Of a stretch of 50,149 nucleotides of DNA, positions 1 to 50,149 are shown one piece after another; the stretch's first letter is position 1; each line of letters starts with the position of its first letter. The DNA is from Magnetococcales bacterium. GTDB lineage: Bacteria; Pseudomonadota; Magnetococcia; Magnetococcales; Magnetaquicoccaceae. The stretch covers positions 1 to 50,149 of the forward strand of contig JAANAU010000027.1 in assembly GCA_011089965.1 (NCBI GenBank), read 5' to 3'. Under the pieces are notes generated by a model, which worked only from the letters and a program-made list of their open reading frames with translations, was not told where the DNA came from and made no database searches. A program made the position numbers and the translations under genes.

Positions 1-156
1 AAAAGATGCTCGTCTGAGGCATCAAATCAAAGAATCGTGAATTTGTAGTGCCACTCGCCAAAAAATAGCCTCGCAAGCTATTGATATATAAATTGATTTT
101 TTATAGCATGTTAAACCTGGGGTAGCATATTAAAAAAGTGACAGTATTTTATTGCC
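1..156. other. AT-rich non-coding edge
   Basis: No reading frame with coding character is seen in this AT-rich stretch downstream of the YgiT-type gene. No clear terminator hairpin or repeat was recognised. Confidence 0.4.
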
Positions 157-420
157 CTATGACTGGTGTTCTTTCACGGTAAAGTCCAGTCTTTTCAAGA
201 CGACGGCTTCAAAGTATCGCTCCCCGCAAAATGCGCACTCCAGGCAGGGAACATCCGTCACCACCAGAAGCCGCTCACCGCTTTGGTAAAGGTATTCAAC
301 CTGTTTGTCCGCCATGTTCCGATGGCCGCAGAAAGGACATTGTTCAACCAGGTCAGTCCCCCCCTTTCTGATTGCGTGGACACCTTGCAAAATTCCATCC
401 GTGGCACAATCCCATATCAA
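157..420 (-). CDS. YgiT-type zinc finger protein (MqsA-like N-terminal domain)
   Basis: An 87-residue protein with two CxxC pairs: CPFCG near residue 28 and, about 30 residues later, CLECAFCGERYFEA. This is the pattern of YgiT-type zinc fingers, the zinc-binding N-terminal half of MqsA-like antitoxins. There is no C-terminal helix-turn-helix, so it is a stand-alone zinc-finger protein. It lies 23 nt downstream of the DUF2442 gene and is probably cotranscribed with the DUF4160-DUF2442 pair. The usual partner of such proteins is a DUF4258 or MqsR-like toxin, which is not seen here. The first 25 residues are atypical for the family, so the true start could be further in. Role as an antitoxin is inferred from the family and context. 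Confidence 0.65.
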   Translation of the reverse strand: MIWDCATDGILQGVHAIRKGGTDLVEQCPFCGHRNMADKQVEYLYQSGERLLVVTDVPCLECAFCGERYFEAVVLKRLDFTVKEHQS

Positions 421-443
421 TCATTTTTTTCTGGGTCCGTTGA

Positions 444-686
444 CTACTTGCGCATCAGAAGCGTGTCAATAGAAACATCCTCGTCTACGGATGCCCAATG
501 AATCCCCACGCCCCCGCCGATGAATCGCCAATTCTTCCGTTGTTCATCCGTTGCCTCTTGCAATCTCGGAAACCATGCCAAAGGCGCGGCAACCTCGCGT
601 CCATCGGCCAGCATCACCCGGAGCATGTCCGCCGACACGACAACGTTGACCGCCAGAGGATCATATTCAACTGCCAAAGTGTTCAT
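444..686 (-). CDS. DUF2442 domain protein
   Basis: An 80-residue protein fitting DUF2442: a start resembling VVVSADMLRVMLADGREV, a central PLAWFPRLQEA segment and a C-terminal IHWASVDEDVSIDTLL. A GGAG-type ribosome binding site precedes the ATG. The start lies inside the end of the DUF4160 gene (20-base overlap), which argues for translational coupling. DUF4160 and DUF2442 genes commonly occur as adjacent pairs and are regarded as a toxin-antitoxin-like module, with DUF2442 as the putative antitoxin. No biochemical function can be read from the sequence. Confidence 0.75.
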   Translation of the reverse strand: MNTLAVEYDPLAVNVVVSADMLRVMLADGREVAAPLAWFPRLQEATDEQRKNWRFIGGGVGIHWASVDEDVSIDTLLMRK

Positions 687-903
687 GCCATCTCTCCTCG
701 AAAAATGTTTGCTGGTCTTTGACTATACGGGTCATTTCTGCCAGATCCTTTCCCTGAAATCCACGTGATCTGACTAGCATAACCGGATTCAACCAATATT
801 TGGCATACCCATCCCCCTTTTCAACATGAATGTGGGATGGTTCGTTTCCTTCCAGACTAAAGAAAAAAAATCGGTAGCCATTCTTTCTCGAAATAGTCGG
901 CAT
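667..903 (-). CDS. DUF4160 domain protein
   Basis: A 78-residue protein beginning MPTISRKNGYRFFFFSLEG and containing the typical EPSHIHVEKGDGYAKYWL segment, the hallmark of DUF4160. It is preceded by a GGAAAGGCG ribosome binding site and overlaps the following DUF2442 gene by 20 bases. In this family it is the presumed toxin of a type II-like pair, although experimental support for the family is thin. It starts 15 bases after the stop of an integrase remnant, suggesting that the cassette arrived with a mobile element. Confidence 0.75.
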   Translation of the reverse strand: MPTISRKNGYRFFFFSLEGNEPSHIHVEKGDGYAKYWLNPVMLVRSRGFQGKDLAEMTRIVKDQQTFFEERWHEHFGS

Positions 904-917
904 ACATTTCGCCTTTC

Positions 918-986
918 CTACTGCCCCAGCGCCAGCAAGGCAACAGCCTTGGCCTTGTGACCAGGAGCCAAGTGCGCATAACGTTC
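918..986 (-). pseudogene. C-terminal remnant of a tyrosine recombinase (integrase)
   Basis: Reading the minus strand from 986 to 918 gives ERYAHLAPGHKAKAVALLAL followed by GQ and a stop. This matches the extreme C-terminus of tyrosine recombinases, where the catalytic tyrosine sits in YAHLAPEH-like sequence. In the same frame upstream there is a ribosome binding site (GGAGGTGATC), an ATG at 1031 and nine codons ending in TAG, so the remnant is not translated as a functional protein. The rest of the integrase is missing. Confidence 0.7.
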
Positions 987-1140
987 TGAATTCGGAGCAA
1001 GCTATTGCAACAACCTGGTTCGGTCTTTCATGATCACCTCCTTTCCAGGCACACCTTTCGTGTGTGATCTGCCCGGCCAGAGGGTGAATGGTTTCCCATT
1101 TTCCGTTGGCCGACGTAGGCCGGGCATTCGGTGGGCAAGC

Positions 1141-1533
1141 TTATTCCAGACGCAGGGCGCTTTCTGCTGCGTGAGCAAGGAAACCGGAACGGCTCATGTG
1201 GCGTGTTCTGGCATAGTCGTCAATGCGCCTCACCAGAGGCTCGGGCAGACTGATATTCAACCGCAACGCCTTGGGGCGCACACGGCTCAGGTCGATATCG
1301 ATCATCATCCAGCCCCCCCCCTGGAACTCCTCCAGACAGGTCAACTCCTCCAGCGGGCGCGGCGGCGGGATCTCCATGGACTCACCATGGAAATGAACCT
1401 CCACCGCCTCTTGAACCATGGCAGGAATCTCCTTCCAGTCATCCGCCGCCGAAAAGCAGCCGGGGAAATCGGGGATCGTCACGCCATGGGCATGGTCCTT
1501 GTCACCTGGATGGACATAAACGGGATAAAACAT
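1141..1533 (-). CDS. hicB: HicB-family antitoxin
   Basis: A 130-residue protein with a HicB-like partial RNase H fold at the N-terminus (YPVYVHPGDKDHAHGVTIPD, then FPGCFSAADDW) and a ribbon-helix-helix DNA-binding end (RLNISLPEPLVRRIDDYA, then SRSGFLAHAAESAL). HicB neutralises the HicA mRNA interferase and usually represses its own operon. It lies directly after hicA, whose frame is broken, so the antitoxin may now be orphaned. An inverted repeat at 1727-1740 just upstream of hicA is a candidate operator. Confidence 0.85.
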   Translation of the reverse strand: MFYPVYVHPGDKDHAHGVTIPDFPGCFSAADDWKEIPAMVQEAVEVHFHGESMEIPPPRPLEELTCLEEFQGGGWMMIDIDLSRVRPKALRLNISLPEPLVRRIDDYARTRHMSRSGFLAHAAESALRLE

Positions 1534-1535
1534 GC

Positions 1536-1723
1536 ATCACCTCCATTCCCAGCCAGCTTGCCGGAAGATATTACGCGGTTCCAACGGGAATATCTTTGCG
1601 CGGGTGTGGAACCACTACATGGCCCGGCTTGCCAGGATGTTTGAATTTCTGGTGGCTCCCCTGACCGCTCACCAGCTCCCACCCTTCGGCTTGAAGCCGC
1701 TTGACGATATCCGCGCCATTCAT
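1536..1723 (-). pseudogene. hicA: HicA mRNA interferase toxin gene, frameshifted
   Basis: From ATG 1723 the minus strand encodes a normal HicA start (MNGADIVKRLQAEGWELVSG), the catalytic-histidine segment GSHQKFKHP and VVVPHPRKDIPVGT. The frame then ends at a TAA at 1571-1573 after 50 codons. A shift of frame at that point recovers the missing family end, RNIFRQAGWEWR, followed by TGA at 1536-1538, just before hicB. A loss of two bases (expected ACC-GTG-CGT, seen ACC-G-CGT) explains this. The catalytic part is present in the truncated product, so complete loss of activity cannot be assumed, but the C-terminal helix is gone. A sequencing error is possible. Confidence 0.8.
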
Positions 1724-1726
1724 TCT

Positions 1727-1740
1727 GTGTAATCCTACAC
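1727..1740. promoter_or_regulatory. Inverted repeat, candidate HicB operator
   Basis: GTGTA-ATCC-TACAC is a perfect inverted repeat of 5-bp arms, ending 4 bases upstream of the hicA start codon. HicB proteins with ribbon-helix-helix ends bind short palindromes in the hicAB promoter, so this is a reasonable operator candidate. Its function is inferred. Confidence 0.45.
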
Positions 1741-1756
1741 ACTCTTTTCGATGCCG

Positions 1757-1978
1757 TCACGCCTTTTGATCTCTATCACGTCCGCCTTGGGTGTGCCATT
1801 CAGCGCGGCGGCGATCTTGGCCACTGATGCGGTCGGCGGCCACCTTGAGGGGATCGGCGAACAGGTGGGCATATCGGGCGGTCACGGTTGGGGTCTTGTG
1901 ACCCAGCAACGCGCCCACGATTGGCAACCCCATGCCGGAGATCACCCCCACCGATGAGCCACCGTTGACATAAAGCAC
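1757..1978 (-). pseudogene. Second integrase remnant (tyrosine recombinase C-terminus)
   Basis: The minus strand encodes ISGMGLPIVGALLGHKTP followed by TVTARYAHLFADPLKVAAD, the classic box II end of tyrosine recombinases: the LLGH motif with its histidine, then the catalytic tyrosine in RYAHL. The sequence before it lacks the N-terminal and core domains and no normal start is seen (the frame opens at a GTG). It is unlike the remnant at 918-986, so two different integrases have decayed here. Together they mark an old integration site left of the housekeeping genes. Confidence 0.8.
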
Positions 1979-2043
1979 GATTTCACATGTTCCATCGAAT
2001 GGGTTTCAGCAAGGGGGCTGTAGAGGTCATCTCGACCATCCCA

Positions 2044-2355
2044 TCACTTTTGCAGCGTGCGCGCCAGTTTGCTTTCCACACTGGAGATCTTGCCATGCAG
2101 CCGATCTGTTGCACCTTGCCGATAGTCAGCCTTGATGGAGATGGAGATCCGGTTGCAATCCGCCTGCATCCGGATCAGACACTCCTTGACCACGGCCATC
2201 ACCTCATCCCACTCCCCTTCCAGACAGGTTCCCATGGGTCCAAGCTTATAAGCCACCCCACTCTGATCGATGATATCCAGGGAGCGGGCCACATAGGCAC
2301 TGACGCTCTCCCCCTTGTCCAACGGGGTCATGGACAACTCCAGCAACACACTCAT
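2044..2355 (-). CDS. MTH1187-family thiamine-binding protein
   Basis: A 103-residue protein of the MTH1187/YkoF-like fold (formerly DUF77). It begins MSVLLELSMTPLDKGESVSAYVARSL and carries the family segments YKLGPMGTCLEGEWDEVMAV and RISISIKADYRQGA. Members bind thiamine or a related heterocycle and are cytoplasmic. It stands alone between an integrase remnant and pepF, preceded by a GAGGTGTTGCC ribosome binding site. No thiamine biosynthesis gene is nearby, so the physiological role remains open. Confidence 0.85.
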   Translation of the reverse strand: MSVLLELSMTPLDKGESVSAYVARSLDIIDQSGVAYKLGPMGTCLEGEWDEVMAVVKECLIRMQADCNRISISIKADYRQGATDRLHGKISSVESKLARTLQK

Positions 2356-2423
2356 GGCAACACCTCCTCATTCAGGTCCGACTATCCAACATGGATCCAT
2401 AACCCACACCGGCCACAACCCGA

Positions 2424-4238
2424 TCATGACATGTGATCCGCCAAGGCTTCGGCTTCGGTCAGCATGGCACCCAGGCTGACCGCAATCCCTTCGCTCCAGA
2501 ACGATTCACTACCCGGATCCAGTCCGAACGGTGCCAACAACTCCTGAAGATCCCTGGAACCCCCAGCGCGCAGCAGATCCAGATAACGTGCCTCGAAATC
2601 ACTGCCCATTTTCCCTTGGACCGCATAGAGACTCTGGGTGAGCAGCTCGCCGCAGGCATAGGCATAGACATAGAACGGGTTGTGAAAATGGCTGATATAA
2701 CACCATAAATTCTCTGTGGCTTCGTAGGTGAAAACCTCTCCTTCCGGGCCATAATAGCGATGCAGGCTGCGCTGCCAGATCCGGCTCACCTCCGGAGCAC
2801 TCAACCGCCCCTGGTGGCCATGCACCTCTTGCTCAAAGGCGGAAAAACCGATCTGACGCACCACACTGTTGATAAAGTCCTCAATCCGCTCCATCAGCAG
2901 CGCCAGCAGGGCCGACCGGTTGCCCCCCTCACCGGACAGCCGCGCCCGCAGAAACCGGAAGGTGGTCATTTCCGCAAAGATGGATGCGGTCTCTGCATAG
3001 GCCATGGGTGCCGAAGCCAACAATGCTCCCTGGGTTGCACCGGCCAGAAGACCATGCACCGCGTGACCGAGTTCATGGGCCAAGGTCATGACATCGTTGT
3101 TGCTTTCCTGATAATTCATCAATACGTACGAGTGGCATTGCCCCTCCGGCACCACCACCGAATAGTTGAAGGCTCCGCTCTGTTTGGCCGGTCGCAACTG
3201 AGCATCGATGGCCCGGACAGTGACCACCCGGGTTGCCAACTGCGCCAAAGTCGGACTGAAGCTGGCAAACGCCGCACAGACCAATGGCACCGCCTCATCA
3301 TAGGGGATGCGGGTGCGGTCTGCAAATGGCAGTTTGGCATTCCGATCACTCCACCGCAAACACGAAAGACCGAGCAGACGGGCCTTGAGCCGGTAATACC
3401 TTTGACACAAGGGGGCAGCCACCCGTTCCACAGCCTGATGCAAGGCCGTCACCACGGATGCGGGCAGACGGTTGCTGCGGTTGCGATACTCCATCGGATG
3501 CTGGTACCCCCGTTCCTGATCTTCCACCCGTTTGCCACCCACCACCATGGTCAAAACCTGAGCGGAAAAACGGGCAAAGGCACCACCCAACCCCTGGTTC
3601 AAGGCCACCAGAATGGCAAATCGTTGATCAGGATCGGGTTCCACACGCAACCGGTGCAGGGTCTCTTCCAACGTGGCCGACCCTTCAGGCAAGGCAAAAC
3701 GCAAATCCGCCTCCACCTCGTCATAATAAGCCGACCAGGAGCCGGGTCCAAACGTCGCCCGCCTGGTCAAAGCGGCCTCAACCTCGGTGGAGAGCAAAAA
3801 CGGACGTTGCCGGCGCACCTCTTCGATCCAGGGGCGCAAACGGTGACACCGGGCATCGATAGCGATCTGCCTGACACACACCTCCTCAGGCAAAGCCGCC
3901 AGCTCAATGGCAAAAAACGTGGCATGTTCACCATGCAGACGATCCAGCAGTTGATTGACGGCATGCAGTCGATTCTTGACCTCCTCATCTTCCAGATTGG
4001 CCGCATGACGTAAATGCAAATAGAGATAGATCCGATTCAGATGCTCTGTGATCCGTTCCCAGGCATCCAGGGCATCTCCAAGCCGTTCGCCCAACCGGCC
4101 GCGAAAAGAGGCCGCAAAAGCCGGAAAATGGCTCTCCACCCACGCCAGATCCGCCTGAAATGCCGGATCATCCAACTCTCGATAGATCGGGGTCAGATCC
4201 CAAACCAAAGAATGGGCACTCAACGTGTCATCGTTCAT
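2424..4238 (-). CDS. pepF: Oligoendopeptidase F, M3 family metallopeptidase
   Basis: A 604-residue cytoplasmic zinc metallopeptidase of family M3 that hydrolyses short peptides. The zinc-binding HELGH motif is at about residues 388-392 and a candidate third ligand is Glu 416 in AETASIFAEM. The substrate-shaping C-terminal end (FHNPFYVYAYACGELL) is also typical of PepF. The ATG at 4238 is preferred because GAGGGAGAAACG lies just before it; an upstream in-frame ATG at 4292 has no such site. It is monocistronic and divergent from the PilZ gene. Length agrees with the family (about 600 residues). Confidence 0.92.
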   Translation of the reverse strand: MNDDTLSAHSLVWDLTPIYRELDDPAFQADLAWVESHFPAFAASFRGRLGERLGDALDAWERITEHLNRIYLYLHLRHAANLEDEEVKNRLHAVNQLLDRLHGEHATFFAIELAALPEEVCVRQIAIDARCHRLRPWIEEVRRQRPFLLSTEVEAALTRRATFGPGSWSAYYDEVEADLRFALPEGSATLEETLHRLRVEPDPDQRFAILVALNQGLGGAFARFSAQVLTMVVGGKRVEDQERGYQHPMEYRNRSNRLPASVVTALHQAVERVAAPLCQRYYRLKARLLGLSCLRWSDRNAKLPFADRTRIPYDEAVPLVCAAFASFSPTLAQLATRVVTVRAIDAQLRPAKQSGAFNYSVVVPEGQCHSYVLMNYQESNNDVMTLAHELGHAVHGLLAGATQGALLASAPMAYAETASIFAEMTTFRFLRARLSGEGGNRSALLALLMERIEDFINSVVRQIGFSAFEQEVHGHQGRLSAPEVSRIWQRSLHRYYGPEGEVFTYEATENLWCYISHFHNPFYVYAYACGELLTQSLYAVQGKMGSDFEARYLDLLRAGGSRDLQELLAPFGLDPGSESFWSEGIAVSLGAMLTEAEALADHMS

Positions 4239-4440
4239 CGTTTCTCCCTCTTGCAAAAACACCCATCGCCACCCGTCCATTCTACGGACCATTCCTGACG
4301 CTTGTCACCCGAATTTTCCGCTGACCTGGGGATCATTTATGAAAAAATTGCAATTTCTGACTTTTTTTGATGGATTTTCACAATAAATACCGCTATCATC
4401 AATGAATGAACAATCAGAAATTTCATCCAGGGAAGCAGCC

Positions 4441-4746
4441 ATGCAGAGTCTGAACCGGGCAGAACGCTTCGAGGTGAAGGCACGGGTCTTGCTGGAACTG
4501 AGCGATAAACGTGCATTCATTGGCAATACGGTCAATGTCAGTGCCAGCGGGGTCTTCTTTGATATCGGCTACCCCCCTTTCCAGGTAGAGCTTCATGAGA
4601 ATGGATTATTGCATCTCATGCCATTGGTTATGAAAAATGTCATACCCTGCCAGATCGCCCGTTTGACCCCCACCGGCATTGCCATTCAATTCCTGGAGAA
4701 CCAACCTGCCGGTCTCACCTCGCAACTGCTGATCGTTCCCTGGTGA
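4441..4746 (+). CDS. PilZ-domain protein
   Basis: A short protein of about 101 residues consisting of one PilZ domain: an arginine-containing start (RAERFEVKARVLLEL), the NVSASGVFFD motif corresponding to D/NxSxxG, and a hydrophobic beta-strand end (TGIAIQFLE). PilZ domains bind cyclic di-GMP and switch motility or exopolysaccharide outputs. The first arginine motif is RxxRF rather than the usual RxxxR, so binding is probable but not certain. The start at 4441 has AGGGAAG upstream; an in-frame ATG at 4402 has no visible ribosome binding site but would add 13 residues. Confidence 0.75.
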   Translation: MQSLNRAERFEVKARVLLELSDKRAFIGNTVNVSASGVFFDIGYPPFQVELHENGLLHLMPLVMKNVIPCQIARLTPTGIAIQFLENQPAGLTSQLLIVPW

Positions 4747-4764
4747 GCCTTGGAACGTTGCGAT

Positions 4765-5793
4765 TCACCCTTCATGATCCTGGAAAATCAAAGTCGATTG
4801 GCCACCCAGTTTCCACTGGGTCACGGAGCGGGTCGCCTCGGCATGGGTCGGGAATGGTCCCACCCGGACGCGAAACAACGTCCCCTCCTTGTTTTTGACC
4901 ACACGCGCTGGCACACCCCGCTTGTGCAACTCCCCCACCATGGTGGCAGCCCGTTGTGCGTCATTGAAAACCCCCAACTGCACAACGTAATTTCCGGTCT
5001 TGGCAGCACTCTTCTCTGGGGTGGCTGCCTGGCGTGCAGCGCCATCCGCCAAGGTGGCAGGTTTGACCGGAGTCCCGTCCAAAGGCTCTTCCAAAGGAAC
5101 CACCACCTTCTTTTTGGCCAGTTCACGATAAAAGGTGATATCCAGATCCGGCGGCTTGGCCTTGGGAGCCAGCTCCTTGGGAGCAGACGGCATGGGAGGA
5201 TCTTCGCTCTCTTTGGTCTCTTTGGTCTCTTTGGTCTCTTTGAGATCTTTGTTGGTTTTGCTTTCCGTCTCTGCGACCACACTCTCCGGAGTGGTTTTGG
5301 TTTGCTCGTGCGACCTGCTTTTGGAATCAACCGGCTTGCCTGCACCCTCTGCCCCTTTTTTGACGGGTACAGCCCCCGGAGTGCCCTTGTGCCGTGTTGG
5401 AGCCGGTGTCACGGCTTCATCCAATGCCAAAGGGTTCTCTTGTGCTTCGAAACGGGCGGTGGGATCGGTCAAAGAGGGGGAGTCGATCAAGGCCAACTTG
5501 CGCGTTTCCGGTTTGCTTTCCGGGGCAGAGCCTGCCGCAGCCGACTCCTTGCGGGATTCGGCTGCTGGTGCTGCCAGGGCTGGTTGGGTGGTTTTCAGAT
5601 GGGCGGCAATCTCTTCTTCCAAAGCCTTGCTTTCAGAGGGCGAGGCCATCTCCGACTGCCGGGGAGGCGGAGAAGAGGAGAAAATCCAATACAACACCAC
5701 CCCTGCCAGGAGTCCGAGCACCAACAGGGGACGACCCAATTTCCGGTTCCGATGACGCCGGAACTGCTTGGAGGTGGGATAACGAGGGTTCAC
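4765..5793 (-). CDS. SPOR-domain membrane protein
   Basis: A 342-residue protein with a short basic cytoplasmic N-terminus, one membrane segment (about residues 20-38, RPLLVLGLLAGVVLYWIF), a long low-complexity periplasmic linker rich in Lys, Glu, Ser and Pro, and a C-terminal SPOR domain (from about residue 267, YVVQLGVFNDAQRAATMV, to SVTQWKLGG). SPOR domains bind denuded septal peptidoglycan, so a role at the division site is likely. The start overlaps the argS stop by four bases (ATGA), so the two are translationally coupled. The linker holds a KET tripeptide repeat. It resembles DedD- or FtsN-like proteins but cannot be assigned to either. Confidence 0.85.
   Translation of the reverse strand: MNPRYPTSKQFRRHRNRKLGRPLLVLGLLAGVVLYWIFSSSPPPRQSEMASPSESKALEEEIAAHLKTTQPALAAPAAESRKESAAAGSAPESKPETRKLALIDSPSLTDPTARFEAQENPLALDEAVTPAPTRHKGTPGAVPVKKGAEGAGKPVDSKSRSHEQTKTTPESVVAETESKTNKDLKETKETKETKESEDPPMPSAPKELAPKAKPPDLDITFYRELAKKKVVVPLEEPLDGTPVKPATLADGAARQAATPEKSAAKTGNYVVQLGVFNDAQRAATMVGELHKRGVPARVVKNKEGTLFRVRVGPFPTHAEATRSVTQWKLGGQSTLIFQDHEG
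5213..5250 (-). repeat. 9-bp tandem repeat coding for KET
   Basis: About four tandem copies of a 9-base unit (ctctttggt on the plus strand) lie inside the SPOR-protein linker and encode repeated Lys-Glu-Thr. Being a multiple of three, copy-number change would alter linker length without breaking the frame. Confidence 0.7.
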
Positions 5794-7541
5794 ATCGATT
5801 CCGGAGCACTGACACCCAACAAATCCAACCCGTTGGCAATCACCCGTCCGGTCGCGCGGACGAGCGCCATGCGGGCACCACGCACCTGGGGATCCTCATC
5901 CAGAATGCGGAATTGATTATAATAGCCATGAAACGCTGCCGCCAGATCCGACAAATAGTAGGTCACCCGATGCGGCTCTCGACTCCAGGCCGCGCTTTCA
6001 ACCGTTTCCGGAAACAGTCCCAGCAGTCGGATCAGATCCAGCTCTTCCGGCGCTGTCAGCCGGGCCAGATCACCGGCCACATCTTCCAGTTCCCGTTCAC
6101 GCAGCTTCACCTCCAGCGAACAGACCCGCGCATGGGCATACTGCACATAAAACACCGGATTGTCGTTGGATTTGGACTTGGCCAGATCCAGATCGAAATC
6201 CAGACCAGCGCCTGAAGAGCGGGTCAGAAACCAGAAACGCACCGCATCCGCACCGGTCTCGTCCACCACGTCGCGCAAGGTGACAAAGGTGCCGGCCCGT
6301 TTGGACATGCGCACCTGTTTGCCGCCCTGGGTCAGATTGACCATCTGGGTCAGGACCACATCCAACAGCCCCTTGCGACCGGTCATGGCTTCCAGAGCTG
6401 CCTCCACCCGCTTGACATAACCCCCATGGTCTGCCCCCCACACATCAACCAGACGGGTATACCCGCGCTGGGCCTTGTCAAAATGGTAGGCGATATCGGC
6501 GGCAAAATAGGTGGGCGTGCCATCGGCCTTCAACAAGGGACGATCCGCATCATCCCCGAAGCGGGAAGCGCGAAACAAAAGCTGTTTCCGTCCATCCACC
6601 TCGTCGCTGTTCACCTCGCGTCCCTTGGGCGGTTCCAGAACCCCTTCATACAACCAACCCTGTTGGGACAGGTGCGACAATGCGCGCTCGATCCCTCCTT
6701 CCCGATGCAGACTCCGCTCCGAAAACCAGCGGTCAAAACGGATCTGCATCAACTCCAGATCTGCCCGGATCTCCTGCATCACCCAATCGATGGCAAAATC
6801 GATCACCGCCTCCGGGGGCCGTTCCAGAGTGGCACGGGTGCCATCACGCTCCGAAGCCGACAACCAGCGTTCGCCATCGCGTTCAATCAGGGCGCGGGCG
6901 ATTTCGGTCACATATTCGCCCGGATAATAGTCGGCTGGAGCCGAGGCTGGATATCCCAGACACTCCCGATATCGAAACAACACGGAACGCCCCAACACAT
7001 CAATCTGGGTGCCCGCGTCATTGATGTAATACTCCCGCTCCACCTGACAGCCGATGGCCGCAAACAGCCGGGCAATGGCATCACCGGTGACCGCTCCGCG
7101 ACCATGACCCACATGCATCGGACCTGTCGGGTTGGCCGACACGAACTCCACCAGAATCCGCTCCCCTGTGCCGACCTGCGTTTGCCCATACTTTGATCCA
7201 AGCTGCAAAATCTGCGGAATCAACTGGCGCAGCCTCTCCTCGGAGAGGTAAAAATTGAGAAATCCCGGTCCCGCAATGGTGCAGCGCACCCCGGAGGCTG
7301 GATCTGCGGCCATGGCATCCAGCAGACGTTGCGCCAGATCCCGTGGTTTCATGCCAGCCTGGCGCGCCAGGACCAACGCCGCATTGGTGGAAAAATCCCC
7401 ATGCGTTTTTTCCCGTGGACGCTCCACCTTGAACTCGGCGCTCCGTTCGGCAAACGCCCGGGCCAACTCTGGTGGCAACACCCCTTCTTGTGCCAGCCGT
7501 TCCAGGCCACGGATCACAAGGGCAATGACAATCTCCCGCAT
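5790..7541 (-). CDS. argS: Arginyl-tRNA synthetase
   Basis: A 583-residue class I aminoacyl-tRNA synthetase that charges tRNA-Arg. Class I signatures are present: HVGHGRGAV (HIGH motif, residues 143-146) after the typical VEFVSANPTGPMH, and VRMSKRAGTFVT (KMSK region). The N-terminal Add1 domain (residues 1-100, THGDFSTNAALVLA) and the DALR anticodon-binding end (RVTYYLSDLAAAFHGYYNQF) are both visible, so the protein is full length. It is followed by the overlapping SPOR gene. Confidence 0.97.
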   Translation of the reverse strand: MREIVIALVIRGLERLAQEGVLPPELARAFAERSAEFKVERPREKTHGDFSTNAALVLARQAGMKPRDLAQRLLDAMAADPASGVRCTIAGPGFLNFYLSEERLRQLIPQILQLGSKYGQTQVGTGERILVEFVSANPTGPMHVGHGRGAVTGDAIARLFAAIGCQVEREYYINDAGTQIDVLGRSVLFRYRECLGYPASAPADYYPGEYVTEIARALIERDGERWLSASERDGTRATLERPPEAVIDFAIDWVMQEIRADLELMQIRFDRWFSERSLHREGGIERALSHLSQQGWLYEGVLEPPKGREVNSDEVDGRKQLLFRASRFGDDADRPLLKADGTPTYFAADIAYHFDKAQRGYTRLVDVWGADHGGYVKRVEAALEAMTGRKGLLDVVLTQMVNLTQGGKQVRMSKRAGTFVTLRDVVDETGADAVRFWFLTRSSGAGLDFDLDLAKSKSNDNPVFYVQYAHARVCSLEVKLRERELEDVAGDLARLTAPEELDLIRLLGLFPETVESAAWSREPHRVTYYLSDLAAAFHGYYNQFRILDEDPQVRGARMALVRATGRVIANGLDLLGVSAPESM

Positions 7542-7647
7542 GACGACTCCCTCGCGCGGATTACGATACTTGAACAGTCTCTCAGTCTAACCGGATGGAG
7601 CTGGAAATGGCAACCGCTCAAAAGAGCCAAGATCAACCTGGGGGCAA

Positions 7648-9585
7648 TCAAAACACCAGATCGCTTTCCGGCAAGGTCTTGCGGATGGCGGCACGCACCA
7701 TTTCGTTGCCAAAGGAGAGGAAACGTCTGGCGCCACGCTCGGTCACCTTGAGCACTCCCGCTTGATACAGATGGGTGATGGCCGCCTCGGACGCCTGCAT
7801 GTCCCCATGCAGATCCCAGTCAAGATAGTGCTCCATGGGGATCTCGGCATCACCGGCAGCCAGGGCACGCAGCACCTTCCAGTCCACACCGGCCAGGGCA
7901 TGCAGCCGTTCCATCACCATGGCCAGCAGCGCGTTCGGAAACAGATCATGAGCAGCCATGGTGTCGTGCAGCAGTGAACGTTTCATATTGGCCAGATGGT
8001 TGGCGATCTCCACGGCAAACAGCGGCACGCCCCGACTCCACTCCAGCAACAGATCGATCTGCGCCGCATCCAGTCGTTTGGCCACCGGCATCTGTTTGAG
8101 CAGACGCAGGATCTCCCGGTTGGGCAGGCGCAACAACGAGATCACCCCCAGATCCGCATGATGGGTCAAGGTGCGCAGTTCCGCCTTGCGACCAGCGCCG
8201 ATCAGCCACACATGGCTTTTGGACAACCGGGTGGCCAGCGCAGGAAACAGCAGACGCGATACCGGATCCAGCCATTGGAGGTTGTCCAGAAACACCACCA
8301 CGGCCCCGGTCTGGAAGGAGGCCACCATACCCACCAGAAACCCCAACAGATCCTCATACAGAGGATCTCCCGCCTGGATACGCGGGGGAGGTTCCCGTTC
8401 CAAAGTCAGCGCCAGAAAGCGCTCTCCGCCCCGCTGGATCGGGGGCGGCAATTGACGGCACCACTGTTGGATCCGTTCCAGGCGTTCGGCACGGGTCAGG
8501 GTCGGCTCACATCCGGCCAGACTCTCCACAACCGGTACAAAAGGATGCAAAGGAATCATGCGCAGTACGGTATGACAGCTCCCCTGCAACCAGCGGGTAT
8601 CTTTGCGGCTGCGGGTTTCGATCTGCAACTGTCTGACCAGACGGGTCTCTCCAAAACCGGCTTCGCCGACCACCAGTGTGGATTCGGAACGACCCTGCAA
8701 CACCAGGCCCAGACGACGGTGCAGCTCATCCAGTTCCGTATCCCGCCCGACAAACGGCGCATCGCGACCGGCCTGATCCCCGCGATACCAGGCGTGGCTG
8801 GAAAGGGTGGCACATCCCGGAAACAACGCAGACGGCACACAGCGCCGCGCAAAAAACCGTTCCAGTTCATTCACCGCCTCCCCAGACAGATACAACCCAG
8901 GATGGATTTCGACCCGGTCCCCTTCCGGGGCATCCGAGGTGGTGAACTCACCTTGAATGGTGGTGGTCTGTCCATCGGTACAAGAGACCACCTGGACCGC
9001 ATAGATGGTGATCTCCAGGGGTATCGGCTCTTCCGGAATGTCCCCAGGAGTAGCGGTCAGTTGTTCCAGAATCAGGCCAGCACAACAAACGGCCCGCAAC
9101 GCATCATCCTCGCGCGCCCAACGCACGCCAAACAGCACCAGCGGACCTTCAATGCTCCCCTGCACCACCCCATCAAAACGCCGGGCCGCCTGGTCGCACA
9201 GTTCGCGCACCCGGCGATTCAAACGGTTGAAGCGGTCTCCGCCCAATCGATGCAACAACTCCCGCGCCGAACGCCAACGCAGCCGCACGCAATGCATCGA
9301 CTGCAAGGAGGCTGTCGAGATCGATTCTTTCTTTTCACTCCTGGGATGCACCAACTCTTCTTTGTGCAACGGGGAGAGAAAAAACGACTCCCCCTCGACC
9401 TGGGTGACCAGTTGAGCTGCCTTGGTACGATTATTGACTTTCAGGCGTCGAAAGATCTCCACCAGATGCTGCTTGACCGTACCATCGGAGATGTCCAGAC
9501 GCCGCGCCACCTCCTTGTTGCTGCATCCGGTCTGGATGAGCTTGAGGATTTCGATCTGACGCCGGGTCAGGGGCAAAGGATCCAT
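7648..9585 (-). CDS. LuxR-HTH / cyclase-like / AAA-ATPase regulator with altered Walker A
   Basis: A 645-residue regulator. Residues 5-62 form a LuxR-type helix-turn-helix (LTRRQIEILKLIQTGCSNKE, VARRLDISDGTVKQHLVEIF). Residues 98-240 resemble a degenerate nucleotide-cyclase homology domain, and from about 279 (FVGRDTELDELHRRL) there is a MalT/AAA-16-type ATPase with Walker B-like VVVFLDNLQWLD. The helix-turn-helix is at the N-terminus, opposite to MalT and LAL regulators. Walker A reads GEAGFGET at 307-314: the catalytic lysine is Glu 313 (GAG at 8649-8647), so ATP hydrolysis is doubtful. It follows the second HlyD gene by 26 bases and probably controls the secretion operon; its inducer is unknown. 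Confidence 0.8.
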   Translation of the reverse strand: MDPLPLTRRQIEILKLIQTGCSNKEVARRLDISDGTVKQHLVEIFRRLKVNNRTKAAQLVTQVEGESFFLSPLHKEELVHPRSEKKESISTASLQSMHCVRLRWRSARELLHRLGGDRFNRLNRRVRELCDQAARRFDGVVQGSIEGPLVLFGVRWAREDDALRAVCCAGLILEQLTATPGDIPEEPIPLEITIYAVQVVSCTDGQTTTIQGEFTTSDAPEGDRVEIHPGLYLSGEAVNELERFFARRCVPSALFPGCATLSSHAWYRGDQAGRDAPFVGRDTELDELHRRLGLVLQGRSESTLVVGEAGFGETRLVRQLQIETRSRKDTRWLQGSCHTVLRMIPLHPFVPVVESLAGCEPTLTRAERLERIQQWCRQLPPPIQRGGERFLALTLEREPPPRIQAGDPLYEDLLGFLVGMVASFQTGAVVVFLDNLQWLDPVSRLLFPALATRLSKSHVWLIGAGRKAELRTLTHHADLGVISLLRLPNREILRLLKQMPVAKRLDAAQIDLLLEWSRGVPLFAVEIANHLANMKRSLLHDTMAAHDLFPNALLAMVMERLHALAGVDWKVLRALAAGDAEIPMEHYLDWDLHGDMQASEAAITHLYQAGVLKVTERGARRFLSFGNEMVRAAIRKTLPESDLVF

Positions 9586-9611
9586 GATGCACTCCGCCAG
9601 TTGCTGCGCAT

Positions 9612-10973
9612 TCAGGAATGGACCGAGAAATGGCTCTTCAACGTCTGCCAGATCGTTTTCAAACCCTCCCAGAAAGAGATGGTGCGTTCCGGACGGGTCA
9701 ACGGATTCAGTATGTAAGACAAAATGGAACGGCTGCCCGAGATGATGTCGGCATCGGCCTTCATACCGGGCAGAATGGCCAATCCCGCCTTCGGGTCACC
9801 GATAAAGGGTTGATCGGGTTTGACGATCCCCTTGTAGGAGAAGGTACCCTCCTGGTTGCTCTGGGTAAAGGGGGAAACCGCAACCAGCCTGCCGCTCACG
9901 CCGCCAAAACGGCTGAAATCATAACTGCTCACCCGAATGGCCACGCTCTGTCCCGGGTGGACAAATCCGACATCCTTGGGAGTGATTTGCAACGCCAGTT
10001 GCAGATCATCGGCCAGGGGCACGATCTCCATCAGGACATCGCGCGAATTGAAGACCCCACCCACGGTCCGCACGCGGGTATCCTGCACCCGACCATGGAT
10101 CGGGGCCAGGACATCCAGATTGTGCCTCCGGTCCCGCAGCCGTTCCAGCAGGGTTTCCACCTGCATGATCTCGTTGCGGATCGTCCCAAGCTCCTGATTG
10201 GCCTGATTGGCCAACTCCTTTTCATAATGGGATCTCTTGGCCAACACCTCTTCCAGGGCCGACTGATTCTGTTGGATCTGCACACGCAAGGTTCTGCTTT
10301 TGCCGGTGCTGTCCAGATAGACCCGTTTGGACTCCAGTTGGGAAAGACGCGAAACCAGGTTCTTCTTGCCCAGATTCTCCTGCAACTCCATCAAATCGGC
10401 ATTGACTGCGACACTTTTTTCCATGTTGCGCAGATTCTGGGTTGCCAACTCGATTTCGGTACGTTTCTGCTGAATCTGGGTATCGAAGACCCAGAGGCTC
10501 TTCTGTCGCACCTGGTTCTGGGTCTCCAGAAAGGCGCGCTGCTCCCGCACCACATCGGAATATTTCTCTGAAATGGCAGAAAAATCAGGCTCAATCCCCT
10601 TCAGAAACGCATCCTGCCGGATGGCGCGCGCCTTCAGCCCCATCAACCGGGCTTCAGCCTGTTTCGCTTCGGCATCGGTCATGGCATTTTTCAGACGTAC
10701 CAACACGACCCCTTTGTCCACGATCTGACCATTGACCGCCAGAATCTCGGTCACGATCCCCCCTTCCGGGGGATAGACGCGCTGCACACCCTGGATGGGC
10801 AGAAACTCGCCCGAGGCCTTGACGGCTTCGTTGACATGGATCGTGGCCGTCAACCACAACAGAAACAGCGTGCCCAACAAGGTGACGGTCAAGATGGCCT
10901 TGACCTGCCAGGAGACCCCGGTCTCCTCCAGGATATGGGCCTCGCTGAGATGTCTGGAAAACCGGTTCAACAT
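9612..10973 (-). CDS. HlyD-family type I secretion adaptor (second copy)
   Basis: A membrane-fusion protein of about 453 residues. It has one N-terminal membrane anchor (VKAILTVTLLGTLFLLWLTA), the biotinyl-lipoyl-like start (GEFLPIQGVQRVYPPEGGIV), a long periplasmic coiled coil (about residues 90-290) and a beta-barrel end (PGQSVAIRVSSYDFSRFGG, LPGMKADADIISG). Such adaptors link an inner-membrane ABC exporter to an outer-membrane TolC channel. The ATG at 10973 is preferred because GAGG lies seven bases upstream; a GTG at 10991 is an alternative. It starts 30 bases after the ABC exporter gene. Two adaptors in one operon is unusual. Confidence 0.88.
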   Translation of the reverse strand: MLNRFSRHLSEAHILEETGVSWQVKAILTVTLLGTLFLLWLTATIHVNEAVKASGEFLPIQGVQRVYPPEGGIVTEILAVNGQIVDKGVVLVRLKNAMTDAEAKQAEARLMGLKARAIRQDAFLKGIEPDFSAISEKYSDVVREQRAFLETQNQVRQKSLWVFDTQIQQKRTEIELATQNLRNMEKSVAVNADLMELQENLGKKNLVSRLSQLESKRVYLDSTGKSRTLRVQIQQNQSALEEVLAKRSHYEKELANQANQELGTIRNEIMQVETLLERLRDRRHNLDVLAPIHGRVQDTRVRTVGGVFNSRDVLMEIVPLADDLQLALQITPKDVGFVHPGQSVAIRVSSYDFSRFGGVSGRLVAVSPFTQSNQEGTFSYKGIVKPDQPFIGDPKAGLAILPGMKADADIISGSRSILSYILNPLTRPERTISFWEGLKTIWQTLKSHFSVHS

Positions 10974-11002
10974 AAGCGGCCTCGCATCCACGGAATCCGG
11001 GG

Positions 11003-14000
11003 CTAGACAAAGGATTTGGGCAACAGTTTTTCCACTTCGGCTGGCGGGGCTGCTGCACGCAGATAGCCACGATCCAGATAAAGCACAAAATCCGCCATTT
11101 TAAGGTGACTGGGACGGTGGGTCACGATAAAGACCGTGGTCCGACCACGCATCTCCTCCACGGACTGCCGAAACAATGCCTCGCTTTTGGCATCCATATT
11201 GTTGGCCGGTTCATCGAACAGCATGATCGAGCAGGGTTTCAGCAACGCACGGGCCAAAGAGAGACGTTGCCGGAATCCGGCGGACAGTTGATCGCTGCGG
11301 CTGTCTTGCAGGCGGGTATCGAAACCTCTTGGCATCTGCATCACCTCTTCGAGCAATCCAGCCCGTTCGGCAGCCCGCTGCAACTCTTCGTCGCTGGCCT
11401 CCGGACGGACCAGACGCAGATTCTGGGCCACGGTTCCAAAGAAGATCTCGCACTGCTGTGGAAGGTAGCCGATGGCATGCCGCAATTGCAAGGCATTGAT
11501 CTGACGGATATCATTATTATCAATCAAGACACTGCCTGCCTGGGGATCGTACAGACCAAGGATCAATTTGATCAAGGTGGACTTGCCCGAACCATTGGCA
11601 CCGATCACCGCCACCACCGATCCCGGGGGCACCCGGAAAGAGACACCCACCAAAGCGGGTTCGGCATCATTGGTGTAACGGAACGACACCCGGGCAAAAG
11701 CGATTTCGCCTTTGAAATCCTTGCGGGCCGCATGAACCTGACCATATCCCCGTTCCACCTTGAGATCCATCAACCGGTCAAGCTGGGTGATGCTGTTGGC
11801 GATTCCGGCAAATTTGTTGGCACCGAGAAAAAAGGTTTGCAAGGGGCCGAGGATGCGCCAGGTCAAGAGCATGGAGGCAATGACCGCACCGGTATTCTGG
11901 ACATCTGCCGAGGCCACGGTGCGCGCCGTATCGCTCATCACCCCAACTCCGGCCATCATGGTCAGCAGACGGGCCAGGGTGGTCATATGGTTGGAGATCA
12001 TGTTCAAACGGAAGGTGGCCAGGGTGGCCTTGCCGGACAGATCGCGGAAACGGTCGAACCAGATCTCTTCGGAGTGGGTGCCCTGAATGGTCTGGATCCG
12101 ACTCAAGGCTTCGGTCAGAAAGGATTGCAACTGTGAGTTGTACTGTCCGGCCAACTGGGTACGCCGCTCGATCACCGGCATGAGCGCCAGGGCCACCACC
12201 ACCATGGCGACAATCAAAAGCACCATCACCCCGATGACATGGGGACTGATGAAACTTAACACCACCAGAAACAGCAAGGTGGTGGGAATATCATACAACA
12301 GCATGGCCAACGGACCGGTCAAGATCTCGCGCACCACCTCCAGGGAGCGAATCCGCGACACCTGATTGCCGGCAGAAACCTGTTCGGTCAGACTCGAAGG
12401 CAGACCCAGAATCCGTTGCAGGATGACACTGCTCAAGGCACGTTCCAGTTTGGTGCCGATATAGGCCAACAGATGCAACCGGTGGATCCGCAACACCCCA
12501 TCCATCACCAATGCCAGGATCGTACCCACCAGCATCACCATGCCGGTGGCAATCGAACCGGTCGGGATCACGCGGTCATACACCACCATGACATAGATCG
12601 GCATGGTCGAGGCCATGAGGTTGCCGATGATGGTGATCCCCATGAGATTCCACACCAGGGCGCGAAAACGGGCCAGTTGGCTGCGTACCCAGCTCTGTTG
12701 CAGGGTCACGGTCTCCTGTTGCGAAGAGAAGAAAAAGGCGGTTCCCCGACCATGCAAAACCCCCTCACTCTCCTGGCCGGTCGCCCCATCCATGAAACGC
12801 AAACCATCCGGTTTTTTCTCCAGCACCACCACCACGCGACCCGAATGGAACACAAACAGGAACGGAGCCAGGCGGCCATCCACATGCACGATCTCACCGC
12901 GCTCCATCTTGTGTTTGAAACTCAGATTGGCCATGATGTTGCACAATCCGGTCAAGTCGAGCTGCTCCATCAGATGGGGGATCGACTCGGCCAGTTGACG
13001 GCCAGTCCCGCGCCACTCCAACCCCTCCAACAGGCTGCGCAAACACCAGATGAACGTATTGGGATTCGGCATGCGTTCCAGGTAGACGTGCCAGTCCGCA
13101 AACTGCAAACCATGCGCTGCATAGCTGTCACCAGGCAGGAGATGATCCTCCTCCTCGTCTCCTCCCCGCGCCGAATCTGCACGGCCAGAATCCCCATTTT
13201 TGACAGAATCCGTCACCTCGGTCGTGGCCGGAGGCGGTGGCGCGGCATTCAAGGCATCCATGAAATGATTCAACAACTCCAAACCACCATCCCGGAAGCG
13301 GTAACACCGATCCGTAATGCGCAACAAAGAGGGGCGTTCCGAAACCAGGATCAGGGTGCATTTGCCCTTGAGTTGCTCCAGATAATTGCGCAACAGAATA
13401 TCGCCCGCCGAGTCGATGGCGGTATTGGCCTCATCGAACAGCAGAATCTTCGGCTGTTTGACCAGGATGCGAATGATGGCAATCCGTTGAATCACACCGG
13501 CCGGCAGGATGTCCGACACCCCTTCTCCGATCTGGGTCTGATACCCTTTGGGCATGCGTGCCACAAGCGCATCCAGACCCAATTCAGCGGCAATGGTCAG
13601 AGCCAGTTCACTGCGGGAGTCATCGAACAGGGTCAGATTTTCCAACAATGTGGCATTGAACAACACACCGGTTTGCGGTACATAACCGATGGCACTATGC
13701 AACTGATCGGACAAGGTGATACGATTCATGCCATCGATCAGCACCTCGCCCTCAGTCGGCAAGACCGCTCCGGAGATCAATTTCAACAGGGTGGTCTTGC
13801 CCTCACCGCTTTTCCCGATCAATCCGATGCATTCGCCCGGACGCACGTCGAGAGAAAGATTCTTCAACACCACCTGCTCGCCCCCCACCTTGCAGGTGAT
13901 GTTCTTGAGTGCCAAGGCTCCATCGATTTCGGTCACATCACCCGTTTCGCTGGCCATCACGCGCTGCGGCAATTGAAACAGTTCGAGAATCTGCTGTTTG

Positions 14001-14911
14001 GCCAACCGGGTCGATTGCAAACGGGTCCAACCGCGCACCAGAGTCTGCAACGGTTGCAGGATGCGTCCCGCCAGCATGGTGCAGGCCGCCAGACCGCCGG
14101 TGGTCATCTCCCCCTGGATGACCGCTATCGCCCCCAATCCAACGATGATGGCGGTCGTGACCTGACCGGAAAACGAGGAGAAGACCGGAATGATGCCACC
14201 CCGGAAAATGATGTCGTAGGTGTAACGCAGACTGGAGAGTTGCAACAATTCATAGCGTCGCAGCATCAAAGGTTCCATGGCCAGGGATTTGACGGCATGG
14301 ATGCGACTTAATATTTCTGTGATGAAACTGAAGCGTCGTTGCGTCACCCGCATGTCGGTATCGAGGATGGTGCGCAGCTTTTCACCCTGAACCGTGGAAA
14401 AGATCGTGATCAAGGTCACGGTCACAATCGGCACCACCACCAGAATGCCGCCGATCTTGTAAATCATGAACAAAAACAGCACCAGAAACGGCAAATCGAA
14501 CAGAGCGATCATCGCCTGCCCAGAGTAGAGTTCGCCAATCGTGTGGATGGCGTTCATCTGTTCGATGTATTTGGCCCCATCGACCCGTTCAAACTCTCTG
14601 GGTTCGGCGAACAGCAGGCGTCTGAGCAGACGGCAACTCCCTCGATGGATGAAACGGGCACCAATCCAACCCACCACATGAGAACGCAAGGTTTGAATGG
14701 CACTCTCCACCATCAAGGCGATCAGCACGGTGATCACCAGCATGGAGAGGGTATTCAACGCCTGATTGGGAATGATACGGTTGAACACCTGCATCAACAG
14801 CAACGGCACCAACAATCCCAACAGGTTGATCAGCAGGGAGGTGACACCCAGAACCACTATCGTTCCGAATTTCCCAGCCCCTTCAGGCAATCCGCGAATA
14901 TCTTTCGGCAT
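11003..14911 (-). CDS. Tandem-fused type I secretion ABC exporter (two TMD-NBD units)
   Basis: A 1302-residue protein with two complete exporter halves. Unit 1: membrane domain about 15-300; Walker A GKSGEGKTT (366-374), Walker B ILLFDEANTAID; but the signature reads LPAGVIQR and the switch histidine is replaced (VSERPS, 523-528). A linker of about 50 residues follows. Residues about 610-735 resemble a degenerate, inactive C39-like domain of RTX exporters. Unit 2: membrane domain about 745-1045; Walker A GANGSGKST (1104-1112), signature LSAGFRQR (1209-1216), Walker B IMLFDEPANNMD, intact VTHRPS. One ATP site is therefore probably degenerate. Start at 14911 is supported by AGGGA five bases upstream; the longer frame beginning at 15157 lies within the preceding gene. 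Protein export across both membranes is inferred from the family and flanking HlyD genes. Confidence 0.9.
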   Translation of the reverse strand: MPKDIRGLPEGAGKFGTIVVLGVTSLLINLLGLLVPLLLMQVFNRIIPNQALNTLSMLVITVLIALMVESAIQTLRSHVVGWIGARFIHRGSCRLLRRLLFAEPREFERVDGAKYIEQMNAIHTIGELYSGQAMIALFDLPFLVLFLFMIYKIGGILVVVPIVTVTLITIFSTVQGEKLRTILDTDMRVTQRRFSFITEILSRIHAVKSLAMEPLMLRRYELLQLSSLRYTYDIIFRGGIIPVFSSFSGQVTTAIIVGLGAIAVIQGEMTTGGLAACTMLAGRILQPLQTLVRGWTRLQSTRLAKQQILELFQLPQRVMASETGDVTEIDGALALKNITCKVGGEQVVLKNLSLDVRPGECIGLIGKSGEGKTTLLKLISGAVLPTEGEVLIDGMNRITLSDQLHSAIGYVPQTGVLFNATLLENLTLFDDSRSELALTIAAELGLDALVARMPKGYQTQIGEGVSDILPAGVIQRIAIIRILVKQPKILLFDEANTAIDSAGDILLRNYLEQLKGKCTLILVSERPSLLRITDRCYRFRDGGLELLNHFMDALNAAPPPPATTEVTDSVKNGDSGRADSARGGDEEEDHLLPGDSYAAHGLQFADWHVYLERMPNPNTFIWCLRSLLEGLEWRGTGRQLAESIPHLMEQLDLTGLCNIMANLSFKHKMERGEIVHVDGRLAPFLFVFHSGRVVVVLEKKPDGLRFMDGATGQESEGVLHGRGTAFFFSSQQETVTLQQSWVRSQLARFRALVWNLMGITIIGNLMASTMPIYVMVVYDRVIPTGSIATGMVMLVGTILALVMDGVLRIHRLHLLAYIGTKLERALSSVILQRILGLPSSLTEQVSAGNQVSRIRSLEVVREILTGPLAMLLYDIPTTLLFLVVLSFISPHVIGVMVLLIVAMVVVALALMPVIERRTQLAGQYNSQLQSFLTEALSRIQTIQGTHSEEIWFDRFRDLSGKATLATFRLNMISNHMTTLARLLTMMAGVGVMSDTARTVASADVQNTGAVIASMLLTWRILGPLQTFFLGANKFAGIANSITQLDRLMDLKVERGYGQVHAARKDFKGEIAFARVSFRYTNDAEPALVGVSFRVPPGSVVAVIGANGSGKSTLIKLILGLYDPQAGSVLIDNNDIRQINALQLRHAIGYLPQQCEIFFGTVAQNLRLVRPEASDEELQRAAERAGLLEEVMQMPRGFDTRLQDSRSDQLSAGFRQRLSLARALLKPCSIMLFDEPANNMDAKSEALFRQSVEEMRGRTTVFIVTHRPSHLKMADFVLYLDRGYLRAAAPPAEVEKLLPKSFV

Positions 14912-14960
14912 GGGATCCCTAAACGACCACGGCCATCCGCCATTGGCAGAGGGCTTCTGA

Positions 14961-16286
14961 TTAATGTTCCTTGAACGCATCATGGATCGTATTGAACACC
15001 GGTTTCCAGAGAATTTCGATGACCCGACGCTTGTCAAGGGTGATATCGACCTGAGCAAGCATGCCAGGCAAAATGGGATTCTTGCCAGGTGTCTCTCCAA
15101 GATATCCTTTTTCCAGGGTAATAATCCCTTTATAATAGGCTTGTTTTCTCTCATCAAGCAGCGTACTGGGGGAAACCGACGTCAAGGTGCCGATGACCCG
15201 CCCGAAATAGACAAAAGAGTAACTGCTCAACTTGATGGCCACCTGCGAGCCGATCCGCACCCGGCCCACATCCTGGGGCCAGATATGGACTTCGATCTGC
15301 ATGCGGTCTTCCACGGGTACGATCTTGGCCAACACCCCTCCTGGCGGCACCACTTTGGAGGTGATGTTCACCTCCTGGGCAATTCCGGTCACCGGTGTAC
15401 GGATCTCCAGGCGAGCCACCCGATCCTCCAGCTCGACCCGTTGGGCACGCACCTGGACCAACTCATTGGTGATGCTGCTCAACTCGTCACTGGCCGCACG
15501 GCGGGCATCGGCATCCAGCTGCTTGAGACGACTCGATGTTTCCGCCAGGGCACCCTGAATGTTTTCCATCTGCTTGACGACCCGCTTGACCTCTCCTTTG
15601 GCGGTTTCATTGGACTTCAGGGTCTCCAGATAGACAATCCGCGACACCGCTTTCTTTTCCAGCAAGGTCTTGCGAATCTCCAGCATATGGTTCGTCAGGG
15701 TGACCTGCCCCCGCGCCGTCTCCAGGGCAGCCTGAAGGGATTGCAACTCGGAGCGGCGCTGTTCGATCTGCGCACGAATGATGTTTTTATTGTTTTCAAG
15801 TGTGATCACCTGCTGATGGAATACCTGGCGCTGCCCCTCGGCCAACCCCTGAAACCGGGCCGGAATGGTACAAAAATCCGGCTCTTCCTCCTGGGCAAAG
15901 GCTTTGGCGCGTATGGCACGAGCCTCCAGACCCGCGATGCGCACCTCAAGCTGTTCCAGTTCTGCCTTGACCTGAGTCCCATCCATGCGCAACAGCACAT
16001 CTCCGGCAGTGACAAGGGTATTGTCACGGATCAACACTTCATCGATAATACCCCCCTCCAGATGTTGAATCGTATGGACCGATCCGGTGGGCATCACCTG
16101 ACCCGGGGCATGGGCCACCTCTTGCAAAGGGGCCAGAAAGGCCCAGACCAGCAAGGGCAGAAAGGCCAACAGGACGATCTTCCAGGTATCGACAATCAAA
16201 GCTGGAGTGGCCACATCCCGATCATTGCCCATGATCTCCAATGGCCGGATCTGGGTAGGAATCGGTTTTTTTGGGAAAATCTTCAT
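14961..16286 (-). CDS. HlyD-family type I secretion adaptor (first copy)
   Basis: A 441-residue membrane-fusion protein: one membrane segment (WKIVLLAFLPLLVWAFLAPL, about 35-55), the lipoyl-like motif GSVHTIQHLEGGIIDEVLIR, a long coiled coil (about 105-275) and the C-terminal barrel with LPGMLAQVDITLDKR, typical of PrtE/HlyD-type adaptors. It is the first gene of the operon and lies 49 bases before the ABC exporter gene. It shares only family-level similarity with the second adaptor downstream, so the two are not a recent duplication. No strong ribosome binding site precedes the ATG. Confidence 0.92.
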   Translation of the reverse strand: MKIFPKKPIPTQIRPLEIMGNDRDVATPALIVDTWKIVLLAFLPLLVWAFLAPLQEVAHAPGQVMPTGSVHTIQHLEGGIIDEVLIRDNTLVTAGDVLLRMDGTQVKAELEQLEVRIAGLEARAIRAKAFAQEEEPDFCTIPARFQGLAEGQRQVFHQQVITLENNKNIIRAQIEQRRSELQSLQAALETARGQVTLTNHMLEIRKTLLEKKAVSRIVYLETLKSNETAKGEVKRVVKQMENIQGALAETSSRLKQLDADARRAASDELSSITNELVQVRAQRVELEDRVARLEIRTPVTGIAQEVNITSKVVPPGGVLAKIVPVEDRMQIEVHIWPQDVGRVRIGSQVAIKLSSYSFVYFGRVIGTLTSVSPSTLLDERKQAYYKGIITLEKGYLGETPGKNPILPGMLAQVDITLDKRRVIEILWKPVFNTIHDAFKEH

Positions 16287-16494
16287 ACCCGGATGCTTCT
16301 ACCTGGCGGCAAACGAAAATAACGAAACCTACTGAATATTCACACACATACCATTTTCAACCTATATTGATATCGGCTCAAGCAGGATGCAAGGTTAAGA
16401 CCATTTTTTGACTATATTTTGTTCATAAAAGCCATTCCAATATGTGATCATAAACAGATCCGACACACAAAACGCTCAGACCATCGGAAACCTC
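16287..16494. promoter_or_regulatory. Divergent promoter region, secretion operon versus kinase gene
   Basis: This AT-rich 200-base region separates the minus-strand secretion operon and the plus-strand kinase gene and must hold both promoters. On the minus strand TTGAAA followed after 16 bases by TATTCA (within about 16331-16362) is a weak sigma-70 candidate. No clear operator repeat was found. Confidence 0.35.
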
Positions 16495-18378
16495 ATGCCA
16501 CGCAAGATTGATCTCACGGAAGAACAGGCCGGGCTGATGATTCAGCATTTTCAACCGCAGATGCGCATGGTGCGCCTGTTGGGGGCCGGAAGTTTCGGTC
16601 AGGTCTTTCTGATCGAAGATGATGTGTGCCGTGTGGCCGTCAAAATCATCCCCTTGCAACTGCGCAACGAGGAGAATCCGGAACAAAACCACGAATGGCA
16701 ACAGCTCACCACCCAATGGGATCGTCTCAACCATGCCAGTCTGGTACGGATTCGCAGTTTCACAGAACATGTTGCCGACGACCCCAACGATCCCATCGAG
16801 CGGTATGGTTTGATCTTCATGGACTACTGGCCGATTGATCTCCACGATTACATCAAGCGGCTGCTGCGCGAGGGATTGCTGACACCAGTGCGCAAACGAA
16901 CCTTGCTGAACAACCTGGCCAATCTGCTCTGCCGGTTGCTGGCAGATACAGGTCTGATCGTGACCGATCTGAAACTGGAAAACGTCCTGGTGGCAGCACG
17001 CGATCCAGGCCCGATGCAACTGGCGCTGATCGATCTGGGCGGCGTGTGGGAGGCCAGGCTGGCCGACTACTATCGGGTGATCACCACCGATTATTACATG
17101 GCCCCGGAGCTGCATACCCACTCGATCACCCGCATTGACGACAAAATCCTGCAATTCAGTTTTGGCCTGATCGGTTACTACATTCTGGAAGGGCGCTGGC
17201 CAGTGGCGGATTACGACTACCTGCAACCGTTGCTCATCAAGCTGCGCGCCCAGGGGAATCTGAACTGGTCAGAAGAGGTGCAGACCACCATGCCAGGGAG
17301 CGTCGCCATCATCGAACGCTGCCTCCAGGAAGAGCGTGCCCACCGTTTTCCCGATCTTTTCGCTCTGGTGGCGGCCTTGCAGGCCGATGAAGCGCGCTGG
17401 GAAAAAGAACGCAATCTCCAGACTCAAACCCTCATCCAGGCGCACCCCCCGCCCAGACCACCGACACGCAAAAAAGGCCAACCCACCCTTTGGCACGAAC
17501 CATTGACCGGCATGGAACTGTTCTGGATTCCATCCGGAGGATTTGAAATGGGACAATCTCCGGAAGAGACCAAACAGTTGCAATGGGTCAACGACGAGGC
17601 CGCCTTTGAAAAGTGGTATGCACGGGAACTCCCCCGCCGCCGGGTGATGCTGGATGGCTTCTGGATGGGACGTTTTCCGGTGACCAAAGCACAATTTGCC
17701 CGGTTTGTCGCCGAAACGCTCCATCTGACCGACACGGAGCGGATCCAGTTTGCCGCCCGCTACAACAAACGGCAGCACAAACAGCTCCACTGGTACACCT
17801 GGAAGAAACCCAAATACCACCAGGAAGATAACCATCCCGTGATTCACGTCAGTTGGTTTGACGCCAAACGGTTTGCCGCCTGGCTGTCGGACCGGACCGG
17901 ACTGACCTTTGATCTGCCCTCCGAGGCGCAGTGGGAGTATGCCTGTCATGGGGGTGGCAGCAGCCCGTACCACTTCGGGGCCACCATCTCCACAACCCAG
18001 GCCAATTATGACGGCAGCACGACTTATGGCAGTGGACACACCGGCACCGTGCGCAAGGGGACCATGCCCTGCGGACAGTTCCCGGCCAACCACTATGGTC
18101 TCCACGACATGCACGGCAATGTGTGGGAGTGGTGCGAAGATCTGTATGACACCCAGTTCTACACCACACCGACTGCCCGGCTGCGCAATCCGGTCAATGG
18201 CGGCCTGATCGGCTATCGCATCAAACGGGGCGGTTCCTGGCGCTCACCAGCCGCCATGCTGCGCGCAGCCTATCGGGGCGGCACCTATCCGGATATCGGC
18301 AAGGATGATATCGGATTTCGCCTGATCATGAAACCTGCCCTTCAGATGGCAGGCCCGGATACCCAACAGAAAAAGTGA
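16495..18378 (+). CDS. Serine/threonine kinase fused to a formylglycine-generating-enzyme-like domain
   Basis: About 627 residues. Residues 25-310 are a Hanks-type kinase: glycine loop GAGSFGQVF (30-38), AVK with Lys 50, catalytic loop VTDLKLENVLV (Asp 158, Asn 163; the HRD histidine is replaced), IDLGG in place of DFG (Asp 180) and APE (203-205). After a proline-rich linker, residues about 340-615 form an FGE-sulfatase/SUMF1-like domain (FEMGQSPEE, DLPSEAQWEYAC, GNVWEWCEDLY, IKRGGSWRSPAAMLRAAYRG). The cysteine pair needed to make formylglycine is absent from the last motif, so this is more likely a ligand-binding or sensory fold. Start ATG 16495 is preferred over an in-frame GTG at 16444. 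No membrane segment is visible. Divergent from the secretion operon. Confidence 0.88.
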   Translation: MPRKIDLTEEQAGLMIQHFQPQMRMVRLLGAGSFGQVFLIEDDVCRVAVKIIPLQLRNEENPEQNHEWQQLTTQWDRLNHASLVRIRSFTEHVADDPNDPIERYGLIFMDYWPIDLHDYIKRLLREGLLTPVRKRTLLNNLANLLCRLLADTGLIVTDLKLENVLVAARDPGPMQLALIDLGGVWEARLADYYRVITTDYYMAPELHTHSITRIDDKILQFSFGLIGYYILEGRWPVADYDYLQPLLIKLRAQGNLNWSEEVQTTMPGSVAIIERCLQEERAHRFPDLFALVAALQADEARWEKERNLQTQTLIQAHPPPRPPTRKKGQPTLWHEPLTGMELFWIPSGGFEMGQSPEETKQLQWVNDEAAFEKWYARELPRRRVMLDGFWMGRFPVTKAQFARFVAETLHLTDTERIQFAARYNKRQHKQLHWYTWKKPKYHQEDNHPVIHVSWFDAKRFAAWLSDRTGLTFDLPSEAQWEYACHGGGSSPYHFGATISTTQANYDGSTTYGSGHTGTVRKGTMPCGQFPANHYGLHDMHGNVWEWCEDLYDTQFYTTPTARLRNPVNGGLIGYRIKRGGSWRSPAAMLRAAYRGGTYPDIGKDDIGFRLIMKPALQMAGPDTQQKK

Positions 18379-18457
18379 CAGATGAAACGAATCAGGCTAC
18401 TATCGTACGGACTGTTTTCGTGTCACTCTCCTCTCCATCTTGAGGATCCAACCGTCC

Positions 18458-19645
18458 ATGGAACACACGTTTCAATCACCCAGGCCCATCCCGGATTTCT
18501 TGCGCAAAGATGTGGTTTCCAAGTTGGCCTATGTGGATGAATCCATTGCACAGGTCACCCTCGATGACCATGACACCCTGCATTGCCATCTGCGCACGGA
18601 ACTGACCCCGGATCAACGACAGATCCTGGATGGAAAAATGCAACAGGTGATTGATCTGCTGGTCACCTCCACCCGTCAACCCATGATCAAAATTATCGAA
18701 AACCATCTGGATCGACCGGTTCCCGGCAGAACCGATCCCATGCCGCAACTTCTGGAAACCGGTCAGCTTGTCCACACCGGCGACGGCATGTTTTCCTTGG
18801 GACCGCTGGTTGCCGGGCTGTGCCGTTATTTTGAAAACAGATTTTTCCAGCTCGCACTCTCTCAGGGGGCTGGGATCCACCGTTTCCCCTCCATGATTCC
18901 CGCCTCATTCCTGGAGAAAATCCAATATTTCAAAAATTTTCCTCATTCCCTGAGTTTTGCCGCCCATCTGCGCACAGATCTGAACACCATCGAACGCTTT
19001 GCCACGGAAACCCGCTGTCAGGATGGCGTCCTGCATCTTCCCAAGGACAGTTTTTCCGGAATCCGTCACCTGCTCGCCCCCACGGTATGCCATAATTATT
19101 ATCTTTTTCTGGCCAATCGAACCCTGCCTCATCCTCTTGCCATGGCCACAGCGCTTGGAACCTGCTACCGATACGAGTCCATCAATATGCACTCTTTGGA
19201 GAGGCTGTGGAACTTCACCATGTGGGAAGTGATCTTTGTCGGGACCGCCAACCTGGTCAAGGAGGCTCTGCTGCGTGTTGGTCAGGAGGCCAGTTTGCTC
19301 CTTCAGGAATGGGGGCTGGCCTACCGACTGGAGAATGCCAACGATCCCTTCTTCATCCGTGAGTTTGGCATGCAGACCGGCTTCCAGAACATCTATGACC
19401 TCAAATATGAATATCGGGCACGACTGCCGTTCAAGGAGGGAACGCTTGCCGTTGGTTCACGCAATTACCACATGGACTTCTTTGGCCGCCAGATGCAGAT
19501 CCAGCTGCCCGATCACACCACAGCCCACTCCGGCTGCATTGGTTTCGGATTGGAACGGCTGGCCTTTGCCTTTCTTGCCCAATATGGTATCGATCCGAAT
19601 CAGTGGCCGGAATCGATTCGTACCGCTCTGTTCCCCACCCCCTGA
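18458..19645 (+). CDS. Amino acid:[carrier protein] ligase (atypical SerRS-like)
   Basis: A 395-residue class II aminoacyl-tRNA synthetase-like protein. It lacks the N-terminal tRNA-binding coiled coil of seryl-tRNA synthetase and resembles the enzymes that activate glycine or alanine and load it onto a carrier protein. Class II features are present: the motif 2 region TCYRYESINMHSLERLWNFT and motif 3 GCIGFGLERLAFAFLAQYG. Cys 211, Glu 257 and Cys 360 have the spacing of the zinc-binding Cys/Glu/Cys site of these ligases. The gene for a carrier protein follows 26 bases downstream, the classic arrangement. Start ATG 18458 is preceded by GAGG; an upstream TTG is ignored. Amino acid specificity cannot be read directly. 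Confidence 0.9.
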   Translation: MEHTFQSPRPIPDFLRKDVVSKLAYVDESIAQVTLDDHDTLHCHLRTELTPDQRQILDGKMQQVIDLLVTSTRQPMIKIIENHLDRPVPGRTDPMPQLLETGQLVHTGDGMFSLGPLVAGLCRYFENRFFQLALSQGAGIHRFPSMIPASFLEKIQYFKNFPHSLSFAAHLRTDLNTIERFATETRCQDGVLHLPKDSFSGIRHLLAPTVCHNYYLFLANRTLPHPLAMATALGTCYRYESINMHSLERLWNFTMWEVIFVGTANLVKEALLRVGQEASLLLQEWGLAYRLENANDPFFIREFGMQTGFQNIYDLKYEYRARLPFKEGTLAVGSRNYHMDFFGRQMQIQLPDHTTAHSGCIGFGLERLAFAFLAQYGIDPNQWPESIRTALFPTP

Positions 19646-19671
19646 CCCCTACCTGTCCGGAGTATCGCCTC

Positions 19672-19923
19672 ATGTCCCCGGAAACGATTTTGGAACGGAT
19701 CGGCCCGATCCTGCGTGCCACCTTTCAGGATCCCAATCTGAAAATCGATCTCCATTTGACCATGGATGATGTCCCGGCATGGGACAGTATTGGTCACATG
19801 ACCCTGATAGCTGCCGTGGAGCAGGAGTTCCGGTTTCAATGCTCCCTGGAAGAGTTGGTGCATGTGCGCAGCATTGGTGATCTGGTCAACCTGGTGGCGG
19901 ACAAAAGCCCCGACGGGTCATAA
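19672..19923 (+). CDS. Acyl/aminoacyl carrier protein
   Basis: An 83-residue carrier protein. The phosphopantetheine attachment serine lies in PAWDSIGHMTLIAAVEQEF (DSIGH in place of the usual DSL), and the following acidic helix is typical. It directly follows the aminoacyl carrier ligase gene and is its likely acceptor. Start ATG 19672 has GGAG upstream. Its last six bases overlap the convergent GNAT-like gene. A phosphopantetheinyl transferase is not encoded in the window and must be supplied elsewhere. Confidence 0.9.
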   Translation: MSPETILERIGPILRATFQDPNLKIDLHLTMDDVPAWDSIGHMTLIAAVEQEFRFQCSLEELVHVRSIGDLVNLVADKSPDGS

Positions 19924-21042
19924 TCCGGCATCCCCCATGATTCCGCTGACATAGACGGTATCCAACTCTGGAGGCGCACATCCGGTGGCAGGTACGTAAT
20001 ATCCGGTCATCCGCTCTGCCAAAGGACGGATCCAACCCACCCCCTGCAATGCCCTGGCCAGATCCCTGTGATAATGGGGAATCCGCACCACATGCACCCC
20101 CATCTGACTGGCGCAATCCACGGCATAGCCCATCAATGGCAGCAACTCACCCCCATCCATCCTGGCTCCCCACACATCCACAGCCACCAAAGCATCGGTA
20201 TCCGGCCAATGTCCCGTCCGTTCCCGCCGAAACAAGGCAAATGCGCACAGACGATCCTGATACGTATGTGTCAACAATAAATACTCTTTCTTGTTGGGAT
20301 TGCGCTGCAAGAACCACTCAAGCACACGCATGGCGCGCACCTCGGTCAACGCATATCGATTCGCACTCTGTTCCCACAACACATCAAACTCCGGCCCAAT
20401 GGCAGGATTGCATGACAGGGAACCAGCCTGCCTGCGCGCACGACGCAAGAGCCGCATCTGTTGTCCATAATCTTTGAGCGCCGTGACCACCCCAACAAAC
20501 GGCCCCCCCTTCCTGTCAGACGGCTCGGACCAGTGACCGCTCATATGATATATATCTTTGATTCCCCTCCAGAAGGGGGTGCCGACAGGAAGCGTCAACA
20601 GAACGGTCTCCATGCGCACACCAGCGGTGAAATGGATAAAAGGAACACGCTGCAAAATCACCTCCACATCCGGAGTCGGCGTGGTGTTCATGATCGGATA
20701 GTGCTTGACATGGCCCATCAAATGAAAAAACAGGCCAAGACTTCTGGAACGCCACTCCGGCAACACGCGCCAACAGGACATGTTCGCAGCCACCATGGCG
20801 TTCCCTTGCCATGCAACCATTTTGGGAATCAGGGCAAACACCCCGCCAATCGTGTCACCTGTCATCAACAGACAACCCCGTGGAAACCCTTCGGCAAAGG
20901 CCGGATTCTGTTCCCACCAGAATTGAAAACGTTGCAACCAAAAGGAAACCGGACGTTGTTCACCGGGGAAAGAGGCGCAAAACAGGGCCAGAGCCGGATA
21001 GTCCGCCACCGTCAGATCACGCAAAACCGTTTGTTGCGACAC
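19918..21042 (-). CDS. GNAT-like acyl/aminoacyltransferase family protein
   Basis: A 374-residue protein that appears to hold two GNAT-type folds: N-terminal LRDLTVADYPALALFCASFP and a central GGVFALIPKMVAW strand, then from about residue 225 a second one (LEWFLQRNPNKKEYLL, CAFALFRRERTG). It starts at GTG 21042 with GAGGTGAAG before it. It converges on the carrier-protein gene with a six-base overlap. Double GNAT folds also occur in FemABX-type aminoacyltransferases, so it could use the aminoacyl-carrier protein as donor; that is inference from context only. Substrate unknown. Confidence 0.55.
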   Translation of the reverse strand: MSQQTVLRDLTVADYPALALFCASFPGEQRPVSFWLQRFQFWWEQNPAFAEGFPRGCLLMTGDTIGGVFALIPKMVAWQGNAMVAANMSCWRVLPEWRSRSLGLFFHLMGHVKHYPIMNTTPTPDVEVILQRVPFIHFTAGVRMETVLLTLPVGTPFWRGIKDIYHMSGHWSEPSDRKGGPFVGVVTALKDYGQQMRLLRRARRQAGSLSCNPAIGPEFDVLWEQSANRYALTEVRAMRVLEWFLQRNPNKKEYLLLTHTYQDRLCAFALFRRERTGHWPDTDALVAVDVWGARMDGGELLPLMGYAVDCASQMGVHVVRIPHYHRDLARALQGVGWIRPLAERMTGYYVPATGCAPPELDTVYVSGIMGDAGL

Positions 21043-21157
21043 CCTTCACCTCACAACCAACCCGATTGACACCATTTCCAGGTTTCTATAACATTGTCAT
21101 CTTTTCTGGTCAATCCACTCCTGGCCCGACACCCTCCAGCAGCACACTCTGATCACC

Positions 21158-22453
21158 ATGCCCACTCCCCTGAAACGCCTCCTGCTGGTTGCCGGACGCC
21201 ATCAACCCTACTACCCCTATAAAGAACTCCTGATCAAACACCGGCTGGAAGAGTCGGGAGTGGAGGTCCGGTTTGCCATTCCGGGTCGGTCGTTGAACAA
21301 GGGGGCAGAGATCCAGCCTCACGAGCGGGCCACGCTGTTTCAACAAGAGCAGGCCATTCTTCTGCATGGAGAAGGGGAGTTCCGTCAGGCCATGCGCGGC
21401 TGTCAGATGGTTGCCTTCAGCACCTGGCGCAGTTATCTGCCCCTGACGCGCCTGGCTCAGGCCGAAGGACGCCTGACATTGAACTTCAGTGCAGCAACCG
21501 GTATTGACCACTGGACCCATGGTGTGGAACGCTGCCTGATCCGCAGTCCATTTACCCGGCGTCTCTTGCAGCATGAACACAAGACTCTCGGTTTGCCCCT
21601 GCCACCCGAAGAGCAGATTCGCGAGGTTGGATCGCTCCAATACGAGGCCATCGAACAGCATGGCTGGAACCGCTTCCCCAATCGTGAATCCTTTTGTCTC
21701 CATTACGGCCTGAATCCGCAACAGCCGATTGCCGTGTTGTTCCCAAAGGGCATTCAATCTTTCCGCCACAAGGTGACGAGCTGGTTCCCGGAGTGGACCA
21801 CGGAACAGATGGATCAGTACCATCAGCAGTTCCTGGACAAATATGGTGCCATCTGTCGGCAGGCCCGAAAAGCGGGTTGCAACCTGTTGGTGAATCTGCA
21901 CCCTTCTTCTCAGGCATCCTACAACTGCAATGCCGATGAGGAGCTGGCCTACTGGACACAACATCCCTGGGCCAAACCTCTGGCACCCGAACATTCGTTG
22001 GCCATGTACCGCTTTGCCGATGTCGGAATCGGCATCAACACCCACTCGTCTCTTGATATGGGATATTTCAAAAAACCATTCATCTATGTGGATTCGGACC
22101 AACTGCTCCGGCCCGATCTGCCCAGCTTCGACATCCTGAAATTGAGTCGCCTGCCACCAGGACCATCCAGTCACTGGCATACCCAACCGCTCACCACGGT
22201 CAATCCCTGGTTCCCCTCTTGGCTGGGAGCCTTCAGCCGCATGGAGGAGCTTGCCGATCTGCTCACCGCACCAGAAGAAAAGATGACAGTGACCACAACA
22301 GACTGGGAGGCATTCATGGCCGAACACTGGGGCGGGACAAAACCGGAGGCATCGCAACGCATTGTGACGGAGATTTTGCACTTTGCCCAAGAGAGGCTCT
22401 CATCCTGGCGTGGCCGCTTGTCACCACGACGCCGGATATATGATCTCATATAA
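21158..22453 (+). CDS. Putative GT-B / CDP-glycerol transferase-like protein
   Basis: A 431-residue soluble protein beginning LKRLLLVAGRHQPYYPYK. It has a C-terminal half with features of GT-B-type enzymes and CDP-glycerol glycerophosphotransferases: a strand followed by NLLVNLHPSSQ, and later FADVGIGINTHSSLDMGYFK followed by KPFIYVDS, where the sugar-nucleotide or CDP-alditol site usually lies. No membrane segment or signal peptide. It sits in a run of genes with a carrier-protein module and a glycosyltransferase-methyltransferase, consistent with a surface-polymer role. The family assignment is tentative. Confidence 0.5.
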   Translation: MPTPLKRLLLVAGRHQPYYPYKELLIKHRLEESGVEVRFAIPGRSLNKGAEIQPHERATLFQQEQAILLHGEGEFRQAMRGCQMVAFSTWRSYLPLTRLAQAEGRLTLNFSAATGIDHWTHGVERCLIRSPFTRRLLQHEHKTLGLPLPPEEQIREVGSLQYEAIEQHGWNRFPNRESFCLHYGLNPQQPIAVLFPKGIQSFRHKVTSWFPEWTTEQMDQYHQQFLDKYGAICRQARKAGCNLLVNLHPSSQASYNCNADEELAYWTQHPWAKPLAPEHSLAMYRFADVGIGINTHSSLDMGYFKKPFIYVDSDQLLRPDLPSFDILKLSRLPPGPSSHWHTQPLTTVNPWFPSWLGAFSRMEELADLLTAPEEKMTVTTTDWEAFMAEHWGGTKPEASQRIVTEILHFAQERLSSWRGRLSPRRRIYDLI

Positions 22454-22461
22454 TCGGAGGA

Positions 22462-23718
22462 TCACCGATTCATATTGGATTCATCATCCAACTCCCCATC
22501 CGGATCGATCAACCCGGTACGACGGATGCGCAAGCCCGTTTCCTTCCAGGGAACCACCCGCACCACCCGTGGGGCCAACTCCGGGAATGCCACCTCCGGC
22601 TTGACCGCCACGGTCTGGCCATTCACGCGCGGTGCCTCCAGCCACCAGTCGAAAAAGGGAACACGCCAGGCGCTGGCCCTGGAGACCGAACGCAGGGAGT
22701 AACTTTCAACCGTGATCTTGACCCTTTTGGTCAACCGCGCCACCTCCCCCGGAAACCGCAAGCTGCCGATGGCCTCCTCCCGTTTGACCCCATCGGTACG
22801 ATGCACCAAGGAAAAGTCCAGCCATACATGCTTGGGATCCGTGCGTTCGCTCCGCCGGGTCAAACGCAAGGCCATGGGGGCAGATTCCAGAACAACCGGT
22901 TTGCGCACACTGACGAATTTCCCCTCGTAATCGCCGATCTCGGAGAAACCGCCGGACACGATTTTCAGATCTTCGCCACTCTGGGTGTCCCAACGGGAAA
23001 AAATCGCCCCCACGCCATGATCCGTACCGCGCAGTTTCAGATTGGTCTGCACTCCGAAATAAAAATCAATGCCGTTGAGTTCCGATGAGAACATGTAATA
23101 AAGATGATGACGCTCCGGCTTGACGTAAGCATCAAAACGCATCGGAATCTCCAGCTCATCCACCTCGGCAGCCGCCTTGTGCCAGGGATATTTGACATAC
23201 AGGTGATGCCAACAACAGGTGCCTTTTTTGGCCGGTTGCTCCGGATCCGCAAACTGCATGTAGCGCGTGACCTGATGCAGTCCCAACAGAGGCGTGACGG
23301 TTTTCTCCAGGCTCTGCCCGGCAGTTGTGACCGTATACACCACCGGCGGCGTCGAATCCCCCCGCACGGTCAGAAACCGGCTCTCCACCCGTTCATTCAA
23401 ACCGCGCGCCGCACAATAGGCATACACCAGACGCCCATCCCGCTCCACACCCGTCACCGCCACCCGGCGCACCTCACCAGCCCCTTGCGCCCGCACCATC
23501 AACAGATCCGCCACATCCACACCAGTCACCCGGAACAGCTCTTCCACCAGCAGCCGGTCTGCCCCACAGGGCGCATGCTCCACCAATCGGATCCGCTCCA
23601 AGGCTGCTGTGGACGACAGAGCAGGACGCGCATCCAAAGCCAACAGAGGGGATGCGGCCCACAACAGCCACACCATCATCCAACACGTCATACCGGCTCT
23701 GACAGATTTCCGTGACAT
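22462..23718 (-). CDS. Secreted protein of unknown function
   Basis: About 418 residues with a clear signal peptide: MSRKSVRAG, a hydrophobic core (MTCWMMVWLLWAASPLLA) and a likely cleavage after LLALDA. The mature part is rich in beta-strand-like segments (GIDFYFGVQTNLKLRG, GGFSEIGDYEGKFVSVR) and contains two cysteines in GTCCWHHLYVKYPWH. I do not recognise the family. Start ATG 23718 has GAGGAGAG upstream; the longer frame from 23796 begins without one. It converges on the GT-B-like gene and is divergent from the ParB-like gene. Confidence 0.6.
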   Translation of the reverse strand: MSRKSVRAGMTCWMMVWLLWAASPLLALDARPALSSTAALERIRLVEHAPCGADRLLVEELFRVTGVDVADLLMVRAQGAGEVRRVAVTGVERDGRLVYAYCAARGLNERVESRFLTVRGDSTPPVVYTVTTAGQSLEKTVTPLLGLHQVTRYMQFADPEQPAKKGTCCWHHLYVKYPWHKAAAEVDELEIPMRFDAYVKPERHHLYYMFSSELNGIDFYFGVQTNLKLRGTDHGVGAIFSRWDTQSGEDLKIVSGGFSEIGDYEGKFVSVRKPVVLESAPMALRLTRRSERTDPKHVWLDFSLVHRTDGVKREEAIGSLRFPGEVARLTKRVKITVESYSLRSVSRASAWRVPFFDWWLEAPRVNGQTVAVKPEVAFPELAPRVVRVVPWKETGLRIRRTGLIDPDGELDDESNMNR

Positions 23719-23864
23719 TGGCCAACTCTCCTCAGGTTCCAGGCATTCCATGCGAAATGGATGGCTCACCATATCACCGGCAGAGGTTTCCTTCAAGACG
23801 CATACCTGTTATTTTATCCACAACAAAGCCCCCCCCTTCCATCCGCTCTAATAGAACGAACCCC

Positions 23865-24362
23865 ATGTACATCGGTCGCGCAGTCGATTGGGAACAGGTG
23901 GTACTGGCCTCGTGGATCCGCTCTGCGGGTGGCAAGCTGCTCCCCAAAACCGAGATGTGGCGACCCCTGCCCACCGGGGTCTGCTGGTTTGAATGCCGCA
24001 TGGAACCTGCCGACATCCCAAAATGTTTTGTCATCGGCTCCCGCGACTGGCGTGAGCTGTTTGGCTGCACCCATCTGTCCACAATTGCAGCCAACTCGTT
24101 CCAAGGTGAAGACAACTATTCACACCATTCCCGCATCCATGCCATGAAAAGAATTCTGGCTTCAGGCGACTTTTTTGAACCCCTCATTCTGACCGCCTTT
24201 TCCGGTGAAGGACCGTTTGTCATCATCGATGGCAATCATCGCGCCATCGCCTTGTTGCAGCTCAATCTGCTGGCCGGACAGAGGCTCTTTGTCGGCTTCC
24301 ACCCACGCATGGGGCAAGATTTCTTCTGGTTTCAACGTTCGATCCTCCTGCCAGGCATGTGA
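23865..24362 (+). CDS. ParB-like small protein
   Basis: A 165-residue protein whose centre has the order found in ParB/sulfiredoxin-fold nucleotide-binding domains: an ILASGDFFEPLIL strand-loop, then FVIIDGNHRAIALLQLN, where DGNHRA corresponds to the ParB DGHHR motif. There is no helix-turn-helix, so it is not a partition protein. It overlaps the next gene by four bases (GTGA), indicating joint translation with the glycosyltransferase-methyltransferase. A regulatory or small-substrate kinase-like role is possible; no function is assigned. Confidence 0.55.
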   Translation: MYIGRAVDWEQVVLASWIRSAGGKLLPKTEMWRPLPTGVCWFECRMEPADIPKCFVIGSRDWRELFGCTHLSTIAANSFQGEDNYSHHSRIHAMKRILASGDFFEPLILTAFSGEGPFVIIDGNHRAIALLQLNLLAGQRLFVGFHPRMGQDFFWFQRSILLPGM

Positions 24363-25957
24363 GAACAGAAACGATGTCGGCACACCCGGACTCCTTGGCA
24401 ACCATTTTCGTCTCCATCGCCAGTTACCGCGACAGCGACGGTCCCAACACCCTGCGCGATCTCTTTGACAAGGCGCGCCATCCGGAACGGGTATGCGCCG
24501 GAGTGCTGTGGCAGATCCTTCCGACTGAAGATGATCCAGCGATCTATACGCGCCTGCCTGATCTCCGGGCTGCCCAGGTGCGTGATCGCACCATCCACGT
24601 CAGCGACAGTCTCGGTGCCTGCTGGGCACGCCACAGGATTCAGGAGGAATTTTATCAAAACGAGGATTATTACCTGCAAATCGACAGCCACACCCGCTTT
24701 GATCCCGAGTGGGACGTGCAACTGATCGCCATGCTGCACGCCTGCCCCTCGCCCAAACCCATACTCTCCACCCACCCCAACCGCTTTGAACCCCCTGACA
24801 CCCGTCTGGCCAAAGGCTACCCCCATTTACGCGCCAAGAAGTTCAACCGGGATCAGATCCTGATTCCGCAAGGGGAGTATATTGCGCTGGATGCGCGCCC
24901 TCCTGCACCCCGTCCATCGGCTTTTGTCGGAGGAGGACTGCTGTTTGGCCCCGGTTCCATGGTGCATGAGGTGCCATATGATCCCCGTCTCTACTTTCAT
25001 GGGGAGGAGATCACCCTGTCGGTTCGGCTGTGGACGCACGGTTATGACCTCTACAGCCCGAACGACATCATATTGTATCATGACTATACCAACAAAACCC
25101 GCCCCCGCCACTGGGATGACCACAAGGTCGATTGGACGAAACTGCAAAAGATCTCGGTGGCACGATTGGAACATCTGCTGGAGATTCGCCCCAGCACCGA
25201 TCCAGAGGTGTTGCAGGAGATCGAACGGTTCGGACTGGGCCAGGTACGCACTTTGGCCGAATATGAAGCCTATGCCGATGTGGATCTGCGCCGCCGCGTG
25301 ATCGGCACCCGGGCCTCGGATGGCCGTTTTCCCGCCCATCCGCCCACCAACGGCCCTTCGGTGGAGAGGCAACGACTCTTTACCAAAATCTACCTGGAGA
25401 ACCAATGGGGATCCGGGGAGACCCGCAGCGGTTCCGGTTCCATGGTGCAGGGCACGGAAGAGATGCGCACGGCCTTGCGGGATGCCATGCGTCTGTTGGG
25501 AATCCGCAGCGTGGTCGATGCCGGTTGCGGAGATCTGAACTGGATTTCATTAATTTCCGAAGAGTGGGATCTGTATCTGGGATTTGATGTGGTGCGGGAG
25601 CTGATCGCCCACAACCGCACCCTCTACGGCCAACGCCCGAACCATTTTTTCAACGTGGCCGACATCTGCCAGGTGCGTCTGCCACGCGCGGATGCGCTGT
25701 TGTGTCGCAACACCCTGACCCATCTGCCCAACGAGGAGATCCTTCAGGCACTGCGGCTGTTCAAACGCAGCGAATGCCGCCACCTGATCGCCACGACCTT
25801 TCCCGGCGTGGAGAATGAAAAAAACAAGATCGGCCAGTGGCACCGCACCAATCTGACAGCCCCGCCCTTTTCACTCCCGGAACCCATCATGCTGCTCCCG
25901 GATGGCAAAAGCCGCCACGAACGGTATCTGGGGATATGGCGTCTGGCAGAGTGGTGA
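24359..25957 (+). CDS. GlcNAc-transferase-like (GT60/PF11397) fused to SAM methyltransferase
   Basis: A 532-residue two-domain enzyme. Residues about 14-300 fit the GlcNAc-transferase family related to Skp1 glycosyltransferase: IFVSIASYRDSDGPNTLRDL, DYYLQIDSHTRFDPEWD (DxH metal site), FVGGGLLFGP and FHGEEITLSVRLWTHGYDLY. From about residue 365 a class I SAM methyltransferase follows (VVDAGCGDLNWIS motif I, LYLGFDVVRELI, RADALLCRNTLTHLPN). Transfer of a GlcNAc-like sugar and methylation of the same product would follow from the fusion; the acceptor is unknown. Start GTG 24359 gives a GTGA overlap with the previous gene; ATG 24374 is an alternative. Confidence 0.8.
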   Translation: MRTETMSAHPDSLATIFVSIASYRDSDGPNTLRDLFDKARHPERVCAGVLWQILPTEDDPAIYTRLPDLRAAQVRDRTIHVSDSLGACWARHRIQEEFYQNEDYYLQIDSHTRFDPEWDVQLIAMLHACPSPKPILSTHPNRFEPPDTRLAKGYPHLRAKKFNRDQILIPQGEYIALDARPPAPRPSAFVGGGLLFGPGSMVHEVPYDPRLYFHGEEITLSVRLWTHGYDLYSPNDIILYHDYTNKTRPRHWDDHKVDWTKLQKISVARLEHLLEIRPSTDPEVLQEIERFGLGQVRTLAEYEAYADVDLRRRVIGTRASDGRFPAHPPTNGPSVERQRLFTKIYLENQWGSGETRSGSGSMVQGTEEMRTALRDAMRLLGIRSVVDAGCGDLNWISLISEEWDLYLGFDVVRELIAHNRTLYGQRPNHFFNVADICQVRLPRADALLCRNTLTHLPNEEILQALRLFKRSECRHLIATTFPGVENEKNKIGQWHRTNLTAPPFSLPEPIMLLPDGKSRHERYLGIWRLAEW

Positions 25958-25961
25958 TCCA

Positions 25962-26828
25962 TTACCCGGAACTGCCCAACACCCGTTCCGGACCACCCAG
26001 CATATTCTTGCCGTACTGAAGATCGGCAGGCGTCACCTGTTCCTTGTGGCCGCACTGTCTCTGAAAGGCATCATGGGACATCTGCCAGGCACCCATGATC
26101 ACATATTTGACATCATAGGCCACAAACACCAGATAATCCCACCCTCCTGACTGGATCCTCGGCACATGCGCCGAATCGGTCGTGGGGCTGTAACGCACGC
26201 AACGGACGATGTAACGATTTTTGTTATAAATGAAATTCACATCATTGGGTGCCGGGAAGACCCGATCCTGCATATGCAGTGAATAACGCTCATCCGACAT
26301 GCCCACCAGCAGAGCCGCATCCCGCGCGGCAATGACCGGAAGATCCAAAGGAGAGAGGCCATAACGCTCCTCCCATCCCAAGGCAATGGTGATCAAGGCA
26401 TCGCGCGAACGCCGCAAATGACCATCCGACAAGACGGGTTTGATCACGGCAGCCTCTGCGTCCTCTTCGATCTCGACCTCCACCTCTGGTTTGGCCGCAG
26501 GAGCAGAGGCGATCCAGGGCTTGCGGGGCCGGAACCGCCAGATCAGATATCCGACCAGCAACAACACCAACCAGATGGCAATAAAGTTCCTGAAGTCCTT
26601 GAGGCGTTGTCGATTGAGCAGTGCCGCCTCCTGCTCCTGGACCAACCGGCCCTGTTCCCCCATTTCCGCATTCACAGTGCCCATCGGTACAGCACCCACA
26701 GGCAACTCAACGGGATTGGCTGCATGCACCTCCAGGATCCAACCAGCACCAGACATGCAGATCCCCAACAGCACAACGGCAATCAGGATCCATCCCCCCC
26801 CAAGCTTCGGACCCTCATGTTTTCTCAT
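25962..26828 (-). CDS. Membrane protein of unknown function at the end of the ccoG-fixH operon
   Basis: A 288-residue protein with a first hydrophobic segment (GGGWILIAVVLLGICMSGAG, about 9-30), a periplasmic stretch, a second membrane segment (FRNFIAIWLVLLLVGYLIW, about 82-103) and a cytoplasmic C-terminal domain of about 180 residues beginning after an acidic linker (EVEVEIEEDAEAAV). The C-terminal domain is not recognised. Start ATG 26828 has GGAGG upstream and lies inside the 3' end of the ccoQ-like gene, so the two are coupled. Location suggests a role in cbb3 oxidase assembly or turnover, but nothing in the sequence proves it. Confidence 0.65.
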   Translation of the reverse strand: MRKHEGPKLGGGWILIAVVLLGICMSGAGWILEVHAANPVELPVGAVPMGTVNAEMGEQGRLVQEQEAALLNRQRLKDFRNFIAIWLVLLLVGYLIWRFRPRKPWIASAPAAKPEVEVEIEEDAEAAVIKPVLSDGHLRRSRDALITIALGWEERYGLSPLDLPVIAARDAALLVGMSDERYSLHMQDRVFPAPNDVNFIYNKNRYIVRCVRYSPTTDSAHVPRIQSGGWDYLVFVAYDVKYVIMGAWQMSHDAFQRQCGHKEQVTPADLQYGKNMLGGPERVLGSSG

Positions 26829-26976
26829 CCACATCCTCCAGAATGCTGCGCCCTTCCTGCTCGAACCGTTTTTTGTTCCCCGGCCAGTAGGCCCAGGCAA
26901 CAATGGCCACAAACAAGACAAAGAACCAAACCAAACCAAACTGTTTGGAAAACCGGATCAGCGTATCAAAATCCAT
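26815..26976 (-). CDS. ccoQ: CcoQ/FixQ-like small cbb3 oxidase subunit
   Basis: A 53-residue peptide: MDFDTLIRFSKQFGLVWFF, continuing through one membrane helix (VLFVAIVAWAYWPG) to a charged end (NKKRFEQEGRSILED). This is the CcoQ pattern: a single helix, then a W/YxPxxKxxFE-like segment. GGGAGG lies five bases before the ATG, the gene starts two bases from the fixH stop, and its end overlaps the next gene by 14 bases. CcoQ is normally encoded between ccoO and ccoP; here that slot is empty and the gene is in the divergent maturation operon. The annotation rests on length, topology and context. Confidence 0.75.
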   Translation of the reverse strand: MDFDTLIRFSKQFGLVWFFVLFVAIVAWAYWPGNKKRFEQEGRSILEDVDEKT

Positions 26977-26977
26977 G

Positions 26978-27508
26978 TCATCCTCCCAACCCGGCAGAAC
27001 GGGTTTGCATACGCCGGACCAATCGGTATTCCGCCGCTCCCTGGCGCACCAGCAGTTTCAGATCCCACACACCGGGCAGAGGGAGATGCAACCGCACCTC
27101 ATACCGACCTGGCTCCAATTCGGTCATGACGAACTCCAGATCACTGCCCGACTGCACCGGACGCAACAGCCGCCCTTCCACCTGTGCCCCGCGTACCGGA
27201 GTGCCGCCGCGATCCAGGAGCGTCAGCCGCAAGCGGGCTTCGCGGTCGGCCCACAGTTCACCATCGTCCAGGGCGACCTGCCAACCCATGGCATCCTGAA
27301 CCTTGTTGGCCTCCAGAACCCGATTGTACGCCAGCCCCTTGTCATACGCCCCTTCGGTCACCAGACCGGTCCAGGAGCGCATGCTCATACGGATGAACAG
27401 GATGTTGACCACCACCACCACCACGAAAAAGAGTACAATGGCGGTTGGCCATGGCTCAAGCCGAAAAATGGATCGTTTGGGACGATCTGCGTGCAAGGGT
27501 TCCATCAT
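26978..27508 (-). CDS. fixH: FixH/CcoH cbb3 oxidase maturation protein
   Basis: A 176-residue membrane protein with one N-terminal helix (PTAIVLFFVVVVVVNILFI, about 20-40) followed by a periplasmic beta domain (LRLTLLDRGGTPVRGAQVEG, LEPGRYEVRLHLPLPGVWDL). This is the FixH pattern, where the protein helps assemble subunits of cbb3 oxidase. The start overlaps the ccoG stop by four bases, and ccoQ follows directly. A copper-transporting CcoI ATPase usually follows fixH but is not found in this window. Confidence 0.88.
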   Translation of the reverse strand: MMEPLHADRPKRSIFRLEPWPTAIVLFFVVVVVVNILFIRMSMRSWTGLVTEGAYDKGLAYNRVLEANKVQDAMGWQVALDDGELWADREARLRLTLLDRGGTPVRGAQVEGRLLRPVQSGSDLEFVMTELEPGRYEVRLHLPLPGVWDLKLLVRQGAAEYRLVRRMQTRSAGLGG

Positions 27509-28908
27509 GGCCTCATGAAAACGCTTTGGTAGCTGGCCTCACCCCCTTGGGGTGTGACCGCCCGCAAGTGAAAAACGATATCCCGACGCCCGGACTCGAC
27601 ATGCGCACTCTCCTGCCGCACATAGGCGGTGAACGGGGTCACCGAGCCTGGAGCCACCTCCAGCACAGGCGCTCCCTCCGGGCTGTAGGTCTCAACCGCT
27701 CCGATGGTCAGGCGTGTTCCCGCCAGACCGCTCATGGTCAGGACATAGCTTTGGGGTGTGGCGGTCATGTTGAGCACCCGCACGGTATAGTTGTTTTGAA
27801 TACTGCCATCCGATTGCAGGATGTACAGCGGTTGACGATGACCGATCACCGTGAACTCCACCGGGACATGACTGGCCAGATAATAGACGATTCCACCCAG
27901 AAAAATCGACAACAATGCGGTATAGACCAGAATCCGCCCCCGCAGCCACTGGGTCTTGCCAGAGCGCATTTCGCGCAAGGAGGTATAGCGGATCAAACGG
28001 GATGCCATGCCGACTTTGGCCCGGACGCTGTCACAGGCATCGATGCAGGCCCCGCAGGTGATGCACTCATATTGCTGACCATTGCGGATATCAATCCCGG
28101 TGGGACAGACGGTCACGCACGAATCGCAATCAATACAAGCCCCCACCTGCGCTCCCAAAAGGTTCCGTTTGCGACGATTCGCCTCCCGTGGCTCCCCCAG
28201 TTCCGGATGGTAGGCCACGATGATGGTGTCCTCATCGAACATCACCCCCTGAAAACGGGCATAGGGACACATGTAGATGCACACCTGCTCCCGGGCAAAG
28301 CCTGCCATTATATAGGTCGTCACTGTCAAAAACAGGAAAGTAAACCAGGCAGCAAAGGGGACGGACCCATCCAGGAACTGACCCAGCAACTGTGGGGCAT
28401 CGCCAAAGTACAGAACAAATGTCATTCCTGTCCAGGCGCTCACCAGCAGCCAGACCCCATGCTTGCCGATCTTGACTACAGCCTTGCGTCCACTCCACGG
28501 CGCGTGATCGAATTTCATGCGCGCATTGCGATTGCCCTCGAAGATCTTTTCCACAAGCAAAAACCAATCGGTCCAGACGGTCTGGAAACACATGTAGCCG
28601 CAAAAAACCCGTCCCGCCAAGGCAGTCATGAAGAAAAGTCCTATGGCAGCGGCGATCAACAAAAAGGCGAGAAGAAAAATATCTTGTGGCCAGATTTCCA
28701 GACTGAAAATATAAAATTTCCTTCCGGGCAGATCAAATAAAACTGCCTGATCTGGCAAACCTGCCGGACGATCCCAACGCATCCAGGGCAGCAGAAAAAA
28801 AATCGCCAACTCCAGACCATACACCCACAATCGTAAACTCCTGAAGAATCCGGATTGATAACGTGGGTAAATTTTTTTCCAATCCGCATAGAGAGAGGTC
28901 GTTTCCAT
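27505..28908 (-). CDS. ccoG: Cytochrome c oxidase accessory protein CcoG
   Basis: A 467-residue membrane iron-sulfur protein. It has the conserved start (PRYQSGFFRSLRLWVYGLEL), several membrane helices, the cysteine segment FCGYMCFQTVWTDWF, a second pair in CIYMCPYARFQGVMFD, and two 4Fe-4S motifs, CIDCDSCVTVCP and CITCGACIDACD, followed by a last helix and a periplasmic Ig-like end. CcoG reduces copper for cbb3 assembly. It is the first gene of the minus-strand maturation operon, divergent from ccoN. Confidence 0.96.
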   Translation of the reverse strand: METTSLYADWKKIYPRYQSGFFRSLRLWVYGLELAIFFLLPWMRWDRPAGLPDQAVLFDLPGRKFYIFSLEIWPQDIFLLAFLLIAAAIGLFFMTALAGRVFCGYMCFQTVWTDWFLLVEKIFEGNRNARMKFDHAPWSGRKAVVKIGKHGVWLLVSAWTGMTFVLYFGDAPQLLGQFLDGSVPFAAWFTFLFLTVTTYIMAGFAREQVCIYMCPYARFQGVMFDEDTIIVAYHPELGEPREANRRKRNLLGAQVGACIDCDSCVTVCPTGIDIRNGQQYECITCGACIDACDSVRAKVGMASRLIRYTSLREMRSGKTQWLRGRILVYTALLSIFLGGIVYYLASHVPVEFTVIGHRQPLYILQSDGSIQNNYTVRVLNMTATPQSYVLTMSGLAGTRLTIGAVETYSPEGAPVLEVAPGSVTPFTAYVRQESAHVESGRRDIVFHLRAVTPQGGEASYQSVFMRP

Positions 28909-28960
28909 GGCCAGACACCCATCCGTTTTAAGAAAAATACGTGAGCAGCAATTTTTTTAA

Positions 28961-28989
28961 TTGCACACTGATTCAAATGTATATATAAC
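28961..28989 (+). promoter_or_regulatory. Candidate sigma-70 promoter of ccoNOP
   Basis: TTGCAC (28961-28966) and TATAAC (28984-28989) are separated by 17 bases, about 90 bases before the ccoN start. The same 170-base region must also carry the ccoG promoter. No full FNR box (TTGAT-N4-ATCAA) was found here. Confidence 0.5.
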
Positions 28990-29078
28990 GATTCCCAATC
29001 GCTGTCACGGGATGACGCGCGCGCACGCTGCTTGGGATTTCATTTTTTCTTACAATGCCATGGATCAGGAGGAGCACA

Positions 29079-30491
29079 GTGGACCAAAACCTTGCACGAA
29101 CATATGACTATGAGGTCATCAAAAAGTTCACCATCGCCGCTGTCATTTATGCGGTGGTCGGCTTCCTGGTGGGGGTGATCCTCGCTTTGGAGCTGACCTT
29201 TCCGGAACTCAACGGCAACATCCCCTACATCACCTTTGGCCGCCTGCGCCCGCTGCACACCTCGGCAGTGATTTTCGCGTTCGGAGGTTCGGTGCTGTTT
29301 GCCACCAGCTACTATGTGGTGCAACGCACCTGCAAGGCACGACTCTTTTCCGACTTCCTCTCCAATCTGACCTTCTGGGGTTGGAATCTGGTGGTGGTGC
29401 TGGTGGTGATCACCTATCCGTTGGGATTGAGCCAGGGCAAAGAGTACGCGGAACCGATCTGGCCGATTGACCTGCTGATCACCGTGGTGTGGGTGGCCTA
29501 TTTCATCAACTATGTCGGCACGTTGGCCAAACGCAAAGAGCCGCACATCTACGTGGCCAACTGGTTCTATCTGGCCTTCATCATCACCGTGGCCATGCTG
29601 CATATCGTCAACAACCTGGCCATTCCGGTCAATCTGACCGACTCCTATCCGGTCTTTTCCGGGGTGCAGGATGCCATGATCCAGTGGTGGTATGGTCATA
29701 ATGCCGTGGGCTTCTTCCTGACCGCCGCCTTTCTCGGACTGATGTACTACTTTGTCCCGAAACAGGCCGAACGCCCGGTTTACTCCTACCGGCTCTCCAT
29801 TGTCCATTTCTGGGCCTTGAGCTTCATGTACATCTGGGCCGGTCCACACCACCTTCACTACACCGCCCTGCCCGACTGGGCCAGCACCCTGGGGGCCACC
29901 TTCTCGATCATGCTGCTGCTTCCCTCCTGGGGTGGCATGATCAACGGCATCATGACCCTCTCCGGAGCCTGGCACAAACTGCGTACCGATCCGATCCTGC
30001 GCTTTTTCATCGTCTCCCTCTCCTTCTATGGCATGTCCACCTTTGAAGGACCGATGATGTCCATCAAGTCGGTCAACGCCCTCTCCCACTATACCGACTG
30101 GACCATCGGCCATGTCCATTCCGGTGCCCTGGGCTGGGTGGCGATGGTCTCTTTTGGCGCGATCTATCACATGGTGCCCCGACTGTGGAACGTCCCGCTC
30201 TTTTCAACCCGCCTGGTCAACGTCCACTTCTGGCTCTCCACCATCGGCGTGGTGATCTATATCGTGGCCATGTGGATCTCCGGCATCATGCAAGGGTTGA
30301 TGTGGCGCGCCTACGACACCTTCGGCAACTTAAGCTATTCGTTTGCCGAAACCGTGGCTGCCATGCACCCCTACTATCTGATCCGCTCGATTGGTGGCGT
30401 CGTCTTTCTGGCCGGTGCGCTGGTGATGGTCTACAATGTGGCCATGACCCTGCGTAGCGCCACCCCGGCAACTTCAACCCAGGCCGCCTGA
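29079..30491 (+). CDS. ccoN: cbb3-type cytochrome c oxidase subunit I
   Basis: About 470 residues with 12 membrane helices; the catalytic subunit of a proton-pumping, high-affinity oxygen reductase. Haem and CuB ligands are in place: [42 protein letters not shown] and [19 protein letters not shown]. The GTG at 29079 is chosen as start because AGGAGG lies five bases upstream, giving [13 protein letters not shown]; an ATG at 29055 precedes that site and would make the signal useless. First gene of ccoNOP. Confidence 0.95.
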
Positions 30492-30504
30492 TCGGAGGAG
30501 TCCC

Positions 30505-31221
30505 ATGCAACACACGACCATCGAAAAAAGCATTCCCCTGATGGCCATCCTGACCCTGATACTGGTCTCCATCGGCGGCATTGTAGAGATCGTCCCGCTC
30601 TTTTTCATCAAAGGCACCATTGAGAAGGTCGAAGGGATGCGTCCCTATACCCCACTGGAACTCAAGGGCCGCGACATCTACATTCGCGAAGGGTGTTACA
30701 ACTGCCATTCGCAAATGATCCGCCCCTTCCGCGACGAAAGCGAACGCTATGGCCACTACTCTCTGGCCGCAGAGAGCATGTATGACCACCCCTTCCAATG
30801 GGGATCGAAACGGACCGGACCAGACCTGGCCCGCATCGGCGGCAAATACTCCAACGAGTGGCACAAGGCCCACATGCTCAAACCCAAAAACGTGGTCCCG
30901 GAGTCGGTCATGCCCGCCTATCCGTGGCTGCTGGAAAACACTCTGAAGGCCGATGACATCGAAAAACGGATGCAGGTGCTGGCCAAAGTCGGCGTACCCT
31001 ACACCGAAGAGCAGATCAAAAATGCCAAAACCGATCTGACTGCCCAGGCTTCGGCCAATGCCGATGGCTCCGGCTTGACGCAACGCTACGGTGCCAAAGT
31101 CCCCAAGGCCGACTTCGACGGTCAGCCGGACAGAATCACGGAACTGGATGCCCTGGTCGCCTATCTGCAAATGCTGGGCACCTTGGTGGACTTTTCCAGT
31201 CAACAGGCCACGACCCGCTGA
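30505..31221 (+). CDS. ccoO: cbb3-type cytochrome c oxidase subunit II (monohaem)
   Basis: A 238-residue c-type cytochrome with an N-terminal anchor ([20 protein letters not shown]) and one haem site, GCYNCHSQ at residues 63-70, in the usual context [17 protein letters not shown]. The distal methionine is probably in [11 protein letters not shown]. It starts 13 bases after ccoN behind a GGAGG site and passes electrons from CcoP to CcoN. Confidence 0.96.
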
Positions 31222-31242
31222 AACAAGGAAGGAGAGTTCAAA

Positions 31243-32154
31243 ATGGCAGACAACAACACTGTGGGTACGACTGGCCACCAATGGGATGACGATGAAGGAT
31301 TCCCCTTGCAGGAGTACAACAACCCGTTGCCGAAGTGGTGGCTTTACAGCTTCTGGGCCACGATCCTCTGGGCAGTGGTCTATTGGGTGCTCTATCCAAC
31401 CTGGCCCCTGGCCGACGGATTCACCAAAGGGATTCTCGGCTGGTCCATGCATGGGGAGTATCAGCAGGAGATGGATGCGGCCAAAGCCAAACAAAAGGTG
31501 TTCAACGACCAGTTGGCCAAGCTCTCCCTCCAGGAGATCCGCAAGGACAACCAGTTGTGGCAATATGCCATTTCCGGGGGCAAGGCGCTCTTTGGGGACA
31601 ACTGTGCGCCGTGTCATGGCAGCGGTGGCGTTGGGGTCAAGGCCGGCGGCTTTCCCACTCTGGCCGATGACGACTGGCTGTTCGGGGGCGATCTGGATAC
31701 CATTCACGAAACCGTTGCCAATGGCCGCACCGGACAGATGCCCGCCCATCTGCAAGCGGCTGGGGGCAGCTTCTCCGATGCCCAGGTCAATGACCTGACC
31801 GCTTATGTGCTGTCACTGTCCGGAATCAATGCCGACAAAACCGCTGCCGCACGCGGTGATGCCCTGTTCCATGGAGATGCGGCGTGCAACGCCTGCCACG
31901 GCGACAAGGGCAAAGGATCCCTCAAGGATACCGTGAACGGCCAACCCCCGCCGCCCGTCGGTGCCCCCAACCTCACCGACAAGATCTGGCTCTATGGCGG
32001 CGATCCCGGCATTGTCCGCGACTCCATTGCCAAGGGACGCACAGGCTTCATGCCTGCCTGGGCCAAAGGCTCCAAAGAGAGTGGACGCAACCTTGACCCA
32101 TTGGCCATCAAACAGTTGACCCTCTACGTACACAGCCTGGGTGGCGGACAATAA
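31243..32154 (+). CDS. ccoP: cbb3-type cytochrome c oxidase subunit III (dihaem)
   Basis: A 303-residue membrane-anchored dihaem cytochrome c. The start (DDDEGFPLQEYNNPLPKWWL) is the typical CcoP N-terminus followed by one membrane helix (about 34-55). Haem sites are CAPCH (121-125) and CNACH (215-219), each with a later methionine (GQMPAH, GFMPAW). It accepts electrons from soluble cytochromes. The ccoO-ccoP gap is only 21 bases, so no ccoQ is present between them. Last gene of the operon. Confidence 0.96.
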   Translation: MADNNTVGTTGHQWDDDEGFPLQEYNNPLPKWWLYSFWATILWAVVYWVLYPTWPLADGFTKGILGWSMHGEYQQEMDAAKAKQKVFNDQLAKLSLQEIRKDNQLWQYAISGGKALFGDNCAPCHGSGGVGVKAGGFPTLADDDWLFGGDLDTIHETVANGRTGQMPAHLQAAGGSFSDAQVNDLTAYVLSLSGINADKTAAARGDALFHGDAACNACHGDKGKGSLKDTVNGQPPPPVGAPNLTDKIWLYGGDPGIVRDSIAKGRTGFMPAWAKGSKESGRNLDPLAIKQLTLYVHSLGGGQ

Positions 32155-32167
32155 AACACCACCGACA

Positions 32168-32200
32168 GCCACCCCGTCAGCCGCCCGGCAACGGGGTGGC
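32168..32200. terminator. Convergent hairpin between ccoP and the FNR gene
   Basis: GCCACCCCGT (32168-32177) pairs perfectly with ACGGGGTGGC (32191-32200) around a 13-base loop. It lies 14 bases after the ccoP stop and overlaps the last codons and stop of the convergent regulator gene. There is no uridine tract, so it may act as an RNA-end barrier rather than a classical intrinsic terminator. Confidence 0.5.
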
Positions 32201-32959
32201 ACAATACTGGGTAATGGAACGCAGGCAAGTGGGATTGAGAATCCTCACCCACTTGCCTTGCAAACTGACCAACTCCTGCTCCCGAAAACTGCGCAATGTG
32301 CGACTGACCGTCTCCATGGACAGCCCCAGATAGTTGGCAATATCGTTCTGCAACATCGGCAGACGAAACCCCTCTCCGGTTCCAAACCCATGCCGTTCCA
32401 AACGCTCGGACAGATTGAGCAGAAAAGCCCCCAATCGCTCCTCGGCACTCCGCCTGCCCACCAGCAGCGTCTGACGCTGATCGTGCCGCACCTGATCCAC
32501 CAGCACCTGAATCACCTGCTCCTGAAACGCAGCCATATGCTCCCCCAGCTCCTCCACCTGCATGAAAGGCAACTGACAGACACTGCTGGCCTCCAAGGCC
32601 ACGGCATGATAGCCATACACCCCCACGCGTATGGCATCCAACCCCAACAACTCGCCAGGCAGATAAAATCCGGTGATCTGCTGCTCCCCGGAAGCATCCA
32701 ACAGCGCGCAACTCTTGAAACTGCCCTTTTTGACCGCATAAATGCCGTGAAACGGCTGCTCGGCCTCAAACAGCCGCGCACCCTTGGCCATGGGAATCTG
32801 ACGGGTCAGAAATTGACTCAATGAGGCGATCCCCATCTGCTCGAACAAACGCAGAAAACCAAACAATCCGCACTGTTCGCACGCCACTTCCATGCGATCC
32901 GGACACTCGGCCACATCCCCATCTGACTGATTTTTCTTGAGAGATTCCAACGGGTTCAT
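32177..32959 (-). CDS. fnr: FNR-type transcriptional regulator
   Basis: About 260 residues of the CRP/FNR family. The N-terminal cysteines (ECPDRMEVACEQCG) follow the alphaproteobacterial FnrL-like C-x7-C-x2-C layout; with Cys in SSVCQLPFMQ they make four candidate 4Fe-4S ligands for oxygen sensing. A cyclic-nucleotide-fold core is followed by a helix-turn-helix whose recognition helix contains ETVSRTLRSF, the FNR specificity pattern ExxSR, predicting TTGAT-N4-ATCAA-like sites. Start ATG 32959 has GGAAG upstream; longer starts at 32998 and 33100 do not. It converges on ccoP and likely controls oxidase genes. Confidence 0.9.
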   Translation of the reverse strand: MNPLESLKKNQSDGDVAECPDRMEVACEQCGLFGFLRLFEQMGIASLSQFLTRQIPMAKGARLFEAEQPFHGIYAVKKGSFKSCALLDASGEQQITGFYLPGELLGLDAIRVGVYGYHAVALEASSVCQLPFMQVEELGEHMAAFQEQVIQVLVDQVRHDQRQTLLVGRRSAEERLGAFLLNLSERLERHGFGTGEGFRLPMLQNDIANYLGLSMETVSRTLRSFREQELVSLQGKWVRILNPTCLRSITQYCATPLPGG

Positions 32960-33329
32960 TACAAAACTTCCAGGGGTCTGTTGAGATCGTGAATCCATAA
33001 CGTGTATTGAGTTCAGGGTGACAAGACAATTATGAAAATTTCCAATGGAACCGCACCCATCACGGGATATGTGGTTTCTGCCAACGGGGTCTGGAGCCAT
33101 TCAGATGCAAAATACCTTTGAACTTTTCCACACCCAAACCGTCCACGAGACATTCCAATCTTGGCCAAAGTATAACATGCTTTCCATGCAGATACCACCG
33201 CCGATTTCGGACCGTGTTATCACAACCCACTGGCATTCTCCAGCACAGGTGCATACAATGAAACACCAGGGAGTCTTGAGTCCCAAAGTCGCATGCGTGC
33301 AAGGTTGGACCCAAACCCGGAGGAGATCC
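32960..33329. other. Non-coding region between FNR and Rpn-like genes
   Basis: 370 bases without a convincing gene. It must hold the FNR promoter on the minus strand. Open frames here have no family resemblance. No tRNA, repeat array or full FNR box was recognised. Confidence 0.4.
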
Positions 33330-34203
33330 ATGACCTTCCACACCCACACATCGGATTCTCTTTACCATCGCTTCTTCGCCCACCCGGAGATGGTGATCGA
33401 TTTGCTGCGCGGTTTTCTGGATCCTGTCATCCTGGCCGAACTCGATTTGAACCATCTCCGACGGCACAATACCAAATTCACGGCCAAAAGAGGACAACGA
33501 CGACGCAGCGATGTGGTGTGGGAGATCCCCACCCGGCATGGCAGCAGCATCTTCATCCTGCTCATTCTGGAATTCCAGTCCGAAATCGATGCATGGATGG
33601 CCTTGCGTGTCGTTGTCTACTATCGGGCTGCTTTATCAGCAACTCGTGAACGAGCGCAAACTCAAAGCCTCCGATGGATTGCCGCCCCAACCAGAAATGC
33701 GCTATTACCTGATTGATGAAGGACGTTTTACAAAAGAAGCCCTCGAAGAGATGCCCTTTTTGACCGCCATACTCTTTCGCATGGAACATCCGGTCAGTCC
33801 GGAAGAGATCGTACGGGCAGGCGAGGATGTGGCGGCGTGGTTCAAAAACCATCCAGATGGGCCGCCAGTCAAACAGTTGTTCGTTGAACTCATCATGGCC
33901 GGATTGGAGCGTATGAAGGTGACGCCTCTGTCCACCATTCCAGACGATCTTCAGGAGGTGGTGATCATGTTGGCAGCACGTGTTGAGCAATGGGCGCAGG
34001 AGTATGAATGGAAAGGTCAACAAAAAGGCGAACAAATCGGCGAGGCCAAAATTCTGACCCGCCTACTCCAACGCCGTTTCGGTCCACTGCCCGACTGGGC
34101 GCAAGAACAGATCTCCAAGGCCGATTCCGGATTGCTGGAAACGTGGAGCATCCAGATTTTTGATGCCCAATCCCTGGAAGAGGTGTTCACAACGCGGGCA
34201 TAA
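33330..34203 (+). pseudogene. Rpn-family recombination-promoting nuclease/transposase-like gene, frameshifted
   Basis: The gene begins at ATG 33330 behind GGAGGAGATCC with the family start (TSDSLYHRFFAHPEMVIDLL, then RGFLDP) and continues in one frame to about 33620 (SIFILLILEFQSEIDAWMAL, RVVVY). The rest of the family sequence, beginning IGLLYQQLVNERKLK and ending with the typical coiled tail (EWKGQQKGEQIGEAKILTRL, LQRRFGPLP), is in a different frame up to 34203. Deleting one T near 33621 joins the two parts as VVYIGLLYQQL. These PD-(D/E)XK-like proteins (PDDEXK_2/Rpn) occur in variable numbers per genome. A single-base sequencing error is possible. Confidence 0.85.
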
Positions 34204-34411
34204 GAACAAAAAATATCTCTTTTCTTCGCATGGTGACAAGCAACAAGACAAACAATAACAAAATATTTTATTATATTTTTTTATAATAAAAGTAATAAAT
34301 ATATTATAAAAACAACGCATATCCAGCCATTTTTGATCAGCACTCAATCATATCTGAATATAAAAATATAGCAACCATTCATTCACGCAGATTTTACACA
34401 ACCATGACATT

Positions 34412-34429
34412 TTTTGACAATTGTCAAAA
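34412..34429. promoter_or_regulatory. 18-bp perfect palindrome, candidate FNR-like operator
   Basis: TTTTGACAATTGTCAAAA is perfectly self-complementary. Its core TTGAC-AATT-GTCAA matches the FNR/FixK arrangement (TTGAT-N4-ATCAA) except for one base per half site. It ends six bases before the -35 of the operon promoter, a position suited to an activator. The FNR-type regulator encoded 1.5 kb away is the obvious candidate. Confidence 0.6.
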
Positions 34430-34435
34430 TTTGAA

Positions 34436-34464
34436 TTGACAGATTCATACGTGAATGCTATCTT
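34436..34464 (+). promoter_or_regulatory. Sigma-70 promoter of the aa3 oxidase operon
   Basis: A consensus -35, TTGACA (34436-34441), is followed after exactly 17 bases by TATCTT (34459-34464). The spacer carries a second inverted repeat, ATTCA-TACG-TGAAT (34443-34456), that could hold a repressor. The transcript would have a 5' leader of about 90 bases before the first gene. Confidence 0.65.
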
Positions 34465-34562
34465 CACCAACTAAAAAATTGCCCGAAAAAGTTCCATCGG
34501 CTCTTCCACTGCCTGGAAACCGTATCCTGTTCGATTCATTAAAGAAACCAAGGAGATCATAG

Positions 34563-35339
34563 ATGGCGAATACCGCGTCCGCGCACGGTCACGCGCATGC
34601 CCATCACTGGGAAACCAGTGTGGCCCCCCTGCTGATTGTTATTGGGGTTCTGTTTCTGGTGGTATTTGGTTTTCTGAGCTGGTTCAGCTACAACAACATT
34701 CTGTGGACGCAGATCTGCGCGGGTATCGGCACCCCACTTCTTCTGGCCGGAATCGCCAAATGGACGGCTGAAGCCCTGACCCAAAAACCGGTGGTCGAAG
34801 GTCTGACCCCCATTGCTCTGCCCCTCTTCATCGTGTCGGAAGTCTTCATCTTCCTGGGACTGTTCACCTCCTACTGGACCATGCGCCTCTCCGCAGGCGA
34901 CAACTGGCCGCCAGCCGGAACCCCGACCGACATGAATCTGATTCTTCCGATCATCATGACCGTCATTCTGGTGACCTCCAGCTTCACCTATCATGTAGCC
35001 GAAGAGAAACTGGCCAAAAACGATATTGGCGGGGTGAGACTCTGGGTCTTCATCTCCATTGTCCTGGGTGCCATCTTTTTGGGCTGTACGGTCTATGAAT
35101 ATCAACACCTCTTCCATATGAACTTCAAACCCTCCACCAATGCCTACAGCACAGCGTTCTACTCGATCACCGGCTTTCATGCCTCCCATGTGCTGGTGGG
35201 TCTGGGTGCTTTCCTGACCGTGCTGATCGCTGCTTTGGCTGGCAAGACCAACAAATATCTCACCTTCTGCGTCGGACTCTACTGGCACTTCGTGGATGTG
35301 GTGTGGTTCTTTGTGGTCTCCCAGGTCTATTACTGGTAA
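34563..35339 (+). CDS. ctaE: Cytochrome c oxidase subunit III
   Basis: A 258-residue integral membrane protein with about seven helices. Typical subunit III segments are visible: PLFIVSEVFIFLGLFTSYWT, FYSITGFHASHVLVGLGAF and GLYWHFVDVVWFFVVSQVYY. The N-terminus is histidine-rich (AHGHAHAHHWE). A perfect AAGGAGAT site precedes the ATG. It is the first gene here, whereas subunit III usually follows subunits II and I. Confidence 0.94.
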   Translation: MANTASAHGHAHAHHWETSVAPLLIVIGVLFLVVFGFLSWFSYNNILWTQICAGIGTPLLLAGIAKWTAEALTQKPVVEGLTPIALPLFIVSEVFIFLGLFTSYWTMRLSAGDNWPPAGTPTDMNLILPIIMTVILVTSSFTYHVAEEKLAKNDIGGVRLWVFISIVLGAIFLGCTVYEYQHLFHMNFKPSTNAYSTAFYSITGFHASHVLVGLGAFLTVLIAALAGKTNKYLTFCVGLYWHFVDVVWFFVVSQVYYW

Positions 35340-35436
35340 CACACGGACCGGGTGTTGCAGCGGATTGCGATGGCCACATGCAGGCAATCCGCTCCACCCC
35401 GCATGCCGTTCCAAACGCACGACGATACGGGAGATC

Positions 35437-36282
35437 ATGGGGATGCGGCGATTGACGGGAGTGACGTTCCTTCTGCTCATATGGATGATTGCCACCCATG
35501 CATGGGCCATTTCCAAGCCCACGGAGAATTCCGATATTGATCCGTCCCTTTTTCGTATCGACGAACAGAAGTATCTTGGCGTTAAATTTGGCAACGAGGT
35601 AACGCTTCTGGACGAAAAAGGGGCACCTTTGGCGTTTGCCGATCTGCCGGGATTACCGTTTGTACTGGTGCCTGCCTACTATACCTGTGACGGAGCCTGC
35701 TTCAACGTCGGGGTTGCGTTGAAAGAGCTTCTGAAAGATGTCAAGGCTGTACAGGCAGGCAAGGGATTCAACGTGGTGTTTGTCTCTTTTGACAAAAACG
35801 ATACCACAGAAAGTCTGAACAAGTTTGTCCAGCAATTGGATCGTCCGGATGATCCGGTGCCTGGCTGGCGCTTTACCCGCTACCAGAACCCGGAAGCAAT
35901 CCAAACGGAGATGGGAAAGATCGGATACAAATTTTTCTGGTCTCCGCGTGACAAAACATTTTTCCACCCCACCCTGATCGTGATTTTGACCGCTGAAGGA
36001 CGGGTGGCGCGCTATCTGAATGTGTTGAATGTTACGCCCAAAGATGTCGAACTGGCGCTGCTGGAGGCCAAATCCAATCAGTTCCGCCCGTCGGAAACCT
36101 TGGATTACCTGGTAAGCCTCTGCTACAGCTATAATTTCAAGGAAGGACGCTACACCTTGAGCATCCCGGTATTCGTGGGGCTGGGGTCGTTCTTTTTGGG
36201 GATCGGTCTGCTGTTTGGATCATTGTGGATTTATCGGATTTATCATCGCAAGAACATTATGCAACGAGGAGAACATTCATGA
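35437..36282 (+). CDS. SCO1/SenC-family copper chaperone
   Basis: A 281-residue protein with a signal peptide (MGMRRLTGVTFLLLIWMIAT, cut near HAWA), a thioredoxin-like SCO domain with the copper-binding cysteines in YTCDGACFNVG and a downstream histidine in KTFFHPTLIVIL, and a C-terminal membrane helix (FVGLGSFFLGIGLLFGSLWI). SCO proteins insert CuA into subunit II of aa3 oxidase. The cysteines are spaced CxxxC as usual. It ends in a four-base overlap with the subunit II gene (ATGA). Start chosen by GGGAG upstream of ATG 35437. Confidence 0.92.
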   Translation: MGMRRLTGVTFLLLIWMIATHAWAISKPTENSDIDPSLFRIDEQKYLGVKFGNEVTLLDEKGAPLAFADLPGLPFVLVPAYYTCDGACFNVGVALKELLKDVKAVQAGKGFNVVFVSFDKNDTTESLNKFVQQLDRPDDPVPGWRFTRYQNPEAIQTEMGKIGYKFFWSPRDKTFFHPTLIVILTAEGRVARYLNVLNVTPKDVELALLEAKSNQFRPSETLDYLVSLCYSYNFKEGRYTLSIPVFVGLGSFFLGIGLLFGSLWIYRIYHRKNIMQRGEHS

Positions 36283-37004
36283 AACGGGCAGTTTCCGCGC
36301 TGGTCCTGACGGGCCTCGGAGTTGTGGCCGGTTTGGCCGAAGCCAAGGAAAAGGTGGCAATACCGGATCCGGCAGCAAGCTGGAATCAACTCTGGCACCA
36401 TGTGTTGCTGGATCTGTTCATCATCGGCATCATCTTTCTGGCCGCAGGCCTGTACTGGGTGTGGAAATACCGCGCCACCCGTCCCAACCAGATCGGTGAA
36501 GGCCCACAACTCACCAAGCTTGGAGCCATCGGCTTTGCCGTGGTACCGGCTTTCCTCTTCATGGCCGACGACTTCTTTCTGGCGGCCAAAGGGTGGACGG
36601 TCTGGAACGAATATCGCAACGTCCCCCGCAATGCCATGGAAGTCAAAGTGACCGGCAGTATGTGGAGCTGGAACTTCGAGTATGACAATGGCGTCTCCAC
36701 CACCTTCATGGTCGATTCCAAAGAGGGCGAAGGTCTCGTGGTGCCTGTTGGCAAACCCGTGGTGCTGCGCATGACCTCCACCGATGTGGTCCACTCCTTC
36801 TTCCTGCCCGATTACCGCGTCAAAGAGGATCTGATGCCGGGCCGGGTCACCTATCTCTGGTTCAACCCGATCAAAGAGGGAGAAACCCTCGCCACCTGCG
36901 CCGAATATTGCGGCAACCGCCACGCCTTCATGTGGACCAAGGTCAAGGTGGTTTCCCAGGCCGATTTCGACACCTGGCTGGCCAAACAAAAACAGGGTGC
37001 CTGA
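36279..37004 (+). CDS. ctaC: Cytochrome c oxidase subunit II
   Basis: A 241-residue CuA protein: an N-terminal signal, two membrane helices (about 40-62 and 82-104) and a cupredoxin domain. CuA ligands are complete: His 172 (STDVVHSFFLPDYRV), Cys 207, Glu 209, Cys 211, His 215 and Met 218 in CAEYCGNRHAFM. The aromatic electron-entry motif is MWSWNFEYDNG. There is no fused cytochrome c domain. The start overlaps the SCO gene by four bases. Confidence 0.95.
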   Translation: MKRAVSALVLTGLGVVAGLAEAKEKVAIPDPAASWNQLWHHVLLDLFIIGIIFLAAGLYWVWKYRATRPNQIGEGPQLTKLGAIGFAVVPAFLFMADDFFLAAKGWTVWNEYRNVPRNAMEVKVTGSMWSWNFEYDNGVSTTFMVDSKEGEGLVVPVGKPVVLRMTSTDVVHSFFLPDYRVKEDLMPGRVTYLWFNPIKEGETLATCAEYCGNRHAFMWTKVKVVSQADFDTWLAKQKQGA

Positions 37005-37069
37005 GGCTAATTGACCAATACGGTTGACCGTTAACAGAATATTCGGAAGAAAAAAGGGGACAGGATCGC

Positions 37070-38677
37070 ATGAGCACCGCATCGTCTGGCTTTAAATTGG
37101 GTGAATGGATATTCACAACCGACCACAAACGCATTGGCATCCTCTATCTGATCGGATCCATTGCCGCCTTTGCCGTGGCTGGCATCATGGCCTTGTTGAT
37201 TCGCATCGAACAGGCTGCACCCGGCCCCACCATCGTCTCCGACGCCTTTACCGGTGGCGATCAATACAATGTCTGGCTCTACTTCCATGGCGCAGCCATG
37301 ATTCTGGGCTTTCTGATCCCGGGTCTGACCGGTTTTGCCGCCAACTATCTGCTGCCTCTGATGATCGGTGCCAAGGATGTCGCCTTCCCGCGCATCAATG
37401 CATTGTCGGTCTGGCTGTTCTGGGCTGGCATTGTGGTGGCGCTGTTGACCTTCATCGTTCCGGACAAACCGGATGTGATGTGGACCGGCTATCCGCCCTA
37501 CTCCGTCACCACGGCAGGCAATACCGCGCTGTATGTCTTCACCGTCCATCTGATGGGCTTCTCCTCGATCCTGGCCGCCGTGAACTTTCTGGTCACCATC
37601 ATTTACATGCGCGCCCCGGGCATGGGTTGGAACCAACTCAACATGTTCGTCTGGTCCTGCTTCACTGCCCTGATCATCCAGTTGATCTTTGTGCCGGTGT
37701 TGGCGGCTGCCGTGACTTTGCTGCTCTTTGACCGCTATCTGGGCACCCACTTCTTTGATCCGGCCAATGGCGGTGACGTGCTGCTCTATCAGAACCTCTT
37801 CTGGTTCTACTCCCACCCGGCGGTCTATGTGATCTTTTTGCCAGCCATGGGCATCTTTTACGAAATCTTTGCCACCATGGCCAAAAACCCGATCTTCAAC
37901 TACAAGGCAGCCGTGTATGGCGGCATGTGCTGCATCGTGCTGATCTCCGGCGAAGTGTGGGTCCATCACCTCTACTACTCCGGCATGCCGGACTGGCTGC
38001 GGATCGGACAGATGGTCACCACGCTCCTGATCTCAGTCCCGGTGGGATTGATGACCATCTCGCTCTTTGGCACCCTGTACAAAGGGGCCATCACCTTCAA
38101 CATCCCCATGTATTATGGCACGGCATCCCTCTATCTGCTGCTGATCGGTGGCTTGACCGGAATTCCTTTGGCCATGACCGTCATGTCGGTCCATCTGGGT
38201 GAGACCTCCTTCACCCATGCCCACTTCCATTTCATCATGGGCATCTTTGCCACCTTCTCGGTCTTTGCTGCCGTAGACTTCTGGTTCCCGAAGATCACGG
38301 GCAAAATGTTGAACCCGGCGCAAGGCAAACTCGGATTCTGGCTGAATTTCATCGGCGTCAACATCACCTTCTGGCCCTTGTTCATCATCGGTGTGGAAGG
38401 GATGCCACGGCGCTATTGGGACTACTCCCAATTCCCGTCCCATTTTGCCGGCTATCACAAGGTGGCCACTCTCGGTGCCATCATCGTGGCCATCGGCATG
38501 ATCCTGACCATCAGCAACTGGATCATCAGCGCCATCAAGGGTGAAAAGGCTCCCGACAACCCCTGGGGATCCAACTCCCTGGAATGGACCCATACCGCCA
38601 CTCCTCCGGGTCCGGGCAACTTCCCGGCTCCGGTCACCGTGGATGCCACCTGGACACCCTACAGCTACAAACGCTAA
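37070..38677 (+). CDS. ctaD: Cytochrome c oxidase subunit I, A2-type
   Basis: A 535-residue haem-copper oxidase with about 12 helices. Ligands seen: His 73 in YFHGAAMILGFLIPG (low-spin haem), His 249 in YSHPAVY (CuB and cross-linked Tyr 253), the HH pair in WVHHLYYSGMP, and THAHFHFIMG near the end. In place of the A1-type GHPEVY, this protein has YSHPAVY (247-253): the D-channel glutamate is absent and the YS pair of A2-type oxidases is present. It is a proton-pumping oxygen reductase reducing O2 with electrons from CuA. Preceded by AAAAAAGGGGACAGG. Confidence 0.95.
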   Translation: MSTASSGFKLGEWIFTTDHKRIGILYLIGSIAAFAVAGIMALLIRIEQAAPGPTIVSDAFTGGDQYNVWLYFHGAAMILGFLIPGLTGFAANYLLPLMIGAKDVAFPRINALSVWLFWAGIVVALLTFIVPDKPDVMWTGYPPYSVTTAGNTALYVFTVHLMGFSSILAAVNFLVTIIYMRAPGMGWNQLNMFVWSCFTALIIQLIFVPVLAAAVTLLLFDRYLGTHFFDPANGGDVLLYQNLFWFYSHPAVYVIFLPAMGIFYEIFATMAKNPIFNYKAAVYGGMCCIVLISGEVWVHHLYYSGMPDWLRIGQMVTTLLISVPVGLMTISLFGTLYKGAITFNIPMYYGTASLYLLLIGGLTGIPLAMTVMSVHLGETSFTHAHFHFIMGIFATFSVFAAVDFWFPKITGKMLNPAQGKLGFWLNFIGVNITFWPLFIIGVEGMPRRYWDYSQFPSHFAGYHKVATLGAIIVAIGMILTISNWIISAIKGEKAPDNPWGSNSLEWTHTATPPGPGNFPAPVTVDATWTPYSYKR

Positions 38678-38685
38678 TCTGTCTG

Positions 38686-38716
38686 CCGGGGAGGGAACAA
38701 TCCGCACCCTCCCCGG
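38686..38716. other. GC-rich hairpin between ctaD and the next gene
   Basis: CCGGGGAGGG (38686-38695) and CCCTCCCCGG (38707-38716) form a perfect ten-base stem with an 11-base loop, nine bases after the ctaD stop. It lacks a uridine tract. It could stabilise the oxidase mRNA or reduce read-through to the following genes. Confidence 0.6.
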
Positions 38717-38748
38717 TTCATTCACCACCAGCCACGATACCTCCATCC

Positions 38749-38982
38749 ATGAATCCATCCAACCTGGAACCCAGAACCATCACACCCGAACTGCGCAAAC
38801 GGATGAATCGCGCTGGTATTTTCTTTTTTATTTTGGCTATTGTCTTGATCGGCTTTTTGACCCACAATTTCACGGAACAGTATGATCCAGCGCATCGGGC
38901 CATGAAAGATAAAGAGGCCGCCGAGGCCAAAGCCAAAGCAGCCGCAGACAAGGCGGCCAAGGCAACCAAACCAATCCCCTGA
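38749..38982 (+). CDS. Small membrane protein of the aa3 oxidase operon
   Basis: A 77-residue protein with one helix (AGIFFFILAIVLIGFLTHNF, about 23-42) and a charged alanine/lysine-rich tail (EAAEAKAKAAADKAAKATK). It lies between subunit I and ctaB, where a subunit IV or a COX11/CtaG gene is often found. It lacks the features of CtaG, so it is more likely a small accessory subunit. No ribosome binding site is strong here. Confidence 0.65.
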   Translation: MNPSNLEPRTITPELRKRMNRAGIFFFILAIVLIGFLTHNFTEQYDPAHRAMKDKEAAEAKAKAAADKAAKATKPIP

Positions 38983-39036
38983 TTCTTGACGCACCGTTCT
39001 CTCTTCAACCCGCGCTTTAGCAAGGCAGATCCGGCC

Positions 39037-39918
39037 ATGATGCTGACCTGGAATCAATATGTTGAACTGTGCAAACCCAAGATCGGCCTGATGATCGCTT
39101 TGACTGCCGTGGTTTCGCACATGGCCGTGGCTGAACAGTATCGTGCCTCAGCCATCCTGGCGCTGGCTTTTGCCATGATGTGCGGATCCGCCGGATCTGC
39201 CGTAGTCAATCACTTCTGGGATCGCGATATTGACCGCCGCATGGCACGCACGGCCAAGCGTCCGTTGGCCGCACTCCACGAGGCCCAACACCCCGAACGC
39301 ATCTTGTGGTTGGCTTTGTTGTTGACCGCCATTGGCATTGGTGTATTGATCTGGCTCTTCAATCCAGTGGCTGCCCTGCATCTGGCCCTGGGAACCTTTC
39401 TGTATGGGGTGGTCTACACCATCTGGTTGAAAAGACGCACCTGGCTGAACATCGTCATCGGAGGTTCTGCGGGGAGTTTTGCCGTATTGGCCGGGGCCAC
39501 CTCCGTGCATCCGGAACTCTATACCTTGCCGATCCTCATGGCCCTGGTGCTGTTCCTCTGGACCCCGTCCCACTTCTGGAGTCTGGCCATTTATCTCAAG
39601 GAGGAGTATCGACAGGTCGGCGTCCCCATGTTGCCGGTCGTGGTCGGTGAGCCTCTGACTGCACGGGTGATTCTGGGCAACACCGTATTGATGGTCGCCA
39701 TTTCGCTTCTGCCCTGGCTGATGCAAGAACTGGGCACCATCTATGCGGTCGGCGCACTGCTCTTTGGCATCGACTTCGTGCGTCTCAACCACGCTTTGGT
39801 CAAAGATCCCCACAACCGTCCACTGGCATGGAAGAACTTCATGGCCTCGATGCGTTATCTGGGCGGTTTGTTCCTGGCCATCCTGCTGGACAAAAACTGG
39901 TCGTCACTCGGATTCTGA
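39037..39918 (+). CDS. ctaB: Protohaem IX farnesyltransferase (haem O synthase)
   Basis: About 293 residues with some nine membrane helices; a UbiA-superfamily prenyltransferase that adds farnesyl to haem b to make haem O. The polyprenyl-diphosphate-binding motif NHFWDRDIDRRMARTAKRPL is present, as is the second conserved region WSLAIYLKEEYRQVGVPMLP. ATG 39037 is preferred (AAGGCAG upstream) over a TTG at 38986. No haem A synthase gene is present in the window. Confidence 0.94.
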   Translation: MMLTWNQYVELCKPKIGLMIALTAVVSHMAVAEQYRASAILALAFAMMCGSAGSAVVNHFWDRDIDRRMARTAKRPLAALHEAQHPERILWLALLLTAIGIGVLIWLFNPVAALHLALGTFLYGVVYTIWLKRRTWLNIVIGGSAGSFAVLAGATSVHPELYTLPILMALVLFLWTPSHFWSLAIYLKEEYRQVGVPMLPVVVGEPLTARVILGNTVLMVAISLLPWLMQELGTIYAVGALLFGIDFVRLNHALVKDPHNRPLAWKNFMASMRYLGGLFLAILLDKNWSSLGF

Positions 39919-39967
39919 GATCAGATCCCCGTATCTCGATGCCGGGTCATCATTGCTCCTCGGCCCT

Positions 39968-41101
39968 TCAATCCATATCAGCGTAGAAAAATCGACACGA
40001 TTGCAACTCAAAACCACGACCTGCTTTCCTGAGCGTCCCGGAACAACTGATCGTCTGCCCCTTGCCATGAGCATCGATAGCGATCTGATAATCCTGTTCA
40101 TCCAACAACATGGATATCTTACGTGGTTTTTCGTCAACAAACCCAAGAATCGTCACCCGACCTTTTCCCTGCCCCTCATGGCGTTCCAGTTTAACGACTG
40201 GACCTTGCAGATCACAATCCTCAAGCAGAGAATTTTCCCGTAACAAACGCCCTGCCTCGGCAATGACCGGCATTCTGTCTTCCTGAAACACCACCCTTGT
40301 CGGCATTTCCTGGACAACAGGACGATAGCGGGACCATGAGAATGAGATATCTACCCGTCTTGCATACTCACCAAGCCAACCTGCCAAACCCGTGATGGCC
40401 TCGCAAAGATTGGCGCTAACCCCTTCCGTAATGGCATCGTTGAAGGATTGAAGATCCTCGCTCACAGCTGCTTGTTCTGCAGCACGTTGCGTGGCATTCA
40501 AGGCACAGGCAAGCCTTCCAACCACCTGTCTGGGAAATGGTTCTTCCACTTCCAAAACGCCCTGCTGGCCAGATTTCAGTAGTGGGGCGACACGAGAATG
40601 AATGGTCAGAATGTGGCTGCCGCGTTCACTTTGACCAATACGCACCCCTTTCAGATAATCCATGGCCTGGATTGGCCTGCGGGTAGGAAGAACAGCCTTT
40701 GGTTGAATGGTCGAACAGGCTGCCGAAAGCATCATCTCTCTGGCTTGCTGAGCAATCTTCACGTGTTCGTCAATGGGTATATTGCCATCTGCCAGATCGG
40801 GAGCCACCAGCCGAACCCGGATCACGTCAACACCGGTAGCCAGCAGATCGTTAAAAATGATCAGTTGCGATCTTTGCTCCACCTCTTCCAACAATTGAAG
40901 CATTTCGCTCATTCGCAAGACATAATCCCGGTATTCCCGTTGCAGAGGCAGAAGAATCTCGTATGCATCGTCTTTGATCCAGACAGCCCATTTTCCTTCG
41001 GTGCTGCTTTGTTGGGTCCAGCCTGTGGAACGCAAATAGGCGGCAATTTCAAGCGGCTTGAGTTCCTTCATGAGGGCAGAATCGCGGAGCATGGCCTTCA
41101 T
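39968..41101 (-). CDS. Unknown protein paired with DUF4365 gene
   Basis: A 377-residue soluble protein that I do not recognise. Visible features: an N-terminal helical part (LKPLEIAAYLRSTGWTQQ), a central stretch of mixed strands (HILTIHSRVAPLLKSG, VLEVEEPFPRQVVGRLACAL), and a C-terminal beta-rich segment (RKISMLLDEQDYQIAIDAHG, ISCSGTLRKAGRGFELQSCR). The start overlaps the DUF4365 gene by four bases (ATGA), so both proteins are probably made together. DUF4365 proteins are nuclease-like, so this may be the partner or sensor of a two-component accessory or defence module; that is inference. Confidence 0.65.
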   Translation of the reverse strand: MKAMLRDSALMKELKPLEIAAYLRSTGWTQQSSTEGKWAVWIKDDAYEILLPLQREYRDYVLRMSEMLQLLEEVEQRSQLIIFNDLLATGVDVIRVRLVAPDLADGNIPIDEHVKIAQQAREMMLSAACSTIQPKAVLPTRRPIQAMDYLKGVRIGQSERGSHILTIHSRVAPLLKSGQQGVLEVEEPFPRQVVGRLACALNATQRAAEQAAVSEDLQSFNDAITEGVSANLCEAITGLAGWLGEYARRVDISFSWSRYRPVVQEMPTRVVFQEDRMPVIAEAGRLLRENSLLEDCDLQGPVVKLERHEGQGKGRVTILGFVDEKPRKISMLLDEQDYQIAIDAHGKGQTISCSGTLRKAGRGFELQSCRFFYADMD

Positions 41102-41598
41102 GGCATACCTCCTGTCCCGATACGGTTCATGATTGACTTCAAATGATCCACTGTAAAAATCTGACTTCTTGGAATATCAACTGTTTTATTTGTGGTATTG
41201 TTCACGGCTGATGCACCACGCAGGCTGACCCAGTATCCACAGTGACGCAACAGCAATTGATCTTCAGCAACCTCAGACCACTCCGCCACATCATCAGGTA
41301 CCCGTACCACGACCAGAACTCGTGGGACCATCACTTGCTCATCTCTGAGGTCATCATAATTTTTAATCTTGAGAGGAAAAGAAAACGTCTTGCCTTCATC
41401 GATGGCTGCGTTGGCGGTACACTTCAATTGAATGTCCAAACGCGGTGAACGCACCGTACCTTTGCCACCTCTGGCAGCGATGGTCAAGTCAACACTGTCA
41501 TCGTCCACTTCCGGGCGGCTTACACCAAAACCAGCGACTGCGGCCACAGCCCGGACATAAGCTTCACTGAATTTCTCCTTTTGAAGATTCAGATCCAT
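41098..41598 (-). CDS. DUF4365 domain protein, PD-(D/E)XK-like
   Basis: A 166-residue protein matching DUF4365. The core reads VDDDSVDLTIAARG followed by RLDIQLKCTAN, where Asp and the QLK triad resemble the PD-(D/E)XK nuclease site in its D...(E/Q)xK form. A central MVPRVLVVVRVPDD strand and LLLRHCGYWVSLRG follow. Start ATG 41598 has GAGG six bases upstream; an ATG three bases earlier is an alternative. It forms a translationally coupled pair with the next gene. The family is frequent in variable or defence-related regions, but its biological role is not established. Confidence 0.75.
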   Translation of the reverse strand: MDLNLQKEKFSEAYVRAVAAVAGFGVSRPEVDDDSVDLTIAARGGKGTVRSPRLDIQLKCTANAAIDEGKTFSFPLKIKNYDDLRDEQVMVPRVLVVVRVPDDVAEWSEVAEDQLLLRHCGYWVSLRGASAVNNTTNKTVDIPRSQIFTVDHLKSIMNRIGTGGMP

Positions 41599-41743
41599 CA
41601 TGCACCTCAACTGGATTTGATGTGAAATCTATAAAAATTTTCTTGATATTAACAAATGTTACATTTCAGACAACAAAAAACCACGACAACAATCAATATG
41701 TTTCGTTCTTGCTGTGTTTTTTATCAACTTGAACAAAAAGATA

Positions 41744-42739
41744 TTAACGCAAAGCGTGTTTTTTCATGCGATAAAGCAGGGTATCGCGGCTGATATCCAG
41801 CAGTCTGGCGGCATGAGTCCGATTGCCCTGGGTGCGATCCAATGCAGCCAGAATCATATCACGTTCCAGGGTATCGAGGCTGATACCGCCTGTGGGCAAG
41901 GCCAGAGCCGGCGTGTCGGCTGATCCAAGCGCGGACTGTTCCGGAAGTTTGTTGGGAACGGATGTGGGCTGACGGATCAAATGGCCCTGCACAAAAGAGG
42001 CCTCCAGAACCTGACCCGCATGAAAAATAACGGCACGCTCGCAGAGATTGCGCAACTCCCGGATATTGCCCGGCCAGGTATAGTGACGCATCAACTCCTG
42101 TGCTTCCCTGGAAAATTGCGGCGCGCGCACCCCATGACGTTGGGCAAAAGCATCTACAAAAGCGTGGGCCAACAACTCGACATCCTGGCCGCGCTCCCGC
42201 AAGGGGGGCAATACCAGAGGCACGACCTGCAAACGATAAAACAGATCCTGTCGAAAACGGTTGGCTGCCACCAAAGAGGCCAGATCACGATTGGTCGCAG
42301 CCACAACCCGGGCATCCACCCTGCGTGGCATTTCGCACCCGACTGGCTGACACTCCCCGTTCTCCAGAAAGCGTAAGATCTTGGCCTGAATGGCCATGGG
42401 CATATCGCCGATCTCATCCAGAAACAAAGTACCACCCTGAGCCGCCGCAATACGACCCATGCGGTCTGTGGCCGCTCCGGTAAACGCCCCTTTCAGATGA
42501 CCGAACAGTTCGCTCTCCACCAAGGATTCGGTCAAAGCCGCACAATTGACCGGCACAAACGGCCCTTTGGCACGCGGACTGGTATCGTGGATCACACGGG
42601 CCAGCAACTCCTTGCCTACACCCGATTCACCCTGAATCAGCACCGTGGCACCTGTGACCGCCACAAGGCGGGCAGCGCGCAGTACGGCCTGAAAGGGGGG
42701 CGATCTCCCCATCATCTCGTATTGCAGATCTGGTTTCAT
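41744..42739 (-). CDS. Sigma-54-dependent transcriptional activator
   Basis: A 331-residue enhancer-binding protein: AAA+ domain with Walker A GESGVGKE (37-44), the sigma-54-contacting GAFTGA loop (84-89), Walker [12 protein letters not shown] (102-112) and an arginine-finger region ([10 protein letters not shown]), then a Fis-type helix-turn-helix (from about 290, [20 protein letters not shown]). There is no N-terminal receiver, GAF or PAS domain, so control must come from another protein or from expression level. The start overlaps the TauE-like gene by four bases. Target promoters are unknown. Confidence 0.93.
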
Positions 42740-43476
42740 GGTGGAATCAGGCAGTTGACAAGGTGATTGACTTCGTGCAAGTGTGGATTATGCACGTCCC
42801 AACCCAGCAAAATCAAGTTGAAAATACCGATTCCCAACAGAATGATGGCAATGATGCGCCCCAGGCCCAAGAGTCCGCCCTTCCGCACCAGGGCATTGGT
42901 CAACCAACCTGCCGACAGCATGACCGGTAGCGTTCCCAACCCAAACAACAGCATGACCGCCGCACCGGACCATGCCGAACAAGAAGCACCACTCCAAAGC
43001 AAGGCACCATAGACCAATGAACAGGGAAACCAACCCCACACCACCCCGAACGCAAAAGCCTGCCCCACGGTACGCGGAGTCATGAAACGTCTGGCCAGAG
43101 GTTCCAAGGCATGCCAGAGATGATAACCCCACCGCTCCATGTGGCGCATTTCCGGAAACCGGCCAAGCAGAAACAGACCGTTACCCACCAGGATCAACCC
43201 GGCAAACCCTTGCAGCAGAAGATGGCCGTAATCAGGTGAAATCGTGACAAACAGAGTGCGTCCAAAGCTGGCCACCAGCCCACCGGCCACGGAATAACTC
43301 ACCAGACGCCCCAGATTGGCGGCCAGCAAAAAAGGCCAGATCTGACGCCCAGTGATACCCATACCCGAGGAAAGATGCAACGAGATGGCCCCGACAATGC
43401 CACCACACATCCCCAGACAGTGCAGGAGACTGGACAGAGCCAACAACAAAGGAATCAGCAGAGAAAACTGGTCCAC
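42736..43476 (-). CDS. Sulfite exporter TauE/SafE-like membrane protein (cytochrome biogenesis type)
   Basis: A 246-residue protein with about six helices. It begins [20 protein letters not shown] and has a second conserved part [19 protein letters not shown]. The HCLGMCGG and the later FPCSLVY are the signature of the DsbD/CcdA-like clade often found with cbb3 oxidase genes. It may move copper or reducing equivalents for oxidase assembly. It starts at GTG 43476 directly after the stop of a 42-residue peptide gene and overlaps the sigma-54 activator gene by four bases. Confidence 0.85.
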
Positions 43477-43605
43477 TTAAGCGTGAGGATCCGAGCGGGA
43501 ATTTTTCTTGGGATCCTCCTTGGCCCGATTGCTCCACAGCCAATAGATCGCCAAGGCCGTCAAGGTGACATTGACCACAATACCCACCAGCCAAAACGTA
43601 CTCAT
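43477..43605 (-). CDS. 42-residue single-helix membrane peptide
   Basis: Begins MSTFWLVGIVVNVTLTALA, then IYWLWSNRAKEDPKKN and a basic-acidic end. One helix with an outward N-terminus is predicted. A GGAG site lies seven bases before the ATG at 43605, and the stop abuts the GTG of the TauE-like gene, so it is the first gene of that operon. It does not carry the CcoS motif GQFDDL, although position next to a TauE-like gene recalls ccoS. Function unknown. Confidence 0.65.
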   Translation of the reverse strand: MSTFWLVGIVVNVTLTALAIYWLWSNRAKEDPKKNSRSDPHA

Positions 43606-43890
43606 ACCCATCTCCGATGACCGATCTTTGCACCCAAACAGATCGATATTTTTTCATGAAGAGATCCGGCAGGGCAAGACAAAAAAACATCAACCTAAAC
43701 GCATATCGACTCATGAAAAAAAGAGATCAATAAAATAAATTACCGTTAATAAACCGCTTTGCAACCATTATATTTTTAAATTGCTCTTGCATGTCAATCT
43801 TCTGAACCGATATAAAAGCATCTGATGCAATGCAAATTTCATCCAATATACCCTCGAATCCTTGCCCATCAAGAGCGTCATCAAAACCTA
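43606..43890. promoter_or_regulatory. Divergent AT-rich region with candidate moxR promoter
   Basis: About 285 bases without a gene, separating two divergent operons. On the plus strand TTGCAT (43787-43792) and TATAAA (43811-43816) with an 18-base spacer form a sigma-70 candidate for the MoxR operon. No obvious promoter was assigned on the minus strand. Confidence 0.45.
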
Positions 43891-44862
43891 ATGTCCAATC
43901 CGGTTGCCATTCAACAACTGCAACAGGCCGTCAGCCGCAAGATTCTCGGTCAGGAGATGCTGATCAACCGGTTGTTGATCGCGCTGTTGGCCGACGGCCA
44001 CCTGCTGGTCGAAGGAGCGCCGGGACTGGCCAAAACCCGGGCGATCAAGACCTTGGCCAGACATATGGCAGGGTCGTTTCAACGGATCCAGTTCACGCCG
44101 GATCTTTTGCCTGCTGATCTCACCGGTACGGAGATCTTTCGTCCCCAGGATGGCACGTTCCGGTTTCAACCCGGCCCGCTCTTTCACAACCTGATTCTGG
44201 CTGACGAGATCAATCGCGCCCCGGCCAAGGTGCAATCAGCCCTGCTGGAGGCCATGGGAGAACGTCAGATCACGGTCGGGCCAACAACCTATCCTCTGCC
44301 TCCTCTGTTTCTGGTGATGGCCACTCAAAACCCCATCGAACAAGAAGGCACCCACCCTCTGCCAGAAGCCCAACTGGACCGCTTTCTGATGTTGACCCGC
44401 ATCGGCTACCCGACTGCCGAGGTGGAACGGGCTATTCTCCATCTGGTGCGCACAGAGGCCCGCGCCATAAGTCGGGATGAGTCGGACGATCCGGTCATTC
44501 CCATCACCACGGAAGCCATTCTGGCTGCCCGGCGCACCGTGCTTGAGTTGCACATGGCAACCGCCGTGGAAGAGTATCTGCTGCATCTGGTGCTGGCCAC
44601 CCGCACACCCGAACGCTACGATGGCCGACTGACCGGCATGATACAGTATGGCGCCAGTCCCAGAGCGACCATTGCCCTGGACCGCTGCGCACGCGCCCAT
44701 GCCTGGCTGGCAGGACGCGACTATGTCACACCGGATGATGTCCGCGCTTTGGCTCCCGATGTCCTGCGTCATCGTCTGTTGCTCACCTTTGAGGCCGAAG
44801 CGCGTGGCGAAACCCCGGACCGTTTCATCGCCCGACTGCTCCAAACCGTTCCTGTGCCATGA
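43891..44862 (+). CDS. MoxR-family AAA+ ATPase
   Basis: A 323-residue AAA+ chaperone-like ATPase: Walker A GAPGLAKT (42-49), Walker B LILADEIN (101-108), sensor 1 MATQNPIEQEGTHPLPEAQL and the C-terminal GASPRATIALDRCARAHAWL segment. MoxR ATPases act with DUF58 and von Willebrand factor A proteins to mature or activate protein complexes, often metal-containing enzymes or envelope systems. First gene of a run with four-base overlaps to the next two genes. Start ATG 43891 was chosen over 43825. Confidence 0.94.
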   Translation: MSNPVAIQQLQQAVSRKILGQEMLINRLLIALLADGHLLVEGAPGLAKTRAIKTLARHMAGSFQRIQFTPDLLPADLTGTEIFRPQDGTFRFQPGPLFHNLILADEINRAPAKVQSALLEAMGERQITVGPTTYPLPPLFLVMATQNPIEQEGTHPLPEAQLDRFLMLTRIGYPTAEVERAILHLVRTEARAISRDESDDPVIPITTEAILAARRTVLELHMATAVEEYLLHLVLATRTPERYDGRLTGMIQYGASPRATIALDRCARAHAWLAGRDYVTPDDVRALAPDVLRHRLLLTFEAEARGETPDRFIARLLQTVPVP

Positions 44863-45779
44863 CCCGCCCTGTAGACCTGCTCACCCTTGATGAACTGATC
44901 GCGTTGCGCCATACGGCCAAGGGGATGGATGTTCTGCCCCAGAGGGTCTACTCGTCATGGAGCGGTGATCAGCGTTCGCCATTCAAAGGACGAGGCATGG
45001 AATTCAGCGAAACCCGTGCCTATCAGGCCGGAGACGAAATTCGCCACATGGAGTGGCGTGTGATGGCCCGAACTGGCAAACCCCATGTCAAACTGTTCCG
45101 CGAAGAACGAGAACGGGCCGTATTGCTGTGGAGCGACTGCCGACGTCCGATGTTTCATGCCACGCGCGGTCGCCTCAAGGTGGCCCAGGCAGCCCGTGCA
45201 GCCACATTGGCAGCATGGAGCGCGGTTCAAAAGGGGAATCGACTGGGCGGATTGCTGTTTGCCGAACAAAACCATCGAGAATTGCGCCCAACCCTTGGTG
45301 ATCGCGCCGTACTGGAATGGATCCGCAGCCTGCTCCAATTTACGACGGATCACGCTGCCAAACCCATACCACAATCCACTCTGCAACAACCTCTGATGCG
45401 GCTGCGACGAGTGGCCCTGCCAGGCAGTGCAATATTTTTATTCAGTGATTTCCGTGGACTTGAGCCGGAGGATCATGCCCATTTGGCCCAATTGGCGCGG
45501 CATAACGATGTGACCCTGTTTTTTATTCACGATCCATTGGAACAGGAACTGCCCCCCTCTGGAGGACGCTATCCGGTCGCACTCCCCAACACCATGCGTC
45601 CGGCGCTGCTGCATGTAGACGATCCCAAGGTCAGACAGAGCCACGCTGCCCGCTTTGTCGCCCGTCAGGAAGGATTGCGCACCCTGTGTCGCACCATCGG
45701 TGCCCGCTTTCTCTCCTGTTCCACGGCAGAGGATGCACCGACTTTGTTGCTCCGGCATCTCAATGGCCATGTGTCATGA
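44859..45779 (+). CDS. DUF58 domain protein
   Basis: A 306-residue protein with the DUF58 signature GRGMEFSETRAYQAGDEIRH and a following EWRVMARTGKPHVKLFREER. A von Willebrand factor A-like region with AIFLFSDFRG follows. It overlaps moxR by four bases and the next gene by four bases. No membrane segment. The usual role is as scaffold or partner of the MoxR ATPase. Confidence 0.93.
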   Translation: MTRPVDLLTLDELIALRHTAKGMDVLPQRVYSSWSGDQRSPFKGRGMEFSETRAYQAGDEIRHMEWRVMARTGKPHVKLFREERERAVLLWSDCRRPMFHATRGRLKVAQAARAATLAAWSAVQKGNRLGGLLFAEQNHRELRPTLGDRAVLEWIRSLLQFTTDHAAKPIPQSTLQQPLMRLRRVALPGSAIFLFSDFRGLEPEDHAHLAQLARHNDVTLFFIHDPLEQELPPSGGRYPVALPNTMRPALLHVDDPKVRQSHAARFVARQEGLRTLCRTIGARFLSCSTAEDAPTLLLRHLNGHVS

Positions 45780-46279
45780 GTACCCAAGCCACCCCTCTGG
45801 CACTGCGCGACATCCATCTTCCGGATCCCATCTCCTGGTGGCCCCCGGCTTTGGGGTGGTGGCTTCTGCTCCTGTTGACCATACTCCTGACGCTCGGCTG
45901 GCTGTTCTGGCACCGTCAGGCCAAACGCTACCAACTGCGCCGGACCGCCCTGGCCGAACTCACCCGCATCGCCCAACAGCATGCCCAAAATCCCGATGAC
46001 CGCCTGTTGGCTGCGCAACTTTCAATGCTGTTGCGCCGCATCTGTCTGCAACACTACCCCAGAGATCAAGTGGCGGGCGTGAGCGGTACAGCCTGGCTCC
46101 AGTTTCTCGACCAGCCATTGCCAGACCGTCCCTTTTCCCAAGGGGAAGGCCAGGTTTTGATCCGCGCCCCTTTTGAACCCATGCCCAGGCTGCACCCAGA
46201 GGCTCTGTTGACCTTATGCCGACGCTGGATCCTGGCACTTCCCCCCCACATGCCAACAAAATCATGCAAACCCTTCTAA
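45776..46279 (+). CDS. DUF4381 domain membrane protein
   Basis: A 167-residue protein: a short start ([20 protein letters not shown], the DUF4381 hallmark), one helix ([18 protein letters not shown]) and a cytoplasmic helical domain. It is the third gene of the MoxR-DUF58-DUF4381 set. Such operons normally continue with one or two VWA-domain (BatA/BatB-like) genes; here a chemotaxis receptor follows instead. Confidence 0.88.
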
Positions 46280-46302
46280 ACTTCTGGAGATGTATTGGAA
46301 AA

Positions 46303-47910
46303 ATGGAAAAAGTAAGCCTTAAAATCAAATTATTGGGTTCATTTTTACTGGTTGTCTGCCTGTTCGGAGCCGTGGTGGGCTATCAGATCCACACCATGTC
46401 CAGCCTGGCGCACAGCCAGGATCAGGGAGCAAAACGCTTCAAGGATGCCATCACCTTGCTGGAGATAGGGCAACGCGCTGCCGGGGTTTATGCCGTGGCA
46501 GCGGACTCGGCGATCAATCGCAATCTGGATGAGTCGCGGGAACTTCTGAAAAAAGCCACTGCCCAGGCCGAAAAAGATTTATCGGTGGTAAACGCCCTCA
46601 TGGATACAGAGACGGAACGCAGCCATGCGCAAAATCTGACCAATACATACCGAAAATATCTGACTACGATTGGCGGGGAGTATTTTTCCACCGTGACCGC
46701 TTTGATTCAAGGAGATGCGGGTGCCGCAGAGAAACTCAGCCGGGTGGACGGCGAGGTGGATGGACTGCGCAACCAAGCGCTGGAAATGCTGTCGCTCATC
46801 TCCAAATCTCTGATTGAAGAGGCTGAAGAGACGGATGCGGCATTTGATGCGACCCGCACCGAGGCGATCCAGCTATCCATCGGATCATTGCTGGCAGCGC
46901 TGCTGCTTGCCGTGATATTGGCCCTGACCATTACCCGCATGATCATGAAACAGGTCGGGGGCGAACCTGACGACATCGTCGCCCTGGCCTTTCGGGTAGC
47001 CAATGGGGATTTGACCATGACGTTCGACAACGACCGCAAGACCACGGGAATTGCTTTGGCCTTGCGAGAAATGGTCGGAAAACTCAAGGAGATCATTGCC
47101 GACGTGTCGATTGCAGTCCAGCAGATCAATATCAGCAGCAGCACTGTTTCGGATGCTGCACAGGAGCTTTCCCAGGGTACGACCGAACAGGCCGCCTCAG
47201 TGGAAACAACATCCACAACTCTGAATGCCATTTTCGGGAATTGTCAATTCAGCACAGACAGCACCAACACCACCCAGACCGTTGCCTTGAAAGCTTCCAG
47301 CGATGCGGCACGGGGTGGTGAAGCGGTCACCAAGGCCGTGACCGCCATGAAGGAAATCGCCTCCAAGATCGGCATCATTGAAGAAATCGCAAGACAGACC
47401 AATCTGTTGGCGCTGAATGCAGCCATTGAGGCGGCACGAGCCGGTGACCACGGCAAGGGATTCGCAGTGGTTGCTGCCGAGGTCAGAAAATTGGCAGAAC
47501 GAAGTCAAACCTCTGCGGCTGAGATCAGTCAACTGTCTGCATCCAGTGTGCAGATCTCCGAAGAGGCCGGGTCGATTATTGACAGACTGGTCCCGGACAT
47601 TCAGCTAACAACCAATCACATCCAAAAAATTGCCGAGTGTACCAGGCAGCAGAGGGACGGTATTTCTGATATCAGCCAGTCGATCCAACAACTGGAACAG
47701 GTGGTGCAGCAGACCGCAGGGGCTTCTGAAGAACTGGCCGCCACTGCCGAAGAGTTGAGCGCCCAGACCGACCTGGTGGCCCACTCCATCTCGTTCTTCA
47801 AAATCGCTTCGTCAAACAATCCTGCTTCATCAAAGAAAACTGTTCAACATCATGCGCTTGCAAAACAACCTCAGCATCAAATCCCCATGCTATTACCAGC
47901 TCCAGCGTAG
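46303..47910 (+). CDS. Methyl-accepting chemotaxis protein
   Basis: About 535 residues. Two membrane helices ([20 protein letters not shown] near 10-29 and [20 protein letters not shown] near 190-210) flank a periplasmic four-helix-type sensor. A HAMP segment ([20 protein letters not shown]) and a long signalling coiled coil follow with the conserved hairpin tip [20 protein letters not shown], then [16 protein letters not shown]. It couples to CheA and CheW. The C-terminal tail lacks the CheR-binding pentapeptide. Start ATG 46303 is preferred; ATG 46264 is possible and overlaps the previous gene. Ligand unknown. Confidence 0.93.
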
Positions 47911-48014
47911 CATCCTCACGCCAACCGGATCCATCTGCCCATACCAGGGCCAAAGAGCGGAGTGGACGTCCACGCTGAGTCATCGTAGACTTGGGATGTC
48001 GGGCGAAACAATAA

Positions 48015-48038
48015 CTGGCTCTGCCGATGCAGAGCCAG
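48015..48038. terminator. Perfect hairpin after the chemotaxis receptor gene
   Basis: CTGGCTCTGC and GCAGAGCCAG form a perfect ten-base stem around a CGAT loop, about 100 bases after the chemoreceptor stop and 49 bases before the NUDIX gene. No T tract follows, so it may act as a Rho-independent barrier only weakly or as an mRNA end stabiliser. Confidence 0.5.
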
Positions 48039-48086
48039 CAATCCCTTGTGGCTCGACACCTACACATCCAAACCGGAGAACGCATT

Positions 48087-48737
48087 ATGACCGAATGGCT
48101 GCATGCCACGGATCGACAGGGCCGTTTCGTCAAAACCGAGGAACGGGTGGCCCTGCTGGCCGAAATCCGCGACCACTCCAGACGCCATGGGGATGCCCAT
48201 CTGGCGGTTCCGGTGGTCCATATCATTCTCTTGACCACATCAGGCATGATCCGTCTGGTGCAACGCGGCGACAAGCCGGAAAATCCCTTCATGTGGGACA
48301 AGGCCGTGGGTGGACATGTGGTATGCCCCCAGACCGAACTGACCCGCCAGGTGTTTGATGACAATGCCCGCAAGGAGATGCATGAAGAAATCGGCATCGA
48401 ACAGATCATCATTGCCAACGATGGTTTGGACTACCAGCGTCAATTGCACTCTGGACAATACGATCCCAATCAATGGGCCGTGATCCGTCCCATCGACTAT
48501 GACCCCTGGCAAGGATCATTGAGCCGGGTACGTCAGGGCGAACCCTGGCTGAAACGGCATAATGTCATGGTCTATGTTGGAGTATTTGATGGACCATTCC
48601 GTTTCCTGGATGGCGAGGCGTTGAACCACCGTCTCATTACCCGTGCGGAACTCATGGATGAGTTGCTTGCCAACCCGTGGAACTATGCCGACGGGGCGCG
48701 CATCTTCATGCAAAAATATTATCACCTGCTTCGTTAA
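48087..48737 (+). CDS. NUDIX hydrolase-like protein
   Basis: A 216-residue protein with a NUDIX fold: GGHVVCPQTELTRQVFDDNA, followed by RKEMHEEIGIEQ, which fits the catalytic GX5EX7REUXEEXGU box with Lys in place of the Arg before Glu and a longer insert after the glycine. The IDP isomerase-like feature MWDKAVGGHV also appears. It likely cleaves a nucleoside diphosphate linked to another moiety; substrate unknown. Start ATG 48087 has GGAG upstream, and the gene is followed closely by an unknown gene. Confidence 0.8.
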   Translation: MTEWLHATDRQGRFVKTEERVALLAEIRDHSRRHGDAHLAVPVVHIILLTTSGMIRLVQRGDKPENPFMWDKAVGGHVVCPQTELTRQVFDDNARKEMHEEIGIEQIIIANDGLDYQRQLHSGQYDPNQWAVIRPIDYDPWQGSLSRVRQGEPWLKRHNVMVYVGVFDGPFRFLDGEALNHRLITRAELMDELLANPWNYADGARIFMQKYYHLLR

Positions 48738-48761
48738 CCCCTTTCTTTGGATACCCCCCTT

Positions 48762-49244
48762 ATGGAGACCAACGCTCTCGCGCGCGCCATTGGCCAATGG
48801 TTTCAAAAACACAAGGATGAAAACCCCTTTGCCTTTGGTGAAATCCATCTGATCACCGAGGAAGAGGAGGCAGAGATCCTGCTGATCATCGGCAAACCCG
48901 AAGAGGAGTGCCGGGATCACACCACCTTTGCCCGGCAATGGGAAGGGACGCTCTACGATGCCCCGGTCACCTGGATCTGGCAACAATTGGCGGATGAGAA
49001 CGCTGATGAATGGTTGCGTATCATTTATGATCGCGAGGCGCGCGCCATGAAAGGCCAGATGCTCTCTGCCCTGCTGGAGTTGTTCCGCCTGATCGAAGGC
49101 AACGGATTTACCATGGATTGGGAAACAGACGAAACCGATGATGAACCTTGGCGGGTGCGACTCCACATCGATCCAACAGATGAAAAAATCACCTTTGAAA
49201 CAGACCGCTGGCAGGCTCTGCTGAACAAACACCGAACAGAATAA
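48762..49244 (+). CDS. Acidic protein of unknown function
   Basis: A 160-residue acidic, soluble protein (ALARAIGQWFQKHKDENPFA, ITEEEEAEILLIIGKPEEEC, MDWETDETDDEPWRVRLHID). No signal peptide or membrane segment. It starts 24 bases after the NUDIX gene, so the two are probably cotranscribed. I do not recognise a domain. Confidence 0.65.
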   Translation: METNALARAIGQWFQKHKDENPFAFGEIHLITEEEEAEILLIIGKPEEECRDHTTFARQWEGTLYDAPVTWIWQQLADENADEWLRIIYDREARAMKGQMLSALLELFRLIEGNGFTMDWETDETDDEPWRVRLHIDPTDEKITFETDRWQALLNKHRTE

Positions 49245-49396
49245 ATAAAGTTTTACATCACAAACAATTGTAAAATATTTGCAATAATAATTACTTATAT
49301 TATATTTTTCTTCATATATTTTACTTTTTCTCGTTGGTCATCTTGGTTATCAACAAAATCCTTCCCAATCAATAACCCAAAAAACACTCTCTCATA

Positions 49397-49440
49397 CAAA
49401 AGTGGCCCAGATAAATTTTCATTTATCTGGGCCACTTTTG
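49397..49440. terminator. Strong bidirectional terminator hairpin
   Basis: CAAAAGTGGCCCAGATAAA (49397-49415) pairs perfectly over 19 bases with TTTATCTGGGCCACTTTTG (49422-49440) around a six-base loop. A/T-rich ends and flanking runs let it act in both directions. It lies between the convergent unknown gene and the RTX-like gene. Confidence 0.85.
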
Positions 49441-49463
49441 TTACTCAAGATACTGCCAGCTCA

Positions 49464-50149
49464 CTACCACTCGATTTTATCAATGTTCTGGAACTGAATC
49501 GTATCACCTGTTGAGGTGAATGTGATCGTTCCAGATGCATTGTGCAGGTTATCCAACACACCATGTTGATTTGGATCAGTCACAGTGACGATCTCACTTT
49601 CAACCTGAGCAGTCCAACCGCCATCATAATGCCCAGTCAAGTTCATGGACTGATCCGTCATATTGATAATGTCGGTCCATTTACCCTGACCACCATCGAC
49701 AAAGGCACTCTGGGAAGTACCGAAGATGAAGAGGTCATTCCCAGCCTCACCATACATCTCATCCTCACCACCCATACCACGGAACGTATCATTTCCATTT
49801 CCGCCCCACAGGTGATCATCACCATCCGTGCCAACAATCTGATCATGACGTGCGGTGCCATACACCGTAATACCTTCATGATGCTCTGATGGTGGTTTGC
49901 ATGTAACCGACGGAGCCGTTGTCCCAGACGGAGGCTTAACCGTTGAAGACGGAGGCTTAACCGTTGAAGACGGCGGCTTAACCGTTGAAGACGGCGGCTT
50001 CGCAGTCGAGGACGGGGCCTGGGTCGTCGAGGACGGTGCTTCAGTCGTCGAGGACGGGGCCTGGGTCGTCGAAGACGGGGCCTGGGTCGTCGAAGACGGG
50101 GCCTGGGTCGTCGAAGACGGGGCCTGGGTCGTCGAAGACGGGGCCTGGG
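49464..50149 (-). CDS. C-terminal part of an RTX-like type I secreted protein (partial)
   Basis: The frame is open from the right window edge to 49464, so only the last about 227 codons are visible. From the edge come heptads TQAPSST and KPPSSTV (Pro/Ser/Thr-rich, mucin-like), then RTX nonapeptide-like repeats (GTDGDDHLWGGNGNDTF, GMGGEDEMYGEAGNDLF), which bind calcium outside the cell. The C-terminus (TGDTIQFQNIDKIEW) matches the hydrophobic secretion signal of type I substrates. A strong terminator follows. It is a plausible cargo for the tandem ABC exporter encoded 33 kb away, but no direct link is shown. Confidence 0.85.
   Translation of the reverse strand, partial: QAPSSTTQAPSSTTQAPSSTTQAPSSTTQAPSSTTEAPSSTTQAPSSTAKPPSSTVKPPSSTVKPPSSTVKPPSGTTAPSVTCKPPSEHHEGITVYGTARHDQIVGTDGDDHLWGGNGNDTFRGMGGEDEMYGEAGNDLFIFGTSQSAFVDGGQGKWTDIINMTDQSMNLTGHYDGGWTAQVESEIVTVTDPNQHGVLDNLHNASGTITFTSTGDTIQFQNIDKIEW
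49930..50149 (-). repeat. 21-bp tandem repeat coding for Pro/Ser/Thr heptads
   Basis: Ten complete 21-base units plus a partial one run in frame to the window edge. Three units code for KPPSSTV and the later ones for TQAPSST or TEAPSST; the last four complete units are identical (50056-50139). The repeat array continues beyond the window. Recombination between identical units should change copy number without a frameshift. Confidence 0.9.

Follow-up and report, generated by a model that had tools for sequence, protein, structure and literature searches.

A SerRS-like ligase, a carrier protein and a predicted double-GNAT protein in Magnetococcales suggest a tRNA-independent aminoacylation module

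Gene content and layout of the locus

The stretch of DNA analyzed here (hereafter, the window) comprises 50,149 nucleotides and corresponds to a single contig (G000:C70) of the Magnetococcales host genome G000, that of a magnetotactic bacterium. Three neighboring genes in the window encode a SerRS-like amino acid:[carrier protein] (aa:CP) ligase, a carrier protein (CP), and a protein predicted to adopt a double-GNAT fold (Table 1). An earlier note on this DNA had described the ligase with its Cys/Glu/Cys triad and the adjacent CP, and profile matches and alignment bear out both their coordinates and their identities. It had also presented the three genes as a module: the genes are indeed adjacent, but the opposite strand of the third had gone unmentioned. 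The CP and GNAT genes are convergent, i.e., arranged tail-to-tail with 3′ ends overlapping by 6 bp, and an identical 6-bp overlap is found in two other genomes (G001 and G002). Since the GNAT gene is encoded on the minus strand and points toward the CP gene, the ligase, CP, and GNAT genes do not form one operon.

Table 1 Coordinates of the three neighboring genes in the window
Feature	Position	Strand	Evidence
SerRS-like amino acid:[carrier protein] ligase, 395 aa	18458..19645	+	NF005479, PDB 3mey, profile alignment
Carrier protein (CP), 83 aa, phosphopantetheine Ser39 in WDSIGHM	19672..19923	+	PP-binding PF00550
Double-GNAT protein (predicted), 374 aa, proposed CP-dependent aminoacyl transferase	19918..21042	-	AlphaFold, Foldseek, VIA

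Upstream, the window encodes a protein kinase fused to an FGE-sulfatase-like domain (16444–18378, + strand), which ends ~80 bp before the ligase gene, and a 1384-aa frame with two tandem ABC exporter modules (11003–15157, − strand) flanked by HlyD-type adaptors (9612–10991 and 14961–16286). In G010, the kinase-FGE gene and the GNAT frame share 4 bp. We considered these T1SS and kinase-FGE genes as partners of the trio and rejected them: the shared gene order is confined to the genus, and in G002 and G010 the ligase-CP-GNAT block has the opposite orientation with respect to these genes.

A divergent aa:CP ligase next to a carrier protein

The ligase matches the NCBIfam amino acid--[ACP] ligase profile (NF005479) at 8.7e-45 and 153 bits, below the 357-bit curated cut-off, and all of its Magnetococcales relatives score similarly (146–175 bits against the same equivalog cut-off of 357). 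Pfam tRNA-synt_2b matches barely above cut-off, the NCBIfam profile of archaeal type-2 SerRS matches as well, and the solved ligase Bll0957 (PDB 3mey) matches at 4e-29. Profile alignment yielded 4e-36 for Bll0957 and 9e-26 for M. kandleri SerRS, and placed C211, E257, and C360 of the window ligase on conserved Cys, Glu, and Cys residues of Bll0957, which we take to be its zinc ligands. This triad is kept in all 31 aligned ligases (14 from Magnetococcales and 17 classical aa:CP ligases). An N-terminal extension of ~85 residues is found in 14/14 Magnetococcales ligases and in 0/17 classical ones. Against the SerRS profile, the alignment begins at ligase residue 18, equivalent to archaeal position 125. 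Most of the tRNA-binding N-terminal domain of SerRS is absent, and the ~85 residues left partly align to the end of the archaeal domain. Judging by where this alignment starts, the extension may be a remnant of an archaeal-type SerRS N-terminal domain.

The AlphaFold model of the ligase is mediocre (pLDDT 66), and the solved structures it resembles most are those of archaeal type-2 SerRS (3w3s and 3pzc). These matches, together with the alignment of the extension to the end of the archaeal domain, would fit a second seryl-tRNA synthetase charging tRNA. We consider this highly improbable, as the ligase lacks most of the N-terminal domain, has a CP gene as its neighbor, and carries the NYH motif of aa:CP ligases rather than the NVH of M. 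kandleri SerRS. In addition, a canonical SerRS is encoded elsewhere in the host genome (510 bits), which also rules out the window ligase as the housekeeping enzyme. Given its sub-cut-off NF005479 score, its N-terminal extension, and the canonical SerRS elsewhere, we treat the window ligase as a divergent variant of the aa:CP ligases rather than as a plain member. With the classical ligases (Bll0957/NF005479) it shares the SerRS-like class II core, the zinc triad, the adjacent CP, and NYH, but it is only ~29% identical to them, falls short in score (153 vs 357 bits), carries the ~85 extra residues and, unlike them, has no acyl-CoA-dehydrogenase-like gene or DUF1839 recognized next door. For the SerRS-like ligases, including the Bll0957 type (Mocibob et al. 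2010, as cited in PMC9437257), the role of amino acid loading remains unknown (PMC9437257).

The CP matches PP-binding (PF00550) over the cut-off, at 22.4 bits and 1.5e-4. Its Ser39 is invariant across 13 aligned carriers, i.e., the window CP and 12 from related loci. Of the 15 ligase loci in Magnetococcales, 13 have a CP adjacent to the ligase (the window, where it is directly downstream, and 12 others).

The third protein is predicted to adopt a double-GNAT fold

Searches of Pfam, NCBIfam, and PDB sequences returned no match for the third protein. When modeled by AlphaFold (six sequences), it showed two GNAT-like units, with pLDDT 78 and pTM 0.75. The top fold matches (Foldseek, VIA) were Eis-like acetyltransferases (Eis2) and N-myristoyltransferases (NMT), with Z between 17 and 20; the best was a solved GNAT acetyltransferase (4my0), with Z 19.6 over 282 residues. 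The double-GNAT fold that the earlier note had proposed, and that it had left to structure prediction to refute, is thus well supported as a model, and on its basis an ordinary single-domain acetyltransferase was rejected. Likeness to the Eis-like and NMT double GNATs lies in the overall predicted fold, with 8–14% sequence identity. A relative in G041 matches Acetyltransf_9 at 4e-4, under the cut-off, and the window protein matches no GNAT profile. Fem/MprF-type GNATs are absent among the fold matches listed, which we do not count against kinship.

Eis and NMT, the nearest folds with solved structures, work with acyl-CoA rather than aminoacyl-CP, which counts against an aminoacyl transfer from the CP and in favor of its chief rival, in which the CP-bound amino acid would be the acceptor: the GNAT would acylate its alpha-amine from acyl-CoA, giving an N-acylated building block for other enzymes. 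This N-acylation predicts the same gene linkage as aminoacyl transfer, and an additional single GNAT lies beside the CP in G041 and G037, with Pfam matches for the G041 copy. An R-x-x-G-x-G pyrophosphate loop is common, if not universal, among GNATs. This loop is degraded to RSRSL in the window protein and to RxxSM or similar in most ligase-linked GNATs, which argues weakly against CoA use and hence against N-acylation, with the loop partly kept as RxNGL in some relatives. Also against N-acylation, no downstream consumer was recognized among the neighbors of the module in the window. On this evidence, we regard N-acylation as unlikely.

GNAT genes accompany carrier proteins across Magnetococcales

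Among 48 Magnetococcales genomes searched, the ligase was detected in 14, a full-length GNAT in 21, and both in 13 (Fisher P 1e-5, a value uncorrected for relatedness that overstates the co-occurrence, since the genomes are related). A CP was found ≤5 kb from 12 of 20 evaluable GNAT copies, where 0.21 would be expected, and for ~6 of 10 after a rough collapse by lineage. The convergent block of ligase and CP facing the GNAT is intact in seven genomes (G000, G001, G002, G008, G010, G044, and G047), with the GNAT gene of G008 cut by the contig end. The block of G041 includes an extra single GNAT between the CP and the double GNAT. In G037, the two halves of the block sit at the ends of two contigs, and the leftovers of 64 and 98 bp sum to about the ~162-bp gap seen in G041, so that a contig break is likely. 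The extra single-domain GNATs are located at L069 9239–9793 (before the double GNAT of G041) and L070 5870–6430 (after the CP of G037).

Other genomes depart from this layout. The GNAT lies ~15 kb from the ligase-CP pair in G029 and on a separate contig in G045; G039 and G042 carry the ligase far from both other genes, but keep GNAT and CP as neighbors on the same strand, ~100–150 bp apart. In G003, KASIII-like and MBOAT genes come after the ligase-CP pair, and a search for the GNAT in this genome found none. Eight genomes encode a full-length GNAT with no ligase detected, and no CP was found near the GNAT in G021, G036, and for one G035 copy. Three shorter GNAT relatives adjoin CPs as well (G033:C23, G037:C294, and G041:C103).

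The ligase-CP-GNAT trio is thus real, and the comparison across genomes that the earlier note had named as able to refute its proposal instead showed a GNAT that tends to be present together with the ligase-CP pair and, for the most part, directly next to it. The alternative, i.e., chance or inherited synteny, with the GNAT an independent acetyltransferase that merely neighbors the ligase and CP, would be in keeping with the eight ligase-free genomes and with the convergent orientation, which precludes co-transcription of the GNAT with the ligase and CP in the window and to this extent counts against a module. We consider it very unlikely: the arrangement conserved between genomes and the CP-adjacency count place the trio beyond chance, GNAT-CP pairs also occur away from the ligase, and the association recurs, with a classical ligase, in another genus (see below).

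Other amino acid loaders beside the same GNAT family

In G005, from the same genus as the window, the GNAT gene stands in a row with genes for an amino-acid adenylation domain (TIGR01733, 362 bits, above cut-off), a CP, and a KamA-like radical SAM protein. KamA-like radical SAM proteins are kin of amino acid 2,3-aminomutases, and this row, at L135 (G005:C26) 5945–10174, may indicate a beta-amino acid route. AMP-binding enzymes lie beside the GNAT in G028 and G032, together with a small CP-like protein that has no Pfam match. The frames at L074 6146–6454 and L137 2497–2835 display such a CP-like pattern (SPFKSxQ, VELLV) with no Pfam match, alongside an AMP-binding enzyme and a GNAT. After the second GNAT copy in G035 come genes for a CP and a ketosynthase. 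Also in G035, one protein adjoining a GNAT copy combines FHA, GGDEF, and TIR matches (L073 5796–7130, + strand).

Overall, the CP is the constant partner of the GNAT, even where the SerRS-like ligase is missing. The presence of two unrelated amino acid loaders beside one GNAT family provides the strongest argument that the GNAT handles a CP-bound amino acid, and fits a GNAT acting on the residue that the CP carries. Some neighbors would also suit a different CP chemistry (e.g., decarboxylation or transacylation) or a GNAT acting on another CP-bound group, with the ligase supplying one of several substrates. The G035 copy beside a ketosynthase and CP points this way, as do the FadD/MenE-like AMP-binding neighbors, whose substrate is not necessarily an amino acid. 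That such chemistry is possible is illustrated by a malonyl-ACP decarboxylase in Proteobacteria, in connection with which a GNAT is named in PMC8666670. However, the ligase-linked copies and the G005 copy with its adenylation domain and aminomutase-like neighbor both indicate amino acids, and we therefore judge this alternative to be improbable. The gene block, together with the family-wide pairing of GNAT and CP with two unrelated loaders, offers a concrete enzyme to test.

Homologues outside the order and the relation to DUF1839

Outside the order, 251 other Pseudomonadota genomes were sampled, of which 22 encode ligases (mostly classical), 9 match the GNAT profile weakly, and 8 show both. 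Most of these ligase/GNAT-profile co-occurrences were unlinked. In genus g38 (G073, G130, and G166), a distant GNAT homologue lies directly 3′ of a classical aa:CP ligase; it aligns to the first GNAT unit with an hhalign probability of 96.7% (E 4e-10; alignment including G130 and G166).

Where g38 has the GNAT homologue, other classical ligase clusters have DUF1839, a papain-like family (PMC10318531). For a conserved uncharacterized gene of these clusters, a role in transferring the amino acid onto the amine of a sugar at the cell surface had been predicted (PMC2922099, note added in proof) and, judging by its position in the cluster, this gene (example Atu2574) is probably DUF1839. The DUF1839-type partner resembles the GNAT of the window and of g38 in accompanying an aa:CP ligase and in its predicted transfer of an amino acid to a sugar amine, but differs in its papain-like fold. 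The two may be alternative transferases. We also considered DUF1839 as a relative of the GNAT and rejected this, given its papain-like assignment (PMC10318531) and a forced joint alignment without convincing similarity.

A proposed pathway and its likeliest acceptor

Taken together, we favor as moderately probable a two-stage, tRNA-independent aminoacylation module, in which an amino acid would pass to the CP and from there, via the GNAT, to an amine acceptor. The SerRS-like ligase would activate a small amino acid as an adenylate (Gly, Ala, or Ser, by analogy) and attach it to the CP through a thioester with the phosphopantetheine arm. From the CP, the double-GNAT protein would then pick up the aminoacyl group and hand it to the amine. 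This proposal is built on the zinc triad, the CP serine, the predicted double-GNAT fold, the GNAT-CP linkage, and the exchangeable loaders, from which we infer the identity of the amino acid, the CP as donor, the acceptor, the direction of transfer, and catalysis itself. The earlier note had likewise seen in the GNAT a candidate for passing on the loaded amino acid; the CP linkage and the predicted fold strengthen this role, and the transfer, the acceptor, and the amino acid stay at the level of that proposal. If the module is right, an enzyme derived from protein synthesis would feed amino acids into other molecules without tRNA.

The likeliest acceptor would be a surface-glycan amino sugar whose amine a deacetylase has freed, since in some relatives the module or the GNAT is found together with polysaccharide deacetylases: their genes precede the ligase-CP pair in G041 and G037 and lie upstream of the GNAT in G033. 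A freed amino-sugar amine would be in line with the 2010 prediction (PMC2922099), and is weakly supported, as the deacetylase occurs in few genomes of one family and none lies in the window. A glycan acceptor pathway within the window was considered and dropped: only a GlcNAc-type glycosyltransferase fused to a methyltransferase (24359–25957, + strand) was found, and no conserved glycan cluster.

Transfer of aminoacyl groups from a CP, without tRNA, is already known from Dlt D-alanylation and from AlmEFG glycylation in Vibrio (PMC3783018). A tRNA-independent pathway, as the earlier note had suggested, therefore fits the context of the locus without being new as a principle; what is new is this combination of parts, i.e., a Dlt/Alm-like logic with other components. 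Dlt and AlmEFG share an adenylating loader, a carrier protein, and a dedicated transferase to an envelope polymer, but their loader is an NRPS-type A domain and the window loader is SerRS-like. Their transferases are an MBOAT (DltB) and an LPLAT (AlmG), whereas the candidate in the window is a predicted double GNAT, and the locus is thus not a member of Dlt/Alm. Conversely, the Fem ligases and MprF/VlmA rely on a GNAT fold for aminoacyl transfer to amines or other nucleophiles (PMC2922099), yet from aminoacyl-tRNA rather than from the aminoacyl-CP proposed here. Among the open-access papers searched, we found none pairing an aa:CP ligase with a GNAT.

More broadly, and only tentatively, the double-GNAT family, widespread in Magnetococcales, could be a general CP-dependent aminoacyl transferase that is served by SerRS-like or NRPS-type loaders and acts on a surface glycan amine. 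If so, it would supply the second half that is still missing from the aa:CP ligase pathway, and would be a CP-using counterpart of the tRNA-using Fem/MprF GNATs.

Two loci display another possible fate of the loaded amino acid. A ligase, a CP, a KASIII-like gene, and an MBOAT gene are found together at L041 763–3462 (G003), and a ligase, a CP, a KASIII-like gene, and a DUF1574-like gene at L071 5011–9010 (G037).
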